Source of the DNA: Natronomonas pharaonis DSM 2160
GTDB lineage: Archaea; Halobacteriota; Halobacteria; Halobacteriales; Haloarculaceae
Direction: 5' to 3'
Length of the DNA: 64,000 nucleotides
Assembly: GCF_000026045.1 (NCBI RefSeq)
Contig: NC_007426.1
Location: forward strand, 2,418,001-2,482,000
The position numbers and the translations under genes are program-made. This document shows positions 1 to 64,000 of the stretch, one piece after another. The notes under the pieces were generated by a model. The model saw only the letters and a list, made by a program, of their open reading frames with translations. It was not told the origin of the DNA and did no database searches. Within the stretch, counting starts at the first letter, position 1, and the number at the start of each line of letters is the position of its first letter.

Positions 1-480
1 GCGTTGTGACCATGCACGGCGCTACATTCAGCGGAGTTGACCTCCTCCCACCCGTAAACGGGGTGGGATTCCCACGGTACCGCACCGCTTGGTTGGGCGT
101 TTCAGGTTTGCAGTCCAGTCGGCATGACCAGAACTCCTGGCGGGGCCAAGCCGCCGTTACTCCTATCCCGGCATGGGATTCAGAGTTACCGTGCTGTTCG
201 GCATCCACAGCCAGCGGCCCAAAGGGGATTCCTTCAGACGTGGCGTGGCCCGAATCCCGATATTATCCGTTTACCAGGGCGGCGAAACCGCCTCGGCGTG
301 GTCATGGCTACGTCCCGATTGAGGATAAAACTCCGGGATGGCTCGACCTCGTGGAGAGGGTTCTAGTTGTCGGCTTCATCCACACCCGTAAACGGGTGGG
401 CTTTCGCCTCGCTACCGCTGTAAGTCCCTTGGGGCCGGCGGCGACGAGAACGAAACGTTTTCACGGGGGCTGCCGCTACA
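1..480 (-). other. Degenerate IS200/IS605 (tnpB)-type right-end remnant
   Basis: No convincing protein is seen here. Two hairpins stand out: positions 47-67 (CCCACCC pairing with GGGTGGG around a GTAAAC core) and positions 383-398 (CACCCG/CGGGTG around the same core). Read on the minus strand, each sits in a context (GGGAATCCCACCC..., then GGGAGGAGGTCAAC) that resembles the 3' ends of haloarchaeal lone-tnpB elements, where the guide-RNA scaffold lies. No TnpB reading frame with RuvC or zinc-ribbon motifs survives. I infer a decayed element or solo right ends beside a tRNA gene. The family assignment rests on memory of similar haloarchaeal sequences and is uncertain. Confidence 0.35.
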
Positions 481-489
481 GTAAGTAGA

Positions 490-560
490 GGGACCGTGGG
501 TTAGTGGTATACTCCGGGCCTTGGGTGCCCGTGACCCCGGTTCGAATCCGGGCGGTCCCA
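490..560 (+). tRNA. tRNA-Pro (anticodon TGG)
   Basis: A full cloverleaf can be folded. The acceptor stem is GGGACCG (490-496) with CGGTCCC (553-559), followed by discriminator A560. The anticodon stem is CGGGC (515-519) with GCCCG (527-531), closing the 7-nt loop CTTGGGT. The anticodon TGG is at 522-524, preceded by the invariant T521. The T arm is CCCGG-TTCGAAT-CCGGG. The 3' CCA is not encoded (the sequence continues TTA), as is usual in haloarchaea, so it must be added after transcription. There is no intron. The gene is flanked by mobile-element remnants on the left and a copy of its own 3' end on the right. Confidence 0.95.
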
Positions 561-633
561 TTATCGGTTTTCGTGACGAAGAGCGGATTCGAATCCTACC
601 GAACGCGCACAGCGAAAGCGAGCACGTTCGGGT

Positions 634-657
634 CCGGTTCGAATCCGGGCGGTCCCA
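634..657 (+). repeat. 24-nt duplicate of the tRNA-Pro 3' end (att-like)
   Basis: This 24-nt stretch is identical to tRNA-Pro positions 537-560, that is, the T arm plus the 3' acceptor strand, and lies 97 nt downstream of it. Tyrosine-recombinase elements of archaea commonly integrate into tRNA 3' ends and leave such a direct repeat. The 73 nt between the copies hold another T-arm-like stretch (about 585-597) but no integrase gene, so this looks like a scar and not a live element. Confidence 0.7.
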
Positions 658-693
658 CTGGCTTTCTGTTGGCTGTTGAGGGGGTAGCGCGTA

Positions 694-882
694 TCAGCCA
701 CGGCTGGGGACCGGCGGGACGACGAACAGCGAGACAGCGACGAAGGCGGCGGCGACGGCGCTACCGAGGCCGAGCCCGGCCGCAAGCGGGGCTGTCGACC
801 ACCAGCCAGCGGCTGCCCCTCCGGCCATGGAAGCCGGCATCGCCGCCAACAACCCGTCGTACCGCGTCGGTGTGTCGGGCAC
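694..882 (-). CDS. Small two-helix membrane protein, unknown function
   Basis: With a GTG start at 882 this gives 62 residues with two hydrophobic segments (roughly residues 9-30 and 34-54) ending in VVPPVPSRG. The same frame stays open upstream to a TTG at 1032 (112 residues), but the added N-terminus is Ala/Arg-rich, lacks features and would leave only 8 nt before the divergent neighbour, so I prefer the shorter form. I do not recognise the family. Similar tiny two-TM proteins are common in haloarchaea. The start is uncertain and the gene itself only moderately supported. Confidence 0.45.
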   Translation of the reverse strand: MPDTPTRYDGLLAAMPASMAGGAAAGWWSTAPLAAGLGLGSAVAAAFVAVSLFVVPPVPSRG

Positions 883-1040
883 AGTTCGGTGCTGTGCCGG
901 CAGCCACTTGAGGGCGACTGCAGCAGCGTTCGTAGCCGCCCTCAGTGACGCTGTGTCGGCGGCTCCCGCGAAACCTGCCGGAGGCTCGGAGCGCGGCGCT
1001 GAACCGATGGGATAGTGCCGCCGCGTGTCCAAGCGCCGCC

Positions 1041-1379
1041 GTGACCGATACGGAGACCGACCGCGTTGCCGCCGTCCGTCGGACCGGTTTCGGGCTGGTC
1101 GCTGGCGGCATCATCTTCGCCGCGCTGTCGACAGTCGCCCCGGGCGTGCTGCTGGCCGGCGTGCTGTTGGCGGCGGCCGTCGTCATCCGATTTGAGCAGC
1201 CGCCGGGAGCCGGCGTCATCAATCTGAGTGCGGCGCTGGCGATACTCGGGGTGCTGTTGTTCCTCAACGGGGCACTCGACATCGGGCCATTCGGGCCGGC
1301 GGCCGTCGCCGGCTTCCTCGTGGTGGGCGGCGCGTTCGACATCATCGCCGCGCGGCGGCTGGCGGCGTACGTCGACTGA
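1041..1379 (+). CDS. Small integral membrane protein, unknown function
   Basis: GTG start, 112 residues. A short charged N-terminus (TDTETDRVAAVRR) is followed by four hydrophobic segments at about residues 17-33, 36-50, 59-75 and 82-97, and a short C-terminal tail. The frame is also open upstream, but that extension is Arg/Ala-rich and reads like non-coding sequence, so the GTG is preferred. It points away from the small membrane protein on its left and converges with the aIF5B gene. No family recognised. A role at the membrane is all the sequence supports. Confidence 0.65.
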   Translation: MTDTETDRVAAVRRTGFGLVAGGIIFAALSTVAPGVLLAGVLLAAAVVIRFEQPPGAGVINLSAALAILGVLLFLNGALDIGPFGPAAVAGFLVVGGAFDIIAARRLAAYVD

Positions 1380-1439
1380 TGGTAGCTACCGTAGCTAGAT
1401 CAACTGCTTCCGAGAGGGGCGGTAGTCCCGCGAGAGGCG

Positions 1440-3248
1440 CTACTTGCCCCAGAAGGGGTCCCGCTTGCGCTGCTTGTCGAGGTACATCCGCAACGCTTCG
1501 AGTTCGTCGGTCGGAATCTCGTCGGCGAGTTCCTGTTCGAGGATCTTGGCGTGTTTCTCGGGGACCTCCGCCCAGAGTTCGTCGCCTTCCTCGATCTGTC
1601 TGCCGACCGTCGGGCCGTCAATCGAGGCGGCGACCTGTTCGCCGGTGCGGGCCTCGTCGATGTCGTCGCCGGCATCCTGGAGCGATTTCAGTTCGCCGAC
1701 GCGTTCGGGCTCGTTGCCGTCCCACTTGACGACACGGGAGTTGCGCTTGAGCGTGCCCGAAAGGACTTCGACGCCGACAACGGCGGGATTGGACTGTCGA
1801 AAGACGTGGTCTTTGAGAACGCGGAACCGACAGGGCCGCTCGATTTTGTCGAGAATCTGCTCCTGTTGGGCCTCCTCGATTTCGGTGACGTAGTCGTCGT
1901 ACTCCTCGACGAGTTGGTAGATGACGTCGTCGGCGAACAGTTTGACATCTTTTTCCTCGGCCTCTCGCTCGGCGTCGTCGAGCACGTCGACGTTGAACGC
2001 GAGGACAGCCTCGTGTTTCGGCTCCTCGGCCGTCGAAGCGACGGCGATATCGCGGGGGGCCACGTCGCCGACCTCCGCGCGGACGATGGGTATCTCGGCT
2101 TCCTCAAGGGCGGCCGCGATGGCCTCCAGCGAGCCGAGCGTGTCGGCCTTGACGACGATGCCTTCCTCCTCGGTGACGACCTGAATGTCGGCGAGTTCGG
2201 CCTCGACTTCGGCGATGACCTCTTCGACGGGGCGGTCGCGAACGACCCGGACGGGCGCGCCGGCCATCGCATCGTCGAGGTCGGGTGCAGCGATTTTGAT
2301 ACCGGCCGCCGCGCCGACCGCCTCAACCTGCTCGAACTGCTTTTCGGTGCGGATTTCGGCGAGCGGCTGGGGCTGTAGCAGCGCCCGGACATCGGTGACG
2401 ATGGTTTCGTTTTTGCCGCCGACAACGATGGTGTCGTCGGCACGGATTGTGCCGTCATAGAGGACGATATCGAGCGTCGTCCCGAAGCCGCGTTCCTCCT
2501 TGACTTCGAGGACGGTCCCAACGCCGGGGCCGCCAACGTCGATAGACATCTCCTCTTTGAGATATCGCTGGGAAAGCCCCATCAGCACCGTCAGCAGGTC
2601 GGGAACACCTTCGCCAGTCTCGGCGGAGACGGGCACGACGCCGATGTTCTCACGGAAGTTCTGGACCCGCCAGTACATATCGGCGGAAAAGCCCTCGTCG
2701 GAGAGTTCGCCGATAATCTCGTAGAGCTGTTCGTTGAGCCGAGATTCAGCGCGGTCGCTTTGGGCTTCCAGCGTGCGCTGGACCGGCTCGTCCGGGTTGG
2801 GATTCCAGCCCGGCACGGTGTCGATTTTGTTCGCCGCAACGATGAACGGCGTTTGCGTGCGCTTGAGGATGTCGAGCGCCTCGTAGGACTGCGGCTGAAA
2901 GCCGTCGTTGACGTCGACGACGAGGATGGCGATGTCGGCCAGCGCGCCGCCGCGCGACCGCAGCGTCGAAAACGAGTGGTGGCCGGGCGTGTCAATGAAC
3001 AACAGCCCGGGCAAATCGAAGTCCTCCGGCGAGACGAGCTGGCCGGCGAGCTCCGAGATGGTATCAAGCGGCACGGCCGTCGCGCCGATGTGCTGGGTAA
3101 TCGCCCCGGCTTCGCCGGCAGTCACGGCGGAGCCGCGGACCTCGTCGAGCAGGCTCGTCTTGCCGTGGTCGACGTGGCCCAGCACGGCGACTATCGGCGT
3201 CCGCAGTGCCGTCCCGTCCCCGGCGTCGGTGGTATCGGATTCAGACAT
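1440..3248 (-). CDS. infB: Translation initiation factor aIF5B (IF-2 homologue)
   Basis: This 602-residue GTPase promotes subunit joining and placement of initiator tRNA on the ribosome. GTP-binding motifs are all present: G1 GHVDHGKT (residues 24-31), G3 DTPGH (86-90) and G4 NKID (140-143). They are followed by domain II (about 230-330), the alpha/beta domain III with [13 protein letters not shown], and the C-terminal domain that binds initiator tRNA. Length matches archaeal aIF5B and there is no intein. The start [11 protein letters not shown] is the first in-frame ATG next to a TATA-like TCATATAAC (about 3281-3289), and an acidic N-terminal lead is normal in haloarchaea. Divergent from the PRC-barrel gene. 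Confidence 0.97.
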
Positions 3249-3403
3249 AGAAGGGCCCTTTGTCTACCTGTGGCCGCCGCCGTCATATAACGGTTTCAAT
3301 GTCGGCTCGCTGGCGACCCCCCTACACGCGCCCACAGCGACCCCGAAGGTGACGAACGCTGTGGACCCGAACGTTGATAGCCCAGAAAGCACAACCGGGG
3401 CGT

Positions 3404-3643
3404 ATGGTAGACATACTCGCCGAGAACCTCTCGGAGAAGGAGGTAATGGGGTCGGACGGTGCCAGCCTCGGCACCCTCTACAACATCACGATGGACCTGA
3501 AGACGGGGACACTACAGGACCTCGTCATCGAGCCCGGCGAGCGGGCCGGCGACCTTGAATTCGAGCGGGACGAACAGGGCAACTATCGAATCCCGGTCAG
3601 CCGCGTGCAGGCCGTCAAAGATACTGTCGTCGTCGCTCGCTGA
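3404..3643 (+). CDS. PRC-barrel domain protein
   Basis: 79 residues forming a single PRC-barrel. The family hallmarks are the N-terminal [21 protein letters not shown], with its conserved Gly/Asp turn, then the DLVIEPG strand and the C-terminal [18 protein letters not shown]-barrel proteins bind RNA or partner proteins in ribosome maturation (RimM-like) and other assemblies. I use the ATG at 3404, not the upstream one at 3374, because the homology-like region begins there. It is followed after 6 nt by nob1, a ribosome-maturation nuclease, so a joint role in ribosome biogenesis is a reasonable inference. Confidence 0.9.
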
Positions 3644-3649
3644 TTTTCG

Positions 3650-4105
3650 ATGCACGTTCTCGATTCGTCGGCGTTTATCAACGACTACACGACTGACGAA
3701 CAGCTCGCGACGATTCCGCTCGTCCGCGAAGAACTCGAATCCGAAGCCGGCTATCGCTTCGACGCGCTCGAAGGGTCTGGAATGCGCATTCACATCCCGG
3801 ACCCGGAGACGGTCGAGCGCGTCAAGCGGGCCGCCCGCGAGACCGGCGACGCCGAAACGCTTTCTCGAACCGACATTCGCCTACTCGCGACGGCCTTCGA
3901 ACTTGACGGCGTCCTCGTCACCGACGATTACGCGATGCAGAACGTCGCCGACAAGCTTGATACGGCAGTCGAAGTCATCGCACAGGAGGGCATCGACGAG
4001 CGCCGCGACTGGAACTACCAGTGTCAGGGTTGCGGCCGGACCTTCGACGAACACCACGAGCGCTGCCAAATATGTGGCAGCGACCTCGAACGGAAACGTC
4101 CCTGA
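3650..4105 (+). CDS. nob1: rRNA maturation endonuclease Nob1 (PIN + zinc ribbon)
   Basis: 151 residues. The N-terminal PIN domain begins MHVLDSSAFIND with the metal-binding Asp5 and carries further acidic residues (SRTDIRLLATA, LVTDDYAMQN). The C-terminal zinc ribbon has four cysteines in two CxxC pairs (C125/C128 and C139/C142). Nob1 makes the final 3' cut of 16S rRNA (site D) on the pre-30S particle. The domain order and size fit archaeal Nob1. It sits 6 nt after the PRC-barrel gene in the same direction, so the two are probably co-transcribed. Confidence 0.94.
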   Translation: MHVLDSSAFINDYTTDEQLATIPLVREELESEAGYRFDALEGSGMRIHIPDPETVERVKRAARETGDAETLSRTDIRLLATAFELDGVLVTDDYAMQNVADKLDTAVEVIAQEGIDERRDWNYQCQGCGRTFDEHHERCQICGSDLERKRP

Positions 4106-4188
4106 GGCTGTCCTCGGATATCCGGGTAGGTACCAAGCCCGCGCTGTCACGCGGTAGTCGGAGGCGGCCAGTTTGGGGACTGGTGGAA

Positions 4189-4320
4189 TCAGTCCAACTC
4201 CTCAAGCCCGACCGCCACGAGCTGTTCAAGTACCTCCCGCTCGGTCAGTCCATGCCGGACCGCCAACCGCTGGACCTGCTGGGCCTGCTGGTCGTCGCAT
4301 TCGAGCGTGTACTCCGGCAT
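4189..4320 (-). CDS. 43-residue haloarchaeal protein, possible small DNA-binding protein
   Basis: ATG at 4320 to TGA at 4189 gives 43 residues, starting MPEYTLECDDQQAQQVQRLA and ending VGLEELD. The codon usage is typical of real genes here. The N-terminal beta-strand followed by two helices separated by a turn (RHGLTEREVLEQL) resembles a ribbon-helix-helix layout, but it is too short and I cannot confirm a known family. It lies convergent with nob1 and divergent from the CPBP protease gene. Confidence 0.65.
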   Translation of the reverse strand: MPEYTLECDDQQAQQVQRLAVRHGLTEREVLEQLVAVGLEELD

Positions 4321-4392
4321 GTAATGACGTGTGTTACCTATTGGCATAAAGATGCGTCAGACGGACGGCGGACGCCGGAGCGACAAACAACC

Positions 4393-4400
4393 TTAATCTA
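4393..4400 (+). promoter_or_regulatory. TATA-like element for the CPBP gene
   Basis: TTAATCTA is centred about 26 nt before the ATG at 4422. This is the spacing expected for a leaderless haloarchaeal transcript and supports that ATG over the GTG at 4404. Confidence 0.5.
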
Positions 4401-4421
4401 TCGGTGACCGCTACGGCGGGT

Positions 4422-5168
4422 ATGGACCGACGCTACGGCGGCCGGCCCAAGTGGCGGGTCGTCGCCGACATGACGGCCGTCGGCGCTGGGGCACTCATTG
4501 TCGGCATGTTGACCGGCATCGTAGTTTTCTGGCTCCTCGGCCAGCCGCTGGGACTCGACCCGGAGGCACCAGCCGGCCAACTCGTGTTCTCGCTTGGGAC
4601 GTACAGCGGGCTTGCCGCCGCAGGGCTCCTGTATCTCGTCCGCCACGAACTGCCGCTGTCGTATGTCCGTGCCCGGCTGCCGTCGGTGCGCGATATCGTC
4701 GCGACGGTCGTGACGCTGGGGCTGTTGGGCGTGCTCGCGATAGCGCTGCCGGAGGTCGTCGACCGGCTCGGACTGCCGCTTGCCGAACACGGCGTCGCCG
4801 ACGTCATTGAGGTGAACCCGGCGGTCGCGTTGGCGTTCGTTCCGCTTTCGATACTCGTTGTCGGCCCCGCAGAGGAGTTCGTCTACCGAGGCATCATCCA
4901 GACCCGTCTCAGAGAGCGGTTCGATGTCGTCAACGCCGTCGCTATCGCGAGTGTCGTCTTCGCCGTCGTCCACGTGCTGGCGTATCTCGACCCGGCGAAC
5001 CCGCTCGGAACGCTCGTGACAGTCGTTTTTCTGCTGTTGCCGCTGGGTGCGGTGCTCGGGGCCGCCTACGAGTACACCGAGAATCTGGTCGTCGTCGCGG
5101 TCGCACACGGCGTCTACAACGCCACGGTGTTCATGGTCAGCTACGCCGATGTCGTCGGAATGTGGTAG
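4422..5168 (+). CDS. CPBP family intramembrane metalloprotease
   Basis: 248 residues with about seven or eight hydrophobic segments. The CPBP (CAAX protease/bacteriocin-processing, Rce1/ABI) signature is clear: EEFVYRG (Glu151-Glu152, Arg156), then FAVVHVLAYL (His184) and the C-terminal AVAHGVYNATVF. These residues form the glutamate/histidine catalytic site inside the membrane. The archaeal members' substrates are mostly unknown. The ATG at 4422 is chosen because a TATA-like element sits about 26 nt ahead. It converges with pgi. Confidence 0.9.
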   Translation: MDRRYGGRPKWRVVADMTAVGAGALIVGMLTGIVVFWLLGQPLGLDPEAPAGQLVFSLGTYSGLAAAGLLYLVRHELPLSYVRARLPSVRDIVATVVTLGLLGVLAIALPEVVDRLGLPLAEHGVADVIEVNPAVALAFVPLSILVVGPAEEFVYRGIIQTRLRERFDVVNAVAIASVVFAVVHVLAYLDPANPLGTLVTVVFLLLPLGAVLGAAYEYTENLVVVAVAHGVYNATVFMVSYADVVGMW

Positions 5169-5174
5169 CGGCGG

Positions 5175-6461
5175 TCACTCGACGCGTCGGACGGTCTTGT
5201 CCGCGACCGCTTCGGCTTCCTCGAAATCACCGCCGCCGAGGAGTCCGCGGGCGGCGCGTTTGCCCCACTCGACGGCCGGCTGTGTGAACGTCTCGATGCC
5301 CAGCAGTTCGCCGTAGAGAATACAGGCGGCTTCCATCCCGTAGAGCAGTTCGCCGACGCCGTGGGCGTCGAGGCTGTCGAGTTCGATGCGGACGTTCGGC
5401 TGTCCAGCGGCGGCCAGCGACGCCTCGGTCGCCTCGAATTCGGCATCAAGCAGCGACTCCAGCGATTCCCCGCCGAGATACGACAGCGCGTCGATATCCG
5501 TCTCGGGGATGTCGACGCCCGCCCGCTCTCGCGGGCGGACGAGCGTGACAAGCTTGTCCTTCCGACCGGCGCGGTACAGTTGCAGCTGCGAATGCTGGTC
5601 GGTCGCGCCGAGCGCCCGGGCCGGCGTCTGTCCGAGGCCGTCCTTACCGAGGCTTTCAGCCCACAACTGGGCGAACCACTCAGCGAACGGTTCGAGCTGC
5701 TCGGCGTACGGGACGATAGCGTTGGTCGTCGCCCCGCGCTGTTCGGTCGCGTAAGCGACCGCACCGTAAGCGTAGGCCGGCGATTCGAAAAGCGACGGCG
5801 CAAGCGACTCACGGCCGGCCGCGCCGCCCGCGAGAACGGCTTCGATATCGCAGCCGAGCGCGGCTGCAGGCAAAAGCCCGACAGCCGAAAGCGCCGAGAA
5901 ACGGCCGGGAACGCCCTCGGGAACCGTACACGACGGCAGGTCGTGGGCGTCGGCGAGCGTCCGCAGCGGCCCCTCCGCGCCGGTCGTGACGACCGTCCGG
6001 TCGGTCCAATCGACGCCTGCGTCGGCCATCGCTTCACGGACGACGAGGAAGTTCGCCAGCGTCTCGGCGGTCGTCCCCGACCGCGAGACGACGTTGACGA
6101 GCGTCGACGAGAGCGGGAGCTCATCGAGCAGTTGACGGGTGGGGGCCGGGTCGACGTTGTCGAGCGTGTAGTGACTCTCGGCACCCAGCGCTGCCGTAAT
6201 CGTTTCAGCGCCGAGCGCCGAGCCGCCGATGCCGACGGTCAGTACTGCCTCAGGGTCGAACCCCGAGACAGCCTCATAGATGGCGTCGGGGTCGGTATCA
6301 GTCGGGAGTGCGAGGCTCGCATAGCCGAAGCGCCGGGCTTCGATGTTCGCTTCGATGCGGTCGTGGGCGTCGGCGACACGGTCGTCGAGCCGCTCTAATG
6401 ACGCCTCGGAGACGCCAGTGACGGCCTCGGCGGCGAGGGCGTTACCGAAATCGACGTTCAT
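5175..6461 (-). CDS. pgi: Glucose-6-phosphate isomerase
   Basis: 428 residues. It interconverts glucose-6-phosphate and fructose-6-phosphate, in haloarchaea mainly for gluconeogenesis and sugar-phosphate balance. SIS-fold motifs are visible: GIGGSALGAET near residue 77, the phosphate loop SRSGTTAET, the EGVPGRFSALSAVG segment and the ATDQHSQLQLY segment with the catalytic-region His. The start is placed at MNVDFGNALA. The frame extends nine codons further (MAVAAGDRN) but that is less typical of the family. Convergent with the CPBP gene, ending 6 nt after it. Confidence 0.95.
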   Translation of the reverse strand: MNVDFGNALAAEAVTGVSEASLERLDDRVADAHDRIEANIEARRFGYASLALPTDTDPDAIYEAVSGFDPEAVLTVGIGGSALGAETITAALGAESHYTLDNVDPAPTRQLLDELPLSSTLVNVVSRSGTTAETLANFLVVREAMADAGVDWTDRTVVTTGAEGPLRTLADAHDLPSCTVPEGVPGRFSALSAVGLLPAAALGCDIEAVLAGGAAGRESLAPSLFESPAYAYGAVAYATEQRGATTNAIVPYAEQLEPFAEWFAQLWAESLGKDGLGQTPARALGATDQHSQLQLYRAGRKDKLVTLVRPRERAGVDIPETDIDALSYLGGESLESLLDAEFEATEASLAAAGQPNVRIELDSLDAHGVGELLYGMEAACILYGELLGIETFTQPAVEWGKRAARGLLGGGDFEEAEAVADKTVRRVE

Positions 6462-6571
6462 GTTCCGGTCACCGGCGGCGACCGCCAAGGCGTTGACGGT
6501 GAGCGGACGGTCGGAGACGTGCTAGCGGCTCCCGCGAAACGCCGAAGGGCATCGATACCGTTCGAGTGGAT

Positions 6572-7036
6572 ATGAACGCCCAGGAAGGCTGTTTTTTAGT
6601 CACGCACGCTGAGGAAGCGTCGGCGGTGCTGAAAGACGTCGACCGCGGACAGGTCCACACCCTGGCCGACAACCCCGGCGTCGAGGTCCGAGACGTCATC
6701 GAGGGGACGGTCGCCCCCGAGCCGCCGATGGAAGTGGCCTACCAGCTTGTCGACATCGAGACGCGCCGGCAACTCTCCATCGAGGAAAGCCCGGAACCGC
6801 CGACCCAACAGGAGCGGGCGATGGCCGCCGAGCAGCCGACCGGCGAGATGGCGACCGAAGAACGCGCCGGCACCGGCGAGATACACGTCCTTTCGGTTCC
6901 GGAAGACCAAACCGAGCCGGCCGTTGAGGATGTTCTCGACGACGAAGCGACGCTGGTCCGGGCCGCGAAGCTGGGCGTCGAACGCGTCGAAATCCGCAGC
7001 GAACCCGGTGTCGTCAGTGTCCGGTATCTCCCCTGA
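6572..7036 (+). CDS. Haloarchaeal DUF5812-like protein
   Basis: 154 residues. The N-terminal half (GCFLVTHAEEASAVLKDV, then GQVHTLADNPGVEVRDVIEG) looks like an OB-like beta domain. A linker rich in Pro/Glu/Gln follows, then a C-terminal alpha/beta piece ending VVSVRYLP. It resembles the family often annotated DUF5812 in haloarchaea. The function is unknown. ATG 6572 is preferred to the GTG two codons before it. It lies upstream of purC in the same direction with a 65-nt gap, so a separate promoter for purC is possible. Confidence 0.75.
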   Translation: MNAQEGCFLVTHAEEASAVLKDVDRGQVHTLADNPGVEVRDVIEGTVAPEPPMEVAYQLVDIETRRQLSIEESPEPPTQQERAMAAEQPTGEMATEERAGTGEIHVLSVPEDQTEPAVEDVLDDEATLVRAAKLGVERVEIRSEPGVVSVRYLP

Positions 7037-7101
7037 CCGGCCACCGCAGCCCGCTTTCGCGATAGAAACGCCTTTCCGGCCACGCGGATTCTCACCCGGT
7101 A

Positions 7102-8121
7102 ATGACCAGCGTCAAGGAGTTCCGCATCGAGGAGCCGGCAACGGAAACGGACCTCGGTGCCGGAGCGTTCGTCTTCACCGATGACTACTCGGTGTTCGAC
7201 TGGGGGAAGATGCCCGACTCGATACCCAACAAGGGTGCGTCGCTGTGTGCGATGGGCGCGGCGAACTTCGAGCGGCTGGAGGCCGAAGGCATCCCGACCC
7301 ACTACCGCGGCGTCGTCAGCGGCGGCGAGGTTGTCGCACTGTCGGAGGCGGTCTCACCACCCCGGGAAATGGCGATCGAACTCACGCAGGTCCCCGACCT
7401 GCCGCACGACGGCCGCGAGTACGACTACGAGGCGTTCCACGCCGACGCCGGAGAGAACTACCTGATTCCGCTCGAAATCGTCTTCCGAAACACGGTCCCA
7501 GTCGGCTCGTCGCTGCGCTCGCGGGCCGACCCCGAAGCGTTCGGCCTCGACTACGAGGAGTGGCCCGACGAGCCGGTCGATTTGCCGGAGCCAGTCGTGG
7601 AGTTTTCGACGAAGTTCGAGGAGTCCGACCGGTATCTCTCGCGGTCGAACGCCGACTACATCGCCGGCAAGGCCGACATTGACGACCTCGAATCGGTAGC
7701 CCGCGATGTCAACACCATCGTCACCGAGACGGCTGCCGAAGCCGGATTGAAACACGAGGACGGCAAAATCGAGTGCCTGTATTTCGACGGCGAAATCCGG
7801 GTCGCCGACGTGGTCGGCACCTTCGACGAGAACCGCTTTTCCCACGACGGCCAACAGCTCTCCAAGGAGGTCGTCCGCCAGTACCACAAGCGGACCCAGT
7901 CCGAGTGGGTCGAGGCGGTCGGCGAGGCCAAAGAGCGGGCAAAGGCCGAAGACGTCGCCGACTGGCGGGAGCTCTGTGAGACGGAGCCGGAGCCGCTCGA
8001 CGACCACGTTATCGATGCCGTTCGGGACATGTACACCGCCGGCACGAACGCCTACATCGACCGGGAGCTGTTCAGCGCGCCGCCGCTTTCAGAGGCCGTC
8101 GAAACGGTCAGGAAACTGTAG
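7102..8121 (+). CDS. purC: SAICAR synthetase (phosphoribosylaminoimidazole-succinocarboxamide synthase)
   Basis: 339 residues. It joins CAIR and aspartate with ATP to make SAICAR, step 8 of purine synthesis. The SAICAR synthetase fold is evident from FTDDYSVFDWGKMPDSIPNKG near the N-terminus, THYRGV, the RNTVPVGSSLRSR segment, DGEIRVADVVGTFDENRF and KEVVRQYHK. Length is as in other haloarchaea, which have a long variant of PurC. The gene is separate from purS/purQ, which lie 5 kb downstream. Confidence 0.95.
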   Translation: MTSVKEFRIEEPATETDLGAGAFVFTDDYSVFDWGKMPDSIPNKGASLCAMGAANFERLEAEGIPTHYRGVVSGGEVVALSEAVSPPREMAIELTQVPDLPHDGREYDYEAFHADAGENYLIPLEIVFRNTVPVGSSLRSRADPEAFGLDYEEWPDEPVDLPEPVVEFSTKFEESDRYLSRSNADYIAGKADIDDLESVARDVNTIVTETAAEAGLKHEDGKIECLYFDGEIRVADVVGTFDENRFSHDGQQLSKEVVRQYHKRTQSEWVEAVGEAKERAKAEDVADWRELCETEPEPLDDHVIDAVRDMYTAGTNAYIDRELFSAPPLSEAVETVRKL

Positions 8122-8169
8122 GCGGACGAATCCCGGGTGTTTTTATTATCGGCTGTAGAACGGCCGGAT

Positions 8170-8328
8170 ATGACCCCCCTACAGATTCTCGACCCCGTGA
8201 TGGCGGTCGTACTGCTGGGTATCGTCACGACGCTCGCCATTGTCTTCGGGTTCATCTGGGCGTACGGCAAGATACGGGAACCGCCGGAGATTCACACCGA
8301 CGACGAGAACGGCGGCCACGCGGCCTGA
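8170..8328 (+). CDS. 52-residue single-pass membrane protein
   Basis: Short N-terminus MTPLQILDP, one hydrophobic helix (about residues 9-32, VMAVVLLGIVTTLAIVFGFIW), then a charged acidic tail ending NGGHAA. A T/A-rich TATA-like stretch (TTTTTATTA, 8139-8147) sits about 26 nt before the ATG, supporting this start and a leaderless transcript. No function can be assigned. Confidence 0.75.
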   Translation: MTPLQILDPVMAVVLLGIVTTLAIVFGFIWAYGKIREPPEIHTDDENGGHAA

Positions 8329-8407
8329 AAGGACGGCACTGTTTCTGCACCGTGTTTGGAGCAAGACCGTACTGACAGCAAGCCGCGGGTGTCCCGTGGC
8401 AAGACTC

Positions 8408-8422
8408 TTAGGGTAGCCAAAA
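8408..8422 (+). promoter_or_regulatory. DtxR/SirR-like box 1 (imperfect)
   Basis: TTAGG-GTAG-CCAAAA has one perfect half-site of the TTAGGn(4)CCTAA dyad and one degenerate half. It lies 188 nt before the iron-binding-protein gene, 33 nt from a near-identical second copy. DtxR-family metal-dependent repressors of archaea and bacteria recognise this type of dyad. Confidence 0.5.
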
Positions 8423-8440
8423 TATCGTCAGTTACAAGCT

Positions 8441-8456
8441 TTTAGGATAGCCAAAA
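8441..8456 (+). promoter_or_regulatory. DtxR/SirR-like box 2 (imperfect)
   Basis: TTTAGG-ATAG-CCAAAA has the same arrangement as box 1 and shares 13 of its last 15 positions. The direct repetition suggests cooperative binding upstream of the core promoter. Confidence 0.5.
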
Positions 8457-8560
8457 CGAACCACGGTGGAAGACGTGGACGGGTTAGAAGTCGACAAAGC
8501 GGTGCCCAGTAGCCGTTTTTCCTGGCCAAATCGTTCTCTTTTCGGGACAGATATCGATAG

Positions 8561-8587
8561 CTATATATGCTTTAGGCCGACCTAAAA
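8561..8587 (+). promoter_or_regulatory. Core promoter with overlapping DtxR/SirR-like operator for the iron-uptake genes
   Basis: CTATATATGC (8561-8570) is an excellent TATA box. Directly after it comes TTTAGG-CCGA-CCTAAA (8571-8586), a perfect 6-bp inverted repeat. Placed between TATA and the ATG at 8596, a bound repressor would block initiation, which fits iron-dependent repression. Boxes 1 and 2 lie upstream. Confidence 0.7.
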
Positions 8588-8595
8588 CTACATGT

Positions 8596-9828
8596 ATGAG
8601 TCAGCAGCGACAGACTGACGGTAACGACGGTCGGTTCACCGGGCGGCGAGCATTCATTGTAGGCGCAGCGGCAACCGGTGTTGCCGCATTCGCCGGATGT
8701 ACTGACAACGGCAACGGTGACGGCAACGGCACCGGCAACGGCACCGGCAACGGCACCGGCAACGGCGACGGCAACGGGGGCGCTGACAGCGTCGCCGGTG
8801 CATCCCCGCTCGGCCAGCCGGTAGAACCCGCAGGCGTTTCGTGGGACGACCTCGGTGACCTTGAAGGCGAGATCACCGTCTATTCGGGGCGGACGCCCGA
8901 CCAAATCGACCTTGTGTTCGAGCAACTCGAAAACGAGTACAGCGGGCTAACGATTAACCGCGACTACGACGACAACGACGCACAAGTCAACCAGTTGATG
9001 CAGGAAGGCGAGGCAACGCCGGCGGACGTGTTTTATTCACAAGACCCCGGCGCACTGCAGGCAGTCGCCGACAACGGTCTTACACAGGTGCTTCCGGAGG
9101 ATGTCATCGACACCGTTCCGGGAAGCTACCGGCATCCCGACGGACACTGGACCGGCGTCAGTGGCCGCGTCCGGTCGGTTCTGTACAACAGTGACCGTCT
9201 CGACGAGACACCGTTCGACAGTTGGGACGAGCTTCCGGACGACATCTTCTCGTACGCCGAAGATCCACGGTTCGAAGGCATTATCGCAACACGTCCGAAC
9301 TCGGGGACCTTCCGCGGGTTCATTCAGTCGATGGTCGAACTCGAAGGCGAAGAAACGACCCGCCAGTGGGTTAGCGACTTCATGGACCAGGACCCACAGC
9401 TATTCACGAGCGGCAGTAGCCACGCGGAGGCGATCAACCGCGGTGGGGACGACGATCCGATAATCGGGCTCGGAAACAGCTACTACGGGGCTCGCATCGT
9501 CAACGAAAACCCCGACGCGCCGCTCCGCGTTGCGTTCACACAGGATGACCCGGGCGCTCTGTTCAGCGTGGCCGGTGTTGCTGCGACGGCCAACGTTGAT
9601 GACCCCGAACTCGTCGCTGAGTTCGTGCGCCACCTGGTCGCCGTCGAGGGCCAGGAGTTCATGATGGAGGACAACGGCGAGTTCCCTGTCATCGACGGTG
9701 TCGACTACGTCGGTCCGCTGCCCGGCCCCGACGAACTCAACTCGCCGACGTTTGACCTCTCAGAGTTCGATATGGAGCTTCAGGGCGCGCGCGAGCTCCT
9801 CGAAGACGAAGGGATGCTTCCGGTCTAA
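8596..9828 (+). CDS. Iron(III) ABC transporter substrate-binding lipoprotein
   Basis: 410 residues. The N-terminus has a Tat motif (GRRAFIVG) followed by a hydrophobic stretch and the lipobox AFAGC, so it should be exported folded and lipid-anchored outside the cell. A Gly/Asn/Thr/Asp linker follows (about residues 38-58). The mature part is an extracellular binding protein of the Fbp/AfuA type: GEITVYSGRTPDQIDLVFEQL, ADVFYSQDPGALQAV, and a conserved YYGARIVNENP region near the ferric-ion tyrosines. The permease gene follows 351 nt downstream. Iron as the substrate is supported by family resemblance and the DtxR-like boxes, but a related metal or anion is not excluded. Confidence 0.9.
   Translation: MSQQRQTDGNDGRFTGRRAFIVGAAATGVAAFAGCTDNGNGDGNGTGNGTGNGTGNGDGNGGADSVAGASPLGQPVEPAGVSWDDLGDLEGEITVYSGRTPDQIDLVFEQLENEYSGLTINRDYDDNDAQVNQLMQEGEATPADVFYSQDPGALQAVADNGLTQVLPEDVIDTVPGSYRHPDGHWTGVSGRVRSVLYNSDRLDETPFDSWDELPDDIFSYAEDPRFEGIIATRPNSGTFRGFIQSMVELEGEETTRQWVSDFMDQDPQLFTSGSSHAEAINRGGDDDPIIGLGNSYYGARIVNENPDAPLRVAFTQDDPGALFSVAGVAATANVDDPELVAEFVRHLVAVEGQEFMMEDNGEFPVIDGVDYVGPLPGPDELNSPTFDLSEFDMELQGARELLEDEGMLPV
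8707..8777 (+). repeat. 12-bp tandem repeat in the lipoprotein linker
   Basis: Unit GGCAACGGCACC occurs three times exactly from 8722 to 8757 and in variant forms on both sides. It encodes Gly-Asn-Gly-Thr units of the spacer that lifts the binding domain off the membrane. Such repeats are prone to length change by slippage. Confidence 0.85.
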
Positions 9829-10179
9829 CAGCCTTCGAAACACCCGCTTCGTATCACCGTTTTACCGCGTCCGGAATCTCCCGAGCCCGGTGGAGGCTCG
9901 GGACAGGTTCCAGCTCCGTGGCGAACTGCCCACGCCCGTGTCGTCTAGACAGCGCATATAGAACAGAAGGTTGGCCCGCTCACGTAGAGAGTAATCCAAA
10001 GCCTTAGGCCGGGCGGAACCGAAAATCGGCGTAATTCGCTCGGCGAGCAGAAAACGACGGTAATCACACGGACATACCGCCGTTTTCGCATGGGACCGCA
10101 CGACGGTACAGCGGAACACAGTGGCCGGACAGCCGTGGGATATCGGCCGCATCTGCTGAAGAAAGACACTATCACACCA
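9829..10179 (+). other. Intergenic region between iron-binding protein and permease, with a hairpin
   Basis: 351 nt without a credible gene. CCCGAGCC (9880-9887) pairs perfectly with GGCTCGGG (9895-9902), forming a stable 8-bp hairpin about 50 nt after the binding-protein stop. No long T-run follows, so it may be an RNA-stability or attenuation element that keeps binding protein in excess over permease. An AGCCTTAGGC stretch near 10000 holds one half of a DtxR-like site only. Confidence 0.5.
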
Positions 10180-11787
10180 ATGACGGAACAACGCCAGTCG
10201 GACGAATCACCACCAAGCGGTTCGATTAAGGAGCGCATCGACCCTTGGATGGTCGGCCTCGCGTTGCTTAGCGCCATCCTCGCCGCACTTGTCGTCTCAC
10301 CGATGCTCTGGCTGGTCTGGCAGGCCACAACGGTCGAGCTTGGACGGGCATACGACCTGATGTTCTCTCTCCGGACCGCAGAGATTACCCTCAACAGCAT
10401 CGTGTTGATGGTGTCGGTCACCGGCTTTTCAATACTGCTCGGCGTTCCGCTTGCAGTGCTGACAGTCCGAACTGACCTCCCGTACCCGCGGTTCTGGACA
10501 GTCGTCGCCGCGCTGCCGCTCGTCATCCCGAGCTACATCGGTGCGATTGCGTTTGTCTCGATGTTCGGTTCTGGGGGCGAGATTGATTCTCTGTTCGGCA
10601 TGACGATTCCGCGAATCGACGGGCTATGGGGGGCTGTTTTCATCATCACCCTCTACACGTATCCGTACGTCTTTCTGACGACGCGGGCCGCGCTGGTCTC
10701 GATGGACAGTCGACTCGTAGACGCCGCCCGGACGCTCAATCATGGCCCCGTCAAAGCGTTCCGCGACGTGACACTGCCGAACATCAGACCCGGTATCGCG
10801 GCCGGGGCGCTACTGGCAGGGCTGTATGCGATTTCTGACTTCGGAACGCCCGCGTTCATGCAGGCTCGTGTGTTCACAAGCCGGATATACGGGGAGTTCA
10901 GCGGGTTTCAAGTCGAGTACGCCGCGTTGCTCGCGCTGCAGCTAGTCTCTATCGTCGCCATCGTGCTCGTTATTGAGGCCGGCATCGGCCGGGACGAAGA
11001 CGCCAGCGGCGGGGGCGGAAGCGGGGCGACTATCATGCTCGGCCACTGGAAGTGGCCGGCGATGGGCTTCGTCTCGTTGCTCGGCGTGCTTACACTTGTC
11101 ATCCCGGTTGCAATCTTTACTACCTGGGTGTTCCGAAGCGAAGGAGACCGGATCCCGGCCCTCGAATTCCAGACCGAGGTAGCGTTCAACTCGGTCTATC
11201 TTGCGCTACTCGCCGCACTCGTTGCGTGTCTGTTCGCTCTGCCGGTCGCGTATTATTCGGGCCGGACGAGCTCCTTCGTTTCACGAGTCCTCGAACGTGC
11301 TACGTACATCGGTTTCGCGGTCCCCGGTGTCGTCATCGGTCTGGCATTGGTGTTCCTCGGCACGCGAACGCTGCCGTCGTTGTACCGGGAGGGGGTGTGG
11401 CTGCTCGTGTTCGGCTACGTCATTCGATTCCTCCCGCAGGCGGTCGGCACCGTCCGGTCGTCGGTCCTCCAAGTCGACGACGAGACTATCGAAGCCGCAC
11501 GGACGCTCAACGCCGGACGGTTGGAGACGTTCCGCCGCGTGACGCTTCCGATGATAGCCCCAGGTGTCGTCGCCGGGGCCGTCCTTGTCTTCCTCACGAC
11601 GATGAAGGAGCTGCCGATGACGCTGATGCTCCAACCAATCGGCATGGACACACTCGTTATCAAGGTGTGGCAGGCACACGAAGCACTCGCATATCGGTAC
11701 GCCGCTGTTCCGGCGCTACTTCTCATCCTCATTTCGGGCGTGACAATGATTGTCCTGCTCCGGCAGGAAGGCTACGAGGTTACCTGA
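10180..11787 (+). CDS. Iron(III) ABC transporter permease (fused, FbpB-type)
   Basis: 535 residues with about 12 hydrophobic segments, forming two tandem BPD-transport permease domains as in FbpB/AfuB. Each half has an EAA-type loop that contacts the ATPase: VDAARTLNHGPVKAFRDVTLPNIRPGI in the first half (about residues 183-209) and IEAARTLNAGRLETFRRVTLPMIAPGV in the second. The start is set at MTEQRQSDESPPSG. The frame is open further up (to 10090) but that extension is not membrane-like. No ATP-binding protein gene follows; the next gene is purU on the other strand. Confidence 0.92.
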   Translation: MTEQRQSDESPPSGSIKERIDPWMVGLALLSAILAALVVSPMLWLVWQATTVELGRAYDLMFSLRTAEITLNSIVLMVSVTGFSILLGVPLAVLTVRTDLPYPRFWTVVAALPLVIPSYIGAIAFVSMFGSGGEIDSLFGMTIPRIDGLWGAVFIITLYTYPYVFLTTRAALVSMDSRLVDAARTLNHGPVKAFRDVTLPNIRPGIAAGALLAGLYAISDFGTPAFMQARVFTSRIYGEFSGFQVEYAALLALQLVSIVAIVLVIEAGIGRDEDASGGGGSGATIMLGHWKWPAMGFVSLLGVLTLVIPVAIFTTWVFRSEGDRIPALEFQTEVAFNSVYLALLAALVACLFALPVAYYSGRTSSFVSRVLERATYIGFAVPGVVIGLALVFLGTRTLPSLYREGVWLLVFGYVIRFLPQAVGTVRSSVLQVDDETIEAARTLNAGRLETFRRVTLPMIAPGVVAGAVLVFLTTMKELPMTLMLQPIGMDTLVIKVWQAHEALAYRYAAVPALLLILISGVTMIVLLRQEGYEVT

Positions 11788-11807
11788 CTCGGGTGGAGCA
11801 CCTACGG

Positions 11808-12764
11808 TCAGTCGTCGCCCGAGACCGCCTCGCCGAGGCCGTCGACCGGACGGTCGGGTACCATCTCGTCGAAGGACTCCGGCAGCCCGAGTTGGTAGTC
11901 GTCGGTGTCGACATCGTCTCTCAGTTCCGTACGGCCGTGGTAGACGTGGGTCGCGTTGTCGAGGTGGAGTTGGACGGCCTCCAAGAGTGCCTCAGCCTCC
12001 AGCGGCTGGCCGCGGCGTTCGAGCTCTTCGGTACTTGCGCCCGCGGGTGCGTTGAACGCCCGTTGGGTGATTATCGGTCCTTGGTCGAGGTCCGTCGTCA
12101 CGTAGTGGGCGGTGACGCCAGCGATGCGGACGCCTTCCTCGCGGGCCTGCCGATAGGCCTCCGCACCGGGGAACGCCGGGAGCAGGCTCGGGTGGATGTT
12201 GATGATGCGGTCCTCATACCGGAAGACGACGTTCGGGCTGAGAATCCGCATATACCGCGCGAGGACGATGAGGTCGGTGTCGTAGTCGTCGAGGAGTTCG
12301 AGGAGTCGCTCCTCGTCGGGGGTGCCCTTCTCGTCGCCGATATTATAGAAGTCGACGCCGTAGTGGTCGGCAAGCGGTTCGAGGTCGTCGTGATTGCCGA
12401 TGATGACGCTGATGTCCGCGCCGAGTTCGCCGTCGGCCCACGCCTCGAAGAGCGCCTCCAGACAGTGGGACTCCTTTGTCACGAGAACAGCGATGGTCCG
12501 TGTCTCGCGGTCGGCCGGGAACCGCACCTGAATGTCGACACCGAGTTCGTCGCCCAGTTCCGAAAGCGCCGTCCGAAGCTCCGACTCCGTACAGGACATC
12601 CCTGCGGTGTCGACGGACATCGTCATCCGGAAGATTCCTTCCCGGACGGCCTGGTCGAGGTCCTCGATATTGATGTCACGCTCGAAGAGCAGCGTCGTCA
12701 CGCGGGCGATGAGACCGGTGTCGTCGTCGCCGACGACCGTAATTTCGGTGTACTCTCGGGTCAC
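11808..12764 (-). CDS. purU: PurU-type formyltransferase (ACT + formyltransferase domains)
   Basis: 318 residues from a GTG start (VTREYTEITVVGDDD). An N-terminal ACT domain (about 5-85) is followed by a formyltransferase domain with the catalytic Asn/His in IINIHPSLLPAFPGA and the Asp in HYVTTDLDQGPI. In bacteria PurU hydrolyses 10-formyl-THF to formate. In haloarchaea PurU-like proteins may instead act as the GAR transformylase, and the neighbourhood of purS and purQ supports a purine role. An ATG at 12959 would add 65 residues but would sit 12 nt from the divergent purS start and lacks family resemblance, so I prefer the GTG. Confidence 0.88.
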   Translation of the reverse strand: MTREYTEITVVGDDDTGLIARVTTLLFERDINIEDLDQAVREGIFRMTMSVDTAGMSCTESELRTALSELGDELGVDIQVRFPADRETRTIAVLVTKESHCLEALFEAWADGELGADISVIIGNHDDLEPLADHYGVDFYNIGDEKGTPDEERLLELLDDYDTDLIVLARYMRILSPNVVFRYEDRIINIHPSLLPAFPGAEAYRQAREEGVRIAGVTAHYVTTDLDQGPIITQRAFNAPAGASTEELERRGQPLEAEALLEAVQLHLDNATHVYHGRTELRDDVDTDDYQLGLPESFDEMVPDRPVDGLGEAVSGDD

Positions 12765-12971
12765 GGCCGCCACCTCCGACTCGGGCTGAACGGGCCAGTC
12801 ATACTGTGCTGTCAGGGGGCCGGCTGTCAAAAGGGCGACGTTCTCGTCTTCTGTGGCGGGTTCTCCCCCGGTAGGGAGACACACGTCCGCGAGTCCGACG
12901 GTCGTATCCACGAACGTGTACACCTCCCCGAATACACAACCGTTTTCACGCACGAACACGCCACGTCAGAT

Positions 12972-13223
12972 ATGACCGCCTACACCGCGACCGTCACCGT
13001 CCGGCTGAAGCGGGGCGTCCTCGACCCCGAGGCCGAAACGACACAGCAGGCCCTCGAACGGCTCGGGTTCGAACTCGAAGACCTCCGGTCCTCGGACCGC
13101 TTCGAAGTCGACCTCGACGCCGACGACGCCGAAAGCGCCCGCGAGCGGGCCACTGAGATGGCCGAGCGCTTGCTGGCGAACCCGACTATCCACGACTACG
13201 ACGTCGACGTCGCCGAAGCCTAA
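12972..13223 (+). CDS. purS: FGAM synthase subunit PurS
   Basis: 83 residues: TATVTVRLKRGVLDPEAETTQQALERLGF and the following RFEVDLDADD are the PurS signature. PurS bridges PurL and PurQ in the three-part phosphoribosylformylglycinamidine synthase, step 4 of purine synthesis. purQ follows 57 nt later in the same direction. purL is not in this window. Confidence 0.95.
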   Translation: MTAYTATVTVRLKRGVLDPEAETTQQALERLGFELEDLRSSDRFEVDLDADDAESARERATEMAERLLANPTIHDYDVDVAEA

Positions 13224-13280
13224 GATGACCGTCGCTATCCAAATGCTACCGACGCCCGCCTCGCCCACGGAGGGATCGGC

Positions 13281-13955
13281 GTGACCGTCGCTATCATTCG
13301 CTTCGGCGGCTCTAACTGCGACCGCGACGCCGAGCGAGCGCTCGCACATCTCGACATCGACGCCGAAATCGTCTGGCACGAGGACGGCCTCCCCGAGGAG
13401 ACGACAGGCGTGATGATTCCCGGCGGCTTCTCCTACGGCGACTACCTCCGAGCCGGCGCGATGGCCGCCCGTGCGCCCATCATGGACGACGTCCGCGAGC
13501 AAGCCGAGGCGGGCGTGCCGGTCCTCGGCGTCTGCAACGGCGCACAAATCGGCTCTGAGGGCGACCTCACTCCCGGCGCGTTCACGACGAACCGCAGCGC
13601 CCGCTTCCAGTGTGAGCCGGTGTATCTACGCGTCGAGAACGCCGAGACGCCATGGACTGAGGCCTACGAGGACGGCGAGGTCATCGAGGTACCAATCGCC
13701 CACGGCGAAGGGCGGTTCGAAATTGCCGACGACGAACTCGAAACGCTCGTCGACGAGGACCGAGTCATCTTCCGCTATTGTGACGCCGACGGCAATGTCA
13801 CCGACGCGGCAAACCCCAACGGCTCGAAGGACAACGTCGCCGGCGTCCTCGGCGAACACGAAAGCGTCGCGGTGCTGATGCCCCACCCCGAGCGGGCGTC
13901 GCTGCCGGATATCGGTCCGACGGACGGACAGGGCGTACTCGAAGGGTTCCGCTGA
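13281..13955 (+). CDS. purQ: FGAM synthase glutaminase subunit PurQ
   Basis: 224 residues, GTG start. A class I glutamine amidotransferase supplying ammonia to PurL. The nucleophile Cys85 lies in GVCNGAQIGSEG and the His202-x-Glu204 pair in MPHPERASLPDIG. The start region (TGACCGTCGCTATC, 13282-13295) is repeated exactly 56 nt upstream (13226-13239) just after purS, where it opens a 19-codon frame that ends at the purQ GTG. Confidence 0.96.
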   Translation: MTVAIIRFGGSNCDRDAERALAHLDIDAEIVWHEDGLPEETTGVMIPGGFSYGDYLRAGAMAARAPIMDDVREQAEAGVPVLGVCNGAQIGSEGDLTPGAFTTNRSARFQCEPVYLRVENAETPWTEAYEDGEVIEVPIAHGEGRFEIADDELETLVDEDRVIFRYCDADGNVTDAANPNGSKDNVAGVLGEHESVAVLMPHPERASLPDIGPTDGQGVLEGFR

Positions 13956-15032
13956 CTAGTTGACAAGCGGCTGGTTGTAGGCCGTCTCGTTTTCCATCAC
14001 GTACTCCCACGTTGCGGTACACTCACAATCGACTTCCTCGAAGACCGACGGGTCCTGTCTGAGGTTGAAATCCTTGATAGCCCGCTGGACGAGGTCGTCA
14101 CACTCCCCGCAGTTGTGCGGGCCGCGGTCGGAGCCGTGGCCGACCGGGTCGGAAACGACGATGACATCCTCGTCGGCGGTCGCTTCGAGCACGTCACAGA
14201 CCGACCACAGCCACGGCGGCCGATAGCCGCCGTCGTGGTAGAGTTCTTCGACCATCGTGTGCCGCTGGACGTTACAGGGGTTCATCGAGACGGTGTGACA
14301 GCCGTCGGCGGCCGCACACCGACGCACCGACCGCTTCATGTCCTCGACAGCGTCCGGCTCGGCGAGAAACGGCGGCTTCAGCAGGAGATACGCCTTCACG
14401 CCCGCACCAGTCGCCTGCGCCTCAACGCAGGCGTCCTCGAACTCTGCGAAGTCGAAGTATTTGTTGACGGCGTCGTGGCGGACCCGGTCGGTCGCGGTCT
14501 CCAGTCCGATTGCCACGTCGGTTTCGAGCCCTCGGTCAGTGAAGTCGGCGACCTTCTCACGGTCGACAAAATCCGGCAGCGACTCGACGACCATCCGGTC
14601 GCGGTCGGCGAACGTCTCGGCGATGGCCGCCCGCGTCTCGGCGGGGATTTCCCGCTCGTCGAGAAACGAGCCGGAGGTGTAAATCTTGATGAGTCCCGCC
14701 TTTTCGTCGGCGTTGTCGGCCTCGTGGTCCAGACAGTGCTGTATCTGGGTCATCAGGTTCTCGTGGCCGACGCTGCCGCCCTCGACCGACTCGGCGACGT
14801 ATCCACACATCGTACAGCCACCGGCGCGTGCCCATCGGCAGCCGCCGGTGTTGAGAATAATCGTAAGCGACTGGTATACGCCGTCAGGGGTGTTGTCCTC
14901 GTCGAGCCACACCCGCGTCGGCTCCGTCGGGTCGTAGGTGTCGTCGTTGCGCGCCCGAATCTCGCGCATCACCTCGTTGTGGGCGTCCATTCCGCGCCCG
15001 TCTTCGTAGGTATCCGGCGTCGGCTGACTCAT
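13956..15032 (-). CDS. RaSEA-like radical SAM protein (archaeosine biosynthesis)
   Basis: 358 residues. The radical SAM cluster motif is C65-x7-C73-x2-C76 within TGGCRWARAGGCTMCGY, the extended spacing typical of the family once called TIGR01210 and now known as RaSEA. RaSEA works with ArcS (lysine transferase) to finish archaeosine at tRNA position 15. Further family features are IKIYTSGSFLD, the SLPDFV segment, IGLETATDRVRHDAVNK and a C-terminal Cys group (HNCGECDD, VDCECTATW). ArcS is not in this window. The start MSQPTPDTYEDGRG is chosen over a long Pro/Ser-rich extension. It ends back to back with purQ. Confidence 0.85.
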   Translation of the reverse strand: MSQPTPDTYEDGRGMDAHNEVMREIRARNDDTYDPTEPTRVWLDEDNTPDGVYQSLTIILNTGGCRWARAGGCTMCGYVAESVEGGSVGHENLMTQIQHCLDHEADNADEKAGLIKIYTSGSFLDEREIPAETRAAIAETFADRDRMVVESLPDFVDREKVADFTDRGLETDVAIGLETATDRVRHDAVNKYFDFAEFEDACVEAQATGAGVKAYLLLKPPFLAEPDAVEDMKRSVRRCAAADGCHTVSMNPCNVQRHTMVEELYHDGGYRPPWLWSVCDVLEATADEDVIVVSDPVGHGSDRGPHNCGECDDLVQRAIKDFNLRQDPSVFEEVDCECTATWEYVMENETAYNQPLVN

Positions 15033-15078
15033 TGGCAGGCCTAGCCCGGCAGGCCGTAAATCCGTGTCGACTGCCCGT

Positions 15079-15447
15079 TCAGCGACAGCAGCCGCCGGGC
15101 AGCCGCCACCACCAGAGCGTTGCTCCGAAGGCGGCCCCGACGGCGTTGTAGCCGACATCCAGCGCTGACATCGTCCGGTAGGGGAGTTGCCCCTGCAGCA
15201 GTTCGATGGCGGCCCCATAGAGCGTGGCGACGGTGACTGCCACGAGCAGCCTCCGAGGGTCGTCAGCCCGGAAAGCGGCGGACAGAGCCACTGCGAGGAC
15301 GGCGTAGCCGCCGACATGGAAGACAGCAGTGCCGCCGGGGATAGTCGTCCCGCCATCAGCGACACCGGGGTCAATGACGGACGCGACGAGCAACACTGCC
15401 GCCCAGCCCCCGGCGGCAGCGGCCCATCGGGGCCGGAGTCGAGTCAT
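15079..15447 (-). CDS. VanZ-like membrane protein
   Basis: 122 residues with about four hydrophobic segments. The VanZ-family pattern is present: FHVGGYAVLAVALSAAF, then YGAAIELLQGQLPYRTMSALDVGYNAVGAAFGA with its conserved Glu-x-x-Gln, Pro-x-Arg, Asp and Asn. VanZ gives teicoplanin resistance in enterococci, but the function of the widespread archaeal members is unknown. The ATG at 15447 is used because the upstream extension to 15501 is charged and unlike the family. Confidence 0.85.
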   Translation of the reverse strand: MTRLRPRWAAAAGGWAAVLLVASVIDPGVADGGTTIPGGTAVFHVGGYAVLAVALSAAFRADDPRRLLVAVTVATLYGAAIELLQGQLPYRTMSALDVGYNAVGAAFGATLWWWRLPGGCCR

Positions 15448-15567
15448 GGCCGCCGTTCGGCCGACGCGTACTTCAGCGGCGTGGTCGTTCAGCGAAATCA
15501 AAACTGGTTACTCCTCTACGGTAAGTATTACCTCGGTTGGGGACATCTAGCTAGGCGGTGTAACCGT

Positions 15568-17508
15568 ATGACTGACTTAGGAGGGTTCCACGACCGAATC
15601 GCACGCATCGACCTCTCGGAGGGCGATGTCGCCTACGAGAGTATCGACCAGAAAGACGCCGAGAAATATCTCGGGGCGCGCGGGCTCGGTGCCAAGTACG
15701 TCTTCGACCAAGGGCCAGATGTCGACCCGATGGGGCCGGAGAATCTGCTGGCGTTCATGACCGGACCGCTGACCGGTACACAGGTGACGATGAGCGGCCG
15801 CATCGCCGTCTGCACGAAGTCGCCGCTCACCGGAACAGTAACCGACAGCCATCACGGCGGCTGGTCGGGCGCGCGCCTAAAGTGGGCTGGCCTCGACGGG
15901 GTGCTCTTCGAGGGTGCGGCAGACAAGCCGGTGTACGCCGTCGTCGAAGACGGTGCCGTCGAGCTGCACGATGCGTCACACCTGTGGGGAAAAGGGGTCC
16001 ACGAGACCCGGGATATCCTTGCAGAGGAACATGAAGGCGCCTACGGCAAGAACCTCTCGATGATGGGTATCGGCGAAGGCGGCGAAAACGGCGTCCGATA
16101 CGCCTGCATCATGAACGAAGACGACCGAGCGTCCGGCCGGGGTGGCACGGGCTGTGTGATGGGTTCGAAGAATCTCAAGGCCGTGGTCGTCAAGGCAAAA
16201 ACCGACATGCCGAAGCCCGCCGACCCCGAGACGTTCACGGAAGGCCACAAGCAGGCCATGGAGCTGATTCAGGAGTCGGAGGTCACCGCGCCCAATGAGG
16301 GCGGGCTCTCGCTGTACGGGACAAACGTCCTGATGAACGCCACCGAGGAGATGTCGGGGCTCCCGACCAGAAACGCCAAATACACCTCGACGAACGATGC
16401 TCGCGAGGACGGCTTCGGTGACGAGGGCTTCGACGCTGAGGCGGTCTCCGGCGAGAACGTCAGAGAGAACATTCTCGTCGACGAGCCGACCTGTCACTCC
16501 TGTCCGGTCGCCTGCAAGAAGGAAGTCGAGGCCGATGTCGTTCATAAGGGCGAGGAGCTGAACGTCCGGACTGAATCCTACGAGTACGAGTCGGCGTGGG
16601 CGCTCGGTCCCAACTCCGGCCACACCGAGCGTGACGAAATCGCGCTGATGTTACAGCGGTGCAACGACCACGGCATCGACACCATCGAGGCCGGCAACAT
16701 GCTGGCGATGGCGATGGAGATGACCGAGGAGGGCAAACTCGACTCGCTTGGCGAGGGTATCGAGTGGGGCGACACGGAGGAGATGGTCGAGATGATAACG
16801 AAAATCGCCACCCGTGACGGCGAGTTGGCGGACCTGCTCGCCGAGGGGCCCCGTCGCGTCGCCGACCGGATGGACGCCCACGACAACTCGCTGGCGGTCA
16901 AGGGCCAGACGATGGCCGCCTACGACCCCCGCTGCATGAAGGGGATGGCAATCGCATACGCGACATCGAACCGCGGCGCCTGCCACCTGCGCGGATACAC
17001 CCCCGCCGCCGAGATTCTCGGCATTCCGGAGAAGGTCGACCCCGTCGAGTGGGAGGGCAAAGGCGAGCTGACAGCGACCTTCCAAGACATGCACGCTATC
17101 AGCGACAGCTTCGATATCTGCAAGTTCAACGCATTCGCCGAGGGCATCGAGGAGTACGTCACCCAGTACAACGGGATGACCGGCCGCGATGTCGGCGAGG
17201 AGGAACTACTCGAAGCCGGCGAGCGTATCTACACGCTCGAACGCTACTACAACAACCTGGCCGGCTTCGATGGCAGCGATGACGACCTCCCGGACCGCTT
17301 CGTTGAGGGCCGTGAGGGAGCGGTCCCCGGGCAGGGCGGCAGCGAGGGCAGCCTCGTCGAACTCGAAGAGCTGAAAAACGAATACTACGAGACCCGTGGC
17401 TGGGTCGACGGCGTCGTCCCCGACGAGAGACTCGACGAACTCGGTATCGATGTCGGCCCCGGAACGGGCGTCTCGGCGGGCGACTCAGCCGCGCCGGCCG
17501 ACGACTAA
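15568..17508 (+). CDS. aor: Aldehyde:ferredoxin oxidoreductase (tungstopterin type)
   Basis: 646 residues. It oxidises aldehydes to acids and reduces ferredoxin in the cytoplasm, using a bis-pterin tungsten (or molybdenum) centre and one 4Fe-4S cluster. The cluster ligands are C309-x2-C312-x3-C316 (CHSCPVAC) plus C518 (FDICKF), the same pattern and spacing as in Pyrococcus AOR. The pterin-binding DSHHGGWSG/GARLKWAG and ACHLRGYTPAAE regions are present. The start MTDLGGFHDRIARIDL matches the family N-terminus. A SAMP1/MoaD-like gene lies 1.2 kb downstream, consistent with pterin-cofactor needs. Confidence 0.94.
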   Translation: MTDLGGFHDRIARIDLSEGDVAYESIDQKDAEKYLGARGLGAKYVFDQGPDVDPMGPENLLAFMTGPLTGTQVTMSGRIAVCTKSPLTGTVTDSHHGGWSGARLKWAGLDGVLFEGAADKPVYAVVEDGAVELHDASHLWGKGVHETRDILAEEHEGAYGKNLSMMGIGEGGENGVRYACIMNEDDRASGRGGTGCVMGSKNLKAVVVKAKTDMPKPADPETFTEGHKQAMELIQESEVTAPNEGGLSLYGTNVLMNATEEMSGLPTRNAKYTSTNDAREDGFGDEGFDAEAVSGENVRENILVDEPTCHSCPVACKKEVEADVVHKGEELNVRTESYEYESAWALGPNSGHTERDEIALMLQRCNDHGIDTIEAGNMLAMAMEMTEEGKLDSLGEGIEWGDTEEMVEMITKIATRDGELADLLAEGPRRVADRMDAHDNSLAVKGQTMAAYDPRCMKGMAIAYATSNRGACHLRGYTPAAEILGIPEKVDPVEWEGKGELTATFQDMHAISDSFDICKFNAFAEGIEEYVTQYNGMTGRDVGEEELLEAGERIYTLERYYNNLAGFDGSDDDLPDRFVEGREGAVPGQGGSEGSLVELEELKNEYYETRGWVDGVVPDERLDELGIDVGPGTGVSAGDSAAPADD

Positions 17509-17517
17509 TGTAGCCGG

Positions 17518-18624
17518 TTATCGGCTGAGGTCGAAGGCGACGGCGACACCGCCGCCGATGACACCCCAGAAGACGAACCGGTATCGACCCGCCGGGAGCT
17601 CCGGACAGACCGCAAGGTCGTGAATCGATTTTTCTTCGATGGCTTCCTCGGTGAGTTCGACCTGCCACTCGAAGCCGTCGCCCGGCGAATGGACGATTTC
17701 CTCGTCGGTGTACCCCATCGGTCGGTCGGCGTCGGCAACGCGAACGTCCTGCCAGCCGTCGTCGGTGGAGACCTGCAGATTGTACTTGTTTCTATTGCCG
17801 GTATCGACAAATCGGTCGGCAACGTTTGTCAACCGGATTGTCGCCGTTTCGCCGTATTCGTAGGCCGGTTCGTCGACGCGAAGCGCAAGGGCTGGGTCGC
17901 TATCTGCTTCGACCGTCCCCCACTCGATTTCGGCCTCATCAACGCCCTGCGGGTGGCGCTCAACCTCTTCGGCGTCGCAGTCGAGCGGAGGAACCGGTTC
18001 GGGGTCGTCGTCAGGGCGTACGTGCCCCGTAAGGTCAGCAACCGTCGGTCCCAGCGGGTCGTCGGCCGTTCCGACGACAGTCGCCGTCTCGCCCCACCCG
18101 TTGGTCACCGCAACGGCAGCCGTATCGGCCGGGTCGTCCTCGAATGTGACCCGAAGCAGCGCCGATGGGTAGGTGACGACCTCGGCACAGGCGGTCTCCT
18201 CCTCGCTGGTATCGATGACATCGGCGCGTGCGACCAGTTCACCGTCGTCGAGACGGCTGTCTGCGATTTCGAGTCGGTCGTGGCAGGCGTTCGGGCCGAC
18301 AGACTCGACGACGACGAGCCGCTCGTCTCCGTAGTCGATGTTCTCGAGAAACGACTGGAACTCGTCGCTGCGGTCCTCGCCGACGGCATCATCGTACCGG
18401 CCGAAAACTGCCTGCTGGCGGTCATCGTCGTCGATAACGACGACGTTTCCGACGGCGTCGTCTCGGTCCCACGCTGGGCGGCCGGTCCGCACCGCAAGCG
18501 GCATCGTCTCGGTCGTGATACCGTTAGTCTCGCCGTTGTCCGTTTCGGGGTCGAGACAGCCGGCAACCGCGGTGCCAACGCCGACACCGGCGAGCCGAAG
18601 CGCTGTCCGCCTGTGAAGCTTCAT
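17518..18624 (-). CDS. Secreted lipoprotein with C-terminal Ig-like domain
   Basis: 368 residues. The signal MKLHRRTALRLAGVGVGTAVAGC combines a twin-arginine motif with a lipobox, so it is likely a Tat-exported lipid-anchored protein. The acidic N-terminal half has four cysteines and fits no family I know. The C-terminal part (about 240-365: LRVDEPAYEYGETATIRLTN, then DDGWQDVRVAD) resembles the beta-sandwich Ig-like domain found in many haloarchaeal lipoproteins. It ends convergently 9 nt from aor. The function is unknown. Confidence 0.85.
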   Translation of the reverse strand: MKLHRRTALRLAGVGVGTAVAGCLDPETDNGETNGITTETMPLAVRTGRPAWDRDDAVGNVVVIDDDDRQQAVFGRYDDAVGEDRSDEFQSFLENIDYGDERLVVVESVGPNACHDRLEIADSRLDDGELVARADVIDTSEEETACAEVVTYPSALLRVTFEDDPADTAAVAVTNGWGETATVVGTADDPLGPTVADLTGHVRPDDDPEPVPPLDCDAEEVERHPQGVDEAEIEWGTVEADSDPALALRVDEPAYEYGETATIRLTNVADRFVDTGNRNKYNLQVSTDDGWQDVRVADADRPMGYTDEEIVHSPGDGFEWQVELTEEAIEEKSIHDLAVCPELPAGRYRFVFWGVIGGGVAVAFDLSR

Positions 18625-18688
18625 ACACGACCGTCGATGGCCAGTAGATGAGTGGCTTGTGGTGGCTCAAAGAGCCGCTTGATATACG

Positions 18689-18967
18689 TTAGCCACCGCT
18701 CACCGGGGGGAAAAGTGCGAGTTCGTCGCCCTCCTCTAGGGTCGTCTCGAACCCGTCATCCGAGACGAACGGGTTCCGGTCGTTTCTGAGAACGCGGATG
18801 TGGTCGCGCAACTCGCCGTCTTCGTCGAGCACCTCAGCTTCGAGGTCCGGGTGGGCCGCAAGCAGCTGCTCGAAGGCGTCCCCGAACGTGTCGCCGGGGG
18901 CGGCATCGACCTCGACGCGTTTCGTCCCGGCAGCCTCAGCGAGGTTGGCGAATAGTCGCCATTCCAT
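18689..18967 (-). CDS. samp1: Ubiquitin-like small archaeal modifier SAMP1 / MoaD-like
   Basis: 92 residues with a beta-grasp fold and a C-terminal diglycine (ELALFPPVSGG). It closely resembles Haloferax SAMP1 in start (MEWRLFANLAEAAG), length and ending. The C-terminal glycine is adenylated by the E1-like UbaA. The protein is then either attached to target lysines or thiocarboxylated to donate sulfur for molybdo/tungstopterin. Proximity to aor favours the cofactor role, though both may apply. Confidence 0.93.
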   Translation of the reverse strand: MEWRLFANLAEAAGTKRVEVDAAPGDTFGDAFEQLLAAHPDLEAEVLDEDGELRDHIRVLRNDRNPFVSDDGFETTLEEGDELALFPPVSGG

Positions 18968-19052
18968 ACCTGTACTGTGAGGGGCCGGCCGTATTAGGGG
19001 TGACGACCGTGCCGCCGGATGATTTATGAGCGGCGTCAGAGTATGTCAACAC

Positions 19053-19445
19053 ATGTCACGAACACTATTCGGTATGCTCGGTGCGGTAATGGCACTGTTT
19101 CCTGACGCTGTGCTCGATGCCTTCGAAGCAATCGCACTCGAATCGCCCGGCGAGTACACGCCGAGACCGTGGCTTCGCTCCGGGGTCAGAGCCGAGGGAC
19201 TCGTTTACGCCGCTCTTGCCGTGGTCGGTGGGAGAGCCTACACCGGACTACTGTACGTCGTGGGCGCGGTCGGCGCAGTCGTGGTCGCCGCGCCACGACA
19301 GTATCTCGCGTTCGGGGCCCGACTCGCCTACGAGGACGGCGACAGCGTCGAGTGGACCGATGGGTTCGTCCGTGCGGCGCGCTGGTTGGGCGTCTGCTGT
19401 GTCCTGCTGGCTGTTCGGGGGGTGCGAACGGAGCGAGAGGACTGA
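19053..19445 (+). CDS. Small integral membrane protein, unknown function
   Basis: 130 residues with hydrophobic segments near residues 5-20, 50-62, 66-82 and 110-122, and a charged C-terminus (RGVRTERED). I use the ATG at 19053 (MSRTLFGMLGAVMALFPD). An ATG at 19026 in frame would add nine residues and is also possible. No family recognised. It converges with uspA, 2 nt apart. Confidence 0.7.
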   Translation: MSRTLFGMLGAVMALFPDAVLDAFEAIALESPGEYTPRPWLRSGVRAEGLVYAALAVVGGRAYTGLLYVVGAVGAVVVAAPRQYLAFGARLAYEDGDSVEWTDGFVRAARWLGVCCVLLAVRGVRTERED

Positions 19446-19447
19446 CC

Positions 19448-19867
19448 TCACCGGACGACCGTTACGGGTACTGGCGACCGGCGAACGACTGTCTCGGCGA
19501 CACTGCCGAGCAGTATTCGGGAAATGCCGTCCCGGCCGTGGCTCCCGATGACGACGTGGTCGATGTCTTCGTTTTCGGTAGCGTCGATGATAACCCGTGC
19601 TGGACGACCGATTTCGGCGGCCGTCGCGACTGAAACCCCGCGGTCGTCGCCGCGTTCGACGGCCCGTTCGAGCATGTCGTTGGCGGCGTCCCGTTCGGCA
19701 TCGAGAACGCGGGCGACGCCGCCGGCTTCCATACCGGCCCCATAGCCGGCCTTCGAGGGGTCGATAGCCCGCAGACAGACCAGCGTCGCCTCCGGAAACT
19801 CGTCGGCCGCGTGTTCGAAGGCCGTCCACGACTGCTCGGAGCCGTCCATCGGTACGAGAACGCGCAT
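19448..19867 (-). CDS. Universal stress protein, UspA family
   Basis: 139 residues, one Usp domain. The N-terminal MRVLVPMDGSEQSWTAFEHA gives the first strand and the ATP-contacting Asp. The C-terminal G-x2-G-x9-G-S loop is present as GSHGRDGISRILLGSVAE, so nucleotide binding is likely. Haloarchaeal genomes carry many such proteins. The specific stress is unknown. Confidence 0.93.
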   Translation of the reverse strand: MRVLVPMDGSEQSWTAFEHAADEFPEATLVCLRAIDPSKAGYGAGMEAGGVARVLDAERDAANDMLERAVERGDDRGVSVATAAEIGRPARVIIDATENEDIDHVVIGSHGRDGISRILLGSVAETVVRRSPVPVTVVR

Positions 19868-19933
19868 ACCGAACCGAGCGGGCCGGCAGACAAAAAGCCA
19901 CCTCCGAATCCCGGCTGCTGTCGCCGCGGCCGG

Positions 19934-21709
19934 TCAGTCTCTTCCGTGGCGGGTCAGACAGTTCGAAAGCCCACGGAGCTCGACCGGTTCGGAGTTGTCC
20001 GGCGAGTAGACCACCATCTGTCCCTGCTCCATGTAGGGGACTTTTCCTTCCAAATTCGAGGGGATGTTAACGGCCTTGATGGCGTCCTCGTCGCCGAGAT
20101 TCAGCACGACAGTCGTGTTTATTTGCTTGAATATGGGGTCGGCGATATCCTGTGGGTCCTGCGTGATGAGAAAGAGGCCAAGCCGTTCCTTGCGGCCCTG
20201 CTTTGCCGCCTCGGCGAACTTGCCGATAACGCGGTCGGCTTGGACGCTGTCGGCGTCGGTCAGGAAGTTGTGCGCCTCGTCCATCCCCAAGACGAGCGGC
20301 GTCTCCTTGATGCGGTCGTGTGTCGGGTCGTTGGAGAGCTTTTCGTCGACGATGAGCGAGGCGACCGCAAGAACCACGGTCGTCGTCGCCCGCGAGTCGT
20401 TGATGTGGTAGGTCGGCACCGTGGTGACGCCGCCGGGCCGGACGAACTCCGAGACGAGGTCCGTAATCGGGCGCGCATCGCCATCGAAGATGTGGCTGAA
20501 GCCGCTGATGCGCCGTCGAACGGCATCGAAGGTCGCTTCATGGACTTTGCCGGATTCGTCGAGTTCCTCCCGAAGCGCCGGGTCATCGAGGAACGACCGG
20601 AACTGCTCGTAGGTGCCGCCGTCGCCGAACTGTCGCTTGAACCGCTTCAACAGCACGCTGACGAGCGCGTTGTACTGGTTGTCGTTGAGCCCGCTGCCGG
20701 CGACGAGCCACGGGTTGTCATGGACCATCGAGAACGGAATCGAGAACTCGACCTGCTCGGCGCGGTGGTGGGAAGCAGCATACGACGTGCCGTCGACGGC
20801 CGGTACGAACGCCTTCGTGTCGTCGACACCGCCGTGGGCGATAGCCTCCCGCTCGAGCCGTCGCCTGAACTCGGTTCCGATGTCGGGGTTGTCGTCGTGG
20901 AGCTGTGCGTACTCGTCTTGGGGGTCGAACTGGACGAGCGCAGGTGCGCGTTCGCGGCCGTCGCCGATGTCGTAACGGCGGTCAGCGGCGAGATACTGCC
21001 GTAGAATGTTCTTGGCGGTGTGGGTCTTCCCAGAGCCGGTCCCGCCAGCGACGAGCGTATGTCGGAATACGAGCGGGTCACCGGCGTCGTCGTCGTCCTT
21101 TAGCCGATAGTCGATGGTCGGCGGGCTGGCGGCCGTCTTGACCTTCTGGCCGCCGACGGAGAGATGGCCGACGAAGACGCCCGCCTCCGGAATCTTGAGC
21201 CCGGTCTTGATTTCGGTATCGTCGACCGCCTCTCTGACAACTGTCTCGGGCTTTGGCACCCGGTCTGTCATCCGGCGTTTGAGGTCACCGTCCTCTTCGT
21301 AGAGCACGGCAACGGGCTCCAGCGTCGCCATGAACTTGTAATCGTGTTCGTCGATGCCGTCGCTTCGCATCGCCCGGCGGGCATGAATCTCGGTCGCGTC
21401 GTCGGCACGGAACTCGCGTTCGTATTCGAGCGCCGCAATCCGGCAGAAAAGCCGCTCGCCGTCCGGGTAGGCCGCAACGAGGTAGCTCCCGATGCGGATA
21501 TCATGACGGTTGTCGGCGGTGACGTAGGCACGCAGCCGGGTGTCATCATCGTCCTCACTGATACGCAGCCCCGCAGAGGCCGAGATGGTCCCGATACCAC
21601 GGTCGGTACCGACCGGGGTCGCCGAAACCGCCTCGAAGTCGTCGCCGTCGTTGGTGTCGTCGCGTTCGTCGTCGTCGCCGAAACTGTCGAATCTACCCGG
21701 GTCGGACAT
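19934..21709 (-). CDS. HerA-like DNA translocase/ATPase (DUF87 type)
   Basis: 591 residues. After an acidic N-terminus there is a HAS-barrel-like beta region (about 35-140), then Walker A GGTGSGKT (222-229) and Walker B in PLVLGMDEAHNFL, followed by an R-finger-like region and QDPQDIADPIFKQINTTVV near the end. HerA ATPases are hexameric pumps, classically paired with NurA in end resection. No nurA is adjacent, so this may be one of the stand-alone paralogues common in haloarchaea. The start MSDPGRFDSFGDDDE is preferred over MRTFLIDAGHNRC. Confidence 0.88.
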   Translation of the reverse strand: MSDPGRFDSFGDDDERDDTNDGDDFEAVSATPVGTDRGIGTISASAGLRISEDDDDTRLRAYVTADNRHDIRIGSYLVAAYPDGERLFCRIAALEYEREFRADDATEIHARRAMRSDGIDEHDYKFMATLEPVAVLYEEDGDLKRRMTDRVPKPETVVREAVDDTEIKTGLKIPEAGVFVGHLSVGGQKVKTAASPPTIDYRLKDDDDAGDPLVFRHTLVAGGTGSGKTHTAKNILRQYLAADRRYDIGDGRERAPALVQFDPQDEYAQLHDDNPDIGTEFRRRLEREAIAHGGVDDTKAFVPAVDGTSYAASHHRAEQVEFSIPFSMVHDNPWLVAGSGLNDNQYNALVSVLLKRFKRQFGDGGTYEQFRSFLDDPALREELDESGKVHEATFDAVRRRISGFSHIFDGDARPITDLVSEFVRPGGVTTVPTYHINDSRATTTVVLAVASLIVDEKLSNDPTHDRIKETPLVLGMDEAHNFLTDADSVQADRVIGKFAEAAKQGRKERLGLFLITQDPQDIADPIFKQINTTVVLNLGDEDAIKAVNIPSNLEGKVPYMEQGQMVVYSPDNSEPVELRGLSNCLTRHGRD

Positions 21710-21760
21710 ACACCGATTGTGTCCGGCATCGATTAAAAACGTGCGCATGCCGCGCTCGGC

Positions 21761-22876
21761 CTACTTGTCGTTGGTGTCGATATCGTCGATACCTTCACCG
21801 GGCAGGCTGATGAGGTTCTCCCGGCCGATGCGGAGTTTGTCAACCCGGTCCTCGTCAGCCATCGACGACAGTAGCTGTGAGACCTTCGCGTTCGACCAGC
21901 CGGTTTCCTTGACGATGTTGGCCTGCTTCATCCGCCCGCCGTTCTGTTCAAGCAGGTATTCGACGCGCTCCTCGTCGGAGAGCAGTTCCATGTCGATTTC
22001 GTCGTCCGCCGTCTCGGCGTCGCTTCCGGCAGCGTCGTCGGAGGTCGGCTCCGCTGACGCGCCGCCGGGCGGGGGACTATCGGCGGAGGCGTCCGGTGGT
22101 GTTTCTTCGCTTCCCGACCCGCTGCGGCGACCAGTTGGCGGCCAGTGGCGGGCGACAAGCAGGTACAGGCCCAGCAGTAGGGCTGCGCCGCTCAACAGCA
22201 ACGCGCCCCACAGAAGCATCGTCGATATCCCGACATCGGGAGCCGGCCCGGGCGACGACTGCGGGTAGACGATGGTGAAGTAGCCGGGGCCGAACGTCTC
22301 CGGCCCCTCCCAGTGGAGGTCTCCTTCTTCGGCACCAATCGGCGAGGTCGTCGGGCCGGCGTAACCGGGCGGGGCCGCAATCGTAAGCGACTGGTCGTCT
22401 TCGAGACCGGGGAGCCACGGGCCGTTCGTGGTGTTGAACGCATCGTCGACATAGAGCGTCCCGTTGTCGTCGATACGGGCGAACGACTCCCAGACGAACG
22501 TAACGCGGAGCTCGCCGTACTCCGTGCCGTTTTCGTCTTCGACGATTGCGCTGTCCCGGCGTGGAGCGGTAACGGCCATCTCACGGTCGGCCGCCCGCTC
22601 GGCTTCGGCGGCGGCCCGCTGGAACGCCCCGTGTCCGGGGTCTAAATCCTCACGGCCCGCTTCGAACGCTTCGGCGAAGGAGTCGAACCTGTCGCGGTCG
22701 GTCTCGTTGGTGAACGGGACAGAGACGGCTATCGTCCACTCGGCGTCGCCGTCGTCTTGCAACTGTGCTTCGAAGTGCGTCTCCTCGGCGTCGGGCTGGG
22801 CGAGAGCCGGGGCGGCACCGGCGGCTACCAGACACAGGAGGAGGGCACAGACGAGGACGGGAACCCGACACCGCAT
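21761..22876 (-). CDS. Membrane-anchored winged-helix protein (possible membrane-bound regulator)
   Basis: 371 residues. A Sec-type signal (MRCRVPVLVCALLLCLVAAGAAPALA) is followed by an extracellular beta-rich domain (about 28-215), one transmembrane helix (about 222-245) and an acidic Pro/Ser linker. A cytoplasmic winged helix comes last (about 300-360: SDEERVEYLLEQNGGRMKQANIVKETGWSNAKVSQLLSSM). The layout suggests a one-component sensor that carries an outside signal to DNA. It is divergent from a secreted protein gene at 23031, a plausible target. Haloarchaea have many such proteins, none of known function to me. Confidence 0.85.
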   Translation of the reverse strand: MRCRVPVLVCALLLCLVAAGAAPALAQPDAEETHFEAQLQDDGDAEWTIAVSVPFTNETDRDRFDSFAEAFEAGREDLDPGHGAFQRAAAEAERAADREMAVTAPRRDSAIVEDENGTEYGELRVTFVWESFARIDDNGTLYVDDAFNTTNGPWLPGLEDDQSLTIAAPPGYAGPTTSPIGAEEGDLHWEGPETFGPGYFTIVYPQSSPGPAPDVGISTMLLWGALLLSGAALLLGLYLLVARHWPPTGRRSGSGSEETPPDASADSPPPGGASAEPTSDDAAGSDAETADDEIDMELLSDEERVEYLLEQNGGRMKQANIVKETGWSNAKVSQLLSSMADEDRVDKLRIGRENLISLPGEGIDDIDTNDK

Positions 22877-23030
22877 TGGGTAATGTGTGGACACCCGCAG
22901 GGCAAAACCCTTTCCATCGCGAGATAAAACGTCTCAACGGTTGATAAAGCGTCTCGGCAACTGTGCGCCCGCCATTTCGAGGCGGGCGAGTACGGGCGGA
23001 TTTTTATTCGTCGGCGTACAGGGGCTCCAT

Positions 23031-24293
23031 ATGAACGGTGCCCGAGCAGTCCTCTGTGCCCTCCTCATCTGCGTGGCCACCCTCGGCGGCGTCGTCATCG
23101 CCGCCGATTCGCCGGACGGGGCGTCGGCCGCCGAGCCGACGGTGTCGGCCACGGACGCACCCCTACCACAGACTGACGGTGAGTCCGACCGGCTGCTGTC
23201 GATTGTCTCGGAGGGCGACACCGCCGAGTATCTTGACCCGCCGCCCGGTACAATCGACCGGAGCGGCCAAGAGACAGTCATCGTCGATGTCTCCTCCGCA
23301 GTGGGGACAAACAGCGACACCATCAGAAGCGAATTCCGCCAAGAGTCGCTCGTAGCGGCGTTCGAGGAAGCGACGACCGATGCGGAGCGAAACGACATTG
23401 CCGCCGATGCGGCTACTCGGCTCGACGAGCGCGCCGACGCCCTCATCGCGGCCGAGCGGACGGCTATCGCCGAATACAACGACGGGGCGATAGGCGAACG
23501 GGAGTTCCTCTCGCGGATTGCGGCAATCGACAGAGCGGCAGACAGAACAGCGACGACAGCCGACTGGCTCAGAGACGACGCAGAGACACACCTGAGCGAC
23601 GAAGCCCAGCAGCAAGTCGCCACCGACGCCGCACAACTGCTGCGGTTGCAGGGGCCGGTCCGGGAGCGAACGGCTGCTGCGCTCGGCGGCGACGAGCCGG
23701 TGCGGGTCAACGTCGACACCCGCGAGGAGGCGGTCGTACTCGCCACCGTCGATGACGGTACCTACGTCCGCGAGGCCGTAGACCCCACGGCACAGACGGT
23801 CCATATAGAGGACCGCTACGATGATGATACCGTGCTCGCGCTGTCGCGGTTCCAAGAGCTGTACCCATGGGTCGACGACGCCCGGAGCGGGACGAGTATC
23901 TCCCTGTTCAACTCCGACCACCCGCCGACTCGCATCTACCAGTTCGAGATTCCGCACACGCAGGGCGAACTCATGGCCTACCTCGATGGTGGGTCGGCCG
24001 ACATCATCCACGAGACCCACCGGCTTGACCCCGAGTCGATGCCCGCGACGACCTACGAAGCGAGCGACAACGGGCTGGCGCTGCAGGTGAACGCGACCCG
24101 CGGCGGCGGTCCGCTCGGCATCGAGGTTGTCGATGCGGATACCGGAGATGACGTACCGGCGACAGTGCGCGTCAACGAATCCGAAATCGGAACAGCCGAC
24201 GACGGGCAACTGTGGACGGTCAGCCCCCGTGGCGCAGTGACGGTGACCGCGAGTCACGGCGGCGATTCGGTCTCGCTTGAGACCGAGCTGTAG
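23031..24293 (+). CDS. Secreted haloarchaeal protein, unknown function (DUF7096-like)
   Basis: 420 residues. A signal peptide (about 1-24) precedes an Ala/Glu/Arg-rich helical region (about 75-220) likely to form coiled coils. A beta domain follows (about 225-330, with VDTREEAVVLATVDDGTYVREA), and a C-terminal Ig/carboxypeptidase-regulatory-like domain (about 345-420). There is no C-terminal anchor. It is divergent from the membrane-anchored winged-helix gene, with 154 nt between, and followed after 36 nt by a pilin-like gene. I recall this pair as conserved in haloarchaea but cannot name a function. Confidence 0.8.
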   Translation: MNGARAVLCALLICVATLGGVVIAADSPDGASAAEPTVSATDAPLPQTDGESDRLLSIVSEGDTAEYLDPPPGTIDRSGQETVIVDVSSAVGTNSDTIRSEFRQESLVAAFEEATTDAERNDIAADAATRLDERADALIAAERTAIAEYNDGAIGEREFLSRIAAIDRAADRTATTADWLRDDAETHLSDEAQQQVATDAAQLLRLQGPVRERTAAALGGDEPVRVNVDTREEAVVLATVDDGTYVREAVDPTAQTVHIEDRYDDDTVLALSRFQELYPWVDDARSGTSISLFNSDHPPTRIYQFEIPHTQGELMAYLDGGSADIIHETHRLDPESMPATTYEASDNGLALQVNATRGGGPLGIEVVDADTGDDVPATVRVNESEIGTADDGQLWTVSPRGAVTVTASHGGDSVSLETEL

Positions 24294-24329
24294 CCCGGGC
24301 TTTTTATGCGATAGCGCGCCAGACAGGCC

Positions 24330-24794
24330 ATGTCCGACCGTGCGGTCGCTCCTATCGTCGCCGTCGTCTGTCTCGTCGGCGTTGTCGTCGCACTTGCTGC
24401 GGCCGTCGGCGGTGCGGTTCCGACCGATGTTGCCGCACCGCCGCCGTCGGCGACCATCGACGCCTCGGCCGGGGCGGACGGAGAGCTCCGGCTGACACAC
24501 CGCGGCGGCGAGCCGCTGACTCCCGAAACGCTACGACTGCGGGTCTCCGTCGACGGCGAACGGCTCGACAAGCAGCCGCCGGTGCCGTTCTTTTCAGCCC
24601 ACGGCTTCGAGAGCGGCCCGGATGGGCCGTTCAACAGCGCCTGGAACGGCGACTGGCGGGCCGGAGAGACAGCAACCGTAACTGTCGCGGAAACGAACGC
24701 GCCATCTGTCACCGTCGGCTCGACGGTCGAGATACGGCTCTACGCGGGTGACCACCGATTGGCGCGGCTGGAGACAACCGCTAGCACAGTGTAG
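24330..24794 (+). CDS. Archaeal type IV pilin-like protein
   Basis: 154 residues. The N-terminus MSDRAVAPIVAVVCLVGVVV is the archaeal pilin pattern: a short charged leader, cut by the prepilin peptidase near Arg/Ala, then a long hydrophobic helix. The rest is a beta-rich head with the ADGELRLTHRGGEPLTPETLRLRV segment typical of haloarchaeal pilin-like secreted proteins. It may be a minor pilin or a pseudopilin-like surface protein. It follows the secreted protein gene by 36 nt, so it is probably co-transcribed. Confidence 0.82.
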   Translation: MSDRAVAPIVAVVCLVGVVVALAAAVGGAVPTDVAAPPPSATIDASAGADGELRLTHRGGEPLTPETLRLRVSVDGERLDKQPPVPFFSAHGFESGPDGPFNSAWNGDWRAGETATVTVAETNAPSVTVGSTVEIRLYAGDHRLARLETTASTV

Positions 24795-24837
24795 TGACCC
24801 GTCCGAACGACTACCTACCGCCGCATTCTGCGCGGGT

Positions 24838-25464
24838 TCATTTCTCGTCGGGGACCTCGGCAATCGTCGTAATCGCACGCGGCGTGCCGGGCGCGCGCTG
24901 CTGAATGCGGTGTTCGAAGGTCTCGAAGCCGGCCGCCGCGAACATCCGGTCGGCCTCGTCCTCGTCGTAGAAGAGCATGATAGCGTCGGCGAGCTTCTGG
25001 AACAGCGTCGAGTTCGGATAGTCGGGGCCGACGACCAGCACCGTTCCGCCGGGCTTCGTGACGCGGCGGGCCTCCGCAAGCGCGTCGACGGGATTGGGCC
25101 AGTACTCGATGGACCCCGACGACCAGTAGGCGTCGAAGCTGTTGTCGTCGAAGGGAAGCCGTTCGGCGTCCCCGCGGTGGAAATTGACGGTCCCACGTTT
25201 GCCGAACTTGGCGTAGGCCTTCGCAAGTTGGTGGGCCGACTGGTCGAGGCCCCACACATCGTCGGTGTGTTCCAACAGCCCCTCGGTCGCGAAGCCGGTC
25301 CCACACCCGACATCCAGCACGCGGTCGCCGTCGTCGATGTCGAACCACGTCAGTGCCTCGTCGCGCATCTCCTCGTTCCAGATGAAGGGGTTGATGGTGT
25401 CGTACGCCTTCGAGAGGTACTTGTAGAAGAGCCGCGCGCGGGCTTTGTCTTCGAGGACTCCCAT
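24838..25464 (-). CDS. SAM-dependent methyltransferase, UbiE/MenG-like
   Basis: 208 residues. Class I methyltransferase motifs: motif I VLDVGCGTGFATEGLL (about 51-66), the acidic post-I residue in WGLDQSAHQL, and motif II near FDAYWSSGSIEYWPNP. The N-terminal KARARLFYKYLSKAYDTINPFIWNEEMR resembles the haloarchaeal family annotated as demethylmenaquinone or 2-phytyl-quinol methyltransferase, so the last step of menaquinone synthesis is plausible but unproven. The ATG at 25464 gives the family start MGVLEDKAR. Confidence 0.83.
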   Translation of the reverse strand: MGVLEDKARARLFYKYLSKAYDTINPFIWNEEMRDEALTWFDIDDGDRVLDVGCGTGFATEGLLEHTDDVWGLDQSAHQLAKAYAKFGKRGTVNFHRGDAERLPFDDNSFDAYWSSGSIEYWPNPVDALAEARRVTKPGGTVLVVGPDYPNSTLFQKLADAIMLFYDEDEADRMFAAAGFETFEHRIQQRAPGTPRAITTIAEVPDEK

Positions 25465-25566
25465 CACGCTACATAGGTTCGGTCGGGCCATAAGACCCCG
25501 GATTCGGGCCGGGCAAGCGGCAAAGAATCGTCAACACTCATTACACGCCCCGCCCACAGGCGAAGT

Positions 25567-26505
25567 ATGGCTTTCGAGGAGATGGACGTCGATACCATCT
25601 GGATGGACGGCGAGTTCGTCGACTGGGACGAGGCACAGACCCACGTGCTGACCCACTCGCTGCACTACGGCACCGGCGTCTTCGAGGGTGCGCGCTGTTA
25701 CGATACCGAGGATGGCCCGGCACTGTTCCGCTGGGAGGAACACCTCGACCGGCTCTTCGAGTCGGCGAAGGTGCTCGACCACGACATCGACCACACACAC
25801 GAGGAAATCACCGACGCGACGCTGCGGCTCATCCGCGAGCAGGGCCTCGAATCCTGCTACATCCGGCCGCTGGTCTACTACGGCTACAACTCGCTGGGCG
25901 TCTCGCCGGAAGACTGCCCGACAAAGACGATGGTCGCCTGCTGGCCGTGGGGGGCCTACCTCGGTGAAGACGCCATCGAAAACGGCGTCGACGTGATGGT
26001 GTCGACGTGGCGGAAACACGCCTCCAGCCAGATTCCGACCAACGTGAAAGCGACCGGTCCGTATATCAACTCCATGCTGGCCGGCGAGGAGGCACGCCGC
26101 AACGGCTACGTCGAGGCAATCGTCCTCAACAAGGAGGGGAAGGTCGCCGAGGGGCCCGGTGAGAACATCTTCATGGTCAACGACGGCGAGATATACACGA
26201 CCGGGCTCTCGGAGTCCATCCTCGACGGCATCACCCGCGATACGGTCATCGAACTGGCGCGTGACCTCGGATACACCGTCCACGACGAGGCCGCTATCGG
26301 CCGCGGACAGCTCTACACCGCCGACGAGCTGTTCTTTACCGGCACGGCCGCCGAGGTCACGCCCATCCGGAGCGTCGACGACACCGAAATCGGCAACGGG
26401 GGCCGCGGCCCGGTCACCGAGGAGATACAGCAGCGGTTCTTCGATTTGGTCGACGGGAAGCTCGACGGCTACGACGAGTGGTTCCTGCCGGTCGAAACAG
26501 AATAA
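25567..26505 (+). CDS. ilvE: Branched-chain amino acid aminotransferase
   Basis: 312 residues, fold type IV PLP enzyme. It transaminates the 2-oxo acids of Leu, Ile and Val with glutamate. The PLP lysine is Lys161 in TNVKATGPYINSML. The family signature EAIVLNKEGKVAEGPGENIFMV and the LHYGTGVFEGARCY loop are intact. Size and motifs match IlvE of the branched-chain class rather than D-amino acid aminotransferase. Confidence 0.95.
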   Translation: MAFEEMDVDTIWMDGEFVDWDEAQTHVLTHSLHYGTGVFEGARCYDTEDGPALFRWEEHLDRLFESAKVLDHDIDHTHEEITDATLRLIREQGLESCYIRPLVYYGYNSLGVSPEDCPTKTMVACWPWGAYLGEDAIENGVDVMVSTWRKHASSQIPTNVKATGPYINSMLAGEEARRNGYVEAIVLNKEGKVAEGPGENIFMVNDGEIYTTGLSESILDGITRDTVIELARDLGYTVHDEAAIGRGQLYTADELFFTGTAAEVTPIRSVDDTEIGNGGRGPVTEEIQQRFFDLVDGKLDGYDEWFLPVETE

Positions 26506-26520
26506 CAGCGTCTGCCGAGG

Positions 26521-27738
26521 TTAGTAGAAGGCTATCGGCGTCCCGGCGGCGTCGTCTTCGGCTATCTTTTCGAGTGCGTCGTCGAAGTCCTCGCGCCGGA
26601 CCTCAGTGCGGCCATCACGGATAGCAAACATTCCGGCTTCCGTAGTGAGACTTTCCAGCTCCGCCCCCGAGAACCCCTCCGTCTCTTCGGCGATAGCTGC
26701 GAGGTCGATGGCCGAGTCAAGCTGCATCCCACGGGAGTGAATCTGGAGAATCTGGGTTCGGCCCTCGATGTCCGGCTCCGGAACCTCGATGAGCCGGTCG
26801 AAGCGACCGGGACGGAGAATCGCGCGGTCGAGCATGTCGAAGCGGTTCGTCGCCGCGATAATCGAGATGTCGCCGCGTCGGTCGAAGCCGTCCATCTCCG
26901 AAAGCAGCTGCATCATCGTCCGCTGGACCTCGGCGTCGCCGGACGTCTTTGACTCCGTCCGCTTGGCGGCGATAGCGTCGATTTCGTCGATGAAGATGAT
27001 GGCGGGTTCGCGCTCGGCGGCCAACTCGAAGAGGTCACGGACAAGCCGTGCGCCCTCGCCGATGAACTTCTGGACCAGCTCGGAGCCGGCCATCTTGATG
27101 AAGGTCGCGTCGGTCTGGTTGGCGACCGCCTTCGCCAGCATCGTCTTCCCCGTCCCGGGCGGCCCGTGCAGAAGCACGCCGGTCGGCGGCTCAATGCCGA
27201 CCTCCTCGAACTTGCCGGGGTTGGTTAGCGGGTCCTCGACAGCCTCACGGACCTCGCGAATCTGTTCGTCGAGGCCGCCGATGTCGGCGTATCCGACATC
27301 CGGGCGCTCGGAGATTTCCATCGCCTGTGCCCGGGCGTCGGTTTCGGCGTCCAACACCGTCTGGATGGCAAAGGAGTCGTTGATTGCGACCCGGTCGCCG
27401 GCCTCCAGTTGGTTGTAAAGCCGAGGCGAGACATCGGTGATGACCTCTTGGTTGTTTCCGTGCTGTTTGAGCAGCACTTGGTCGTCGGTCAGCTCCTCGA
27501 CGGTCGCCAGATACAGCGACGAGGTCTTCAGCGCCTCGTTTTCGGCCTGTAGCTCGCTGACCTCCTCGTGGAGTTCCGATTGCCGCTCGCGGGCGTCCTC
27601 TAGCTGGTCCGCGAGCTCCTCGTGGACCTGTGAAACCTCGATGAAGTGGTTCCGAAGCGCGGCCAGGCGCTCGGCCTCGGACATCTCGGGGTCGAGGTTG
27701 AGCGTCGGCCGGTCCGGAAGCGAGGGACTATGCGACAT
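26521..27738 (-). CDS. pan: Proteasome-activating nucleotidase (PAN)
   Basis: 405 residues. It unfolds substrates for the 20S proteasome. An N-terminal coiled coil (about 18-75) is followed by an OB domain (about 76-135) and an AAA+ module with Walker A GPPGTGKT (192-199), Walker B IIFIDEID (247-254) and a second region of homology ending in the arginine finger ILRPGRFDR. The C-terminus is ...PIAFY. PANs usually end in hydrophobic-Tyr-any residue to dock in the 20S pockets; here the tyrosine is the very last residue. Haloarchaea often have two PANs, and I cannot tell which this is. Confidence 0.94.
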
Positions 27739-27848
27739 TAGCCGTCGATAGGCGTTGGAGATTAAAAGGGCCTTTGGGTGGGGGAGAGCGTTGCGGTACC
27801 GAGTGACACGCTGCTTTCCGGCGGTTCTGACCCCCAGCGGGGGACATA

Positions 27849-29642
27849 TCACTCCTCGAGCGACTCGTACTCGGCGACCATCTCGTCGTAGGTGTCGATA
27901 GCCGACTCGACGGGGTCGGCCGTCGACATATCGATTCCGGCCGTCTCCAGCAGCTCCAGCGGGTAGCCGCGCGAGCCGGACCGGAGGAACTCGCGGTAGT
28001 CGGCGGCCGCCGACGCACCGTCGCGCTCGATGCGGTCGACGATGGCCGTCGCCGCGCTGATGCCCGTCGCATACTGGTAGACGTAGTAGGCGCGATAGAA
28101 GTGGGGAATCCGCATCCACTCGCGCGCGATGTGGTCGTCAACGACCGCCGGCTCGTAGTACTCGGCCTTCAACTCCCGGTACAGTTCGTCGAGCCGGTCC
28201 GGCGTCAGCGCCTCGCCGGCCGCGTTCAACTCGTGGGCGCGGTGCTCGAAGTCGGCGAACATCGTCTGTCGGAACAGCGTCGACCGGAACCGTTCGAGAT
28301 ACTCATCAAGGACGTGCCGTCGGAAGGCAGCATCATCGACCGTTTCGAGAAGGTGTTTCGTCAGCAGCGTCTCGTTGACCGTTGAGGCGATTTCGGCGAC
28401 GAATATCTCGTAGTTCGAGTAGGTGTACGGCTGTGTCTCGCTTGTCAACTCCGAGTGCATCGAGTGGCCGAGTTCGTGGGCCAGCGTGTACATCGAGGAG
28501 ATGTCGTCCTGATAGTTCAGCAGGATATATGGCTGGCTGTCGTAGGTTCCCCCGCTGTAGGCACCGGACTGCTTGTTTTCGGTCTCGTAGACATCGACCC
28601 ATTGGGATTCGAGCCCCTCGGCCATCCGGTCGCGGTAGTCGTCTCCGAGTGGCGCAACGGCGTCGATGACGTACGATTTGGCCTGCTCGTAGTCGACAGT
28701 CGGGCTCTCGTCGTTTTCAAGCGGCGCGTACAGGTCCCACATCCGGAGTTCGTCGACGCCGAGACAGTCGCGTTTCAGCGCCGCATGCCGGTGAAGAACA
28801 TCGAGGTTGTCCTCGACGGTCTCGACAAGCGTCTCGTAGACCGCCACGGGAACGTTTGGGCCGTTGAGGGCTGCCTCGCGGGCCGAGTCGTAGTTCCGCG
28901 CGGCTGCGAGCTTCTCGTCGGCCTTGACGCTCTTTTTATACGCAGTGGCGACGCTGTTGCGGTAGTCCGCCCACTCGTCGTAGAATGACTCATACACCCG
29001 GCGGCGGAACTCGCGGTTGGGGTGTTTCTGGAGTGTCGTGAAGTTCGATAGGGTAATCGGCTGCGGCTCGCCGTCCGGGTCCTCGACAGCAGGGAACTCC
29101 ATATCGGCGTTTGTCAGCATGTTGTACACGTCACCGGCGGCGTCGGTCACGTCGCCGAGGTCGGCAAGCAGCTCTTCGATTTCGGCCGACCGCGTGTGCG
29201 GCTTCATCCGCAGCACGTCGTCGAAGTAGTGGTCGTACGTCTCCAGGGCGGGGTTTTCGTCGATATACTCGTCGATAGTCTCGCGGTCGAGGGCCTGTAG
29301 CTCCGGCTCGATGAAGCTGGCGGCGCTGGAGGCGTCGGCCGCCAGCGACCGCGCACGCGCCGTAAGCGCCTGATACGTCTGGTCCGTCGTGTCCTCGTCT
29401 TTCCGCATCCGGGCGTAGGCAGCGACGTTGGCTGCCTGCCGCATCACCGACTCACGGAGTTCCAGCACCGACTGGAGCGTCTCCGGGCTTTCGGTGACCC
29501 GGCCCTCGTAGGCCGCGAGGTCCTCAAGCCGACCTTCGAGTTCTCCGAAGGCGTCCTCCCACGCCTCGTCGTCAGCAAAGAGGTCCGTGAGGTCCCACGT
29601 GTACGTCTCGTCGATGTCGCTTCGCTCGGGAACCGAACTCAT
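27849..29642 (-). CDS. pepF: Oligoendopeptidase F (M3 family)
   Basis: 597 residues, a zinc metallopeptidase that trims peptides of roughly 7-17 residues in the cytoplasm. The zinc motif HELGH is at 389-393, with the third ligand Glu in the downstream [11 protein letters not shown] segment. The N-terminal lobe is the helical PepF domain ([15 protein letters not shown]). The start [18 protein letters not shown] is where family resemblance begins; the upstream extension is Pro/Ser/Arg-rich and overlaps truA antisense-like sequence. It lies beside PAN in the same direction, so both may act in protein turnover. Confidence 0.94.
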
Positions 29643-29679
29643 GGCGGCGTCTTCGGCCGGCGCGACCCTAAACCCGTCG

Positions 29680-30483
29680 TCACTCGGGCGGCGAGAGCGC
29701 GCCGGCAACGCGGGCGTCGGCCAACCGTTGGCGGCGGCGCGTCGCAAAGACCGTCCGGGCTGATTCAGCAGCACGGTCATCGACCGTGAACTCGACGCCC
29801 GGATAGACGACATCGGCCAACAGCAGCGGCTCGGGTGGCGCGGCGGCGATACCGTCCGCCCCTGAGAGCGGGTCGTCGTCGAGGGCGCGGCCGAGAAACG
29901 AAAGCGGCCGCTCACCGCGGGCGACGGCGGCGACGGCGGCGACGAGCCGCCGGACGAGCTGGCGGGCGAAGCCGCCCGCACGGCAGTCAACGACGAGAAA
30001 GGGCCCCTGCCGGCGGAGCCGCATCGACAGCGTCCGTTCCGTGCCGCGGTCGTCGGGCGTGAAGTTGTGGAAGTCATGCGACCCGGAGAGCCGGGCACAG
30101 GCTGCGCGCGCCCGTGTCGTATCGGCGGACGGCTCCGGCGCATACAGGAAGTACCGGTAGGCACGCGCCGTCGCGTCGTGTGTCGCATGAAAGGCGTCGC
30201 CGACATCGGCGGCGGCCCACGCCCGAACGGACGCGGGAAGTTCGCCGTTGAGCGCCCGCGGCAGGAGCCACGCCGGAGCCTCGAAGGCAACCGTCTGTGC
30301 GCGCGCCGAGACGCCGGCATCGGTGCGGCCGGCGGCGGCGTAGCCGGGGGGCCTGCCGTCCTCGAAGGCGACGCCGAGCGACGACAACGCCTCGAACAGC
30401 GCGTTTTCGACGGTTTCGCCGTGGGGCTGCCGCTGAAACCCGCGGAAGCCGGTCCCGTCGTAGGCGATTCGGAAGGCGCGCAT
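29680..30483 (-). CDS. truA: tRNA pseudouridine(38-40) synthase TruA
   Basis: 267 residues. The catalytic Asp55 lies in the TruA motif AGRTDAGVSA. The N-terminal MRAFRIAYDGTGFRGFQRQP and the DFHNFT and RLVRRLV segments are typical. It modifies the anticodon stem-loop of many tRNAs. It begins 3 nt after the hisS stop, so the two are one transcript. Confidence 0.94.
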   Translation of the reverse strand: MRAFRIAYDGTGFRGFQRQPHGETVENALFEALSSLGVAFEDGRPPGYAAAGRTDAGVSARAQTVAFEAPAWLLPRALNGELPASVRAWAAADVGDAFHATHDATARAYRYFLYAPEPSADTTRARAACARLSGSHDFHNFTPDDRGTERTLSMRLRRQGPFLVVDCRAGGFARQLVRRLVAAVAAVARGERPLSFLGRALDDDPLSGADGIAAAPPEPLLLADVVYPGVEFTVDDRAAESARTVFATRRRQRLADARVAGALSPPE

Positions 30484-30486
30484 CCC

Positions 30487-31785
30487 TCAGGCGTAGTCGT
30501 CGTAGGTGGGCCGTCCCTCCTCGGGCGGGAACGCCGCGAGCGGCACCTGCGTCTGGTCGCCGCTTGCCATGTCTTTCAGCGTCACGGCGTCGTCTTCGAG
30601 GTCCTGTTCGCCGACGACGACGACCGTCTCGGCGTTGATGCCGTCCGCATAGGAGAGCTGGTCGCCGAAGCCGCGGTCCGAGAGGTCAGTCTCGACGACG
30701 TGGCCGAGTGCTCGAAGCTCTCTGGCGACATCGAGGGCGACATCGCGGGTGTCGCCAACCGTCAGAACGTAGTAGTCGGTCGAAAGCTCCTCGGCCGGCC
30801 AAACGCCCGCCCGCTGGCAGAGCAGCGACAGTGTCTCGTGGCCGATACCGACACCGACAGCGGGCGTTGGCTGGCCCCCGAAGCTCTCGATGAGGTCGTC
30901 ATAGCGGCCGCCGCCGAAGACCGACCGCGAGACCTCGCCGCTGGTGTCGAAACACTCGAAGACGACACCGGTGTAGTAATCGAGACCGCGGGCCGTCTCC
31001 AGCGAGACCGAGCAGAACTCGCGGACGCCGAAGTCCGCAGCGGCGTCGAGGACGGCCTGCAGGTTCTCGACAGCGGCCTCGACACGGTCGGTGCCGGCGA
31101 ATTCGACGAGTTCCGAGAGGTCGTCGGTGCGGAGCAGCGAATCGAAGGTGTCGGCTTCCTCGTGTGTCAGTCCCGCGCCGACGAGCAGCGAGCGGTACTC
31201 TTCGTCGTCGATTTTTTCGCGTTTGTCGACCGCGCGGATGGCGTCAGTCGTGTCAACGTCGCTGTCCATCGCCGCCAGCAGACCACCGAGGATATCTCGG
31301 TGCGAGACGCGGAACTCGAAGTCCGCACCGTCGAGGCCCAAGTCGGTCAAGGCGTCGGCGGCGGTCGCGAGGACTTCTGCGTCGGCCTCCGGGCGCTCGG
31401 AGCCGAAGATGTCGATGTTCGTCTGGTAGAACTCCCTGAAACGGCCTTGCTGGACCTGCTCGTAGCGCCAGAAGGGCCGCGTCGAGAACCACTTGACCGG
31501 CTTGGCGAGCGCCTGCTGTTTCGCGACGACCATCCGGGCGACCGTCGGCGTCAGCTCCGGCGTCAGCGAGACCTCGCGGCCGCCCTTGTCCTCGAAGGCG
31601 TACAGTTCCTCGACGATTTCTTCGCCGGATTTGTCGACGTATAGCTGCGTCCGTTCGAGGGCGGGGGTGCCGACCTCGCGGAAGCCATAGCGTCGAGCGC
31701 GCGTTTCGATGGTGTCTGTGACCTCCCGGCGGGCGGACATTTCGCCGGGGTAGAACTCACGGAAGCCCTTCAGGCCGTCGTACAT
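30487..31785 (-). CDS. hisS: Histidyl-tRNA synthetase
   Basis: 432 residues, class II synthetase. Motif 2 is seen in STRPFWRYEQVQQGRFREFYQ, the histidine-binding signature in SLETARGLDYYTGVVFE, and motif 3 in PAVGVGIGHETL. A C-terminal anticodon-binding domain spans about 335-425. The start MYDGLKGFREFYPGEM fits the family. First gene of the hisS-truA pair. Confidence 0.96.
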   Translation of the reverse strand: MYDGLKGFREFYPGEMSARREVTDTIETRARRYGFREVGTPALERTQLYVDKSGEEIVEELYAFEDKGGREVSLTPELTPTVARMVVAKQQALAKPVKWFSTRPFWRYEQVQQGRFREFYQTNIDIFGSERPEADAEVLATAADALTDLGLDGADFEFRVSHRDILGGLLAAMDSDVDTTDAIRAVDKREKIDDEEYRSLLVGAGLTHEEADTFDSLLRTDDLSELVEFAGTDRVEAAVENLQAVLDAAADFGVREFCSVSLETARGLDYYTGVVFECFDTSGEVSRSVFGGGRYDDLIESFGGQPTPAVGVGIGHETLSLLCQRAGVWPAEELSTDYYVLTVGDTRDVALDVARELRALGHVVETDLSDRGFGDQLSYADGINAETVVVVGEQDLEDDAVTLKDMASGDQTQVPLAAFPPEEGRPTYDDYA

Positions 31786-31850
31786 ACGGGCGGCTTCGAC
31801 GGCGAGGGCCTAAAAGGTGCGATTGTCGACTGCAGCGGCGGCGTCGGGGG

Positions 31851-32126
31851 TTAGTCTTCGACGACGACCTCGACCGGCTCCTCGTCGTCGTCCAGTTCCT
31901 CGTCGCCACCGGACTGCTGTTGCTGATAGAAAAGCGCCGCGGCGACCCCAAGGACGAGCCACGACCGCCAGTTGGCGAGGTTGAGCGTGTACCCGATGCC
32001 GAACGGTTTCTTTACGAGCATCCCCTCGCCGGGTTGCCAGTACGCCGAAAGCATCCGGCTGATGGAGGGCCGTTCGAAGTTGTACGGGATACCGAACAGC
32101 TCACCGGACTGCGGCTTGTCTGTCAT
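31851..32126 (-). CDS. DUF5808-like small membrane protein
   Basis: 91 residues: a conserved soluble start (SGELFGIPYNFERPSISRML, then PGEGMLVKKPFGIGYTLNLANWRSW), one transmembrane helix (about 58-72) and a very acidic C-terminus. This matches the haloarchaeal/bacterial family annotated DUF5808, whose function is unknown. The ATG at 32126 is chosen; the open frame above it reads as non-coding. Divergent from the glutathionyl-reductase-like gene, 77 nt apart. Confidence 0.85.
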   Translation of the reverse strand: MTDKPQSGELFGIPYNFERPSISRMLSAYWQPGEGMLVKKPFGIGYTLNLANWRSWLVLGVAAALFYQQQQSGGDEELDDDEEPVEVVVED

Positions 32127-32203
32127 ACCTACCCCTACGTCGGACCGGGACTTATCTGCTGTGGTGGGACGGGAACTATCAGGCCCGGGCCCGAAACGAT
32201 AGT

Positions 32204-33163
32204 ATGCACCAGTTCCTCGACGGCGAGTGGGTGACAGAGTACGAGGCGACAAACGAAGACGGCGAGTTCGAGCGGCAGACGACGACGTTCCGCGACCGGG
32301 TCGACCCCGAGGAGGCGACGGCCGGCCGGTATCATCTCTACGTGAGTTACGCCTGTCCGTGGGCCCACCGGACGCTCATCGCCCGGAGGCTGCTCGGCCT
32401 TGAAGACGTTATCTCGGTCGATGTCGTCGACCCCTACCGCGCAGCGGACGGCTGGCAGTTCAGCCCGGAAAAGGACGGCTGCACGCCGGATACGGTCAAC
32501 GGCTTCGATTACCTCCGGGAGGCCTACGTCGCCGCCGACCCGAACTACACCGGGCGTGTGACCGTGCCGGTGCTGTGGGACACCGTCGAGGACACCATCG
32601 TCAACAACGAATCCAGAGAGATACTCCGGAACCTGACGACGGTGTTTGCCGACCTCGGCAACGGGGTCGACCTCTCGCCGGAAGGGTTGCGCGACGACAT
32701 CGATGACGCGCTCGACCGCATCTACGAACCGATAAACAACGGCGTCTACCGCACCGGGTTCGCCGACTCACAGGCGGCCTACGACGACGCTGTCGCGGAG
32801 CTTTTCGATGCACTCGACTACTGGAATTCGGTGCTCGAAGACCAGCGGTACCTCGTCGGCGACCGGCTGACCGAAGCGGATATCGCGATGTACACGACGC
32901 TTGTCAGGTTCGATGAAGTGTATCACACCCACTTCATGTGCAACCGTCGGCTCATCCGCGAGTACGACACGCTCTGGCCGTACCTCCGGGACCTCTATAC
33001 GACGTTAGGCTTCGGCGAGACGACGCGGATGGACCATATCAAGGAACATTACTACACGACCCACCCCGACGTGAGCCCGAAGCGAATCATTCCGGCCGGA
33101 CCAGCCCCCGACTTTGAAGCGCCACACGACCGCGACGAGTTGGCCGGCGAGCCACCGGTCTGA
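32204..33163 (+). CDS. Glutathionyl-hydroquinone reductase-like protein (Xi-class GST)
   Basis: 319 residues. The thioredoxin-like N-domain carries the Xi-class motif YVSYACPWAHRT with the active-site Cys51. The helical C-domain contains YLVGDRLTEADIAMYTTLVRFDEVYHTHF, with conserved tyrosines of this class. In bacteria these enzymes reduce glutathionyl-hydroquinones. Haloarchaea generally use gamma-glutamylcysteine instead of glutathione, so the thiol partner here is probably different. Start at the ATG 78 nt from the divergent DUF5808 gene. Confidence 0.9.
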   Translation: MHQFLDGEWVTEYEATNEDGEFERQTTTFRDRVDPEEATAGRYHLYVSYACPWAHRTLIARRLLGLEDVISVDVVDPYRAADGWQFSPEKDGCTPDTVNGFDYLREAYVAADPNYTGRVTVPVLWDTVEDTIVNNESREILRNLTTVFADLGNGVDLSPEGLRDDIDDALDRIYEPINNGVYRTGFADSQAAYDDAVAELFDALDYWNSVLEDQRYLVGDRLTEADIAMYTTLVRFDEVYHTHFMCNRRLIREYDTLWPYLRDLYTTLGFGETTRMDHIKEHYYTTHPDVSPKRIIPAGPAPDFEAPHDRDELAGEPPV

Positions 33164-33256
33164 GGCCACATCGAGCCGCCGCCGTTCGCCCGCGTCGGTA
33201 CCCCATGAGAACCGCCAACAAGCATATATGCATGGGTGGTATACACACCCATAGCC

Positions 33257-33418
33257 ATGCCCGACACGAAGCGCGGCCGCGAACGGAAGGGAATGAAGAA
33301 GCAAGAGCAGCGCCGTCGGCGCGAAATCGAGCGCGCAATGGAAGCGCGTGACCACGAAATCGACCTTGATGCGGTCTACGAGGACGAAGAGGAGCTGGAA
33401 ATCGAACTCGACCGTTGA
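33257..33418 (+). CDS. 53-residue highly charged protein
   Basis: MPDTKRGRERKG is followed by an Arg/Lys/Gln-rich helix and an acidic C-terminal helix, giving a strongly dipolar single coiled-coil-like peptide. A TATA-like CATATATG (33222-33229) lies about 30 nt upstream. The start region holds an imperfect dyad GGGTG...CACCC (33234-33250) at the expected transcription start, which could be an operator. Seen widely in haloarchaea as a small hypothetical protein; the function is unknown. Confidence 0.75.
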   Translation: MPDTKRGRERKGMKKQEQRRRREIERAMEARDHEIDLDAVYEDEEELEIELDR

Positions 33419-33537
33419 GCGTCGCTCGACGGCGTGTTTCGTCTTCTCCGAAGCAGTGACCGCCCGATAGCCGCGCGTGTTCCGAACCGGCTTCGGCGTT
33501 CGAAGCGACTTATACCCGGCACGCACAAGCAGCTAGT

Positions 33538-34002
33538 ATGACCGACTACGAGCTCGATGCGGTCGACCGGGAGATACTCTATGCGCTGCAGGAGGAAGCA
33601 CGGAACCTCTCGTCGAGCGACATCGCCGAGCGAACCGACGCCTCCTCAAGCACGGTCCGCAAGCGTATCCAGCGGCTCGAGTCGGAGGGTGTTATCAAGG
33701 GATACAGCGCCAACATCGACTACACGAAGTCGGGATATCCGATTCGAATGTTGCTTTACTGTACCGCGCCGATACCCGAACGGGGCGAATACATCGACGA
33801 CATCCTCGACATTCCGGGGGTTGTCTCGGCACAAGAACTCGTCACGGGCGAACAGAACCTACTCGTGACGGCTGTAGGCGAAACCGACCAGGACATCACG
33901 CCGGTCGCACAGCAGATCGCCGATATGGGATTGACCATTACCGACGAGGTACTCGTCCGTAGCCACCGGTCGACGCCGTTCGATGATTTTTCGTCTGAGT
34001 GA
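33538..34002 (+). CDS. Lrp/AsnC family transcriptional regulator
   Basis: 154 residues. The N-terminal helix-turn-helix (about 4-50: LDAVDREILYALQEEARNLSSSDIAERTDASSSTVRKR, given here as key spans only) is followed by an RAM/ACT-like ligand domain (about 60-145). It forms octamers or dimers in the family and senses amino acids or other small molecules. A TATA-like TTATACC lies just upstream. It is the last gene before the tnpB element and the dab operon. The nearby dab promoter has phased palindromes of a type Lrp proteins bind, but no direct link is shown. Confidence 0.9.
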   Translation: MTDYELDAVDREILYALQEEARNLSSSDIAERTDASSSTVRKRIQRLESEGVIKGYSANIDYTKSGYPIRMLLYCTAPIPERGEYIDDILDIPGVVSAQELVTGEQNLLVTAVGETDQDITPVAQQIADMGLTITDEVLVRSHRSTPFDDFSSE

Positions 34003-34120
34003 GGACGGTCAGGCACCCGATACCGCGCAGGCAAGCCTCGGGAAGCCTGCTTCACACTCGAATCACCGCTGAATCGGACGCTCGCCGCCGCTACGTGCCG
34101 AGGCCGGCACGAACCTTCAC

Positions 34121-34176
34121 GTGAACTACCCCTGCCTACTCGCCTGCTTCGCAGGCTCCTTGAGGCAGGGGCTTCC
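34121..34176 (-). ncRNA. Right-end hairpin / candidate reRNA (omega RNA) 3' scaffold of the first TnpB
   Basis: CCCCTGCCT (34129-34137) pairs with AGGCAGGGG (34163-34171), enclosing an inner GCCTGC/GCAGGC hairpin. The structure overlaps the last codons of tnpB, as in known TnpB guide RNAs, whose scaffold is the tnpB 3' end plus right end and whose guide is the flanking host DNA. By that rule the guide would be the complement of about 34101-34120. Expression is inferred, not seen. Confidence 0.5.
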
Positions 34177-35406
34177 TGATTCAACGACGCGACTTGCAGA
34201 CACGGAAACCGAGTCCACAGCGGTCGCAGTCTCCGCAGGCGTTGTCGCTTCGGAGTGACCCACTCCTAGCTTGGCGAGACCGCGAGAAAGAACGTTTAGC
34301 GACGCGTTGAAATCCCGGCCCAACTCAAAGCCACACGCGGGACACGAGTGTTCGCGAACCCACAATGGCTTCGCCGTCTCCACCCCACACGAGGCACACT
34401 CTTTCGTCGTCCCCGCTGGTTCGACTTCGACCACATGACAGCCGTGTTTCCGCCCGTGATGCTTGAGAATACGGATGAAGTCGCGCCAGCCCACCTCGGC
34501 TTTGTTTCGGGCATTCCCATCATCTTCCAGCATCGGCTTCACGTCCAAGTCCTCGACGAACACGGCGTCGTACTCGGTCGTGTACGCGTGGGCGAGTTTG
34601 TGCTTGTAATCGCGTTTCTTGTTCCGCATATCCATGTGGACCTCTGCGACGCGCTGGCGCTGCTTTTCCCAGTTGTTCGACTCGTATTCCTTGCGGGAGA
34701 GCGACCGGTGCTCGCGTTCGAGGCGTTCGCGGTCGTCAGACAGGTCGAGACGGTTGATTGACCGCCCGTCCGAATCGTGAATGAAGTTGAGGACGCCGAG
34801 GTCGAGGCCCACTGTATCTTCGGGATCGATGTCTTCGGGGTCTGGTTTCTCTGGTTCGTCTCGGTCTATGCTGAACGACGTATACCACGCACCCGTCGCC
34901 TCTTGCTTGACGGTGACGTGTTTGATGTCGTCCGGGTCGATGTCGCGGTGAATTCGGATGGGGATTTCGAGCGTCTTACCACGCACTTTCTTGAGTGTTA
35001 AAAGTCCACGACCCTCGGGGCCACTCTTGTTGTCGAGTTCGAAGCCCCGCTGGCGATACGTGAAACTCTGGAATTCTCGCGGCTTCTTCCAGTTCAAGTC
35101 CCCGATTTTGTGCCCGTTATCGCGTTGCTGGGCGAGTCCAGTGATGCTGTGGTAGATACGCTCCACAGCGGCTTGGAGGACGGTGGAGTAGACGCTACTC
35201 CACTCCTCCCACTTGGTTTTCCAGTCGGGGAGTTCGTCACGAACGCTCCAGACGCGTTGGCGGACGGTTTGGTCGGCGCGTTCGGGGAGTTGGTCGAGCC
35301 GGTACAATGCATGGTTGTAGACTTGGCGCACGGTGTCACGCTGCCAGCCCAGTAGCTCTCGCTGTCTACTTGTTGGCAAGAGTCTGAAACGCGGGCTGTA
35401 GTCCAT
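34126..35406 (-). CDS. tnpB: TnpB RNA-guided nuclease (IS1341 type)
   Basis: 426 residues. The RuvC-like acidic triad is complete: Asp202 (GLDLGVLNF), Glu285 (VFVEDLDVKP) and Asp365 (GRDFNASLN). The zinc ribbon has two CxxC pairs (C337/C340, C355/C358). The N-terminal helix-turn-helix/REC-like part begins MDYSPRFRLLPTSRQ. TnpB proteins cut DNA guided by a right-end RNA and help the element persist. All catalytic residues and the full length suggest it is functional. It differs strongly from the second TnpB, so it is a separate lineage. Confidence 0.92.
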   Translation of the reverse strand: MDYSPRFRLLPTSRQRELLGWQRDTVRQVYNHALYRLDQLPERADQTVRQRVWSVRDELPDWKTKWEEWSSVYSTVLQAAVERIYHSITGLAQQRDNGHKIGDLNWKKPREFQSFTYRQRGFELDNKSGPEGRGLLTLKKVRGKTLEIPIRIHRDIDPDDIKHVTVKQEATGAWYTSFSIDRDEPEKPDPEDIDPEDTVGLDLGVLNFIHDSDGRSINRLDLSDDRERLEREHRSLSRKEYESNNWEKQRQRVAEVHMDMRNKKRDYKHKLAHAYTTEYDAVFVEDLDVKPMLEDDGNARNKAEVGWRDFIRILKHHGRKHGCHVVEVEPAGTTKECASCGVETAKPLWVREHSCPACGFELGRDFNASLNVLSRGLAKLGVGHSEATTPAETATAVDSVSVSASRVVESGSPCLKEPAKQASRQG

Positions 35407-35482
35407 GCGCGTGTACTTGTGTTTTCGCTTTATAGTTTATTAAACATGTTGGTTGAGCGTGGTTGATAGTCGTGCGGGCACT

Positions 35483-35533
35483 GTATCCCCGCCCTACTCG
35501 CTCCCGTTGGTCGCTCCTTGAGGACGGGGGCTT
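35483..35533 (-). repeat. Left-end hairpin module of the first tnpB element
   Basis: On the minus strand it reads GCCCCCGTCCTCAAGGAGCG, a short loop, then GCGAGTAGGGCGGGGATAC, the same plan as the right-end hairpin (CCTCAAGGAG...GCGAGTAGG..GGGG). Either the left and right ends share a hairpin, or this is a solo right end from an older insertion. Confidence 0.55.
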
Positions 35534-35582
35534 AGCGCCCTCTCTTCACCTAAAATCATTTCTTTTTGCACGAATTCGTCTA

Positions 35583-35647
35583 TTCAATGAACAATCTCGA
35601 ACAGACCGTTCGAATCGAAGGGTATAATAACCAGACTGTTCATTGAA
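35583..35647 (+). promoter_or_regulatory. dab operon promoter with three palindromic sites
   Basis: The TATA box TATAATAA is at 35623-35630. Around it lie TTCAATGAA (35583-35591), TTCGAATCGAA (35609-35619) and TTCATTGAA (35639-35647). Each is a palindrome about a central base, with centres 27 and 29 nt apart. The outer pair extends to an 11-nt inverted repeat (TTCAATGAACA / TGTTCATTGAA). The last site falls between TATA and the expected transcription start, so a regulator could repress there and act from the upstream sites too. Confidence 0.6.
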
Positions 35648-35676
35648 AGAGTAGAAGCCAGTAGAGAGTCCATGCG

Positions 35677-37212
35677 ATGGCTCGTGCTGGTTCCGGACGA
35701 AACATGAGTAGTAAACCATCCCCACCCGGCGACGCTACCGCACAGCGCTCCGAACGGCCGCCGTCGTCTTCGCTTGTGCCGCGGGTGTCGACGTGGACGG
35801 TCTGGGCCCTGTTTCTCGCGAGCGTCGGGGTCCTCGCGGTCGCAGTGTGGCGCGGCGTCGGCTGGGGTGTCGCCGGTATCCTGCACATTGACGGGCTGAC
35901 AGCGGTGATGTGGGTCGTCGTTACGTTCTTCAGCGGCATCGTTCACAGCTACTCGCGGCGTTACATGGACGGCGACCGCTACATCGACCGGTTCTTCGGC
36001 AAGGTGTTTGCGTTCACCGTCGTCGTCGGCGTGCTCGTCGCGGCCGACCACGTAGCGGTGTTCGTGGCCGCCTGGTTGGCGATGGGACTGGCGATGGCGT
36101 CGCTCATCGGTCACGTCCGCGACTGGGAGCAAGCACGCGCCGCCGGGCGGCTGGCCCGCCGCTACTTCCTTGGCAGCAGTCTGCTGCTGGTTGGGGCGTT
36201 GGCTCCGCTCGTCTGGATGACCGATGCGACCACGATTACGGGACTGCTCGCCGCGTTCGATACCGTCCCCCGGACGGTCGCCATCGCGGCCGCTGGCGGA
36301 ATTTTCCTCGCGGCCATCGTCCAGTCCGCGTTGCTCCCGTTCCACGGGTGGCTGCTCTCCTCGATGACGGCACCGACGCCGGCATCGGCGCTGATGCACG
36401 CCGGATTCGTCAACGCCGGCGGTGTCCTCCTGACGCGGTTTGCGCCCGTCATCGCCGACGAGCTGGTGTTCATGTCGGTCGTCGTCTTGGTCGGTGCCAC
36501 GAGCGCGCTGCTCGGGCAGGCGATGTTGCTCGTTCAGACGGATATAAAACAAAAGCTCGGCAGTTCGACGCTCGCACAGATGGGCTTTATGATTATGCAG
36601 TGTGGGCTGGGCTTTTTCGCCGCGGCAATCGCTCACCTCATTCTCCATGGCTGCTACAAGGCCTACCTGTTTCTCGCCTCCGGGGCGACCGTCGAACAGA
36701 CCACACCGAAAAAAAGCGGCCACGGCCACACCAGCCTCGGATTCCCCAGCCTAGCCATCAGCCTCCTCACGGCCATCGGCGGCGGTGTGCTGTTCATGGC
36801 GCTTACCGGAAAGCTAGCGGGGCTGACCGTAACGCTCGACAGCGGCATCGTCCTGACGCTCGTGGTCGTGCTCACGACGCTGACCGCGGCGCGCGACATC
36901 CTCCATCAAGCGAGTCTGCCGACCGCTGTACGGTTCGTCGGCGTTCCGCTCGTTGTCCTCGTCGCTATCGGCAGCTACGCGGTGCTTTTCAACGCTATCT
37001 CCGGGATGCTCTCGGGCGTGCCGATGACTCAGACCCCAACAGAGCTGACCGCCATTCACTACCTCGTCGTTGCGCTGTTCGCCGGAGCCTATCTCGCCGT
37101 CGAACTCGGCTATCACCGGTCGAGCGAACGGCTCTACGTCGCGCTGCTGAATCTCTCGCAGCCGGACTCGGAGACTGTACTCACCAACAAGGAGGACTAC
37201 CATGACGTCTGA
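35677..37212 (+). CDS. dabB: DabB: proton-conducting membrane subunit of inorganic carbon uptake pump
   Basis: 511 residues with about 13 hydrophobic segments, of the NuoL/MrpA antiporter-like family. Typical features are VQSALLPFHGWLLSSMTAPTPASALMHAG, the DIKQKLGSSTLAQMGFM helix and HLILHGCYKAYLFL with the conserved Lys. In DAB systems this subunit is thought to couple cation flow to CO2 hydration by DabA. It overlaps dabA by 11 nt, so the two are translationally coupled. The start could instead be the ATG at 35704 (MSSKPSPPG). It is separated from all Nuo genes, which argues against a complex I subunit. Confidence 0.88.
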   Translation: MARAGSGRNMSSKPSPPGDATAQRSERPPSSSLVPRVSTWTVWALFLASVGVLAVAVWRGVGWGVAGILHIDGLTAVMWVVVTFFSGIVHSYSRRYMDGDRYIDRFFGKVFAFTVVVGVLVAADHVAVFVAAWLAMGLAMASLIGHVRDWEQARAAGRLARRYFLGSSLLLVGALAPLVWMTDATTITGLLAAFDTVPRTVAIAAAGGIFLAAIVQSALLPFHGWLLSSMTAPTPASALMHAGFVNAGGVLLTRFAPVIADELVFMSVVVLVGATSALLGQAMLLVQTDIKQKLGSSTLAQMGFMIMQCGLGFFAAAIAHLILHGCYKAYLFLASGATVEQTTPKKSGHGHTSLGFPSLAISLLTAIGGGVLFMALTGKLAGLTVTLDSGIVLTLVVVLTTLTAARDILHQASLPTAVRFVGVPLVVLVAIGSYAVLFNAISGMLSGVPMTQTPTELTAIHYLVVALFAGAYLAVELGYHRSSERLYVALLNLSQPDSETVLTNKEDYHDV

Positions 37213-39601
37213 ATCACCGACCAACTACGACGGTATTGACTCGCGCATCGACACCGTGGCCGACAGGGTCGGCTCCGTGTGGCCGCTGCACTCGTTTGTC
37301 ACGGCGAACCCCCTCTCGGGGTTCGAAGGCAGTCCGTTCGAGGATGCGGTCGCCGAAGGCGAACGGCTCTTCGGCGGCCGCGGCTATCCGCGTGCGGACA
37401 TCTTCCGTCGAGCGTGGGAGGATGGCCGCATCGACGACGACGCGCTCCGGACGGAGTTAGAGCGCCGCGGCATCGAGCGCGACCCCGAGACGCTGCTCGA
37501 AGCGATGGAAACGGCGGAGACGAAACGCGACGACGACCCCGACGACGCGACGGCGGCGGTCGACCGTGTGCTCTCGAAATGGCTCGCCGCGTATCTCGAC
37601 CAGGGACAGGCACCCTGGCCGATGCCGAACCGCGAGGAGGGCTTCTATTCGGCCTGGCGTGCGGTCGCGCCCTACGACAGCGATGTTCCCGGTTGCGACG
37701 ACACCGAAGACGTGCCCGCGACGGCCACCGGCGCCGTAGAGACGGTGCTCGATGCGTACCCCCGTCGCCGATGGGACAGCATCATCGAACACCACCTCGC
37801 CGCGCTGCCCGGCTGGACCGGGTTCATCAAACAGCGAGCCGACGACGAGTTCGACCCCTGGCAGTCCGAATACCCAATCACGCTGACGGAGTATCTCGGG
37901 GTCCGGCTGACGCTCGTCGACCTGCTGGATGCGCCGGTAGCGCCCGAAACTGACGCCGACGCCGGTGACGAGACGACCGCCGTGCGCGAAGCCTGGCTGT
38001 CTGCCTGGGAGCAGAGCTACCGAGAGCACCTGCTCGAAGACGTTGACGACGACGTCACCGAATCGTCCCACGGTAACGGCAAGCGTCCGGCCGCACAGCT
38101 CGTGTTCTGCATCGACACGCGCTCGGAGATAATCCGCCGCCACATCGAACAGCAGGGACCGTACGAGACACACGGCTACGCGGGCTTTTTCGGGGTTCCC
38201 ATGCGACACGAGGCGTACGGCTCGGACGTGACGACCGAGGCCTGCCCGCCGATTGTCGAACCGGAGCATATCATCGCCGACCGGCCGGACGCCCACCACG
38301 CCGAACAGGAGACGGCGCACAACCGGTGGCACGGGCTGGTGAGCGCGGCCCGGAAACACTTCAAGCGGCTCAAGACCAACCCCGTCGCCGCGTTCCCGTT
38401 CGTCGAGGGCGCAGGCAGCGCCTACGGGTCGGCAATGGCGCTTCGGACGCTGCTGCCGTCCGCCGTCTACAAACTCGGCAGCACCGTCGACGAGCACGTT
38501 CCGAGCAGCCACGAGTTCTGTAGCCCGACGCTCGACCGCCCACGGATGACCCACGAAGAAAAAGTCGAGTACGCACAGACGGCGTTCGAGCTCATGGGCT
38601 GGACGGAGTTTGCCCGCCTTGTCGTCTTCACGGGCCACACGAGCCACACGACGAACAACCCGTTCGATTCGAGCCTCCAGTGTGGGGCGTGTGCCGGAAA
38701 TCCCGGTGGTCCGAACGCCAGAGTGCTCGCCAAAATCTGCAACGACGAGGCGGTCAAAGACGACCTCCGCGAGCGAGGGGTCGATATCCCCGACGACACC
38801 GTCTTCGTCGGCGCAGAGCACAACACGACAACCGACGAGATTACCCTGTTCGACGGGGAGGTGCCCAAGAGCCACCACGCGGACGTGGCAGCGCTACGCG
38901 ATTCGCTCGAACAGGCACGCGCCGGAGCGGCCGCCGAACGCAGCGAAGCGCTGAACGGGGCCGACCCCGACAAGGGCGTCAGCGAGACAGCGAGCCGCGC
39001 TGCCGACTGGGCACAGACCCGTCCCGAATGGGGGCTGGCCGGAAACGCCTCGTTTGTCATCGGCCCGCGCGAGTTGACCGCCGACAGCGACCTCGACGGG
39101 CGTGCGTTCCTCCACTCCTACGACTGGACGACTGACCCGGACGGGGACGCACTCGAGCTGATTATGCTCGGACCGCTCGTCGTGACGCAGTGGATTAACA
39201 ACCAGTACTACTTCGCGACGGTCGACAACCGCGTCTACGGGAGCGGCTCGAAGGTCACACAGAACCCGGTCGGCAACATCGGCGTCGTCCAGGGCAACGG
39301 CGGCGACCTGATGATGGGGCTGCCGCTCCAGTCGCTCATGTCGGACGACGATTCGCCGTACCACCAGCCGCTCCGGTTGACAGCCGTCATCCACGCCTCC
39401 GTCGAGAACGTGACAGACATCCTGCGCGAGCACGGCCACGTCAGGCGGCTCGTAGACAACGGCTGGGTCGGAAACCTGACCGTCGTCGACCCGACCCGCG
39501 ATAACGCCGCCTTCGACTACGTCGGCGGACTTGAGTGGGAGCCATCGGTACAGCAGGACGCGTCGTCTGAGCGGGTTGCTGCGCCCGCAGCGTCGGACTG
39601 A
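37202..39601 (+). CDS. dabA: DabA: DUF2309 zinc subunit of inorganic carbon uptake pump
   Basis: 799 residues, UPF0753/DUF2309. The beta-carbonic-anhydrase-like zinc site is intact: Cys303 and Asp305 in QLVFCIDTRSEIIRRH, and His478 and Cys493 in FTGHTSHTTNNP...LQCGACAGN. The N-terminal WPLHSFVTANPLSGFE is a family hallmark. DabA on the membrane converts CO2 to bicarbonate in one direction, driven through DabB, so carbon is trapped inside. The pair flanked by two tnpB elements looks like an accessory acquisition. What haloarchaea use the bicarbonate for (carboxylations, anaplerosis, pH or CO2 balance) is not shown. Confidence 0.92.
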   Translation: MTSESPTNYDGIDSRIDTVADRVGSVWPLHSFVTANPLSGFEGSPFEDAVAEGERLFGGRGYPRADIFRRAWEDGRIDDDALRTELERRGIERDPETLLEAMETAETKRDDDPDDATAAVDRVLSKWLAAYLDQGQAPWPMPNREEGFYSAWRAVAPYDSDVPGCDDTEDVPATATGAVETVLDAYPRRRWDSIIEHHLAALPGWTGFIKQRADDEFDPWQSEYPITLTEYLGVRLTLVDLLDAPVAPETDADAGDETTAVREAWLSAWEQSYREHLLEDVDDDVTESSHGNGKRPAAQLVFCIDTRSEIIRRHIEQQGPYETHGYAGFFGVPMRHEAYGSDVTTEACPPIVEPEHIIADRPDAHHAEQETAHNRWHGLVSAARKHFKRLKTNPVAAFPFVEGAGSAYGSAMALRTLLPSAVYKLGSTVDEHVPSSHEFCSPTLDRPRMTHEEKVEYAQTAFELMGWTEFARLVVFTGHTSHTTNNPFDSSLQCGACAGNPGGPNARVLAKICNDEAVKDDLRERGVDIPDDTVFVGAEHNTTTDEITLFDGEVPKSHHADVAALRDSLEQARAGAAAERSEALNGADPDKGVSETASRAADWAQTRPEWGLAGNASFVIGPRELTADSDLDGRAFLHSYDWTTDPDGDALELIMLGPLVVTQWINNQYYFATVDNRVYGSGSKVTQNPVGNIGVVQGNGGDLMMGLPLQSLMSDDDSPYHQPLRLTAVIHASVENVTDILREHGHVRRLVDNGWVGNLTVVDPTRDNAAFDYVGGLEWEPSVQQDASSERVAAPAASD

Positions 39602-39662
39602 GCAACGCAGGCCCGTCGTCCGGGGCGTCTAGAGCGTCTGTCTCAGCAGTTTCGAGGCGGAG

Positions 39663-39729
39663 CCTCCGGCCTCAAGGAGCGAGGACTTCCGACGCCAGTC
39701 GGAAGGACGACGCGAGTAGGCCGGGGAGG
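39663..39729 (+). repeat. Left-end hairpin module of the second tnpB element
   Basis: CCTCCGGCCT (39663-39672) pairs with AGGCCGGGGAGG (39718-39729). Inside are CCTCAAGGAGCGAGGACTTCC and GGAAGGACGACGCGAGTAGG, repeating the CCTCAAGGAGCG...GCGAGTAGG plan of the other three element ends. 39730-39869 holds GC-rich non-coding sequence before the tnpB start. Confidence 0.6.
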
Positions 39730-39869
39730 ACAGCGTGGAGCGGAGCTCCACGGGCCGTGCGAGCGGGCCTGCGGCCCGCGCGCAGAAGCCGACACCCCCG
39801 GCACAGACCACGGACCGTAGCCGCCCTTTCTCCCCGACGTTAATAAACCACCGGCCATACATCTGACGT

Positions 39870-41147
39870 ATGGAGGTGCGGCGCACTGTTCCAGTCAAAC
39901 TCGACTTGGACAGCGACGACGCCGCGCTTCTCCGCGAAACCGTTGGCGAGTTTTTGTGGGCCGCGAACTACGTTGTTGACCACGCTTGGCAGGGCGAATA
40001 CAAGACGACCAGCAAGGCCCAGTTGCAGGAGGAAACCTACGACGAGGTACGCGAACAGACGCGGTTACACGCGAATCTCGTCCAGAACGCTCGCAACAAG
40101 GCCGCCGACGCCGTACAGGGGGCCGTCGCTCGCTGGAAGCAAGGCGAGTACGCAGGAAAGCCACACTTCTCGCAACCGACTGTCGTCTACGACAAGCGGT
40201 GTGCGACCTTCCACGACGAGTCCGTGTCGCTGGCAACCGTTGATGGGCGTATCGAAGTCGAGTACGTCCTACCAGACGGCGACCGCGATACACCTCACAG
40301 CCGGTATCTCGACAACGACGACTACGAGGTGACGGGCGCGGAACTCCACAACAAGGACGGCGAGTGGTTCCTTCATCTCCGCACAAAGGCGGAGATGGAG
40401 TCGGACACGCCGGAACAGGCAACGACCGGGCACAGCACAGTCCTCGGCGTTGACCTCGGCGTGAACCAACTCGCCGTCACTTCGACAGGGAGGTTCTGGA
40501 GTGGTCACGAGTTCGACCACTGGCGACGGGAGTACGAAAAGCGGCGGGCGTCACTCCAGCAGTGTGGGTCGCGCCACGCCCACGAGAACATCCAGTCTAT
40601 CGGTCGCACAGAGACGGGTCGGTTCAAGATGATGCTCCACCGGATTGCGAACGGCATCATCGAGGAAGCCGTCGAGAACGATTGTACGGTCATCGCCTTC
40701 GAGGAGTTGACCGGCATCCGCGACCGGCTCTCCGGTGCCTCGTGGGGACACAAGTGGGCCTTCGAGCGGTTGTACGAGTACGTCGAATACAAATCCGAAC
40801 TCTACGGTATCGACGTGGAGCAGGTGGACCCGGAGAATACGTCACGCCGTTGCTCACACTGTGGGTTCACCCACCCTGACAACCGCGACGGCGAGGGTTT
40901 CGAGTGTCTGAAATGCGGCTACGAGAACCACGCCGACTACAACGCGGCGAAAAATATAGGCTTGCGGTATCTCCGCCGTAACCAAACTGGGGACGGCGGA
41001 GGCGCACCCGTAGGCGTGCGCTTGAATCGCGGGATGGTGAACGCGAATGGAGTGTATGAACCTCCTGCCGGGGAGTCCGGCCAGAGCGGGAGTCCACGCG
41101 AAAGCCCCACCCTCAACGAAGCGAACGGCGAAGCCGTGAGCGAGTAG
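39870..41147 (+). CDS. tnpB: TnpB RNA-guided nuclease, second family member
   Basis: 425 residues. The RuvC triad is complete: Asp195 (GVDLGVNQL), Glu278/279 ([11 protein letters not shown]) and Asp356 (HADYNAAKN). The zinc ribbon cysteines are C328/C331 (CSHCG) and C346/C349 (CLKCG). The N-terminus [13 protein letters not shown] is typical. The C-terminal tail (about 365-425), rich in Gly/Pro/Ser, is encoded by the right-end RNA scaffold and ends VSE. It appears intact. It shares little with the first TnpB beyond the catalytic motifs. Confidence 0.92.
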
Positions 41148-41162
41148 GGTGGGGTAGTTTAC
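41102..41162 (+). ncRNA. Right-end hairpin / candidate reRNA 3' scaffold of the second TnpB
   Basis: CCCCACCCT (41105-41113) pairs perfectly with AGGGTGGGG (41146-41154), with an inner GAACGGCGAAGCCGT hairpin. The tnpB stop lies in the distal strand of the stem. The predicted guide begins at 41163 and would be about 16-20 nt of the adjoining host gene end. Confidence 0.5.
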
Positions 41163-42292
41163 TCGGCAAAATAACCGAGTGTTCGCAGTTCCGCACGCGA
41201 GCCCTCGCTGGAGCCCGTTTCGTCGGCATCGAGCGCATAAAGTGTGGAATCGCCGCTCCCGACGTAGACGGTCCCATCAGCTACCGTCGGTGACGACTGC
41301 ACCGCGCCTCCGGTTTCGAACGTCCACCGTTCGGACCCATCCGAAGCAGCAACTGCGTAGAGGTTGGCGTCGTCGCTGCCGACATAAACCGTCTCACCGG
41401 CCACTGTCGGCGACGAGTTGACCTCGCCCCCAGTTGGGAACCGCCATTGTTCGCTACCGTCTTCGGTAGCGACCGCATAGAGAGCAGCGTCTTTGCTGCC
41501 TATCCAGAGTGTTTCTTCAAGCACCGTCGGCGACGACCAGATGCTGTCGCCCGTCTCAAACTGCCACTGTTCGACCCCGTCTGTGGTGTCGATGGCATAG
41601 ATGTTGGCGTCGTAACTGCCGACATACACGGTGCCGTCAGCAACCGTCGGCGAAGAGTAGACACGACCCTCAGTGTCGAACTGCCACCGGTCGGTGCCGC
41701 TATCGGCATCAAGCGCATAGACGGTCCCATCAGTACTCCCAACATAGACCGTGCCGTCGACGACAGCGGGTGAGGAAACGATGCCGTCTCCAGTTTCGAA
41801 CCGCCACTGTTCGGCTCCGGTTTCGGCGTTGAGGGCGTACATTGTCCCGTCCGTGCTCCCGACGTAGACGGTGCCGTCGGCTACTGCCGGCGAGGCTGTC
41901 ACCCAGTCAGTAGTCTCGAACCGCCACTCGTCTCTCGCCCCGGGGCTTGAAAACAGCCCGTAAATGGCGGTATCGGTGCTCCCGACATAGAGTCCACCGT
42001 CGGCACCTAGCGCCGGTGATGAAAAGACACCAGCCTTCGTATGTAGCCTAGCTGTTGTGCGTCGTGTGCCGTCGCTTGTCGACACACTGTGGACGGTACT
42101 GTCGTCACTACCGACATACACCGTACCGTCGCCGACGGTCGGCGATGAAACGATACGGCCGGTCGTTTCGAACGCCCACACAACGCGACTCGGTAGTACG
42201 TCGTCACGGTGTGCGATACCGAGCCCGGCACCGACGCCAATGGCGAACGAGCCGCCAGCAAGCAGGAACGATCTACGGGAGGGCGTATCCAT
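41159..42292 (-). CDS. Tat-exported PQQ-repeat beta-propeller protein
   Basis: 377 residues. A twin-arginine signal (SRRSFLLAGGSFAIGVGAGLG) is followed by about eight repeats of roughly 38 residues with the core SSPTVADGTVYVGS.D..LYAL, W.FETG. This is the PQQ/BamB-like propeller pattern. No cofactor residues are evident, so it is more likely a scaffold or binding protein than a dehydrogenase. The stop codon TAA is formed by the right tip of the tnpB element, so the last residues (LRTLGYFAE) may be a truncated end. Confidence 0.85.
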   Translation of the reverse strand: MDTPSRRSFLLAGGSFAIGVGAGLGIAHRDDVLPSRVVWAFETTGRIVSSPTVGDGTVYVGSDDSTVHSVSTSDGTRRTTARLHTKAGVFSSPALGADGGLYVGSTDTAIYGLFSSPGARDEWRFETTDWVTASPAVADGTVYVGSTDGTMYALNAETGAEQWRFETGDGIVSSPAVVDGTVYVGSTDGTVYALDADSGTDRWQFDTEGRVYSSPTVADGTVYVGSYDANIYAIDTTDGVEQWQFETGDSIWSSPTVLEETLWIGSKDAALYAVATEDGSEQWRFPTGGEVNSSPTVAGETVYVGSDDANLYAVAASDGSERWTFETGGAVQSSPTVADGTVYVGSGDSTLYALDADETGSSEGSRAELRTLGYFAE

Positions 42293-42404
42293 ACCACGTC
42301 TGCTCTCGCGTGACCACTAAAATTGTTTGGTGTCATCTAAATAAATAGTGTGACGGCGTGCATACTGTCTGGACTACGGGTACGTTGACAGTGACACATA
42401 CCTC

Positions 42405-42457
42405 TCGCTTGTCGGTGTTGCGTCTCGGGTACCGACGGCGCTGTCGCTTGTCGGTGT
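42405..42457. repeat. 14-nt direct repeat pair
   Basis: TCGCTTGTCGGTGT occurs at 42405-42418 and again at 42444-42457, 39 nt apart, in the 203-nt gap between the PQQ-repeat gene and cspA. No other feature explains it. Confidence 0.6.
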
Positions 42458-42489
42458 AAAAAATGTTGAAAAGCCGAAAGTGAATCGGC
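42458..42489 (-). terminator. Likely terminator of cspA
   Basis: On the minus strand, just after the cspA stop, GCCGA (42489-42485) pairs with TCGGC (42477-42473). A T4 run follows and then a T6 run (complement of 42463-42458). Archaeal termination depends mainly on the T-runs, so this is a good candidate. Confidence 0.6.
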
Positions 42490-42495
42490 CGTTGT

Positions 42496-42690
42496 TTACA
42501 GGCGCGTCAGGTTCGTCGCTCGAGGGCCCTTGTCGGCCTCCTCGATGTCGAACTCGACTTCCTGTCCTTCTTCGAGGTCCGGGCCGCCGACATCCTCCAT
42601 GTGGAAGAAGACATCCTCGTCCGCGTCCTCAGTTTCGATAAAGCCGTAACCGCCAGTGTCGTTGAAGAAATCAACCGTTCCGGTTGCCAT
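42496..42690 (-). CDS. cspA: Cold shock domain protein
   Basis: 64 residues, one cold shock domain with RNP1 (GGYGFIET) and RNP2-like (DVFFHMEDV) motifs. It binds single-stranded nucleic acid as an RNA chaperone. A TATA-like GATATATAA (about 42709-42717) is 24 nt upstream, so it is probably leaderless. Acidic, as usual for halophiles. Confidence 0.96.
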   Translation of the reverse strand: MATGTVDFFNDTGGYGFIETEDADEDVFFHMEDVGGPDLEEGQEVEFDIEEADKGPRATNLTRL

Positions 42691-42743
42691 CTTGTGTTCA
42701 GAAGGTGGCGTGATATATAACCCTTGCGAAGCGCGACGGCGGA

Positions 42744-43664
42744 CTACCCATCAAGCGACGTCAGTGAGTCGAGGTCGGGGACGGATTTGGCGGCGTCTTT
42801 TATTTGTTCCATCCGCTCGGTGTGTTTTTCGGCGGCGAAGGCCTCGAGCTCCTCGGGCGGAATACCGACATCGTCGAAGGATTCGTCGCCGACATCTGTC
42901 GTGATGTCATCGACGAGCGGTAGCAGCTCTCCGACGATGTCATCGAGCAGTTGCGGGTCGACCTTGCCGTCGCCGACGAGTGCTTTCAGCTTGGCCATCC
43001 CGAAGCCGACGTGGCGGCCCTCATCTTGCCGAATCTTCGTGAACCCATCACACAGCCCCGGCAGATGCGGTAGTTCCGGGTAGCTGTCGGCGGAATACGA
43101 CTGTTGCATCCCGTAGTAACCGGTCTGGGCGAGAATCCCCTCGATGACGAGATGGTAATGGCAGTACGCCTTGGCGAACTGTTCGGCCGTCGGAGCCGCG
43201 AGCAACCGCTCCATCGCTTCCTCGTTGCGGTCGAAGAGTTCCTCGTAGGCGTCGTTGAACCACGTCTCGTCGGTGGGCGAAGACGGGTCGAGACCGAGTG
43301 CGTCCTCGACGGGGTGGATGACCTCCCGCCAGTACCGGTCGAAGAAGTCCGTGTGCTTTGCCTCCTCGTATATCTGAGTCGTGACGAACATCTGGTCGTC
43401 GATACTGCCGAGTGCCGTCGCCAGCGGCGCGAGGTCCTCAGTCACCGCCTGCTCGCCCGCGCCAAAGCGGGCAACGCCGGAACGAAGCCCATCGAGGTAC
43501 GTCTCGGGGGTGTCAGTCGAATCAAGAAACGCTTTCAGGTTCTCGCGGTCGGTGTCCAGTTCGATATCGTGGGGGTCCCAGTGTCGCTCGACGGCGTTCC
43601 GGTAATACCGCATCCCACGGGACTCCCGGTCGAGCGGAAGTTGTCGCGTGCTATCGAGGTCCAT
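42744..43664 (-). CDS. R2-like ligand-binding oxidase (R2lox), ferritin-like
   Basis: 306 residues. All six metal ligands of R2lox are present: Glu71, Glu101, His104, Glu175, Glu215 and His218. The residues that form the unusual Val-Tyr ether cross-link in Mycobacterium R2lox also match by spacing: Val74 (three after Glu71) and Tyr170 (five before Glu175). This points to a Mn/Fe oxidase and not to a ribonucleotide reductase R2, as such genes are often labelled. No large reductase subunit is nearby. The physiological substrate is unknown. A TATA-like AATATAATT lies about 30 nt upstream. Confidence 0.86.
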   Translation of the reverse strand: MDLDSTRQLPLDRESRGMRYYRNAVERHWDPHDIELDTDRENLKAFLDSTDTPETYLDGLRSGVARFGAGEQAVTEDLAPLATALGSIDDQMFVTTQIYEEAKHTDFFDRYWREVIHPVEDALGLDPSSPTDETWFNDAYEELFDRNEEAMERLLAAPTAEQFAKAYCHYHLVIEGILAQTGYYGMQQSYSADSYPELPHLPGLCDGFTKIRQDEGRHVGFGMAKLKALVGDGKVDPQLLDDIVGELLPLVDDITTDVGDESFDDVGIPPEELEAFAAEKHTERMEQIKDAAKSVPDLDSLTSLDG

Positions 43665-43717
43665 TGTTCCGCAACCGTTAGCAGCCCACCAATATAATTC
43701 GTCCCCTCGTTTGCAGG

Positions 43718-44449
43718 TCAGAACGTGTACGCCAGCATGACCTCGTCGACGTGTTCGTCGCCGATGGTGTAGTGGTTCTTGCGGACACCTTCTGTCTCCC
43801 AGCCGCGTTCCTCGAGGAAGGCGATGGCTTCGTCGTTTGTCGTCGGGACGCTGTTGTACACCTTCCGGTAACCGTTAGCCTCGGCCCAATCGAGGGCGCG
43901 TTCGAGTAGCCGAGTGCCGATGCCGTGGCCCTGATGCTCGCCGCGGACGCCGACGGTCAGCTGGGCGGTGCTCTGGAGCTTGTCGAGCTGTGGCAAATCG
44001 AGATGCGACCAGCCGACCACGTCGCCGTCGACGGTCGCGACGAAGAAAACGCGGGATTCAGCCGTGTTGTGTCGGTTGACGGCGTCTTCGTAGAGAAGCT
44101 GTTCAGCGATGGACTCAGCGACGATGTAGGTATCTTCGGCGGTGACATCGCGGATGGTATCGATGAGTCCCTCGAAGTCCGTCTGTTGGGCCGGTCGTAC
44201 CGTGTAATCGATGTCGTCGGTCGAGTACGTCTCGATGGAGCCGACATCGAGGGCCACCTGCAGGGTGCCGCCGTCGTCTTCGAGGTAGCCACGCTCCTGC
44301 AGTTGTTCGAGAGCGTCCTGAAACTCCTCGGCCGGGAGCGATGTCACTTCCCTGACCCGGTGGCGGGCGGCCGTCCCGTGCCGCTCGACGAACCGGTATA
44401 TCTCCTCGCCGGCCTCTGTCTCGAAGGTGGGCTGCTCGGACGTTTCCAT
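43718..44449 (-). CDS. GNAT acetyltransferase with N-terminal winged-helix-like domain
   Basis: 243 residues. Residues about 10-65 (EEIYRFVERHGTAARHRVREV, then LEQLQERGYLEDDGGTL) look like a winged helix. Residues about 80-240 are a GNAT domain with the acetyl-CoA loop VRGEHQGHGIGTRLLERALDWAEANGYRKV and a C-terminal EERGWETEGVRKNHY typical of RimI-like enzymes. It may acetylate a protein or small molecule. The fusion suggests DNA- or protein-binding control. Confidence 0.85.
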   Translation of the reverse strand: METSEQPTFETEAGEEIYRFVERHGTAARHRVREVTSLPAEEFQDALEQLQERGYLEDDGGTLQVALDVGSIETYSTDDIDYTVRPAQQTDFEGLIDTIRDVTAEDTYIVAESIAEQLLYEDAVNRHNTAESRVFFVATVDGDVVGWSHLDLPQLDKLQSTAQLTVGVRGEHQGHGIGTRLLERALDWAEANGYRKVYNSVPTTNDEAIAFLEERGWETEGVRKNHYTIGDEHVDEVMLAYTF

Positions 44450-44491
44450 ATCCGGTCCCGAGGGGCGAGAGCAACTTAGCTCTTGGCTCCG

Positions 44492-46093
44492 TTACTGATA
44501 GCGCCCCCGGGTTTCGATTTCCCGGAGATGGTCGACAACGGCCCCGTCGCCGGCCGACCGGTAGGCGTCCTCGAAGGCCGTAATTTGTGCCGTGGGGTCG
44601 TCGGCGGTGCCGCCGAGTGCGCCCTCGAAAACGTGGAGGTCCATCGCATAGTCCTCGACGGCGTCGGTGTAGTAACCGAGGCCGAAATCAATGAGGAACG
44701 CACGGTCCTCGCCGACCCGGACGTTCCGCGGTGTCGGGTCGCCGTGGACGAACCCAGCCGCATGGCAGGCGGCGAGATGTCGGCCGACATCCCGGACTGC
44801 CGATTCTGAGAGAGCGGTCTTGAGGTCGGCATCGCCGACGTACTGGAAGACAAGACGGCCCGCGTCCGGGTCGACATCGTAGACGACCGGCGTGGGAACG
44901 CCCTGTCGTCTGGCTTCGCTTGTGAGCCGGGCCTCCGAGCGGGTCCGCTGGCTCCGAAGGCGCGAATCGAGGACAGGATGCCGGTAGGCTTTCTCTAGCC
45001 GGCGCTTCGTGACGCGGCCGCCGTCGGCATCGATGTCGACGACAGCCTCTGCGCCCTGGCGGCGTTCGTCGGTCGGGACAGGGCGGGCGACGGCCTCGTC
45101 GTCACGCCAGGATACCGGCACCTCGTCGGGGCGGAAATCCGGGCGAACGCCCGATTCGGGGATAGAGATGATGTCGCCGGCCTCGTACATCTTCGCCCCG
45201 AGGACCGCTATCATCCCGGCGTTGTCACGGAGGAACCGCGGTTCAGGGACGTAGATGGCAGCCCCACGGTTCTCACACATCTGTGTCAGCATCTCCTGGA
45301 GCCGGCTGTTTTGTGCGACGCCGCCCCCGACGACGAGTTCGTCAGCGCCGGTCAGCGACAGCGCCCGCTCGCTGACCTCGGCGAGCATGGCGAAAATCGT
45401 CTCCTGGAGCCCACAACAGACGTCCGCAACGGGGGTTCCGTCGTCGTAGGCCTGCTTCGCAGCCGACATGATACCCGAAAACGAGAAGTCCATCCCCTTG
45501 ACGACGTAGGGGAGTTCGACGTAGTCGCCGTCCTCGGCGTGGGACTCGACCTTCGGACCGCCGGGGTGGCTCCAGCCGACGTGGCGGGTGAACTTGTCGA
45601 TGGCGTTGCCGACGCCGGTGTCCATCGTCTCGCCGAGCACGCGATAGCGGCCGTTGTGGTAGCCAAGTACGTGCGCGTTTGCGCCCGAAGCGTTCAAACA
45701 GACCGGCGATTCGAAGCCGGAGCGATGGCGGCCGATTTCGAGATGGGCGACCATGTGGTTGACGCCGACGAGCGGACACGACAGCGTGCCGGCCAGCGAC
45801 CGGGCTGCGGTGCCGGCGATGCGGAGACACGGGCCAAGTCCCGGGCCTCGTGAGAAGGCGACGGCGTCGATGGCGTCGGCGGGGTCGCCCCAGTTCGATT
45901 CGACGTGGTCGAGGGCAGCCTCGACGACCGACGGCACGGCCTCGCGCATGTGTTCGGCCGCCTCGCGCGGGTGAATGCCGCCGCTCTCGGGCACGTAAGC
46001 GTCGGAGTCGATGAAAACAGCGTCAGTCTCGGCATCGAAGACGGCCGCACTAGCACACCAGGCCGTCCCTTCGATACCGAGAACGCGGGTCAC
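44492..46093 (-). CDS. kae1-bud32: KEOPS complex Kae1-Bud32 fusion
   Basis: 533 residues, GTG start. Kae1 (about 1-325) is the threonylcarbamoyltransferase that makes t6A37 on tRNA. Metal ligands His113 and His117 lie in NHMVAHLEIGRH, with the GGGVAQNSRL and LRDNAGMIA segments. Bud32 (about 340-533) is the small kinase/ATPase partner with HGD (450-452), Asn457 and DFG (469-471). The fusion is usual in Euryarchaeota. S27ae and S24e genes follow upstream on the same strand, so tRNA and ribosome genes are grouped. Confidence 0.96.
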   Translation of the reverse strand: MTRVLGIEGTAWCASAAVFDAETDAVFIDSDAYVPESGGIHPREAAEHMREAVPSVVEAALDHVESNWGDPADAIDAVAFSRGPGLGPCLRIAGTAARSLAGTLSCPLVGVNHMVAHLEIGRHRSGFESPVCLNASGANAHVLGYHNGRYRVLGETMDTGVGNAIDKFTRHVGWSHPGGPKVESHAEDGDYVELPYVVKGMDFSFSGIMSAAKQAYDDGTPVADVCCGLQETIFAMLAEVSERALSLTGADELVVGGGVAQNSRLQEMLTQMCENRGAAIYVPEPRFLRDNAGMIAVLGAKMYEAGDIISIPESGVRPDFRPDEVPVSWRDDEAVARPVPTDERRQGAEAVVDIDADGGRVTKRRLEKAYRHPVLDSRLRSQRTRSEARLTSEARRQGVPTPVVYDVDPDAGRLVFQYVGDADLKTALSESAVRDVGRHLAACHAAGFVHGDPTPRNVRVGEDRAFLIDFGLGYYTDAVEDYAMDLHVFEGALGGTADDPTAQITAFEDAYRSAGDGAVVDHLREIETRGRYQ

Positions 46094-46096
46094 GAC

Positions 46097-46231
46097 CTAC
46101 TGGAACTCGGTGTAGCTGCACTTGCCGCAGTGCTTGCGGTCGCCGTACTCACCGAGGAAGGTGTCGCCACAGCGGGGACACTGCTCGCGGTCCGTCGTGC
46201 CGTCCTCGTTGTAGAACTCGTAGCGGGCCAT
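46097..46231 (-). CDS. rps27ae: Ribosomal protein S27ae
   Basis: 44 residues, [20 protein letters not shown] at the start. Zinc ribbon cysteines are C18/C21 (CPRC) and C35/C38 (CGKC). A small-subunit protein, without the ubiquitin fusion seen in eukaryotes. It begins 2 nt after the S24e stop and ends 3 nt before kae1-bud32, all on one strand. Confidence 0.94.
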
Positions 46232-46233
46232 CC

Positions 46234-46551
46234 TCAGGCCTCCTCAGCCGCCTCTTCGTCGGCTTCTTCGTCTGCTTCGATCTTGTTCCGTTCGAGGGCG
46301 TGGTCCTGCTCGACGGCCTTGGCGTCGTCGGCGCTGTCGTAGACCTTGGCGTGGCCGACCGTCTTCCGCATCCCGTATTTCGTATCGAGTTTGCGAACGA
46401 CGACCTCGCTGGCGTCCTTGTTGAGCTTGGCCGCGAGGGAGTCGCGGACGGAGAGTCGGGACGGGGTCGCCTCCTCGTGAGTCAGCTGGAACCGGACATC
46501 GGTCCGGTGCAACATCGGGTTTTCGTCTTCGTCAATGATGTCGACGTCCAT
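46234..46551 (-). CDS. rps24e: Ribosomal protein S24e
   Basis: 105 residues. The start [19 protein letters not shown] is followed by the S24e signature [30 protein letters not shown] and an acidic Ala/Glu tail. The open frame continues far upstream but without resemblance. First of the S24e-S27ae-kae1 run. Confidence 0.95.
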
Positions 46552-46630
46552 GGTTACGTTACCACGAGTTTCCGTCGAAGCACCTAAAAGGATTTCGAAG
46601 CCATAGACACGGCGACGCCCGCCGGAGCGG

Positions 46631-47167
46631 CTAGGAGAGAATCGACTCGATTTGGCTGTAGTCGCTTTGCATCCGCTCGATGATGTCCCGACATTCCGCC
46701 TGCGTCTCGTCGGTGACGTGGACAAGCACCATCCCTTCGCCGGGCTGGCCGTAGACGACCGAGGCCCCCACAGGGGCGGCGACAACCGCCGGCAGGGACG
46801 CGAGGTCTTCCTCGCCGTCGACGACGACGACCGTCGGGTCCGGCCGGTCGAGGGCCGTCGACAGCGCCTCCAGCAGGTCGTCGGTAATCGTCGACTGCGG
46901 ATTGGCGACATCGATTCGTTCGTCGAACTCCTCTATCGCCGACAACACCTTCCGCTCGACACGTTCGCGCTCGGTCTTGCCGTCGACGATGGCTGCCGCC
47001 GGGCGGTGGCCCGCCTCCAGCAGGTGGTAGGTGACGATGTCGCCGACCGCGACGAGTGGGTCGCCAGCGTCGGCGAGCAGCTCGTCGGTGTCGGTATATA
47101 TCTCACCGAGCGGGTCCTTGAGCTCGCCGCGCATCTCGGTTGGCAGCTTTGCGAGGATTTTCGACAT
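46631..47167 (-). CDS. GTP-dependent dephospho-CoA kinase (DUF359)
   Basis: 178 residues. It catalyses the last step of coenzyme A synthesis in archaea, phosphorylating dephospho-CoA with GTP. DUF359 features are VAVGDIVTYHLLEAGHRPAAAIVDGKTER, IDVANPQSTITDDLLEAL, VVVVDGEEDLASLPAVVAAP and VVYGQPGEGMV. The start is 1 nt after the spt4 stop, so it is co-transcribed with the RNA polymerase-related genes. Confidence 0.93.
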   Translation of the reverse strand: MSKILAKLPTEMRGELKDPLGEIYTDTDELLADAGDPLVAVGDIVTYHLLEAGHRPAAAIVDGKTERERVERKVLSAIEEFDERIDVANPQSTITDDLLEALSTALDRPDPTVVVVDGEEDLASLPAVVAAPVGASVVYGQPGEGMVLVHVTDETQAECRDIIERMQSDYSQIESILS

Positions 47168-47168
47168 G

Positions 47169-47366
47169 TTACCGGACCTTCAGCGCGTAGCGTCCCGGTT
47201 CGGAGATGCCCATCTCCTCGGCGATGCGGCTGTCCTCGGGATGGGCGACAACGACGTAGCCGGCCCAGTCCTCAGTCATCGAGGTCGACCCGCAGGACGG
47301 ACACTGCTCGCCGTCGTCGACTTCGAGGACGCGATGGCAGTCGCGACACACCAGCCGGTCCGCCAT
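47169..47366 (-). CDS. spt4: Transcription elongation factor Spt4 (RpoE'')
   Basis: 65 residues with a zinc-binding set C7/C10 and C22/C25 (CRDC, CPSC) and the WAGYVVVAHPEDSRIAEEMGI segment typical of Spt4. It partners Spt5 on RNA polymerase. Directly abuts rpoE1. Confidence 0.95.
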   Translation of the reverse strand: MADRLVCRDCHRVLEVDDGEQCPSCGSTSMTEDWAGYVVVAHPEDSRIAEEMGISEPGRYALKVR

Positions 47367-47936
47367 CTAATCACCCGCCTGCGCCTCGCGGCGCTGCCGT
47401 TCCTCTTCGAGCCAGCCGTGCTTGCCGAGTCCCGGCTGCTTGGCTGTCAGGCCGATTTTGGAGTCTCGGGGGTTGCGCTCGTCGATGGACTTGGTGACGA
47501 TGCGTGCGCGGACGGAGTCGCCAACACTCAGCACGCGGTTGGAGTCTCTGGACGCGAGCTGCTGGTTTTCCTCGTCGTAGGCGAGATACTCGTCGGAGAT
47601 CTGAGAGACGTGCAGCAGGCCATCGACCGGACCGATGCCGACGAAGGCACCGAAGTTGACAACCTCGACGACTTCCCCGTCGACGACTTCCTGCATCTGA
47701 GGATCGAACGTGACGGCGTCGAACTCCGCCTCGTAGTAGACGCCGGGGCGGTTCGGCAACACCGCGCCGTCGCCGATATCGTGGACCGCAGTTACCGAGA
47801 CGATACTGCCGACGTCTTCGTCCATCTGTCCTTCGAGCTTGTCCTGTAGGAGCCGCTTGACCAGCTCGGGCGACACGTCCGCGAGGTGTCTGGGCGGCAC
47901 CTCAACCGTATCTTTGAGTCGGACCCGTTTGTACAT
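47367..47936 (-). CDS. rpoE1: DNA-directed RNA polymerase subunit E' (Rpo7)
   Basis: 189 residues: an N-terminal tip domain (MYKRVRLKDTVEVPPRHL) and a C-terminal S1 domain (GEVVEVVNFGAFVGIGPVDGLLHVSQIS). With Rpo4 it forms the polymerase stalk that binds nascent RNA. Co-linear with spt4. Confidence 0.96.
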   Translation of the reverse strand: MYKRVRLKDTVEVPPRHLADVSPELVKRLLQDKLEGQMDEDVGSIVSVTAVHDIGDGAVLPNRPGVYYEAEFDAVTFDPQMQEVVDGEVVEVVNFGAFVGIGPVDGLLHVSQISDEYLAYDEENQQLASRDSNRVLSVGDSVRARIVTKSIDERNPRDSKIGLTAKQPGLGKHGWLEEERQRREAQAGD

Positions 47937-47937
47937 G

Positions 47938-48312
47938 CTATGGTTCAGTGATTTCGAATTTGGTTCGCCCCCGTAAACTAATTACGGGAACGTTCGCTTC
48001 CAGCAGCCGCTCACGGAGCGGCATATCGCTCGTCACCGCGTAGTCTGCCTCGCGGCCGAGTTCGACGACGGCATCGTCGGCGTACTCAGCGTTGTGCTCG
48101 ACGACCGCACACTCCCGTTCGGCAAGGTCGGCACCCACACTCGCGGCGGTCGCCTCCTCGCCACCGCCGCCCGAGAGGGATTCGAGTTCCTCGACGACGG
48201 CCTGTGGGACGACAGCCTCGTACTCGCCGAGCAGGCGGTCGAGTTCCGCGAAGGTTCTGACGCCGACTTCGACCGGAGCCATCAGTGCGTTCGTATCGAG
48301 CACCACGCGCAT
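47938..48312 (-). CDS. PIN domain nuclease
   Basis: 124 residues, [14 protein letters not shown] with the first metal-binding Asp, then EELESLS, DDAVVELG and AVTSDMPLRERLL supplying the other acidic residues. It resembles the archaeal Fcf1/Utp24-like PIN proteins encoded between aIF2-gamma and Rpo7, so an rRNA-processing role is more likely than a toxin; no antitoxin is present. ATG overlaps the aIF2-gamma stop (TGATG), so translation is coupled. Confidence 0.88.
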   Translation of the reverse strand: MRVVLDTNALMAPVEVGVRTFAELDRLLGEYEAVVPQAVVEELESLSGGGGEEATAASVGADLAERECAVVEHNAEYADDAVVELGREADYAVTSDMPLRERLLEANVPVISLRGRTKFEITEP

Positions 48313-49541
48313 CACCGAAGCGTTCCGACGCCGATGAGCCGCCAGCGAGCGCCCACGCGGCGGTTGATAGCGATTTTCGAGCCGTCGGGCGCACAGACCG
48401 GTCGTTTCAGTTGTACCTCACACTCGTCGTCGCGAGCGCTCGTAACCGAGCCGACAGTGGTTGCCGTCCCGACGGTCAACATTAGCGGCTCGCCGGTCGA
48501 TATCGGCTCTATCTCCTCGGCGTCCTCGCCGACGACGCGGTCGAGGAGTTCGACATCCATCGTGAACGACTCCCGCGTCGGCGGCAGCGACCCCGGCGGG
48601 CCAGCGACCTGACCTGCCAGCGCGTCGCCCTTCGTCAGCGAGGGGTCGAGGCCGGTCCCGACACCGAGCAGACCGCCGGGCGTGACGGTGTCGACGAACT
48701 CGCCGCCAGCCTGTAGCGACCGAACCGTCGTCTCGACGGGCTGGTACTCCGACTGGCCGCCTTCCTCGATTTCGCGGCCGGGCTTGATTTCGATATCGTC
48801 GTCGGCCTCAAGCTGTCCCTGCGTGAGCGAACCGCCGAGAACGCCGCCGGTCAGGTCCTCCCACGTCGTCCCCGGTCGGTTGATGTCGAACGAACGAGCG
48901 ACCTGCAGGCGCGCGTCAGCGTCGGGGTCCCGGTCGGGGGTCGGAATCTCGGATTCGATAGTCTGCATCAGCAGGTCCATGTTCACGTCCTGCTGGGCGG
49001 AAATCGGGACCACCGGCGCGTCTTCTGCGACGGTGCCGTCGACGAACTCCTCGATGGCCTCGTAGTTGTCGAGTGCCTGTTCGCGGTCGACCAGGTCGAT
49101 TTTGTTCTGGGCGATGACGATGTTGTCGATGCCGATGATATCCAGCGCCATCAGGTGCTCTTCAGTCTGGGCTCGCGGAACCGGCTCGTTGGCTGCAATA
49201 ACGAGCACAGCACCGTCCATAATGGCCGCTCCCGAGAGCATCGTCGCCATCAACGTTTCGTGACCCGGCGCGTCGACGAAGGACACCGTCCGGAGATGCT
49301 CGCTTTCGGAGCCGTCCGGACAGGTTTCCTCGACGGTGTACCGGTCGGGTTCGTCGAGTTCCGGACACTCCCGGAACGTCGCGTCGGCGTAGCCGAGGCG
49401 AATGGAGATGCCGCGTTTCATCTCCTCGGAGTGCTGGTCGGTCCACTCACCGGAAAGCGACTCGACAAGAGTCGTCTTTCCGTGGTCGACGTGGCCGACC
49501 AGCCCGATGTTCACCTCCGGTTGTCGGTGTTTCTGCGTCAT
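48312..49541 (-). CDS. eif2g: Translation initiation factor aIF2 gamma subunit
   Basis: 409 residues. It carries Met-tRNAi to the small subunit. G1 GHVDHGKT (16-23), G3 DAPGH (90-94) and G4 NKID (146-149) are intact, with two beta-barrel domains after residue 205. The zinc-knuckle region keeps only two of the four cysteines of the classical form (C59, C74), which I believe is usual in haloarchaea. First gene of the aIF2-gamma/PIN/Rpo7/Spt4/DPCK run. Confidence 0.96.
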
Positions 49542-49726
49542 TTAGTAATGACGTGAATATCCTCCCCTGCGACTGATAAAGCTACTGTTCCGCGCTCGTG
49601 GCCATCGGTGAGCAAAAAGCCGATATGCCATCGTTGTCCCCGTAACGTCGGTCGGACGTGCAACCGAGAGCCGCAGAAACACCCCTGGTGAGTCTCAGGA
49701 AAGCAACCACACAGCTTCAGCCAGCA

Positions 49727-49909
49727 CTACGCGCCGAGGTCGACGGCGAAATCCGACTGGAGCCACATCTCCGGCTCCTCCCGGTCGTAGATGACGACCT
49801 CGCCGTTATCAAGCGAGAGGTGGCCGTACTGGCCGTCGTCGAGCGGCGTCGTCGGCGGGTCGATACGCGAGTCAGCGCCGTCGTCGGTATCGGTGGGTGC
49901 GTTACTCAT
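49727..49909 (-). CDS. 60-residue acidic haloarchaeal protein
   Basis: MSNAPTDTDDGADSRIDPPT followed by GQYGHLSLDNGEVVIYDREEPEMWLQSDFAVDLGA. The C-terminal half looks like a small beta-hairpin module and is compositionally a real gene. I know similar short proteins in other haloarchaea but no function. ATG 49909 is preferred over the one two codons earlier. 49542-49726 upstream of aIF2-gamma holds nothing I can identify. Confidence 0.72.
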   Translation of the reverse strand: MSNAPTDTDDGADSRIDPPTTPLDDGQYGHLSLDNGEVVIYDREEPEMWLQSDFAVDLGA

Positions 49910-50031
49910 TCGCATGCGACCGAAACGGAGCGACGGGAATAAGCCTTCGGCTAATTTCGACGTTACAATAATATGCTGTATTATGTCGGTTATATATTTC
50001 GTCGAAACGCTCAGGGCGAGGACAGCCCCAC

Positions 50032-50688
50032 ATGCCCTTGATGCCGACGTTTCCCGACCGGGCGGCCAGAAACGCCCTCGCCGACGACTGCCAGCGGTGT
50101 CCCGAACTCGCCGACTGCCGAACCGAAATCTCGTGGGGTGTTGGCTCCAGTGACGCCACGCTCGTCATCGTCGGCGAAGCGCCGGGAGCCGGCAACCCCG
50201 ACGCCGACCGCTGGCGGGGCGGCAACTACACCGGCATGTCCTACACCGCCCAGCACAGCGGCCGCCGAATCCGGGAACTCTTCGAGTCGCTGGAGTACGC
50301 GCCCGACGAGCTGTATTTTACCAACGCCGTCAAATGCTTCCCCAGCGACGGCGAGGGGTCGAACCGCGAACCAACGAGCAAGGAGCGAGACAACTGCCGG
50401 CCGTACCTTCTTGAGGAGCTTACCGCCATTGAGCCGGCGTGTGTCGTTCCGACGGGGCGACACGCCACCGAAACCCTGCTGGCGGCGGCCGACAGAACGC
50501 TCGATGGGTTTCTTGATGCCGTGCTGACGCCGATTCGGACCGACGGGCTTCCGCCGCTGTTGCCGGTGTTGCACCCCTCGTATCAGGCCATCTGGCGGTC
50601 GCGGCTCGGCTACGAGGCCGACGAGTATCGGCACGCCATCGGCCGGGCGCTCTCGGAGCTCGGGGCGGGGCCGCGGGGTCAACGTTGA
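50032..50688 (+). CDS. Iron-sulfur uracil-DNA glycosylase (family 4-like)
   Basis: 218 residues. It removes uracil from DNA to start base-excision repair. The 4Fe-4S ligands C20, C23, C122 and C137 have family spacing. The catalytic-site loops are VGEAPGAG (47-54) and the leucine loop LHPSY (180-184). The GEAPG region is followed by an insert (RWRGGNYTGMSYT) different from the bacterial model. The ATG at 50041 is an alternative start. Coupled by proximity (26 nt) to the HIT gene. Confidence 0.88.
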   Translation: MPLMPTFPDRAARNALADDCQRCPELADCRTEISWGVGSSDATLVIVGEAPGAGNPDADRWRGGNYTGMSYTAQHSGRRIRELFESLEYAPDELYFTNAVKCFPSDGEGSNREPTSKERDNCRPYLLEELTAIEPACVVPTGRHATETLLAAADRTLDGFLDAVLTPIRTDGLPPLLPVLHPSYQAIWRSRLGYEADEYRHAIGRALSELGAGPRGQR

Positions 50689-50714
50689 TGTAACCGCCGG
50701 CCGATGTGTCGACC

Positions 50715-51143
50715 ATGTCGGACCGAACCATCTTCGAGCAGATCATCGACGGGGACATCCCCGCCCGCATCGTCCACGAGACCGAAACCACGCTGGCGTT
50801 CCTTGATGCGAACCCGCTTGCGCCGGGGCACACACTCGTCGTCCCGAAAGAGCCCTACGAGCGGCTCCGCGACCTGCCGCCGGAGCTTTCGGCCGATGTC
50901 TTCGAGACCGTTCGAACGGTGACGCCGGCGGTCCAAGACGCCGTCGATGCCGACGCGACGACTATCGGCATCAACGACGGCCCGGAGGCAGGCCAAGAGG
51001 TGCCGCATCTGCATGTTCATATCGTTCCCCGCTTCGAAGGCGACGGGGGCGGCCCGATACACGGCGTCGCCGGGAAGACACCGGAGCTGGGCGACGAGGA
51101 GCTCGACACCATCGCTGACGACATCGCCGAGGGGCTCGACTGA
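50715..51143 (+). CDS. HIT family nucleotide hydrolase/transferase
   Basis: 142 residues with the histidine triad HLHVHIVPR (about 99-107) and the N-terminal IFEQIIDGDIPARIVHE typical of Hint-type proteins that cleave nucleoside phosphoramidates. The ATG at 50715 is preferred over the GTG at 50706. Confidence 0.94.
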   Translation: MSDRTIFEQIIDGDIPARIVHETETTLAFLDANPLAPGHTLVVPKEPYERLRDLPPELSADVFETVRTVTPAVQDAVDADATTIGINDGPEAGQEVPHLHVHIVPRFEGDGGGPIHGVAGKTPELGDEELDTIADDIAEGLD

Positions 51144-51203
51144 CACCGGAGCGGCGATTTCCGACCGCACTATTTTTCACCTAGAGCGAGTGGAAAGTCA
51201 AAT

Positions 51204-51911
51204 ATGAACGGAACGACTGCGGCGTTCGTCGGAGCGACCGGCGGTGCCGGCACGACGCGTCTCACGCTCGAATGCGGCCACCTGCTGGCGTCAGCGGGCC
51301 ACGATACCGCGGTGTTCGACGCCGCGTACGCGACGCAGGGTCTAGCCGACCACGTTTCCGGCCGCATCGACACCGACGTGACAGCGCTCTGTCTCGGCGA
51401 CGAGCGGCTCGAAGCCGCGCTGTACGACCAGCAGCTGCAAGGCGCCGGTCGGCTAGCGGTCTGTCCGGCCCGCGCGCCCTTCGAGCGGTTCGCGCGGGCC
51501 AAACGCCCCGAGGCAGCCGAAGCGTTCGAAGACCAGGTTGACGCCGCCGCTCGCCAATTCGACTACGTGCTTGTTGATACTCCGCCGGTGGCGGGCAACC
51601 AAGCAGTCGCCGCAGTGAACGCGGCTGAGGCTGTCGCCGTGGTCTGTGACGCCGACCGCGCGGCTGACGCGGTACCACGAATGCGGGACCGGCTGGCCGA
51701 TGTCGGCGCGGAGCCGGACGCGACGGTCGTGACACACGCGACAGCACACGAGGAGGGGGACGTTACGGTGCCACCATTCGAAGCCGACAAGCCGGGAAGC
51801 GACGAGGACGCGCCCGGATACCCGGCGCTTGTCGATGTCGTAAACACCGTCACCGAAGCTTCGGTTCCGGAGCCGGAAGCGGAGGGAGTGCTGGACCGGC
51901 TCGTCCCCTAG
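51204..51911 (+). CDS. ParA/MinD-like protein without Walker A lysines
   Basis: 235 residues with a ParA/SIMIBI-like fold: an N-terminal FVGATGGAGTTRLTLECGHLLA in the place of KGGxGKTT, DTAVFDAAYATQGLADHV (switch I/A' region) and YVLVDTPPVAGNQAVAAVNAA (Walker B-like DTPP). Both lysines normally found at the deviant Walker A are replaced by Thr, so ATP hydrolysis is doubtful. It overlaps the convergent helix-turn-helix gene by 4 nt. TATA-like TATTTTTCACC lies upstream. The function is unknown. Confidence 0.85.
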   Translation: MNGTTAAFVGATGGAGTTRLTLECGHLLASAGHDTAVFDAAYATQGLADHVSGRIDTDVTALCLGDERLEAALYDQQLQGAGRLAVCPARAPFERFARAKRPEAAEAFEDQVDAAARQFDYVLVDTPPVAGNQAVAAVNAAEAVAVVCDADRAADAVPRMRDRLADVGAEPDATVVTHATAHEEGDVTVPPFEADKPGSDEDAPGYPALVDVVNTVTEASVPEPEAEGVLDRLVP

Positions 51912-52405
51912 ACGAGGTCGCCGAGGTCGCTGCGGGTGTCCGAAAGCGGGTCCGCTGGCGACGACACCGATAGTTCGTCGGCGACGGCCGCCTCGGCCGC
52001 CGCTATCGGCTCGTGGGTAGCGACGTACGTACCGAGCGCGAACGCCCGGTCACCGACGCCGGCCAGTCGCTTTGCCTCAGTTCGGGAAAGGTCGCCGGCC
52101 AGCCAGTCCTCCAGCACGCGCCGTGCCGTCGGCGACACCGGCTCGATGGGTTCGCCAAGCAAGTAGAGCGCTTTCGCCGCAGTCGTCTTCGGCAGCTCAG
52201 CAACAGCGGCCGCACGGCCGACGCTTGCGCCGTCCGCATACGCCTCGACAAGCGTCGCGGCCGCAGTAGCCGAACACGGCAGTCGCTCGGCGAACGGGGC
52301 AAGCCGCTCAGCGAGTGGCGTCTCCGTGGCGTCGGTCGTTGCGACACCACGCTCTTGCTGTTCGGCCGTCACCTCGAGCCCCGAGGCGATGTCGGCGAGA
52401 CCCAT
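51908..52405 (-). CDS. Haloarchaeal helix-turn-helix-like protein
   Basis: 165 residues, all-helical by appearance. The segment ATLVEAYADGASVGRAAAVAELPKTTAAKALYLLG looks like a resolvase/sigma-type helix-turn-helix (about 48-82), followed by a second short-helix region (DLSRTEAKRLAGVGDRAFALGTYV). It is divergent from the TFB gene with a 173-nt gap that is AT-rich near TFB. The function is unknown; I infer a DNA-binding partner or regulator. Confidence 0.75.
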   Translation of the reverse strand: MGLADIASGLEVTAEQQERGVATTDATETPLAERLAPFAERLPCSATAAATLVEAYADGASVGRAAAVAELPKTTAAKALYLLGEPIEPVSPTARRVLEDWLAGDLSRTEAKRLAGVGDRAFALGTYVATHEPIAAAEAAVADELSVSSPADPLSDTRSDLGDLV

Positions 52406-52578
52406 ATATCGGAGTCCGTTCGCGATGCGTAATAAACATCATTGTATTCCGGACGGAACAGTGGCCCAACGGAGGTGAAGCCTACCGGTTACCGGTAGGC
52501 TCGTTCGTGTCTCGGGGTGCTGTTTCCACCGCTCCGAGCTCTTTTTTAAAATACAATCCCGCCGTAGCTCCTCGTGTG

Positions 52579-53442
52579 ATGTACACCGCGACGCGAAAGG
52601 CGTGCCCGGAGTGTGATGGCCGCCTCCGAAGCACCGACACCGAGACGGTCTGCGACGAGTGTGGACTCGTCGTCGCCGAGGACGAACTCGACCGCGGCCC
52701 CGAGTGGCGGTCGTTCAGCGACGACGAAACGAACCCGGAGCGATGCGGCGCGCCGCTTACCCGCTCGCGGCACGACCGCGGACTATCGACGGAAATCGGC
52801 CGCTCGACGCGGCTGAAAGGCCGCAAGCGGCGGCGGGTGGCACGGATGCGCCGCCAGCACAACCGAGCGCAGGTTTCCTCGAAGCGCGAACGGAATCAGA
52901 TGCACGGCTTCATCGAAGTCCGACGACTCATCGGTCAGCTCGGGCTCCCCGAAGCGCTACAGGAACGCGCTTGCGTCCTCTTCGAATCGGCACAAAACGA
53001 AGACCTCCTGCAGGGACGCTGCATCGAGGGCTTTGCTGCCGCCGCCGTCTACGTCGTCTGCCGGACCGCATCGGTCTCCAGAACGCTCGATGAGATCGTT
53101 GCCGCCGCCAGCGCCACCCGCGATGAGCTCACCGTCGCCTACGACGCGTTGAACCGCGAACTCGGCATTCCGACAGGGCCGATAGCCCCGACGGAGTATC
53201 TCGCCCGTTTCGCCTCGAAGCTCGGCCTGCCGTCGGCCGTCGAGCGAACCGCCCGCGAGCTGGCGACCGACGCTGAGGAATCCGGGCTTGCCGTCGGCCG
53301 TGACCCAAGCGGCGTCGCAGCGGCGTGTCTCTACACCGCCGCCGAGGAACACGACCACGACGTGACACAGGCGGAAGCCGGCGACGTCGCTGGTGTCTCG
53401 GCTGTCACCGTCCGGAGCACGTATCACGACCTCCGGGACTGA
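52579..53442 (+). CDS. tfb: Transcription initiation factor TFB (paralogue)
   Basis: 287 residues. Zinc ribbon C9/C12/C25/C28 (CPEC, CDEC), the B-finger region ERCGAPLTRSRHDRGLSTEIG, and two cyclin-like repeats (about 110-190 and 200-287). It recruits RNA polymerase to TATA-bound TBP. It is slightly shorter than typical TFBs (about 300-320), as for some haloarchaeal paralogues. The promoter TTTTTTAAAATA (52544-52555) lies about 29 nt upstream of the ATG. Its 3' end overlaps the convergent gene at 53424 by 19 nt. Confidence 0.93.
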   Translation: MYTATRKACPECDGRLRSTDTETVCDECGLVVAEDELDRGPEWRSFSDDETNPERCGAPLTRSRHDRGLSTEIGRSTRLKGRKRRRVARMRRQHNRAQVSSKRERNQMHGFIEVRRLIGQLGLPEALQERACVLFESAQNEDLLQGRCIEGFAAAAVYVVCRTASVSRTLDEIVAAASATRDELTVAYDALNRELGIPTGPIAPTEYLARFASKLGLPSAVERTARELATDAEESGLAVGRDPSGVAAACLYTAAEEHDHDVTQAEAGDVAGVSAVTVRSTYHDLRD

Positions 53443-53975
53443 GCGAGCGTCCGGAACGCCTCGACCGGAATATCGACAGTCTCCAACCGCTCGGAGACCG
53501 CCGGTGGCACTATCGACAACTGCGAGGCCAACCGGCGGTCTCGGGCGAGTGCATCGGTCAACTGTTCGGCGGCAGACAGCCCGCCCACGGCGGCGACAGC
53601 GTTGGCCGCCTCGTCGAGGCTTTCAGCCGCAGCGAGCCGTTCGCCAGCTTCGAGACGGGACTCGACGTTCTGGACCCACGCCGCGACACCTGTCGGAAGC
53701 TCGTCGGCCACCGGTTCAGAAGCAACAATGGCGACCGGCTCCGTGGACACATCGCCCGGCGTCGCAAAGCCGATGCCGACGGGCGCGGGACCGGCTTCGA
53801 CGGTTACGCGGTCGCCGTCCCAGTTCTCGGTGGGGATTCCCTCCCGCCGGGGCGGCCAAACTGGCCCATCACAGCGGGCGACGAGCTGAACACGGCGAGG
53901 GGCATCCGCGCGGACGACTCCCTCGACGAACGTTACGCCGTCAATGTGTCGCGTTTCGGCGTCGATGCTCGGCAC
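53424..53975 (-). CDS. Haloarchaeal protein of unknown function
   Basis: 183 residues from a GTG (VPSIDAETRHIDGVTFVEGV). The N-terminal half is beta-rich (RVQLVARCDGPVWPPRREG, then DRVTVEAGPAPVGIGFATPG), the C-terminal half helical (about 100-183). The open frame continues further up but overlaps the upstream coding region and is Arg/Ser-rich. Last gene of the run that starts with the RAD55-like ATPase. The function is unknown. Confidence 0.72.
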   Translation of the reverse strand: MPSIDAETRHIDGVTFVEGVVRADAPRRVQLVARCDGPVWPPRREGIPTENWDGDRVTVEAGPAPVGIGFATPGDVSTEPVAIVASEPVADELPTGVAAWVQNVESRLEAGERLAAAESLDEAANAVAAVGGLSAAEQLTDALARDRRLASQLSIVPPAVSERLETVDIPVEAFRTLAQSRRS

Positions 53976-53991
53976 GGGAAGCCTCTGTGCG

Positions 53992-54672
53992 TTACCAGCG
54001 ATAAACCATCGGTCGGAGCGAGACGACCGGGACGCCGAGCCACGCCTCGGCATCGCCCGATGTGGCGAAGTGGCGACACGCAAGCGTCAGCGGTCGTTCG
54101 AGGCTGCCCACGCGGGCGAGCGCCAGCGCCGCTGGAACCGGGCCGGCACCGTCGAACGTCGTCGCCCCACAGCCCGGTAGCGCCGCGACCGCGTCGTCAG
54201 CCGCGGGACGCACCGCCTCGGCGAGCTCAGCCCGGGCGGCCCGTTCGAGATTGCCGAGTTCGTCTTCCAAGCGCAGACGCCGTTGCCTGACATCGCGTGC
54301 CTCCCGAGCACGCTCGCGTGCGGCGTCAAGTCGCTCTTTGGCCGCTGCGTGGTCCGTTTCGGCCTCAGAGAGGTCGGCTATCGCCTGCCGGTATGTGTCC
54401 GCTACGTCGTCGCCGGCTTCAAGCCGGCCACGGAGCGTTGCGACGCGCTCGCGTTCGGCTTCGAGGCGGTCGGCGGTTTCAGCGACTCGCCGTCTGGCGG
54501 CCGCCCGGGTCGGCACGGACGCCGAAAGCGACTGCAGTTGCTCACGAGCCCTCTCGATATCGTCGGCGACGCTTGCTTTGTGGCCGTTCGAGCGTGCAGC
54601 CGCAGCAAGCGCCGCCCGCCGGTCGAGGGTCACTCCCGGCGCGATGACCGCGACGTGGTCGTAGAGACTCAC
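53992..54672 (-). CDS. Coiled-coil haloarchaeal protein
   Basis: 226 residues. The middle (about 35-150) is a long Ala/Arg/Glu coiled coil (ADRLEAERERVATLRGRL and similar). The ends are globular: MSLYDHVAVIAPGVTLDRRA and CRHFATSGDAEAWLGVPVV with one Cys each. It resembles short SMC/GrpE-like helical proteins in shape only. Its ATG overlaps the upstream stop (ATGA type), so it is translationally coupled. Confidence 0.78.
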   Translation of the reverse strand: MSLYDHVAVIAPGVTLDRRAALAAAARSNGHKASVADDIERAREQLQSLSASVPTRAAARRRVAETADRLEAERERVATLRGRLEAGDDVADTYRQAIADLSEAETDHAAAKERLDAARERAREARDVRQRRLRLEDELGNLERAARAELAEAVRPAADDAVAALPGCGATTFDGAGPVPAALALARVGSLERPLTLACRHFATSGDAEAWLGVPVVSLRPMVYRW

Positions 54673-55007
54673 AGCTCCTGTCGCTTGAGTTCGTCCGGCG
54701 ACGGATGCGGAGAATCGACGGCGAACTTCGCATAGGCGGTCGCCGGCTCAGTGCGGTTCTCGTAGGCTTCGGCGGCCTCTCTGACCGACGCTGGGAGGTC
54801 GCGGAACTCATTGAACGGCTCCGTCCGTTCGAGCTGTACGTCGTCCGGGTGCTTTTCGCGAAGCCGCAAGGCGAGAAACGCCCCGTGGTGGGTGTCCGCC
54901 AGCAGCGCGGCACGGCCGAAGCGGCGAATGACGCTTTCCTCGTGGGTTCGGCAGACGTTCCGCAGCGATGTCCGGGCGGCAGTCGAATACGTCACGACCA
55001 GCAGCAC
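54669..55007 (-). CDS. Haloarchaeal protein of unknown function, 112 residues
   Basis: Starts MLLVVTYSTAARTSLRNVCR, then THEESVIRRFGRAALLADTHHGAFLALRLREKH, with helical character and a C-terminal KFAVDSPHPSPDELKRQEL. No transmembrane segment. A TATA-like TTTTAAGAAATAAA (minus strand, about 55026-55039) lies about 25 nt upstream, so this gene and the coiled-coil gene may have their own promoter. No function known. Confidence 0.75.
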   Translation of the reverse strand: MLLVVTYSTAARTSLRNVCRTHEESVIRRFGRAALLADTHHGAFLALRLREKHPDDVQLERTEPFNEFRDLPASVREAAEAYENRTEPATAYAKFAVDSPHPSPDELKRQEL

Positions 55008-55038
55008 GAGCGTTACTGCGCCGCTTTATTTCTTAAAA

Positions 55039-55299
55039 TCAACGCTCTCCAATGCGTTCGACCGTCGGGGCGTCGGCGTCGGTCAGCTCCCGGACGCGCT
55101 CGCGGGCCTCGCGTTCTGAGGCGGCGACAACGACGGTCCCGGTGTCGGCCCGATAAGCGGAGCGTTCGCCGTCGAACTCCGTCGCGAACGTCCTGACCGC
55201 GGCTCTGATGCGACGCTCGCAGGTTTCGAGGTCCGCCTCGCCGGCCTCGAAAGCCGAAAGCGCCGACTCGATCTGTCGGAGCGCGGCGATTCGGTCCAT
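55039..55299 (-). CDS. Haloarchaeal protein of unknown function next to mcm
   Basis: 86 residues: a helical N-terminus (IAALRQIESALSAFEAGEADLETCERRI) and a short alpha/beta C-terminus (GTVVVAASEREARERVRELT). It starts on the base next to the mcm stop codon, so it is in the mcm transcript. A small helical adaptor is plausible, but nothing more is shown. Confidence 0.75.
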   Translation of the reverse strand: MDRIAALRQIESALSAFEAGEADLETCERRIRAAVRTFATEFDGERSAYRADTGTVVVAASEREARERVRELTDADAPTVERIGER

Positions 55300-58200
55300 T
55301 CACACTGTCCGCAGGTGGTCGGTCTGCGGTTCGTAGACGTCGCCCTGACGGCGCAGCTTTTCGATTTCGTGTTCGGCCTGCGAGCGGTCCATCCCCATCT
55401 CCTCGGCGCGGTCGAGAACGACATCGATAGGGGCACCCTCGTCGTACTCGGTTTCGACCTCGCTGATGAGCGACTTGATGTTCTTGATGCGGTCGCGCTG
55501 GGTCTTGGAGGTCCCTGACTCGATGATGTCGGCGTCGAGTTCGCCTGTCTCCGGGTCGACACCGACATCCTCCAGCGACGACCGGACGATTTCGATAACG
55601 CGTTCGGCGTCGTCTTTGGTCGCCGTATCGGAAAGCCGGATGCGGGCGCTGGCTTCGGCCAGCCGGACGAGCGCCTCCAGCTTTCGGGCGGTAATCGGCA
55701 CCGGGTTGTCCTCGCTTTGTCCCTCCAGCCGTAGGTCGACGTAGAACTCCTGAATCGCCTCTTTTGCCTCCTCTGTCATCGTCGGATAGCAGTTCCGCTT
55801 GGCGTAGGCGACGTACTTCCGGAGGAGTTCGTCGTCGATAGCTGGCGCGACATCTTCGGTAACCGAATCGACCTGCTCTTGGGAGACGTTCGAGGTCGCG
55901 GCTTTCGTTCGGTGAGTCTGGAGTTCGCCCGCGTAGTTCGTCTCGATGATGTGTTCGGCGAGCTGTCGGTCCTCCTCCTCGTCGGGCTGGTCTGTGACTG
56001 TAAAGATGAGGTCGAACCGCGAAATGAGCGGCGGGTCAAGGTCAATCTGTTCGGCAAACGGCTCGTATTCGTCGAAACGACCGTGTATCGGGTTTGCGGC
56101 CGCCAGAAGCGAACACCGGGATTTCAGCGTCGCGTTGATGCCTGCCTTCGAGACGCTGATTTCCTGTTGTTCGAGGGCCTGGTGCATCGCCGACTGGTCT
56201 TCCGAGCGCATCTTGTCAAGCTCGTCGACGGCGGCGATACCCTGGTCGGCAAGCACGAGCGCACCGGCTTCAAGCGTCCATTGCTGGCCCTCGCCGAAGT
56301 CGTCGCGGACGGCGGCGGCCGTGAGACCGGCGCTCGAAGAGCCCTTGCCGGACGTGTAGACCGAGCGCGGAGCAATGTTTTTTACATACTGTAGGAGCTG
56401 TGAGTTGTGGGAGACGACGTCGTTCGAGAGGTAGCTGTGTGTCGATTCGACTTCGAGGTCGTAAACCCACTCGTCTTCTGGTTCAACGGGCTCGATAGAG
56501 TCAATTCGGTCCCAGCCGATATCACCGTCGGCGAGCGAGCGGAGCCGCTCGACGTCGTCAGCCACGGCGAGCGCCCGGCAGAGCGCATCGGCAACGGCCC
56601 GTTCTGCATCCGCGACCGCACCGCCGTCCGGCCGGGCCTCGGTTCGCTCGTCGTCGCCGATAGCGGTCCGTGTGGCATCCATCCCGGATGCGAGCGACGC
56701 CTGCGAAGGGTTGAGTTCGTCGCGAGCGGCGGCGATAGCGTCCGAATCGCCGTCGTCGACGCGGTCGGAAAGCGACGACAGCTGTTCAATCCGGCGCTCG
56801 AAAGCAGTCAGTACCGTTTGCAGGCGAGACCGGCTCGGGTTCCGGTCGCCGCGCTCGTACTGCTGGTAGGTCGACCGCGGGAGACCGCAGTCGTGCTGGG
56901 ACAGCCGCAGCGACGTCCGAATCCGGCGGAGCTGGTCGCCGACGTTCGGGATGACATCGGGGGTCGTGGCTGCGTCCTCGCTTCGCACCGCTTCCGCGTC
57001 GGCTGTTTTCCGAGCCGTCACGGAGCCGAGGTCGTCGACATGCTGCCCGAAGTCGTCGCCGTCATCTGCCGGAAGAGCACGCGGGACAGCAACAAAATCA
57101 TTCTCGGAGAGGTCATCGGCGACAAGCGGAGAAAGCCCTCCCTCGGACTGTACGAACAACGGATGGCTCGGCGTCACTTCGAGTTCCCGGCCGCTTTCGG
57201 TCCGAATCCGATACATCTTCTCGGGCGCTTGTCGCTTCCAGACCTTCGTCGCACGGCCGGGCGCAACTGCCCCGCCGTCGGTGGTGAGAACGTCGATATC
57301 CGACTCCTGATAGAACCCATCCGAGATTTCTGTCGGGTCCTCAAGGGTCGATTCGACGATATCTCTGATGGGCTTTTCGTCGCCGCTTGCAAGCGTTACG
57401 GACGTATCTCCGTCGACGCACTTCCCCGTACCGGGGTCGCCGATCAGGAGCATATGGAGGTCACCCCGGATGCGAGAGCCGTCAGGGAGGTCCTTGGTGA
57501 CGCCGGAGAAAAGCTGCATGATGATGGCCAGTTTCTGCTGTTCGTAGCCGTAGATCGACGGGGCCATCGACTCAACCATCTGCTGGTAGATACCGTCGTC
57601 GTTGGAGAGTTCGATAATGCGTTGCTTGTCCTCGTCTGTGATGTCCATGTCTTCGAACTGCTCGTCTTCGATTTCGACCGACATGCCGTCCATGTAAACG
57701 TCGAAGACGGGCGATTTCTCCTGCTCGGAGCCCTGCTGGTCGAGGTGGAGGACCCCAGCCACCCGGACGTGGTCGCCGGCGGTCACCTTACCGGTGATGT
57801 CGTCCTCGATGTGGACATCGATGCTCTGTGGGGTTTCACCGCCGCGAAGCCCCTCAGGAGATTCTTGGACGCGGATTTTCTGGGCGTCGACGAACTCCGA
57901 CTGGTCGAAGTTGATGTCGAAGGGCCCCTGTCGTTCACAGCCCTGACACTCGTGGGGGTCATGGAAGTCGCCGGCGGTTTGGGGGATACGGGTGAGGGTG
58001 CCACAGCGCTGGCACTCGAAGGCGGCTTCGGTGATTTTCGGTCGGACATCCGTCGCCTTGCGGACGATGCCGGTCACCTCAACGAGGTTGCCGCGGTGGC
58101 GCGCACGGATATCGCGAATGCCGGTCGTTTGTTGGAGGTTATGGACGCGAACGTGGGCACGCCCGAGTTGGACATCGACCGGAAGGTCATAGAGCCGCAA

Positions 58201-58413
58201 CGCCTCCTCGGCGTAGTCGCGTATCTGGTCGGGTTGGGCGACGAGGTCGTCTGCGAGGTCGGCGTCGAACCGGTAGAGGTCGTCCCAGTCGATATACAGC
58301 GAACGCTGGTCTTCGGGGTATTTCTGGGCGAGTTGTCCAATCTCGTCCCGGTAGTAGTCGCGGTAGAACTGCTCGAACTTGTCAATTATCTCTGTGTCCT
58401 CCGCGCGTGCCAT
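55300..58413 (-). CDS. mcm: MCM replicative helicase with intein
   Basis: 1037 residues as translated, 698 after splicing out the intein (residues 332-670). N-terminal domain with zinc site C134/C137/C156/C159. The AAA+ core has its Walker A GDPGTGK split from SQLLQY by the intein. Walker B follows in VLADQGIAAVDELDKM, the sensor in LLAAANPIHGRFDEY, the arginine finger in PLISRFDLIF, and a C-terminal winged helix at the end. It unwinds DNA at replication forks as a hexamer. The start MARAEDTEIIDKFEQF is chosen over an upstream ATG 15 codons earlier. It is second or third in the transcript that starts with the RAD55-like gene. Confidence 0.96.
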   Translation of the reverse strand: MARAEDTEIIDKFEQFYRDYYRDEIGQLAQKYPEDQRSLYIDWDDLYRFDADLADDLVAQPDQIRDYAEEALRLYDLPVDVQLGRAHVRVHNLQQTTGIRDIRARHRGNLVEVTGIVRKATDVRPKITEAAFECQRCGTLTRIPQTAGDFHDPHECQGCERQGPFDINFDQSEFVDAQKIRVQESPEGLRGGETPQSIDVHIEDDITGKVTAGDHVRVAGVLHLDQQGSEQEKSPVFDVYMDGMSVEIEDEQFEDMDITDEDKQRIIELSNDDGIYQQMVESMAPSIYGYEQQKLAIIMQLFSGVTKDLPDGSRIRGDLHMLLIGDPGTGKCVDGDTSVTLASGDEKPIRDIVESTLEDPTEISDGFYQESDIDVLTTDGGAVAPGRATKVWKRQAPEKMYRIRTESGRELEVTPSHPLFVQSEGGLSPLVADDLSENDFVAVPRALPADDGDDFGQHVDDLGSVTARKTADAEAVRSEDAATTPDVIPNVGDQLRRIRTSLRLSQHDCGLPRSTYQQYERGDRNPSRSRLQTVLTAFERRIEQLSSLSDRVDDGDSDAIAAARDELNPSQASLASGMDATRTAIGDDERTEARPDGGAVADAERAVADALCRALAVADDVERLRSLADGDIGWDRIDSIEPVEPEDEWVYDLEVESTHSYLSNDVVSHNSQLLQYVKNIAPRSVYTSGKGSSSAGLTAAAVRDDFGEGQQWTLEAGALVLADQGIAAVDELDKMRSEDQSAMHQALEQQEISVSKAGINATLKSRCSLLAAANPIHGRFDEYEPFAEQIDLDPPLISRFDLIFTVTDQPDEEEDRQLAEHIIETNYAGELQTHRTKAATSNVSQEQVDSVTEDVAPAIDDELLRKYVAYAKRNCYPTMTEEAKEAIQEFYVDLRLEGQSEDNPVPITARKLEALVRLAEASARIRLSDTATKDDAERVIEIVRSSLEDVGVDPETGELDADIIESGTSKTQRDRIKNIKSLISEVETEYDEGAPIDVVLDRAEEMGMDRSQAEHEIEKLRRQGDVYEPQTDHLRTV
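56404..57420 (-). other. Intein in MCM, with helix-turn-helix and no visible LAGLIDADG nuclease
   Basis: 339 residues inserted exactly at the Walker A motif, from Cys332 to Asn670, with Ser671 next. Splicing blocks are intact: A (CVDGDTSVTL), B (ELEVTPSHPLF with the Thr-x-x-His), F (DEWVYDLEVESTHSYLSN) and G (VVSHN). Between B and F (about residues 445-630) there are no LAGLIDADG motifs. Instead LRRIRTSLRLSQHDCG..STYQQYERGDRNPSR is a clear Xre-type helix-turn-helix. It should splice and may bind DNA, but homing ability is doubtful. Confidence 0.9.
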
Positions 58414-58473
58414 TGGGGATATGCCCTTTGGCGCGCGACCGGATAAGAAGTTTGCCACGTGACGGCGACGGAA

Positions 58474-58866
58474 CTACCGGCGGAGGAACGACGGCAACGA
58501 AAGCGACTCGGGCGGTCCGTCCGATAACGGCGACTTCGAAAGCGCCTCCGGCAGCCCGTCGGCCGGCGTGTCGGTCCCGGCGTCGTCGTCACCGGAGATG
58601 TCACCGAGTTCTTGTTCGACAAGCCGCTCCCATATCTCCTCGTCCGGTTCGTCGTCGGCTTCCAGCGACAGCGCCCGGGCACGGCCTTCTTCGTAGGCGA
58701 GTTCGAGGATGCTCTCATCGTAGGCGTCCGGCGAGTTCGCCTTGAGCCGCTCGTATTCCTCACTGCCAGGGGTGTCACAGACCGACGCCACGCCCAGGGC
58801 GTAGGCACGTTCGAGCACCGCCTCAGAAGTGTAGTCGACGTCGTCGTCGAAGTAGCTCTCGTACAT
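58474..58866 (-). CDS. Acidic haloarchaeal protein in the mcm transcript
   Basis: 130 residues. The helical N-terminal 60 residues (EAVLERAYALGVASVC, then ESILELAYEEGRARALSLE) contain two similar helix pairs, which may be a small duplicated motif. The C-terminal third is disordered, Asp/Ser/Pro-rich and ends PSFLRR. It lies 2 nt after the RAD55-like gene and 60 nt before mcm. The function is unknown. Confidence 0.78.
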   Translation of the reverse strand: MYESYFDDDVDYTSEAVLERAYALGVASVCDTPGSEEYERLKANSPDAYDESILELAYEEGRARALSLEADDEPDEEIWERLVEQELGDISGDDDAGTDTPADGLPEALSKSPLSDGPPESLSLPSFLRR

Positions 58867-58868
58867 GG

Positions 58869-59564
58869 TCAGTGTGTCTGGAGCCGTCGACCGCCGACGG
58901 AGAGGCCGTCGTCGCCGAACGAGACCTCGTGGATGTCGGTGTCGATAGCTGTTCCACGCATCTTCAGTACCTGTATGCCGCGCTGCATCCCCCCGTCCTC
59001 CAGAAAGTTGTGCAAGAAGACAACGCCGTGGGCGAGGTAGTGTTCGTCCGCGTAGGCCGAAGGGTCCGTCATCTCGGATATCAAAAGCACTGTCGCGTCA
59101 GTCCGCTTCAATGACGTGAGAAACTGGATGATGTTGCTTTCGGCATCGTTCAGGAAGTGGTCAAGCAGCATCGTTGAGTCGACAACGACGCGGTCGATAT
59201 CGTTCGAGTCGATAAAGCCGGTGAGTCGGTTGATGAGTCCTGACGCGTCCCGGTGTTTTCCCGGTGACTGAAAGAGCCGCTTGCCCTCCGAGGAGAAGAC
59301 ATCGACGAACGTCAGCCGGTCGGACTCGAGGACCTGCTCGAAGCCGATGTCGTATCCCGACATGTCGTGAGCGATGTCCGCCCGCGACTCGTGCATACTA
59401 ATAAACAAGCAGCTCTCGCCGTTCTTTGCGCCATCAACCAGAAACTGCGCCGAGAAGGTCGTCTTGCCGCTCCCCGGCGGACCGGACAGCACGTAGAGCC
59501 GCCCCACCGGAAACCCTCCCGCAACGAGGTCATCGAAACCCGCGACACCGCTGGAGACTCGCAT
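58869..59564 (-). CDS. RAD55/KaiC-like single-domain ATPase
   Basis: 231 residues. One RecA-like domain: Walker A GPPGSGKT (28-35), IDRVVVDSTMLLDHFL (Walker B) and LLISEMTDPSAYADEHYLAHGVVFLH. It belongs to the archaeal RadA-paralogue/KaiC-like group often annotated as RAD55 ATPase, without KaiC phosphorylation motifs that I can see. Possible roles are recombination support or signalling. It heads the transcript that leads into mcm. Confidence 0.87.
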   Translation of the reverse strand: MRVSSGVAGFDDLVAGGFPVGRLYVLSGPPGSGKTTFSAQFLVDGAKNGESCLFISMHESRADIAHDMSGYDIGFEQVLESDRLTFVDVFSSEGKRLFQSPGKHRDASGLINRLTGFIDSNDIDRVVVDSTMLLDHFLNDAESNIIQFLTSLKRTDATVLLISEMTDPSAYADEHYLAHGVVFLHNFLEDGGMQRGIQVLKMRGTAIDTDIHEVSFGDDGLSVGGRRLQTH

Positions 59565-59670
59565 AAGTAGAGTACGGGTAATCGACTACATAAGCCCTGA
59601 TTTCGACTCAGCGCTCAATGTGGTCTCCTCCTCCGAAAACATCTATGTGTCGGGCAGCCGGACCACCCGC

Positions 59671-60252
59671 ATGAACGTCGATATACTGCTCTTTGACGGG
59701 TTTGACGAACTCGATGCGGTCGGCCCCTACGAGGTGTTGCGGCTCGCCGGGCGTCACGGCGGTGACATCGCCGCTCGGCTCGTGACTGTCGAAGGGGTCG
59801 CGGCGGTCGAAGCCAGAAACGGGCTCCGTGTTCGAACGGACGGCCATCCCGACGATAACGCGGACCTGCTTTTGGTTCCGGGGGGCGGCTGGAATGACAG
59901 CGACGCGCCGGGAGTCCGACGCGAGCACGAGCGCGGTGTCGTGCCGGAGTTCATCGCCGACCGCCACGCGGACGGCGTCACCGTCGCGTCGGTCTGTACC
60001 GGAGCGATGCTCCTCGCGAAGGCAGGACTGCTCGACGGACGGCCGGCGACGACTCACCACACCGCCCACGAGGACCTCAGCGACGCGGGTGCGAATCTTC
60101 GAACAGACCGGTTCGTCGACGACGGGGACGTGCTCACCGCCGGCGGTATCACGGCCGGCTTCGACCTCGCTTTGGCCATCGTCGAAGACCACTGCGGGGC
60201 TGATATCGCGGCGGCTGTCGCGACGGAGCTAGAATACGAGCGAGCGATTTAG
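59671..60252 (+). CDS. DJ-1/PfpI family protein
   Basis: 193 residues. The nucleophile cysteine is in VASVCTGAMLLAKAGLLDGRPATTHH, with the acidic partner in LFDGFDELDAVGPYEV. This subfamily resembles isonitrile hydratase/AraC-type GATase-like proteins and not Pfp protease. The ATG at 59671 is chosen because family resemblance begins at MNVDILLFDGF. The substrate is unknown. Confidence 0.88.
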   Translation: MNVDILLFDGFDELDAVGPYEVLRLAGRHGGDIAARLVTVEGVAAVEARNGLRVRTDGHPDDNADLLLVPGGGWNDSDAPGVRREHERGVVPEFIADRHADGVTVASVCTGAMLLAKAGLLDGRPATTHHTAHEDLSDAGANLRTDRFVDDGDVLTAGGITAGFDLALAIVEDHCGADIAAAVATELEYERAI

Positions 60253-60277
60253 GAACCCACCGCCCCGAGAAAATACC

Positions 60278-61009
60278 GTGCGACTGGAGAATACGTATAT
60301 TGCCGTCGACGGGGTCGGCGAGACGACCGAACGCGAGCTGTGGGCGTCGGGCGCGCGCACGTGGTCGGAGTTCGACCCGTCGCTGTGTGGCCCAACGACC
60401 GCCGACCGCATCGAGTCGTTCATCGAGCAGGCCCGCCCCCGGCTCGATGCGGACGATTCAGCGTTTTTCGACCGACAGCTGCCGTCCTCGGAGCGGTGGC
60501 GGCTCTACGAAAACTTCCGCGATGAGGCCTGTTTTTTTGATATTGAAACGACCGGTCTCGACCAGATGCGTGATACCGTGACCTGCGTGAGCATCCATCA
60601 AGGTGGAGAAACGGAGACGCTGGTCCGCGGCGACGACCTGACGCAAGGGAACCTCGAGGCGCTGCTCGATGGACCGCTTTTGATTTCGTTCAACGGCGCG
60701 CGCTTCGACGTGCCGTTCCTCGAGACAGCCTTCGATATCGACATCGAAGCGCCGCATCTGGACCTCATGTATCCCTGCAAGCGGGTCGGCCTAACCGGCG
60801 GGCTGAAGGCCATTGAACCGGAGGTCGGCGTCGAACGGGACCGACCGGACCTCTCCGGGAAAGACGCCGTTCGGCTGTGGCGGGACCACGAACGCGGCGT
60901 CGACGGCGCGCTGGAGACGCTCATCTCGTATAACCGCGAGGACACGGTCAACCTGAAGACGGTCGCCGACAGCGCCGTCGAGCGGCTCGACCGGAAGCTC
61001 CTCCCTTGA
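60278..61009 (+). CDS. RNase H-like DEDD exonuclease domain protein (YprB-like)
   Basis: 243 residues, GTG start. An N-terminal helix-hairpin-type segment (GVGETTERELWASGARTWSEF) precedes a DnaQ-like fold with Asp88 and Glu90 (FFDIETTGL), Asn/Asp in ISFNGARFDVPFLE and the Asp in SYNREDTVNL. These are the acidic residues of a two-metal exonuclease. It resembles the ribonuclease H-like YprB family, of unknown physiological role. Followed after 1 nt by lplA. Confidence 0.87.
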   Translation: MRLENTYIAVDGVGETTERELWASGARTWSEFDPSLCGPTTADRIESFIEQARPRLDADDSAFFDRQLPSSERWRLYENFRDEACFFDIETTGLDQMRDTVTCVSIHQGGETETLVRGDDLTQGNLEALLDGPLLISFNGARFDVPFLETAFDIDIEAPHLDLMYPCKRVGLTGGLKAIEPEVGVERDRPDLSGKDAVRLWRDHERGVDGALETLISYNREDTVNLKTVADSAVERLDRKLLP

Positions 61010-61010
61010 G

Positions 61011-61793
61011 ATGGACTGGCGACTCATCACCGAAGAACGACTCGATGGCCCGACGGCGATGGCATACGACGAGGTGGCGGCGGAGACGGTCGCCGAGGGC
61101 GGACCGGCGACGGTCCGGCTCTACCGGTGGACGCCGAGTACCGTGTCGCTCGGATACGCCAACGACGCCGACATCATCGACTGGGAGTTCTGTGCCGCCA
61201 ACGGTATCGACGTGACACGCCGTGCGACGGGGGGCGGCGCTATCTATCACGACGGTGTTGGAGAGGTCGCCTACTCGATAATCGCTCCGAAGGCCGACCT
61301 GCCGGGCGATGTGACAGCGAGCTACCGGCAGCTCTTGCAGCCAGTCCTGTCGGCGTTCGAGGCCGCCGGGGCCGAGGTCAGGTTCGCGCCGGAGCCGTCG
61401 GAGCCGCTGTGGCAACCGATGTGTTATCTCCGCGGGCTCGACCCCGCACACGACCTCGTCGGTCCCGATGGCCGCAAGGTCGCCGGCAACGCCCAGCACC
61501 GTACCCGGGAAGCGGTCGTCCAGCACGGGTCGCTAACGGTGGCGGCGAAGCCACAGCGCCACATTGGGTGCTTTGCCGACCCGCCGGTCGACCCCGCGGA
61601 CTTCGAATCCACGGTCACCGGTATCGACGTCGACCGGGCGGCACTCGTCGAGAAGTTGGAAGCGTCGCTGGCAGCGTGGGCCGACGCCGACGACGGCGGG
61701 TGGACAAGCGTCGAGCGCGAGCGCGCCGCGGAGCTTGTCGATGTGAAATACGACAACGATAGCTGGGTGCGGGACCGAGGCGACCCGACGTAG
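61011..61793 (+). CDS. lplA: Lipoate-protein ligase A family protein
   Basis: 260 residues. The lipoate/biotin ligase core has RRATGGGAIYHDGVGEVAYSI (loop with the conserved Gly run) and the catalytic Lys in DGRKVAGNAQHRTREAVVQHGSL. It attaches lipoate or octanoate to 2-oxoacid dehydrogenase or glycine cleavage proteins. It overlaps nothing and sits 1 nt after the nuclease gene. Confidence 0.9.
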   Translation: MDWRLITEERLDGPTAMAYDEVAAETVAEGGPATVRLYRWTPSTVSLGYANDADIIDWEFCAANGIDVTRRATGGGAIYHDGVGEVAYSIIAPKADLPGDVTASYRQLLQPVLSAFEAAGAEVRFAPEPSEPLWQPMCYLRGLDPAHDLVGPDGRKVAGNAQHRTREAVVQHGSLTVAAKPQRHIGCFADPPVDPADFESTVTGIDVDRAALVEKLEASLAAWADADDGGWTSVERERAAELVDVKYDNDSWVRDRGDPT

Positions 61794-61862
61794 TGGCCGT
61801 CTACCAGCCCGCTGACGGAGTCGTTCCGAAGCCCCTAACGTCGTGCCGCCCCGAATTGTAGT

Positions 61863-62699
61863 ATGGTTCAGGTCGGAGCGCACACGTCTATCGCCGGCGG
61901 CGTCGACAACGCCGTCGAAGAGCAGCTCGAATACGACGGCACCTGCGGGCAGATTTTCACCCACTCGCCGCAGGTCTGGCAGGACCCGAACATCGGCGAC
62001 GAGGAAGCCACCGCGTTCCGGGACCGCTCGGCCGAGGCCGGCGTCGGGCCGTGGGTCATCCACAGTTCGTATCTCGTCAACCTCTGTACGCCGAAAGACG
62101 ACCTCCGCGAGAAATCCATCGATTCGATGCAGAAGGAAGTCGACGCGGCCGCGACGCTCCACATCCCGTACGTCAACGTCCATCTCGGAGCACACACCGG
62201 CGCAGGCGTCGAGCAGGGACTCGACAACGCCGCCTCGGCGCTAGAGGAACTCGATATTCCGGACGGTGTGACGGTGCTCATCGAGTCGGACGCCGGCAGC
62301 GGCACCAAGCTCGGCAGCACCTTCGAGGAACTGGCGGGCGTCCTCGACCGCTGTGACCAGCCGCTCGATGTCTGTCTCGATACAGCCCACATGTTCGCGG
62401 CCGGCTACGACCTCTCGACGCCCGAGGGTGTGGCGGAAACCTTCGAGGCGTTCGACGAAACGGTCGGTCTCGACCATCTCGAATATATTCATCTCAACGA
62501 TTCGAAACACGACTGCGGGACGAACAAAGACGAACACGCCCACATCGGCGAAGGAAAAATCGGCGAAGCCGGCATGCGCGCGTTCATCAACCACGAGGCA
62601 GTCGCTGACGTGCCGTTCGTCTTGGAGACGCCGACCGAGAACGGCAAGTCCTACCCGTGGAACATCAAGCGGGTCAGAGAGCTGTACGAGGAAGCCTAA
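61863..62699 (+). CDS. nfo: Endonuclease IV (AP endonuclease)
   Basis: 278 residues, TIM-barrel. The zinc-ligand motifs are in order: [76 protein letters not shown] and [10 protein letters not shown]. It cuts DNA at abasic sites in base-excision repair. No N-terminal oddity. Confidence 0.96.
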
Positions 62700-62733
62700 G
62701 CGGCGACGGCGGGCTTGCGGCCGCCGTGCTGTG

Positions 62734-64000
62734 TCACCCGCTGGTGTCGAACTCGAACCGCGCGCCGCCGTCGTCACTTTCCGTTACTGACACCGACCAG
62801 CCGTGTGCGTTCGTGACGGCCGCAACGATAGCGAGGCCGAGTCCGGTGCCGTTGCCGCCGGTGTATCCCTGCTCGAAAATCTGTTCACGTTCTGCTTCGG
62901 GAATCCCCGGACCGTCGTCTTCGACGTAGAAACCGTCGGCTGTCGGACCGACGCGGACGGTTACGTCCGGGCCGGCGTGTGTGACACTGTTTGCAAACAG
63001 GTTCTCGAAGGCGTGGTCGATGCGGTCGGGGTCGGCTTCGATAGTGGTGTCGTCGTCGACCGAAAGCGTCGCGTCCGCAGTATCGACGTGCTGCCAGCAG
63101 CGCTCGGCGACGGTTGCAAGCGAAACCGGCGACGTCCCCTCGACGAGCGCTCCCCCGCGGACGAGCGCAAGCGTGTCGTCGATGATTGACTCCATCCGGT
63201 CGTGTGCGTCGGCGACCCGGCCGAAGGTGTCGTCGTCGCCGGTCTCACGGGCGAGTTCGAGACTGCCGCGGGCGACATTCAGCGGGTTCCGGAGGTCGTG
63301 GCTGACGACGCTGGCGACCGTTTCGAGCCGCTCGTTCTGTCTGCGGAGCCGACGCTCATAGCGGTGGTGGCGGAGTTCGTAGCCGAGCCACTTTGCCAGC
63401 GTCTTGACCGTCGACTGCTGGATTTCGAGCACGATTCGGTCGCGGGGCTTCTCGCCGCCGAAACAGACCGTCCCCACGACGTCGCCGTCGACAACGACGC
63501 GCGCACCGACATAGCATCGGAGTCCGAACCGCTCGAATGCAGGGTCGCCGGCCCATCCCTCTTCGATAGCATCGCCGACGACCAGCGGCTCGTCGCGTTC
63601 GATGGTTCGGCGGCAGTAAGTCCGACAGAGCGGGTCTGTCGCCCCCGTCTGGATGTGTTCGTGGTCGCCGACGGCGGCGATAATCTCTTGGGTGTCATCC
63701 TCGATTCGGGTCGCATACGCCAGCGGGTAATCAAAGGCGTCGGCACCCATTTCGAGGACGCGCTGGATTTTCGTCTCGATGTCGTTGTCGGTGGCAGCGG
63801 AGCTGTCGTAAAGCCGGTCGAGCGCCTCGTTTGCCTGCTGGACCTGTGTCTCAAGGCGGCGCTTTTCTGTCACGTCCCGCTGGATACCGACGAACTTGCG
63901 GATGTCACCGTCGTCGCCGAGTATCGGCGCAATCGTCTGGTGGGCGATATACCGCCGTCCGTCCTTCGTCTCGTTGAGTATCTCTTCGTTCCAAACGTCG
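62734..64000 (-). CDS. PAS-GAF sensor histidine kinase (5' end outside the window)
   Basis: The reading frame is open to the window edge. Within the last 42 codons at the edge it encodes the C-terminal part of a PAS/PAC fold (NETKDGRRYIAHQTIAPILGD, then KFVGIQRDVTEKRRL). Then come a coiled-coil linker, a GAF domain (TIERDEPLVVGDAIEEGW, ARVVVDGDVVGTVCFG), HisKA (VASVVSHDLRNPLNVARG, with the phospho-His) and HATPase_c (N-box FENLFANSVTHAG, DDGPGIPE, GTGLGLAIV). A cytoplasmic haloarchaeal kinase of unknown signal. The GTG at 63873 is an internal codon, not the start. Confidence 0.92.
   Translation of the reverse strand, partial: DVWNEEILNETKDGRRYIAHQTIAPILGDDGDIRKFVGIQRDVTEKRRLETQVQQANEALDRLYDSSAATDNDIETKIQRVLEMGADAFDYPLAYATRIEDDTQEIIAAVGDHEHIQTGATDPLCRTYCRRTIERDEPLVVGDAIEEGWAGDPAFERFGLRCYVGARVVVDGDVVGTVCFGGEKPRDRIVLEIQQSTVKTLAKWLGYELRHHRYERRLRRQNERLETVASVVSHDLRNPLNVARGSLELARETGDDDTFGRVADAHDRMESIIDDTLALVRGGALVEGTSPVSLATVAERCWQHVDTADATLSVDDDTTIEADPDRIDHAFENLFANSVTHAGPDVTVRVGPTADGFYVEDDGPGIPEAEREQIFEQGYTGGNGTGLGLAIVAAVTNAHGWSVSVTESDDGGARFEFDTSG

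Follow-up and report, generated by a model that had tools for sequence, protein, structure and literature searches.

An R2lox-type oxidase gene of Natronomonas pharaonis, its haloarchaeal relatives and their gene neighbourhoods

The locus and the residues of its oxidase

The window, as we call the whole stretch of 64,000 nucleotides analysed here (C1:2418001-2482000 of the Natronomonas pharaonis DSM 2160 genome), encodes an R2lox-type oxidase in the following surroundings.

35677-39601, plus strand: gene for an NADH dehydrogenase/Mrp-antiporter-type protein followed by DabA (PF10070, E=5e-270), which we take to be a likely inorganic-carbon uptake pair
39870-41147, plus strand: OrfB/TnpB gene of the IS605 type, flanked by DabA and by the R2lox region
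41159..42292, minus strand: gene for a PQQ-type beta-propeller repeat protein, downstream neighbour of R2lox
42744..43664, minus strand: R2lox-type oxidase gene, 306 amino acids (P0001), a single open frame
43718..44449, minus strand: gene for a GNAT acetyltransferase of 243 amino acids, directly upstream of R2lox and co-directional with it, with a gap of 53 bp
44492-46093, minus strand: TsaD/Kae1 gene whose C-terminal part resembles a kinase, presumably a fusion of the Kae1-Bud32 type; it lies upstream of GNAT

The frame at 42744-43664 lies exactly where an earlier note on this DNA had placed it, and it is read from the minus strand, the plus strand being interrupted by stops in that frame. 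The GNAT gene adjoins R2lox in five of the nine loci of the nearest clade (the window, L064, L066, L067, and L069), one predicted gene lies between the two in L065, and no GNAT gene was found near R2lox in L063, L068, and L070; a functional link between the two genes is only suggested. Nothing beyond adjacency ties the beta-propeller gene to R2lox function, and no lipid-metabolism marker is found near the window R2lox.

The metal ligands of the window protein, E71, E101, H104, E175, E215, and H218, align with those of R2loxI of Geobacillus kaustophilus (PDB entry 4hr0), and the cross-link pair is represented by V74 and Y170, correctly numbered in the earlier note. The claim that these residues occupy the exact relative positions seen in a known R2lox holds inside the motifs (E71-V74, E101-H104, Y170-E175, E215-H218) and fails between them, where the alignment to 4hr0 is gapped. 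The six ligands are also present in R2, the beta subunit of ribonucleotide reductase (RNR), and are thus not specific to R2lox. The tunnel or cavity residues are A179 and Y183, F108 stands where R2 has its radical tyrosine, and W29 and D214 are also among the residues noted. Not a single Tyr occurs in the 88 residues past the last ligand, H218, and a C-terminal Tyr is thus missing, unlike in the true R2 of the same organism, which has one Tyr near its C-terminal end. Six residues (Gly, Pro, Lys, Ala, Tyr, and Arg) are described as found in R2lox only (PMC3824934), and all six, placed by their distance to the ligands, are present in the window protein (G70, P80, K103, A179, Y183, and R217).

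Among the NCBIfam profiles the protein matches five families, all of them R2lox models (best E=4.5e-44), with all five scores below the curated cut-offs (the best 151 bits versus 194), which are annotation thresholds carrying no structural or chemical definition. The Pfam profile Ribonuc_red_sm gives 31.5 bits, below its cut-off of 33.6, and the organism's own R2 scores 192.9. Of the 16 PDB sequences listed at E<=1, the first 15 are R2lox, with 4hr0 at E=5.5e-27, and none is a true R2. As judged at the sequence level, the matches to 4hr0 and to the NCBIfam model are far beyond chance. The last of the 16 is an aldehyde deformylating oxygenase (5uxg, E=0.00027), which forms alkanes and shares the fold superfamily. 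This weak match could be read as pointing to the same activity in the window protein, to which we nevertheless assign almost no probability, as the fifteen R2lox sequences score far better in the same search, and the Mt and Se R2lox lacked such activity in tests cited by PMC10867098.

Conservation was followed in an alignment of 152 distinct rows (E<1e-11), 148 archaeal, from haloarchaea and a few metagenome-assembled genomes named only as Euryarchaeota, and four bacterial; outside this limit are the class Ic-like R2 proteins of loci L110-L113 and L029, a low-scoring open reading frame with almost none of the R2lox residues, and the organism's own R2 was not matched by that search. Position 74 is Val in 147 of the 147 archaeal rows that have a letter there (150 of 151 over all rows), and at position 170 all 148 archaeal rows with a letter have Tyr (151 of 152 over all rows). 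Since the pair is kept throughout the archaeal lineage, a chance match of Val74/Tyr170 is rejected. Val at 74 is not diagnostic by itself, being also present in the organism's own true R2, from which the cross-link Tyr is absent. Tyr183 (Y175 in the Geobacillus protein) is conserved in 145 of the 152 rows, the window included. The single exception to both cross-link columns is L126:2878-3867, on a plasmid of Streptomyces sp. Mg1, an R2lox-like protein labelled as RNR beta in which Gly and Phe replace the Val and the Tyr, and so a naturally occurring relative that lacks the pair.

Relation to ribonucleotide reductases and to characterised R2lox

Natronomonas pharaonis possesses a separate R2 gene (G000 C2:68690-69511), positioned between nrdR and R1 on a 131-kb contig in the order nrdR, R2, R1, along with a further large-subunit match on the chromosome; for this strain the literature describes a plasmid PL131 carrying nrdR-nrdB-nrdA and a chromosomal nrdJ (PMC3019208). 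Four PF02867 matches are found in the genome, at C1:1.60 Mb and on C2, and none in the window, in agreement with the remark in the earlier note that no alpha subunit is nearby. The organism's own R2 belongs to the same superfamily and has the same ligand set as the window protein, but, unlike it, possesses the radical Tyr, a Phe in place of the cross-link Tyr, and the C-terminal Tyr. The haloarchaeal class Ic-like R2 proteins (L110-L113), whose genes adjoin a shared large open reading frame, resemble the window protein in having Phe at the radical site, but they differ from it in having Thr and Phe for the Val/Tyr pair and Phe at the positions of both A179 and Y183. One of them, L110, scores 513 bits on an NCBIfam RNR-beta model (cut-off 309), and such haloarchaeal sequences have been grouped with the Chlamydia R2c (PMC3824934).

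A phylogenetic tree (LG+C20) was built from 53 hand-chosen rows, and the branch parting 48 R2lox-type rows from five R2 rows has a support of 99/97. The 31 rows of the archaeal main group form one side of a branch (96/87), within which the nearest kin of the window protein are G002 and G010, of the same genus, and G156. The Gk, Mt, and Se references, two from Sulfolobus, and two plasmid R2lox form one group (100/99). Eight distant haloarchaeal R2lox-like rows and R2loxII of Geobacillus (L122) fall outside the reference group, the support being weaker, at 89/80, for the set that they make up with L126; the long branches of the own R2, L126, L122, and L098 call for caution in reading the tree, and the joining of L122 with the distant haloarchaeal rows is a doubtful long-branch join. 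The distant rows come from a second set of haloarchaeal R2lox-like proteins (L099, L100, L101, L104-L109), approximately 24-35% identical and also keeping the Val and the Tyr, whose position in the tree is unsure.

An AlphaFold2 model of the window protein (42 rows; mean pLDDT 91.1, pTM 0.88) was compared with known structures. Foldseek ranks R2lox entries at all of the positions 1-34, followed by the Chlamydia NrdB, and the VIA-align Z values among the entries listed are 30.1-33.9 for 27 R2lox and at most 27.5 for R2. As modelled, the fold is thus that of the R2/R2lox superfamily, clearly nearer to R2lox. The best Z (33.9) belongs to the R2lox of Mycobacterium tuberculosis (3ee4/4ac8), with 33.6 as the best value for that of Saccharopolyspora (7qbp); both share the fold, the cross-link residues, and the ligands with the window protein, at approximately 30% and 33% identity, respectively, but in the tree the window protein does not branch from within them. 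The Geobacillus R2loxI (4hr0; Z 32.1, rmsd 2.6 over 270 residues) possesses the six ligands, the V72/Y162 pair, A171, and Y175, like the window protein, and is about 35% identical to it over 225 residues, while falling outside the archaeal main group.

With profiles, tree, fold, and residues all backing it, the R2lox identity proposed in the earlier note is almost certainly correct. The note had named as the finding that would overturn it a closer match to true R2, with the radical Tyr and the electron-transfer residues, and the comparison with the organism's own R2 came out negative in this regard. The alternative is that the protein is a genuine beta subunit of a class I RNR (Ia, Ib, or Ic) serving a distant alpha subunit, an idea that could draw on the weak Ribonuc_red_sm match and on the database name of the relatives. 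It is opposed by the Phe at the radical site and the Tyr-free 88 residues past the last ligand, by Ala179 and Tyr183, positions taken in the R2 rows by Leu or Phe and by Phe, respectively, by the separate R2 between nrdR and R1, by the tree, which separates the window protein from both the own R2 and the class Ic-like rows (99/97), and by the lower fold Z to R2 entries. Residues, tree, fold, and the own R2/R1 pair lead us to reject it, class Ic included, as having practically no chance of being true.

The R2lox identity is also less of a novelty than the earlier note implied, as an R2lox of this organism is already in print: in 2013 a Natronomonas pharaonis sequence, from one of its two R2lox genes, was placed in the R2lox clade (PMC3824934). 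It has also been argued that a Sulfolobus protein labelled NrdB is an R2lox with no part in ribonucleotide reduction, and NrdB-like genes in some Halobacteria were pointed out (PMC5134839). The identity is therefore known, and the window gene joins a recognised family.

Database names have followed unevenly. Among the 33 database records matched, 18 are from haloarchaeal plasmids, and 14 of these have an RNR-type name, three are called 'hypothetical protein', and one is unannotated, consistent with what the earlier note said of the labelling of such genes; the nine records of Mycobacterium, Rhodococcus, and Geobacillus are all named R2lox. Six more archaeal R2lox-type proteins (L062, L250, L124, L104, L107, and L076) score below all five NCBIfam R2lox cut-offs, with L104, L107, and L076 also giving weak RNR-beta matches of at most 25 bits. 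The haloarchaeal naming may thus result from scores that fall below these cut-offs. The label 'ribonucleotide reductase beta subunit' is wrong on many such genes, and it misleads work on the synthesis of DNA precursors in archaea.

Distribution, gene neighbourhoods, and an acyl-carrier-protein cassette

Matches at E<=0.001 are present in 31 of 60 genomes, own included, a count that takes in weak matches (class Ic-like R2 in G025, G031, and G040, a distant R2lox only in G012, and a doubtful match in G053). Among 391 genomes of Halobacteria, all at least 90% complete, 130 have matches at E<=1e-10; at most five candidates were scored per genome in this survey, so copy numbers from it are lower bounds. 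Up to five R2lox genes are found per genome (G010, G016, and G018), and the own genome has two. The second of these (L062; G000 C1:2156453-2157403) is 51% identical to the window R2lox. It adjoins an isocitrate lyase family gene and a gene of the HpcH/HpaI type, which we take to be malate-synthase-like (L062:3139-6904, G000 C1:2153638-2157403), and an HVO_0513/HTH_10 regulator lies on its other side. Isocitrate lyase and malate-synthase-like markers are both near R2lox in L085, L086, and L088 as well, and in Halostagnicola larsenii R2lox lies within a beta-oxidation cluster.

These associations were counted with a set of lipid markers (acyl-CoA dehydrogenase, enoyl-CoA hydratase, hydroxyacyl-CoA dehydrogenase, thiolase, acyl-CoA ligase, isocitrate lyase, malate synthase, and ketosynthase). 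Such markers are near 20 of 58 R2lox loci versus three of 40 control stretches (p=0.0014, a flattering value, as R2lox loci already viewed had supplied the markers), and in the other 38 loci none of them was found. The 58 loci take in nine of the distant set, all without a marker (20/49 when these are set aside), and leave out the same-genus relative L005, a short stretch; the controls are hand-spread positions in 20 of the same genomes, with two per genome, and the R2lox loci are mutually related. Taken alone, beta-oxidation genes are near 11/58 R2lox loci and 2/40 controls (p=0.04), acyl-CoA ligase near 7/58 and 1/40 (p=0.09), and isocitrate lyase or malate synthase near 5/58 and 0/40 (p=0.07). 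Genes were picked by a score of codon position and acidity that missed real genes, for example the R2lox of L063, L084, L090, L098, and L106. In a named set, whose genomes overlap the unnamed one, 29 of the 70 loci of at least 10 kb (from 80) have a lipid marker. A measure independent of the marker choice is the number of acyl-CoA dehydrogenase matches per genome, with a median of 11 in the 26 genomes with a strong R2lox match versus 5.5 in the 34 others, and of 13 versus 7 within the same genus only (n=13 and 7, p=0.02), genome size and relatedness being confounders. The malate-synthase-like gene gives no clear split by strong R2lox match (19/26 versus 16/34 genomes, p=0.06).

A redox-partner gene beside haloarchaeal R2lox was also considered and is not supported. 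The FAD oxidoreductase genes near L087 and L092 are followed by a DUF7545 gene, in L092 also by a RibD-type gene, and by no ferredoxin, unlike in the Rhodococcus locus L125, with its oxidoreductase and ferredoxin genes downstream of R2lox. A gene for a 2Fe-2S protein precedes R2lox only in L240/L260 and L250.

One offshoot of the family is the first gene of a cassette with the order R2lox, zinc-type oxidoreductase, acyl carrier protein, ketosynthase, holo-ACP synthase, malonyltransferase, and FabG, as in plasmid pHME505 of Haloferax mediterranei and in Natronorubrum bangense, where R2lox is called 'hypothetical protein', the annotation that it has in all three plasmid records. The run (L124:6001-11623, L250:6328-12615, L240, L251, L261-L264, and L267) is complete in nine of 11 distinct loci (13 examined, two of them duplicates), and in L251 the R2lox gene is split. 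The cassette ketosynthase is found in none of the 40 control stretches and none of 130 other loci, and close relatives of the cassette R2lox (E<=1e-95) are present in eight of the 391 genomes. The ten intact cassette R2lox keep the Val and the Tyr and have Phe for the cavity Tyr183, and in eight of the ten A179 is replaced by Gly (eight rows were aligned, with duplicates taken once, and L250 and L266 were read by eye). In the Geobacillus protein, Y175F and A171F have been made as laboratory mutants (PDB titles). The cassettes of pHME505 and Natronorubrum bangense, whose gene tables are incomplete, have no annotated dehydratase, and a geranylgeranyl reductase family gene is found near two of the cassettes, L250 and L240. 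It has been suggested that archaea make fatty acids without an acyl carrier protein (PMC3533463), and no mention of the cassette came up in a text search of the literature or in passages of PMC3533463 and PMC9385802, which is no proof of absence.

We establish here the family, the fold, the residues, and the paralogy of the window protein, and the association of its relatives with lipid genes. Beyond the known identity, what is new here is a deep lineage of archaeal R2lox in which a genome may have as many as five genes; the retention of the Val/Tyr pair in all archaeal rows with letters, the scanned members all being below the NCBI cut-offs; and the frequent position of the relatives, the window copy not among them, near genes of lipid metabolism, together with the acyl-carrier-protein offshoot with Phe for the cavity Tyr.

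Proposed function of the window oxidase

Characterised R2lox proteins activate O2 at a Mn/Fe or Fe/Fe site, form a one-time Val-Tyr ether, and possess a hydrophobic tunnel leading to the metals (PMC6399176, PMC6060897). We infer the metal content, the cross-link, the O2 chemistry, and the substrate of the window protein as follows. By analogy, site 1 of the protein would be occupied by Mn and site 2 by Fe (or both by Fe), O2 would be activated, and the first turnover would join the C-beta of Val74 to the oxygen of Tyr170, a cross-link that very probably forms. A long aliphatic substrate, held in a tunnel with Ala179 and Tyr183 in its lining, would then undergo two-electron oxidation by hydroxylation or desaturation, and the product would most likely enter fatty-acyl breakdown (beta-oxidation and the glyoxylate cycle). 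The two-electron oxidation of an aliphatic chain at Mn/Fe or Fe/Fe is the best overall explanation and, in our view, a probable one; an aliphatic or acyl substrate appears likely, and for a role of the window copy in catabolism rather than biosynthesis the odds appear about even. The turnover of an aliphatic chain is proposed because of the Geobacillus R2loxI and the gene neighbourhoods: a 2024 study claims degradation of alkanes by crude GkR2loxI lysate, and it mentions, with reference to Kumar et al. 2020, that a gene for haloarchaeal R2lox is up on hexadecane (PMC10867098). For Natronomonas pharaonis, growth on long-chain fatty acids and the formation of wax esters from them are reported (PMC11948995), which offers a plausible place for aliphatic oxidation. 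A haloarchaeon growing on fatty acids, with two R2lox genes and a separate RNR, makes the function directly testable by deletion strains.

A chemistry ending with self-modification has also to be weighed, in which the protein would be a sink or a sensor of O2 or of redox stress without an external substrate. Formation of the cross-link is, after all, the reaction demonstrated with purified R2lox (PMC6399176, PMC6060897), and regulators of the HTH_10 type are present in the same stretch as many paralogs (families c4, 10 loci, and c8, 6 loci, by Pfam, with one member of each family searched). We consider it very unlikely, as the tunnel residues are conserved, and the presence of up to five genes per genome with differing neighbours suggests different substrates.

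Within the oxidation of an aliphatic chain, desaturation of an acyl chain by a radical at Tyr183, taking two hydrogens from the bound chain, has been proposed and modelled for R2lox (PMC4118035), and the conservation of this Tyr in nearly all rows (145/152) would agree with it. On the other hand, GkR2loxI is reported to act as a hydroxylase, in crude lysate (PMC10867098), and Phe replaces Tyr183 in the cassette offshoot, so that the Tyr is not needed by the whole lineage; an acyl desaturase of this kind appears unlikely. As a tentative possibility, the haloarchaeal R2lox may form a family of acyl-chain oxidases for several substrates, in which copies next to genes of beta-oxidation and the glyoxylate cycle would serve breakdown. 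The window copy would be of this breakdown type, and the cassette offshoot, with Phe for the cavity Tyr and mostly Gly for the tunnel Ala, would be a biosynthetic oxidase acting on a carrier-bound chain. If so, the offshoot works in a domain of life in which fatty-acid synthesis, where present at all, is believed to do without a carrier protein.

Archaeal membranes are built of isoprenoids, and because they lack fatty acids a different substrate has to be considered for the same R2lox mechanism, an isoprenoid (a membrane-lipid chain, a quinone, or a carotenoid) or another non-fatty compound, in which case the enzyme would tailor lipids rather than degrade them. To our knowledge, R2lox long had no known natural substrate, which leaves room for such a role, as do the lack of fatty-acid genes near the window copy and the geranylgeranyl reductase family gene near cassettes L250 and L240. 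It is still a rather doubtful proposition, as part of the relatives' neighbourhoods hold acyl-CoA or acyl-carrier-protein genes, and Natronomonas pharaonis itself uses fatty acids (PMC11948995).

One further haloarchaeal R2lox, L098:6030-6911, keeps the Val and the Tyr and has Phe at the positions of both A179 and Y183, and it is thus a naturally occurring equivalent of A171F, the laboratory mutant of the Geobacillus protein in which the tunnel is blocked.

Follow-up and report, generated by a model that had tools for sequence, protein, structure and literature searches.

The 64,000-nucleotide stretch of Natronomonas pharaonis DSM 2160 analysed here (the window) carries the core mcm gene, which encodes the replicative helicase. 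The gene is interrupted at the MCM-a (CDC21-a) site, as defined previously (PMC10643990), by an intein with several recognisable parts:

55300..58458, minus strand: core mcm open frame (Pfam MCM, MCM_OB, MCM_lid, MCM_N)
57421-58458, minus strand: mcm N-extein
56404..57420, minus strand: MCM-a intein, 339 residues, after the Walker A lysine, between GDPGTGK and S
57070..57420, minus strand: N-terminal Hint region, residues 1-117, blocks A and B (Pfam Intein_splicing, NCBIfam TIGR01445; model pLDDT mostly 77-95)
57007..57060, minus strand: candidate LAGLIDADG scar, residues 121-138, inside DGDDFGQHVDDLGSVTARK, matching the final 18 nuclease-profile positions
56779..56958, minus strand: HTH1, Xre-type helix-turn-helix, residues 155-214 (Pfam HTH_3; model pLDDT mostly 86-95)
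56620..56769, minus strand: HTH2, decayed, residues about 218-267 (score z=-3.7; pLDDT <50 at 239-266)
56404..56526, minus strand: C-terminal Hint region, residues 299-339, blocks F and G, with the His-Asn end (Pfam, NCBIfam)
55300-56403, minus strand: mcm C-extein

The spliced MCM is 713 residues long, and its true start may be the ATG at 58413. It shares 86-89% identity with the exteins of core MCMs in relatives, whereas the genome's other MCM paralogue, which has no intein, is only 47% identical. Because the window MCM is of this core type, splicing should matter for the main helicase, and because the intein interrupts its ATP-binding site, splicing should be required. An antisense open frame of 679 codons (56407-58446, plus strand) overlaps mcm and probably just reflects the high G+C content of the coding sequence.

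The intein translates without stops (CVDGDT...VVSHN) between GDPGTGK and SQLLQYV. It carries Cys1, TPSH in block B, VYDLEV and TH in block F, the terminal His-Asn and Ser+1, and it matches Pfam Intein_splicing (E 1.3e-23) and NCBIfam intein_Nterm (9.7e-21) and intein_Cterm (1.1e-5). By motifs and family matches it is a class 1 intein (Hint domain), and none of the 18 conserved residues of its C-terminal Hint region is changed. Its insertion after the Walker A lysine and its grouping with other MCM-a inteins in a tree both place it in the MCM-a class. An earlier, sequence-only reading had described a 339-residue intein in the Walker A motif of the replicative MCM helicase, with all splicing blocks kept, and our analysis bears this out.

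That reading also reported no LAGLIDADG motif. No nuclease family matched the window intein in Pfam or NCBIfam even at E<=10, and a profile of the LAGLIDADG domain, made from 78 full-length MCM-a inteins, found only an 18-residue, colinear remnant (4 bits, E 0.057), which the earlier reading had missed. This weak match is probably a nuclease scar, convincing mainly by its position. A hidden nuclease is ruled out by these searches. Lacking a nuclease with two LAGLIDADG motifs, the intein is not a LAGLIDADG homing intein. It resembles mini-inteins in having no homing nuclease, but holds much more than a Hint domain, with 339 residues and an HTH that is predicted to fold. Mini-inteins usually have 130-200 residues.

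The same search, covering HTH families as the sequence-only reading had proposed, located an Xre-type HTH between blocks B and F, as expected (HTH_3 at residues 164-212, E 6e-8, 33 bits against a cut-off of 23). This domain, HTH1, is genuine; a second HTH behind it, decayed, had been overlooked. Scored by leave-one-out against full-length inteins, HTH1 has z=+0.03, while 6 of the 18 conserved residues of HTH2 are changed. HTH1 keeps 27/28 conserved residues, whereas the nuclease linker and HTH2 together have lost 9/25 (P 0.004; P values here treat sequences as independent of shared ancestry, except where stated). In a structure model of the window intein, HTH1 is confident, HTH2 falls below pLDDT 50 and the scar is disordered.

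To place these parts, we compared haloarchaeal MCM-a inteins. The search took in 392 genomes of the order and was then extended to genera and families, with one genome per species; it is a sample rather than a complete census, and HTH-less forms are under-counted since the query itself contained the HTH. Full-length MCM-a inteins from within the genus align with the window intein as two pieces (residues 1-123 and 120-339), between which the relatives have about 185 residues of nuclease. In L058, these intervening residues match LAGLIDADG_3 (E 8.9e-29), with HTH_3 after them. The comparison, also suggested by the earlier reading, yielded full-length, HTH-only and HTH-less forms: among 101 distinct MCM-a inteins, 47 have the nuclease, HTH1 and HTH2, 31 have the nuclease and HTH1, 17 are HTH-less mini-inteins (177-206 residues) and six are HTH-only. 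Eight further inteins comprise five full-length and three HTH-only forms. Viral contigs gave only five weak C-terminal matches to the intein. One MCM-a intein (L161, in G175) has its nuclease region split across two reading frames just before HTH1, by a frameshift or a sequencing error.

The full-length layout is Hint-N / LAGLIDADG / HTH1 / (HTH2) / Hint-C. HTH1 is present in 83/83 LAGLIDADG-bearing MCM-a inteins and, as no nuclease-bearing form lacks it, we read the HTH as a regular accessory domain of MCM-a homing inteins; in the window it likewise lies between the nuclease scar and the C-terminal Hint part. The earlier description of an HTH "in place of" a nuclease is thus misleading, as the HTH always adjoined the nuclease in these 83 relatives. 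Its first suggestion, a degraded homing domain with the DNA-binding part kept, fits well: the relatives' layout is identical except for the LAGLIDADG block missing from the window. That an HTH was instead inserted anew into a mini-intein, replacing the nuclease, is suggested only by a first look at the single sequence. We reject this as extremely improbable, since every nuclease-bearing relative has a homologous HTH in colinear position and the scar adjoins that of the window.

The window intein is almost certainly a former homing intein that lost its nuclease. Its ancestor would have comprised a splicing domain, a LAGLIDADG nuclease, one or two Xre-type HTHs and the rest of the splicing domain. 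A single in-frame deletion of about 190 codons, whose junction is approximate as there is no close sister, would have taken out the nuclease except for its last 18 residues, the present scar. Splicing appears intact and homing appears lost.

Besides the window, the HTH-only class (n=9) includes L004, L056, L125, L027, and the pairs L135/L153 and L155/L156. In the splicing-domain tree, L056 pairs with L061 (100/81), L125 with L132 (100/100) and L027 with L070 (99/88), each pair joining an HTH-only and a full-length intein, and L004 lies within a 100/96 clade of full-length and HTH-less forms. On a longer alignment, L135/L153 group with the full-length L154, and L155/L156 fall inside a full-length clade (SH-aLRT 100 each). 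The window intein and its neighbours are poorly resolved. The deletions compared at the DNA level are in frame, remove 549-624 nt and have different junctions. Because the sisters or clade-mates are full-length and the junctions differ, the HTH-only state must have arisen by at least seven independent deletions. A single HTH-only ancestor for all nine is ruled out by tree and junctions. Nor are HTH-only forms always confined to single species: two deletions are common to two species each (L135/L153 and L155/L156), and the other five occur in one species each.

These five single-species deletions, several of them beside a close full-length sister, are what would be expected if the nuclease was lost recently and the HTH is a passive relic without a role, the next part to go on the way to an HTH-less mini-intein. 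In the textbook account of the intein life cycle the nuclease is lost stepwise (PMC8966425, PMC4071816), HTH2 is decayed in the window, and L004 groups with three HTH-less mini-inteins as an intermediate would, albeit weakly (98/69). However, the two deletions that each span two species speak against such a relic, as does the untouched state of HTH1 in the window while the adjacent linker and HTH2 decayed. The break points do too. All right-hand breaks fall at alignment columns 318-353, at most 36 residues before HTH1 (which begins at column 354), and none lies inside the 105 residues of the HTHs; HTH-less mini-inteins resume near column 463. With uniform break points, the chance of no break inside the HTHs would be 0.002 if there were seven events and 0.0002 if there were ten. 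Fold integrity alone could explain this pattern.

The strongest argument against a mere relic comes from L155/L156. These inteins have one common deletion junction, and divergence is similar in their exteins (dS 0.47) and in the inteins themselves (dS 0.36), so their differences arose after the deletion. By the Nei-Gojobori method, dN/dS is 0.16 for HTH1, 0.10 for HTH2 and 0.12 for both (P 2.1e-9), with 12 nonsynonymous changes at 258 sites and 25 synonymous changes at 81; the splicing parts have 0.16 and 0.07. In this lineage the HTH is selected, not debris. Since both HTHs have stayed at dN/dS 0.12 since nuclease loss, they must be needed there, and must do something besides aiming a nuclease. 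This result concerns one pair of relatives, as L135/L153 are too similar for a separate HTH dN/dS and the window copy has no close sister. HTH1 showed no clear relaxation between HTH-only inteins and their full-length sisters, the deletions being undated. It is very probable that the HTH is under selection somewhere in the HTH-only class, and we consider it unlikely that the class as a whole carries a passive relic; that the window's own copy has no current role is unlikely to the same degree.

We also asked whether the decay of HTH2 proves that HTH1 stayed under selection once the nuclease had gone. This argument is weakened by an MCM-a intein of the halophilic archaeon J07HX64 (L034:3001-4482), which has a nuclease but a decayed HTH2. 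HTH2 can thus be lost before the nuclease, and its decay in the window may predate nuclease loss. Downstream of its MCM-a intein, the same J07HX64 mcm gene contains more inteins with nuclease and HTH.

What the HTH does once the nuclease has gone could be to bind DNA, perhaps its old mcm target, and so regulate mcm or couple splicing to DNA, a regulatory use of the kind that the earlier reading raised as its second alternative. The positions which we take to contact DNA, by analogy with 434-type repressors, show no relaxed constraint in HTH-only inteins (6/90 changed against 5.2% in full-length inteins, P 0.47) and are about as conserved as the core. For most of the nine sequences, the conservation of these putative contacts may date from the time when the nuclease was still present. 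In TliVMA, the accessory HTH influences DNA binding and cleavage (PMC8966425), and splicing of the RadA intein responds to DNA (PMC10663303), but the latter response runs through the extein and not an HTH. A retained DNA-binding role is in our view doubtful, about as much so as a relic or slightly more. The broader proposal that MCM-a inteins repeatedly drop the nuclease and keep the HTH as a selected DNA-binding regulator, linking helicase release or mcm expression to DNA, is less likely again.

The reading that we prefer is structural: the HTH would help the intein to fold or splice. HTH1 would have been kept as a built-in part of the folded intein, and deletions sparing the whole HTH unit would survive where cuts within it would not. 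Removal of the nuclease region inactivated splicing of the M. jannaschii TFIIB intein (PMC7765530), and mutation of the nuclease region lowered splicing in Haloferax volcanii (PMC8966425). In whole-model overlays, the window model covers 249 residues of TliVMA (7qss, rmsd 3.0) and 238 of PI-TkoII (2cw7), against 134-164 for most Hint-only inteins; a full-length model of L033 was poor (pLDDT 57) and was left out of comparisons. We favour the structural role because nuclease-side changes lowered splicing elsewhere and the overlay with TliVMA and PI-TkoII extends beyond the Hint domain. Against a strict need stand the 17 sampled HTH-less mini-inteins of about 180 residues at the same site; given their existence, the HTH is not strictly needed for splicing at MCM-a, and these mini-inteins must themselves splice, perhaps helped by compensating changes. 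HTH-only inteins may be a stage toward them. As the reason for HTH retention, a structural or splicing role stands at even chances, whereas the overall explanation, a former homing intein whose nuclease was deleted and whose HTH was kept for folding or splicing, is likely.

The window intein could also have remained mobile, if another intein supplied the nuclease in trans or a neighbouring MCM intein carried it along. Six of the nine HTH-only copies lie in MCM frames with 1160-1890 further residues (MCM itself has roughly 700) and therefore with at least one more intein, and three of these six frames have nuclease matches. However, the window MCM has no further intein, and each MCM intein cuts its own site, with neighbouring inteins interfering with co-homing (PMC10643990). 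Continued mobility is very unlikely.

The known inteins closest to this one share parts of its architecture. Haloarchaeal MCM-a homing inteins, such as that of Haloferax mediterranei, occupy the same site, and the relatives compared here have the splicing domain and HTH unit in common with the window; they differ by the LAGLIDADG nuclease that the window lacks and the HTH2 that has decayed in it. The HTH-less mini-inteins (haloarchaeal forms of ~180 aa, PabCDC21-1 and PhoCDC21-1, PDB 6rpp and 6rpq) likewise lack the nuclease and have the same Hint fold (window model against 6rpq: Z 25.9, 160 residues, rmsd 1.6), but no HTH domain. TliVMA and PI-TkoII have an HTH-type accessory domain beside the Hint domain, as in the window, and in TliVMA it lies between nuclease and Hint-C, its position in full-length MCM-a inteins; both retain the LAGLIDADG domain that has gone from the window. 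The PhoVMA intein (7qst) is, like the window's, a homing intein in decay, although its LAGLIDADG domain is still there, inactivated by a small deletion. The folds of accessory domains in nuclease-associated inteins vary.

Mini-inteins at MCM-a (19/64 without detectable nuclease; PMC10643990) and HTH-like accessory domains of inteins (PMC8966425) were already known. In the open-access literature we found neither the HTH-only state nor its repeated origin nor selection on the HTH, though an earlier report may exist. It is an open question why inteins keep accessory domains and whether domains on the nuclease side aid splicing (PMC8966425). At the MCM-a site, evolution has run a domain-deletion experiment of its own at least seven times. 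Related species carry all three kinds of allele (full-length, HTH-only and HTH-less), so that what the HTH contributes can be tested directly.

MCM inteins at other sites (in L033, L058, L059, L082, L084, L125, L130 and others) also have LAGLIDADG and HTH1-like domains, and the module is therefore common to several intein alleles. Elsewhere in the genome, beyond the window, rpoA2 (RNA polymerase subunit A''; G000 contig C1, about 53700-56700; L166:1182-4205) carries a second intein, whose LAGLIDADG-like domain is followed by a putative worn HTH-like stretch (DQIPNFGDALEAVAEAADIPQRQV...).
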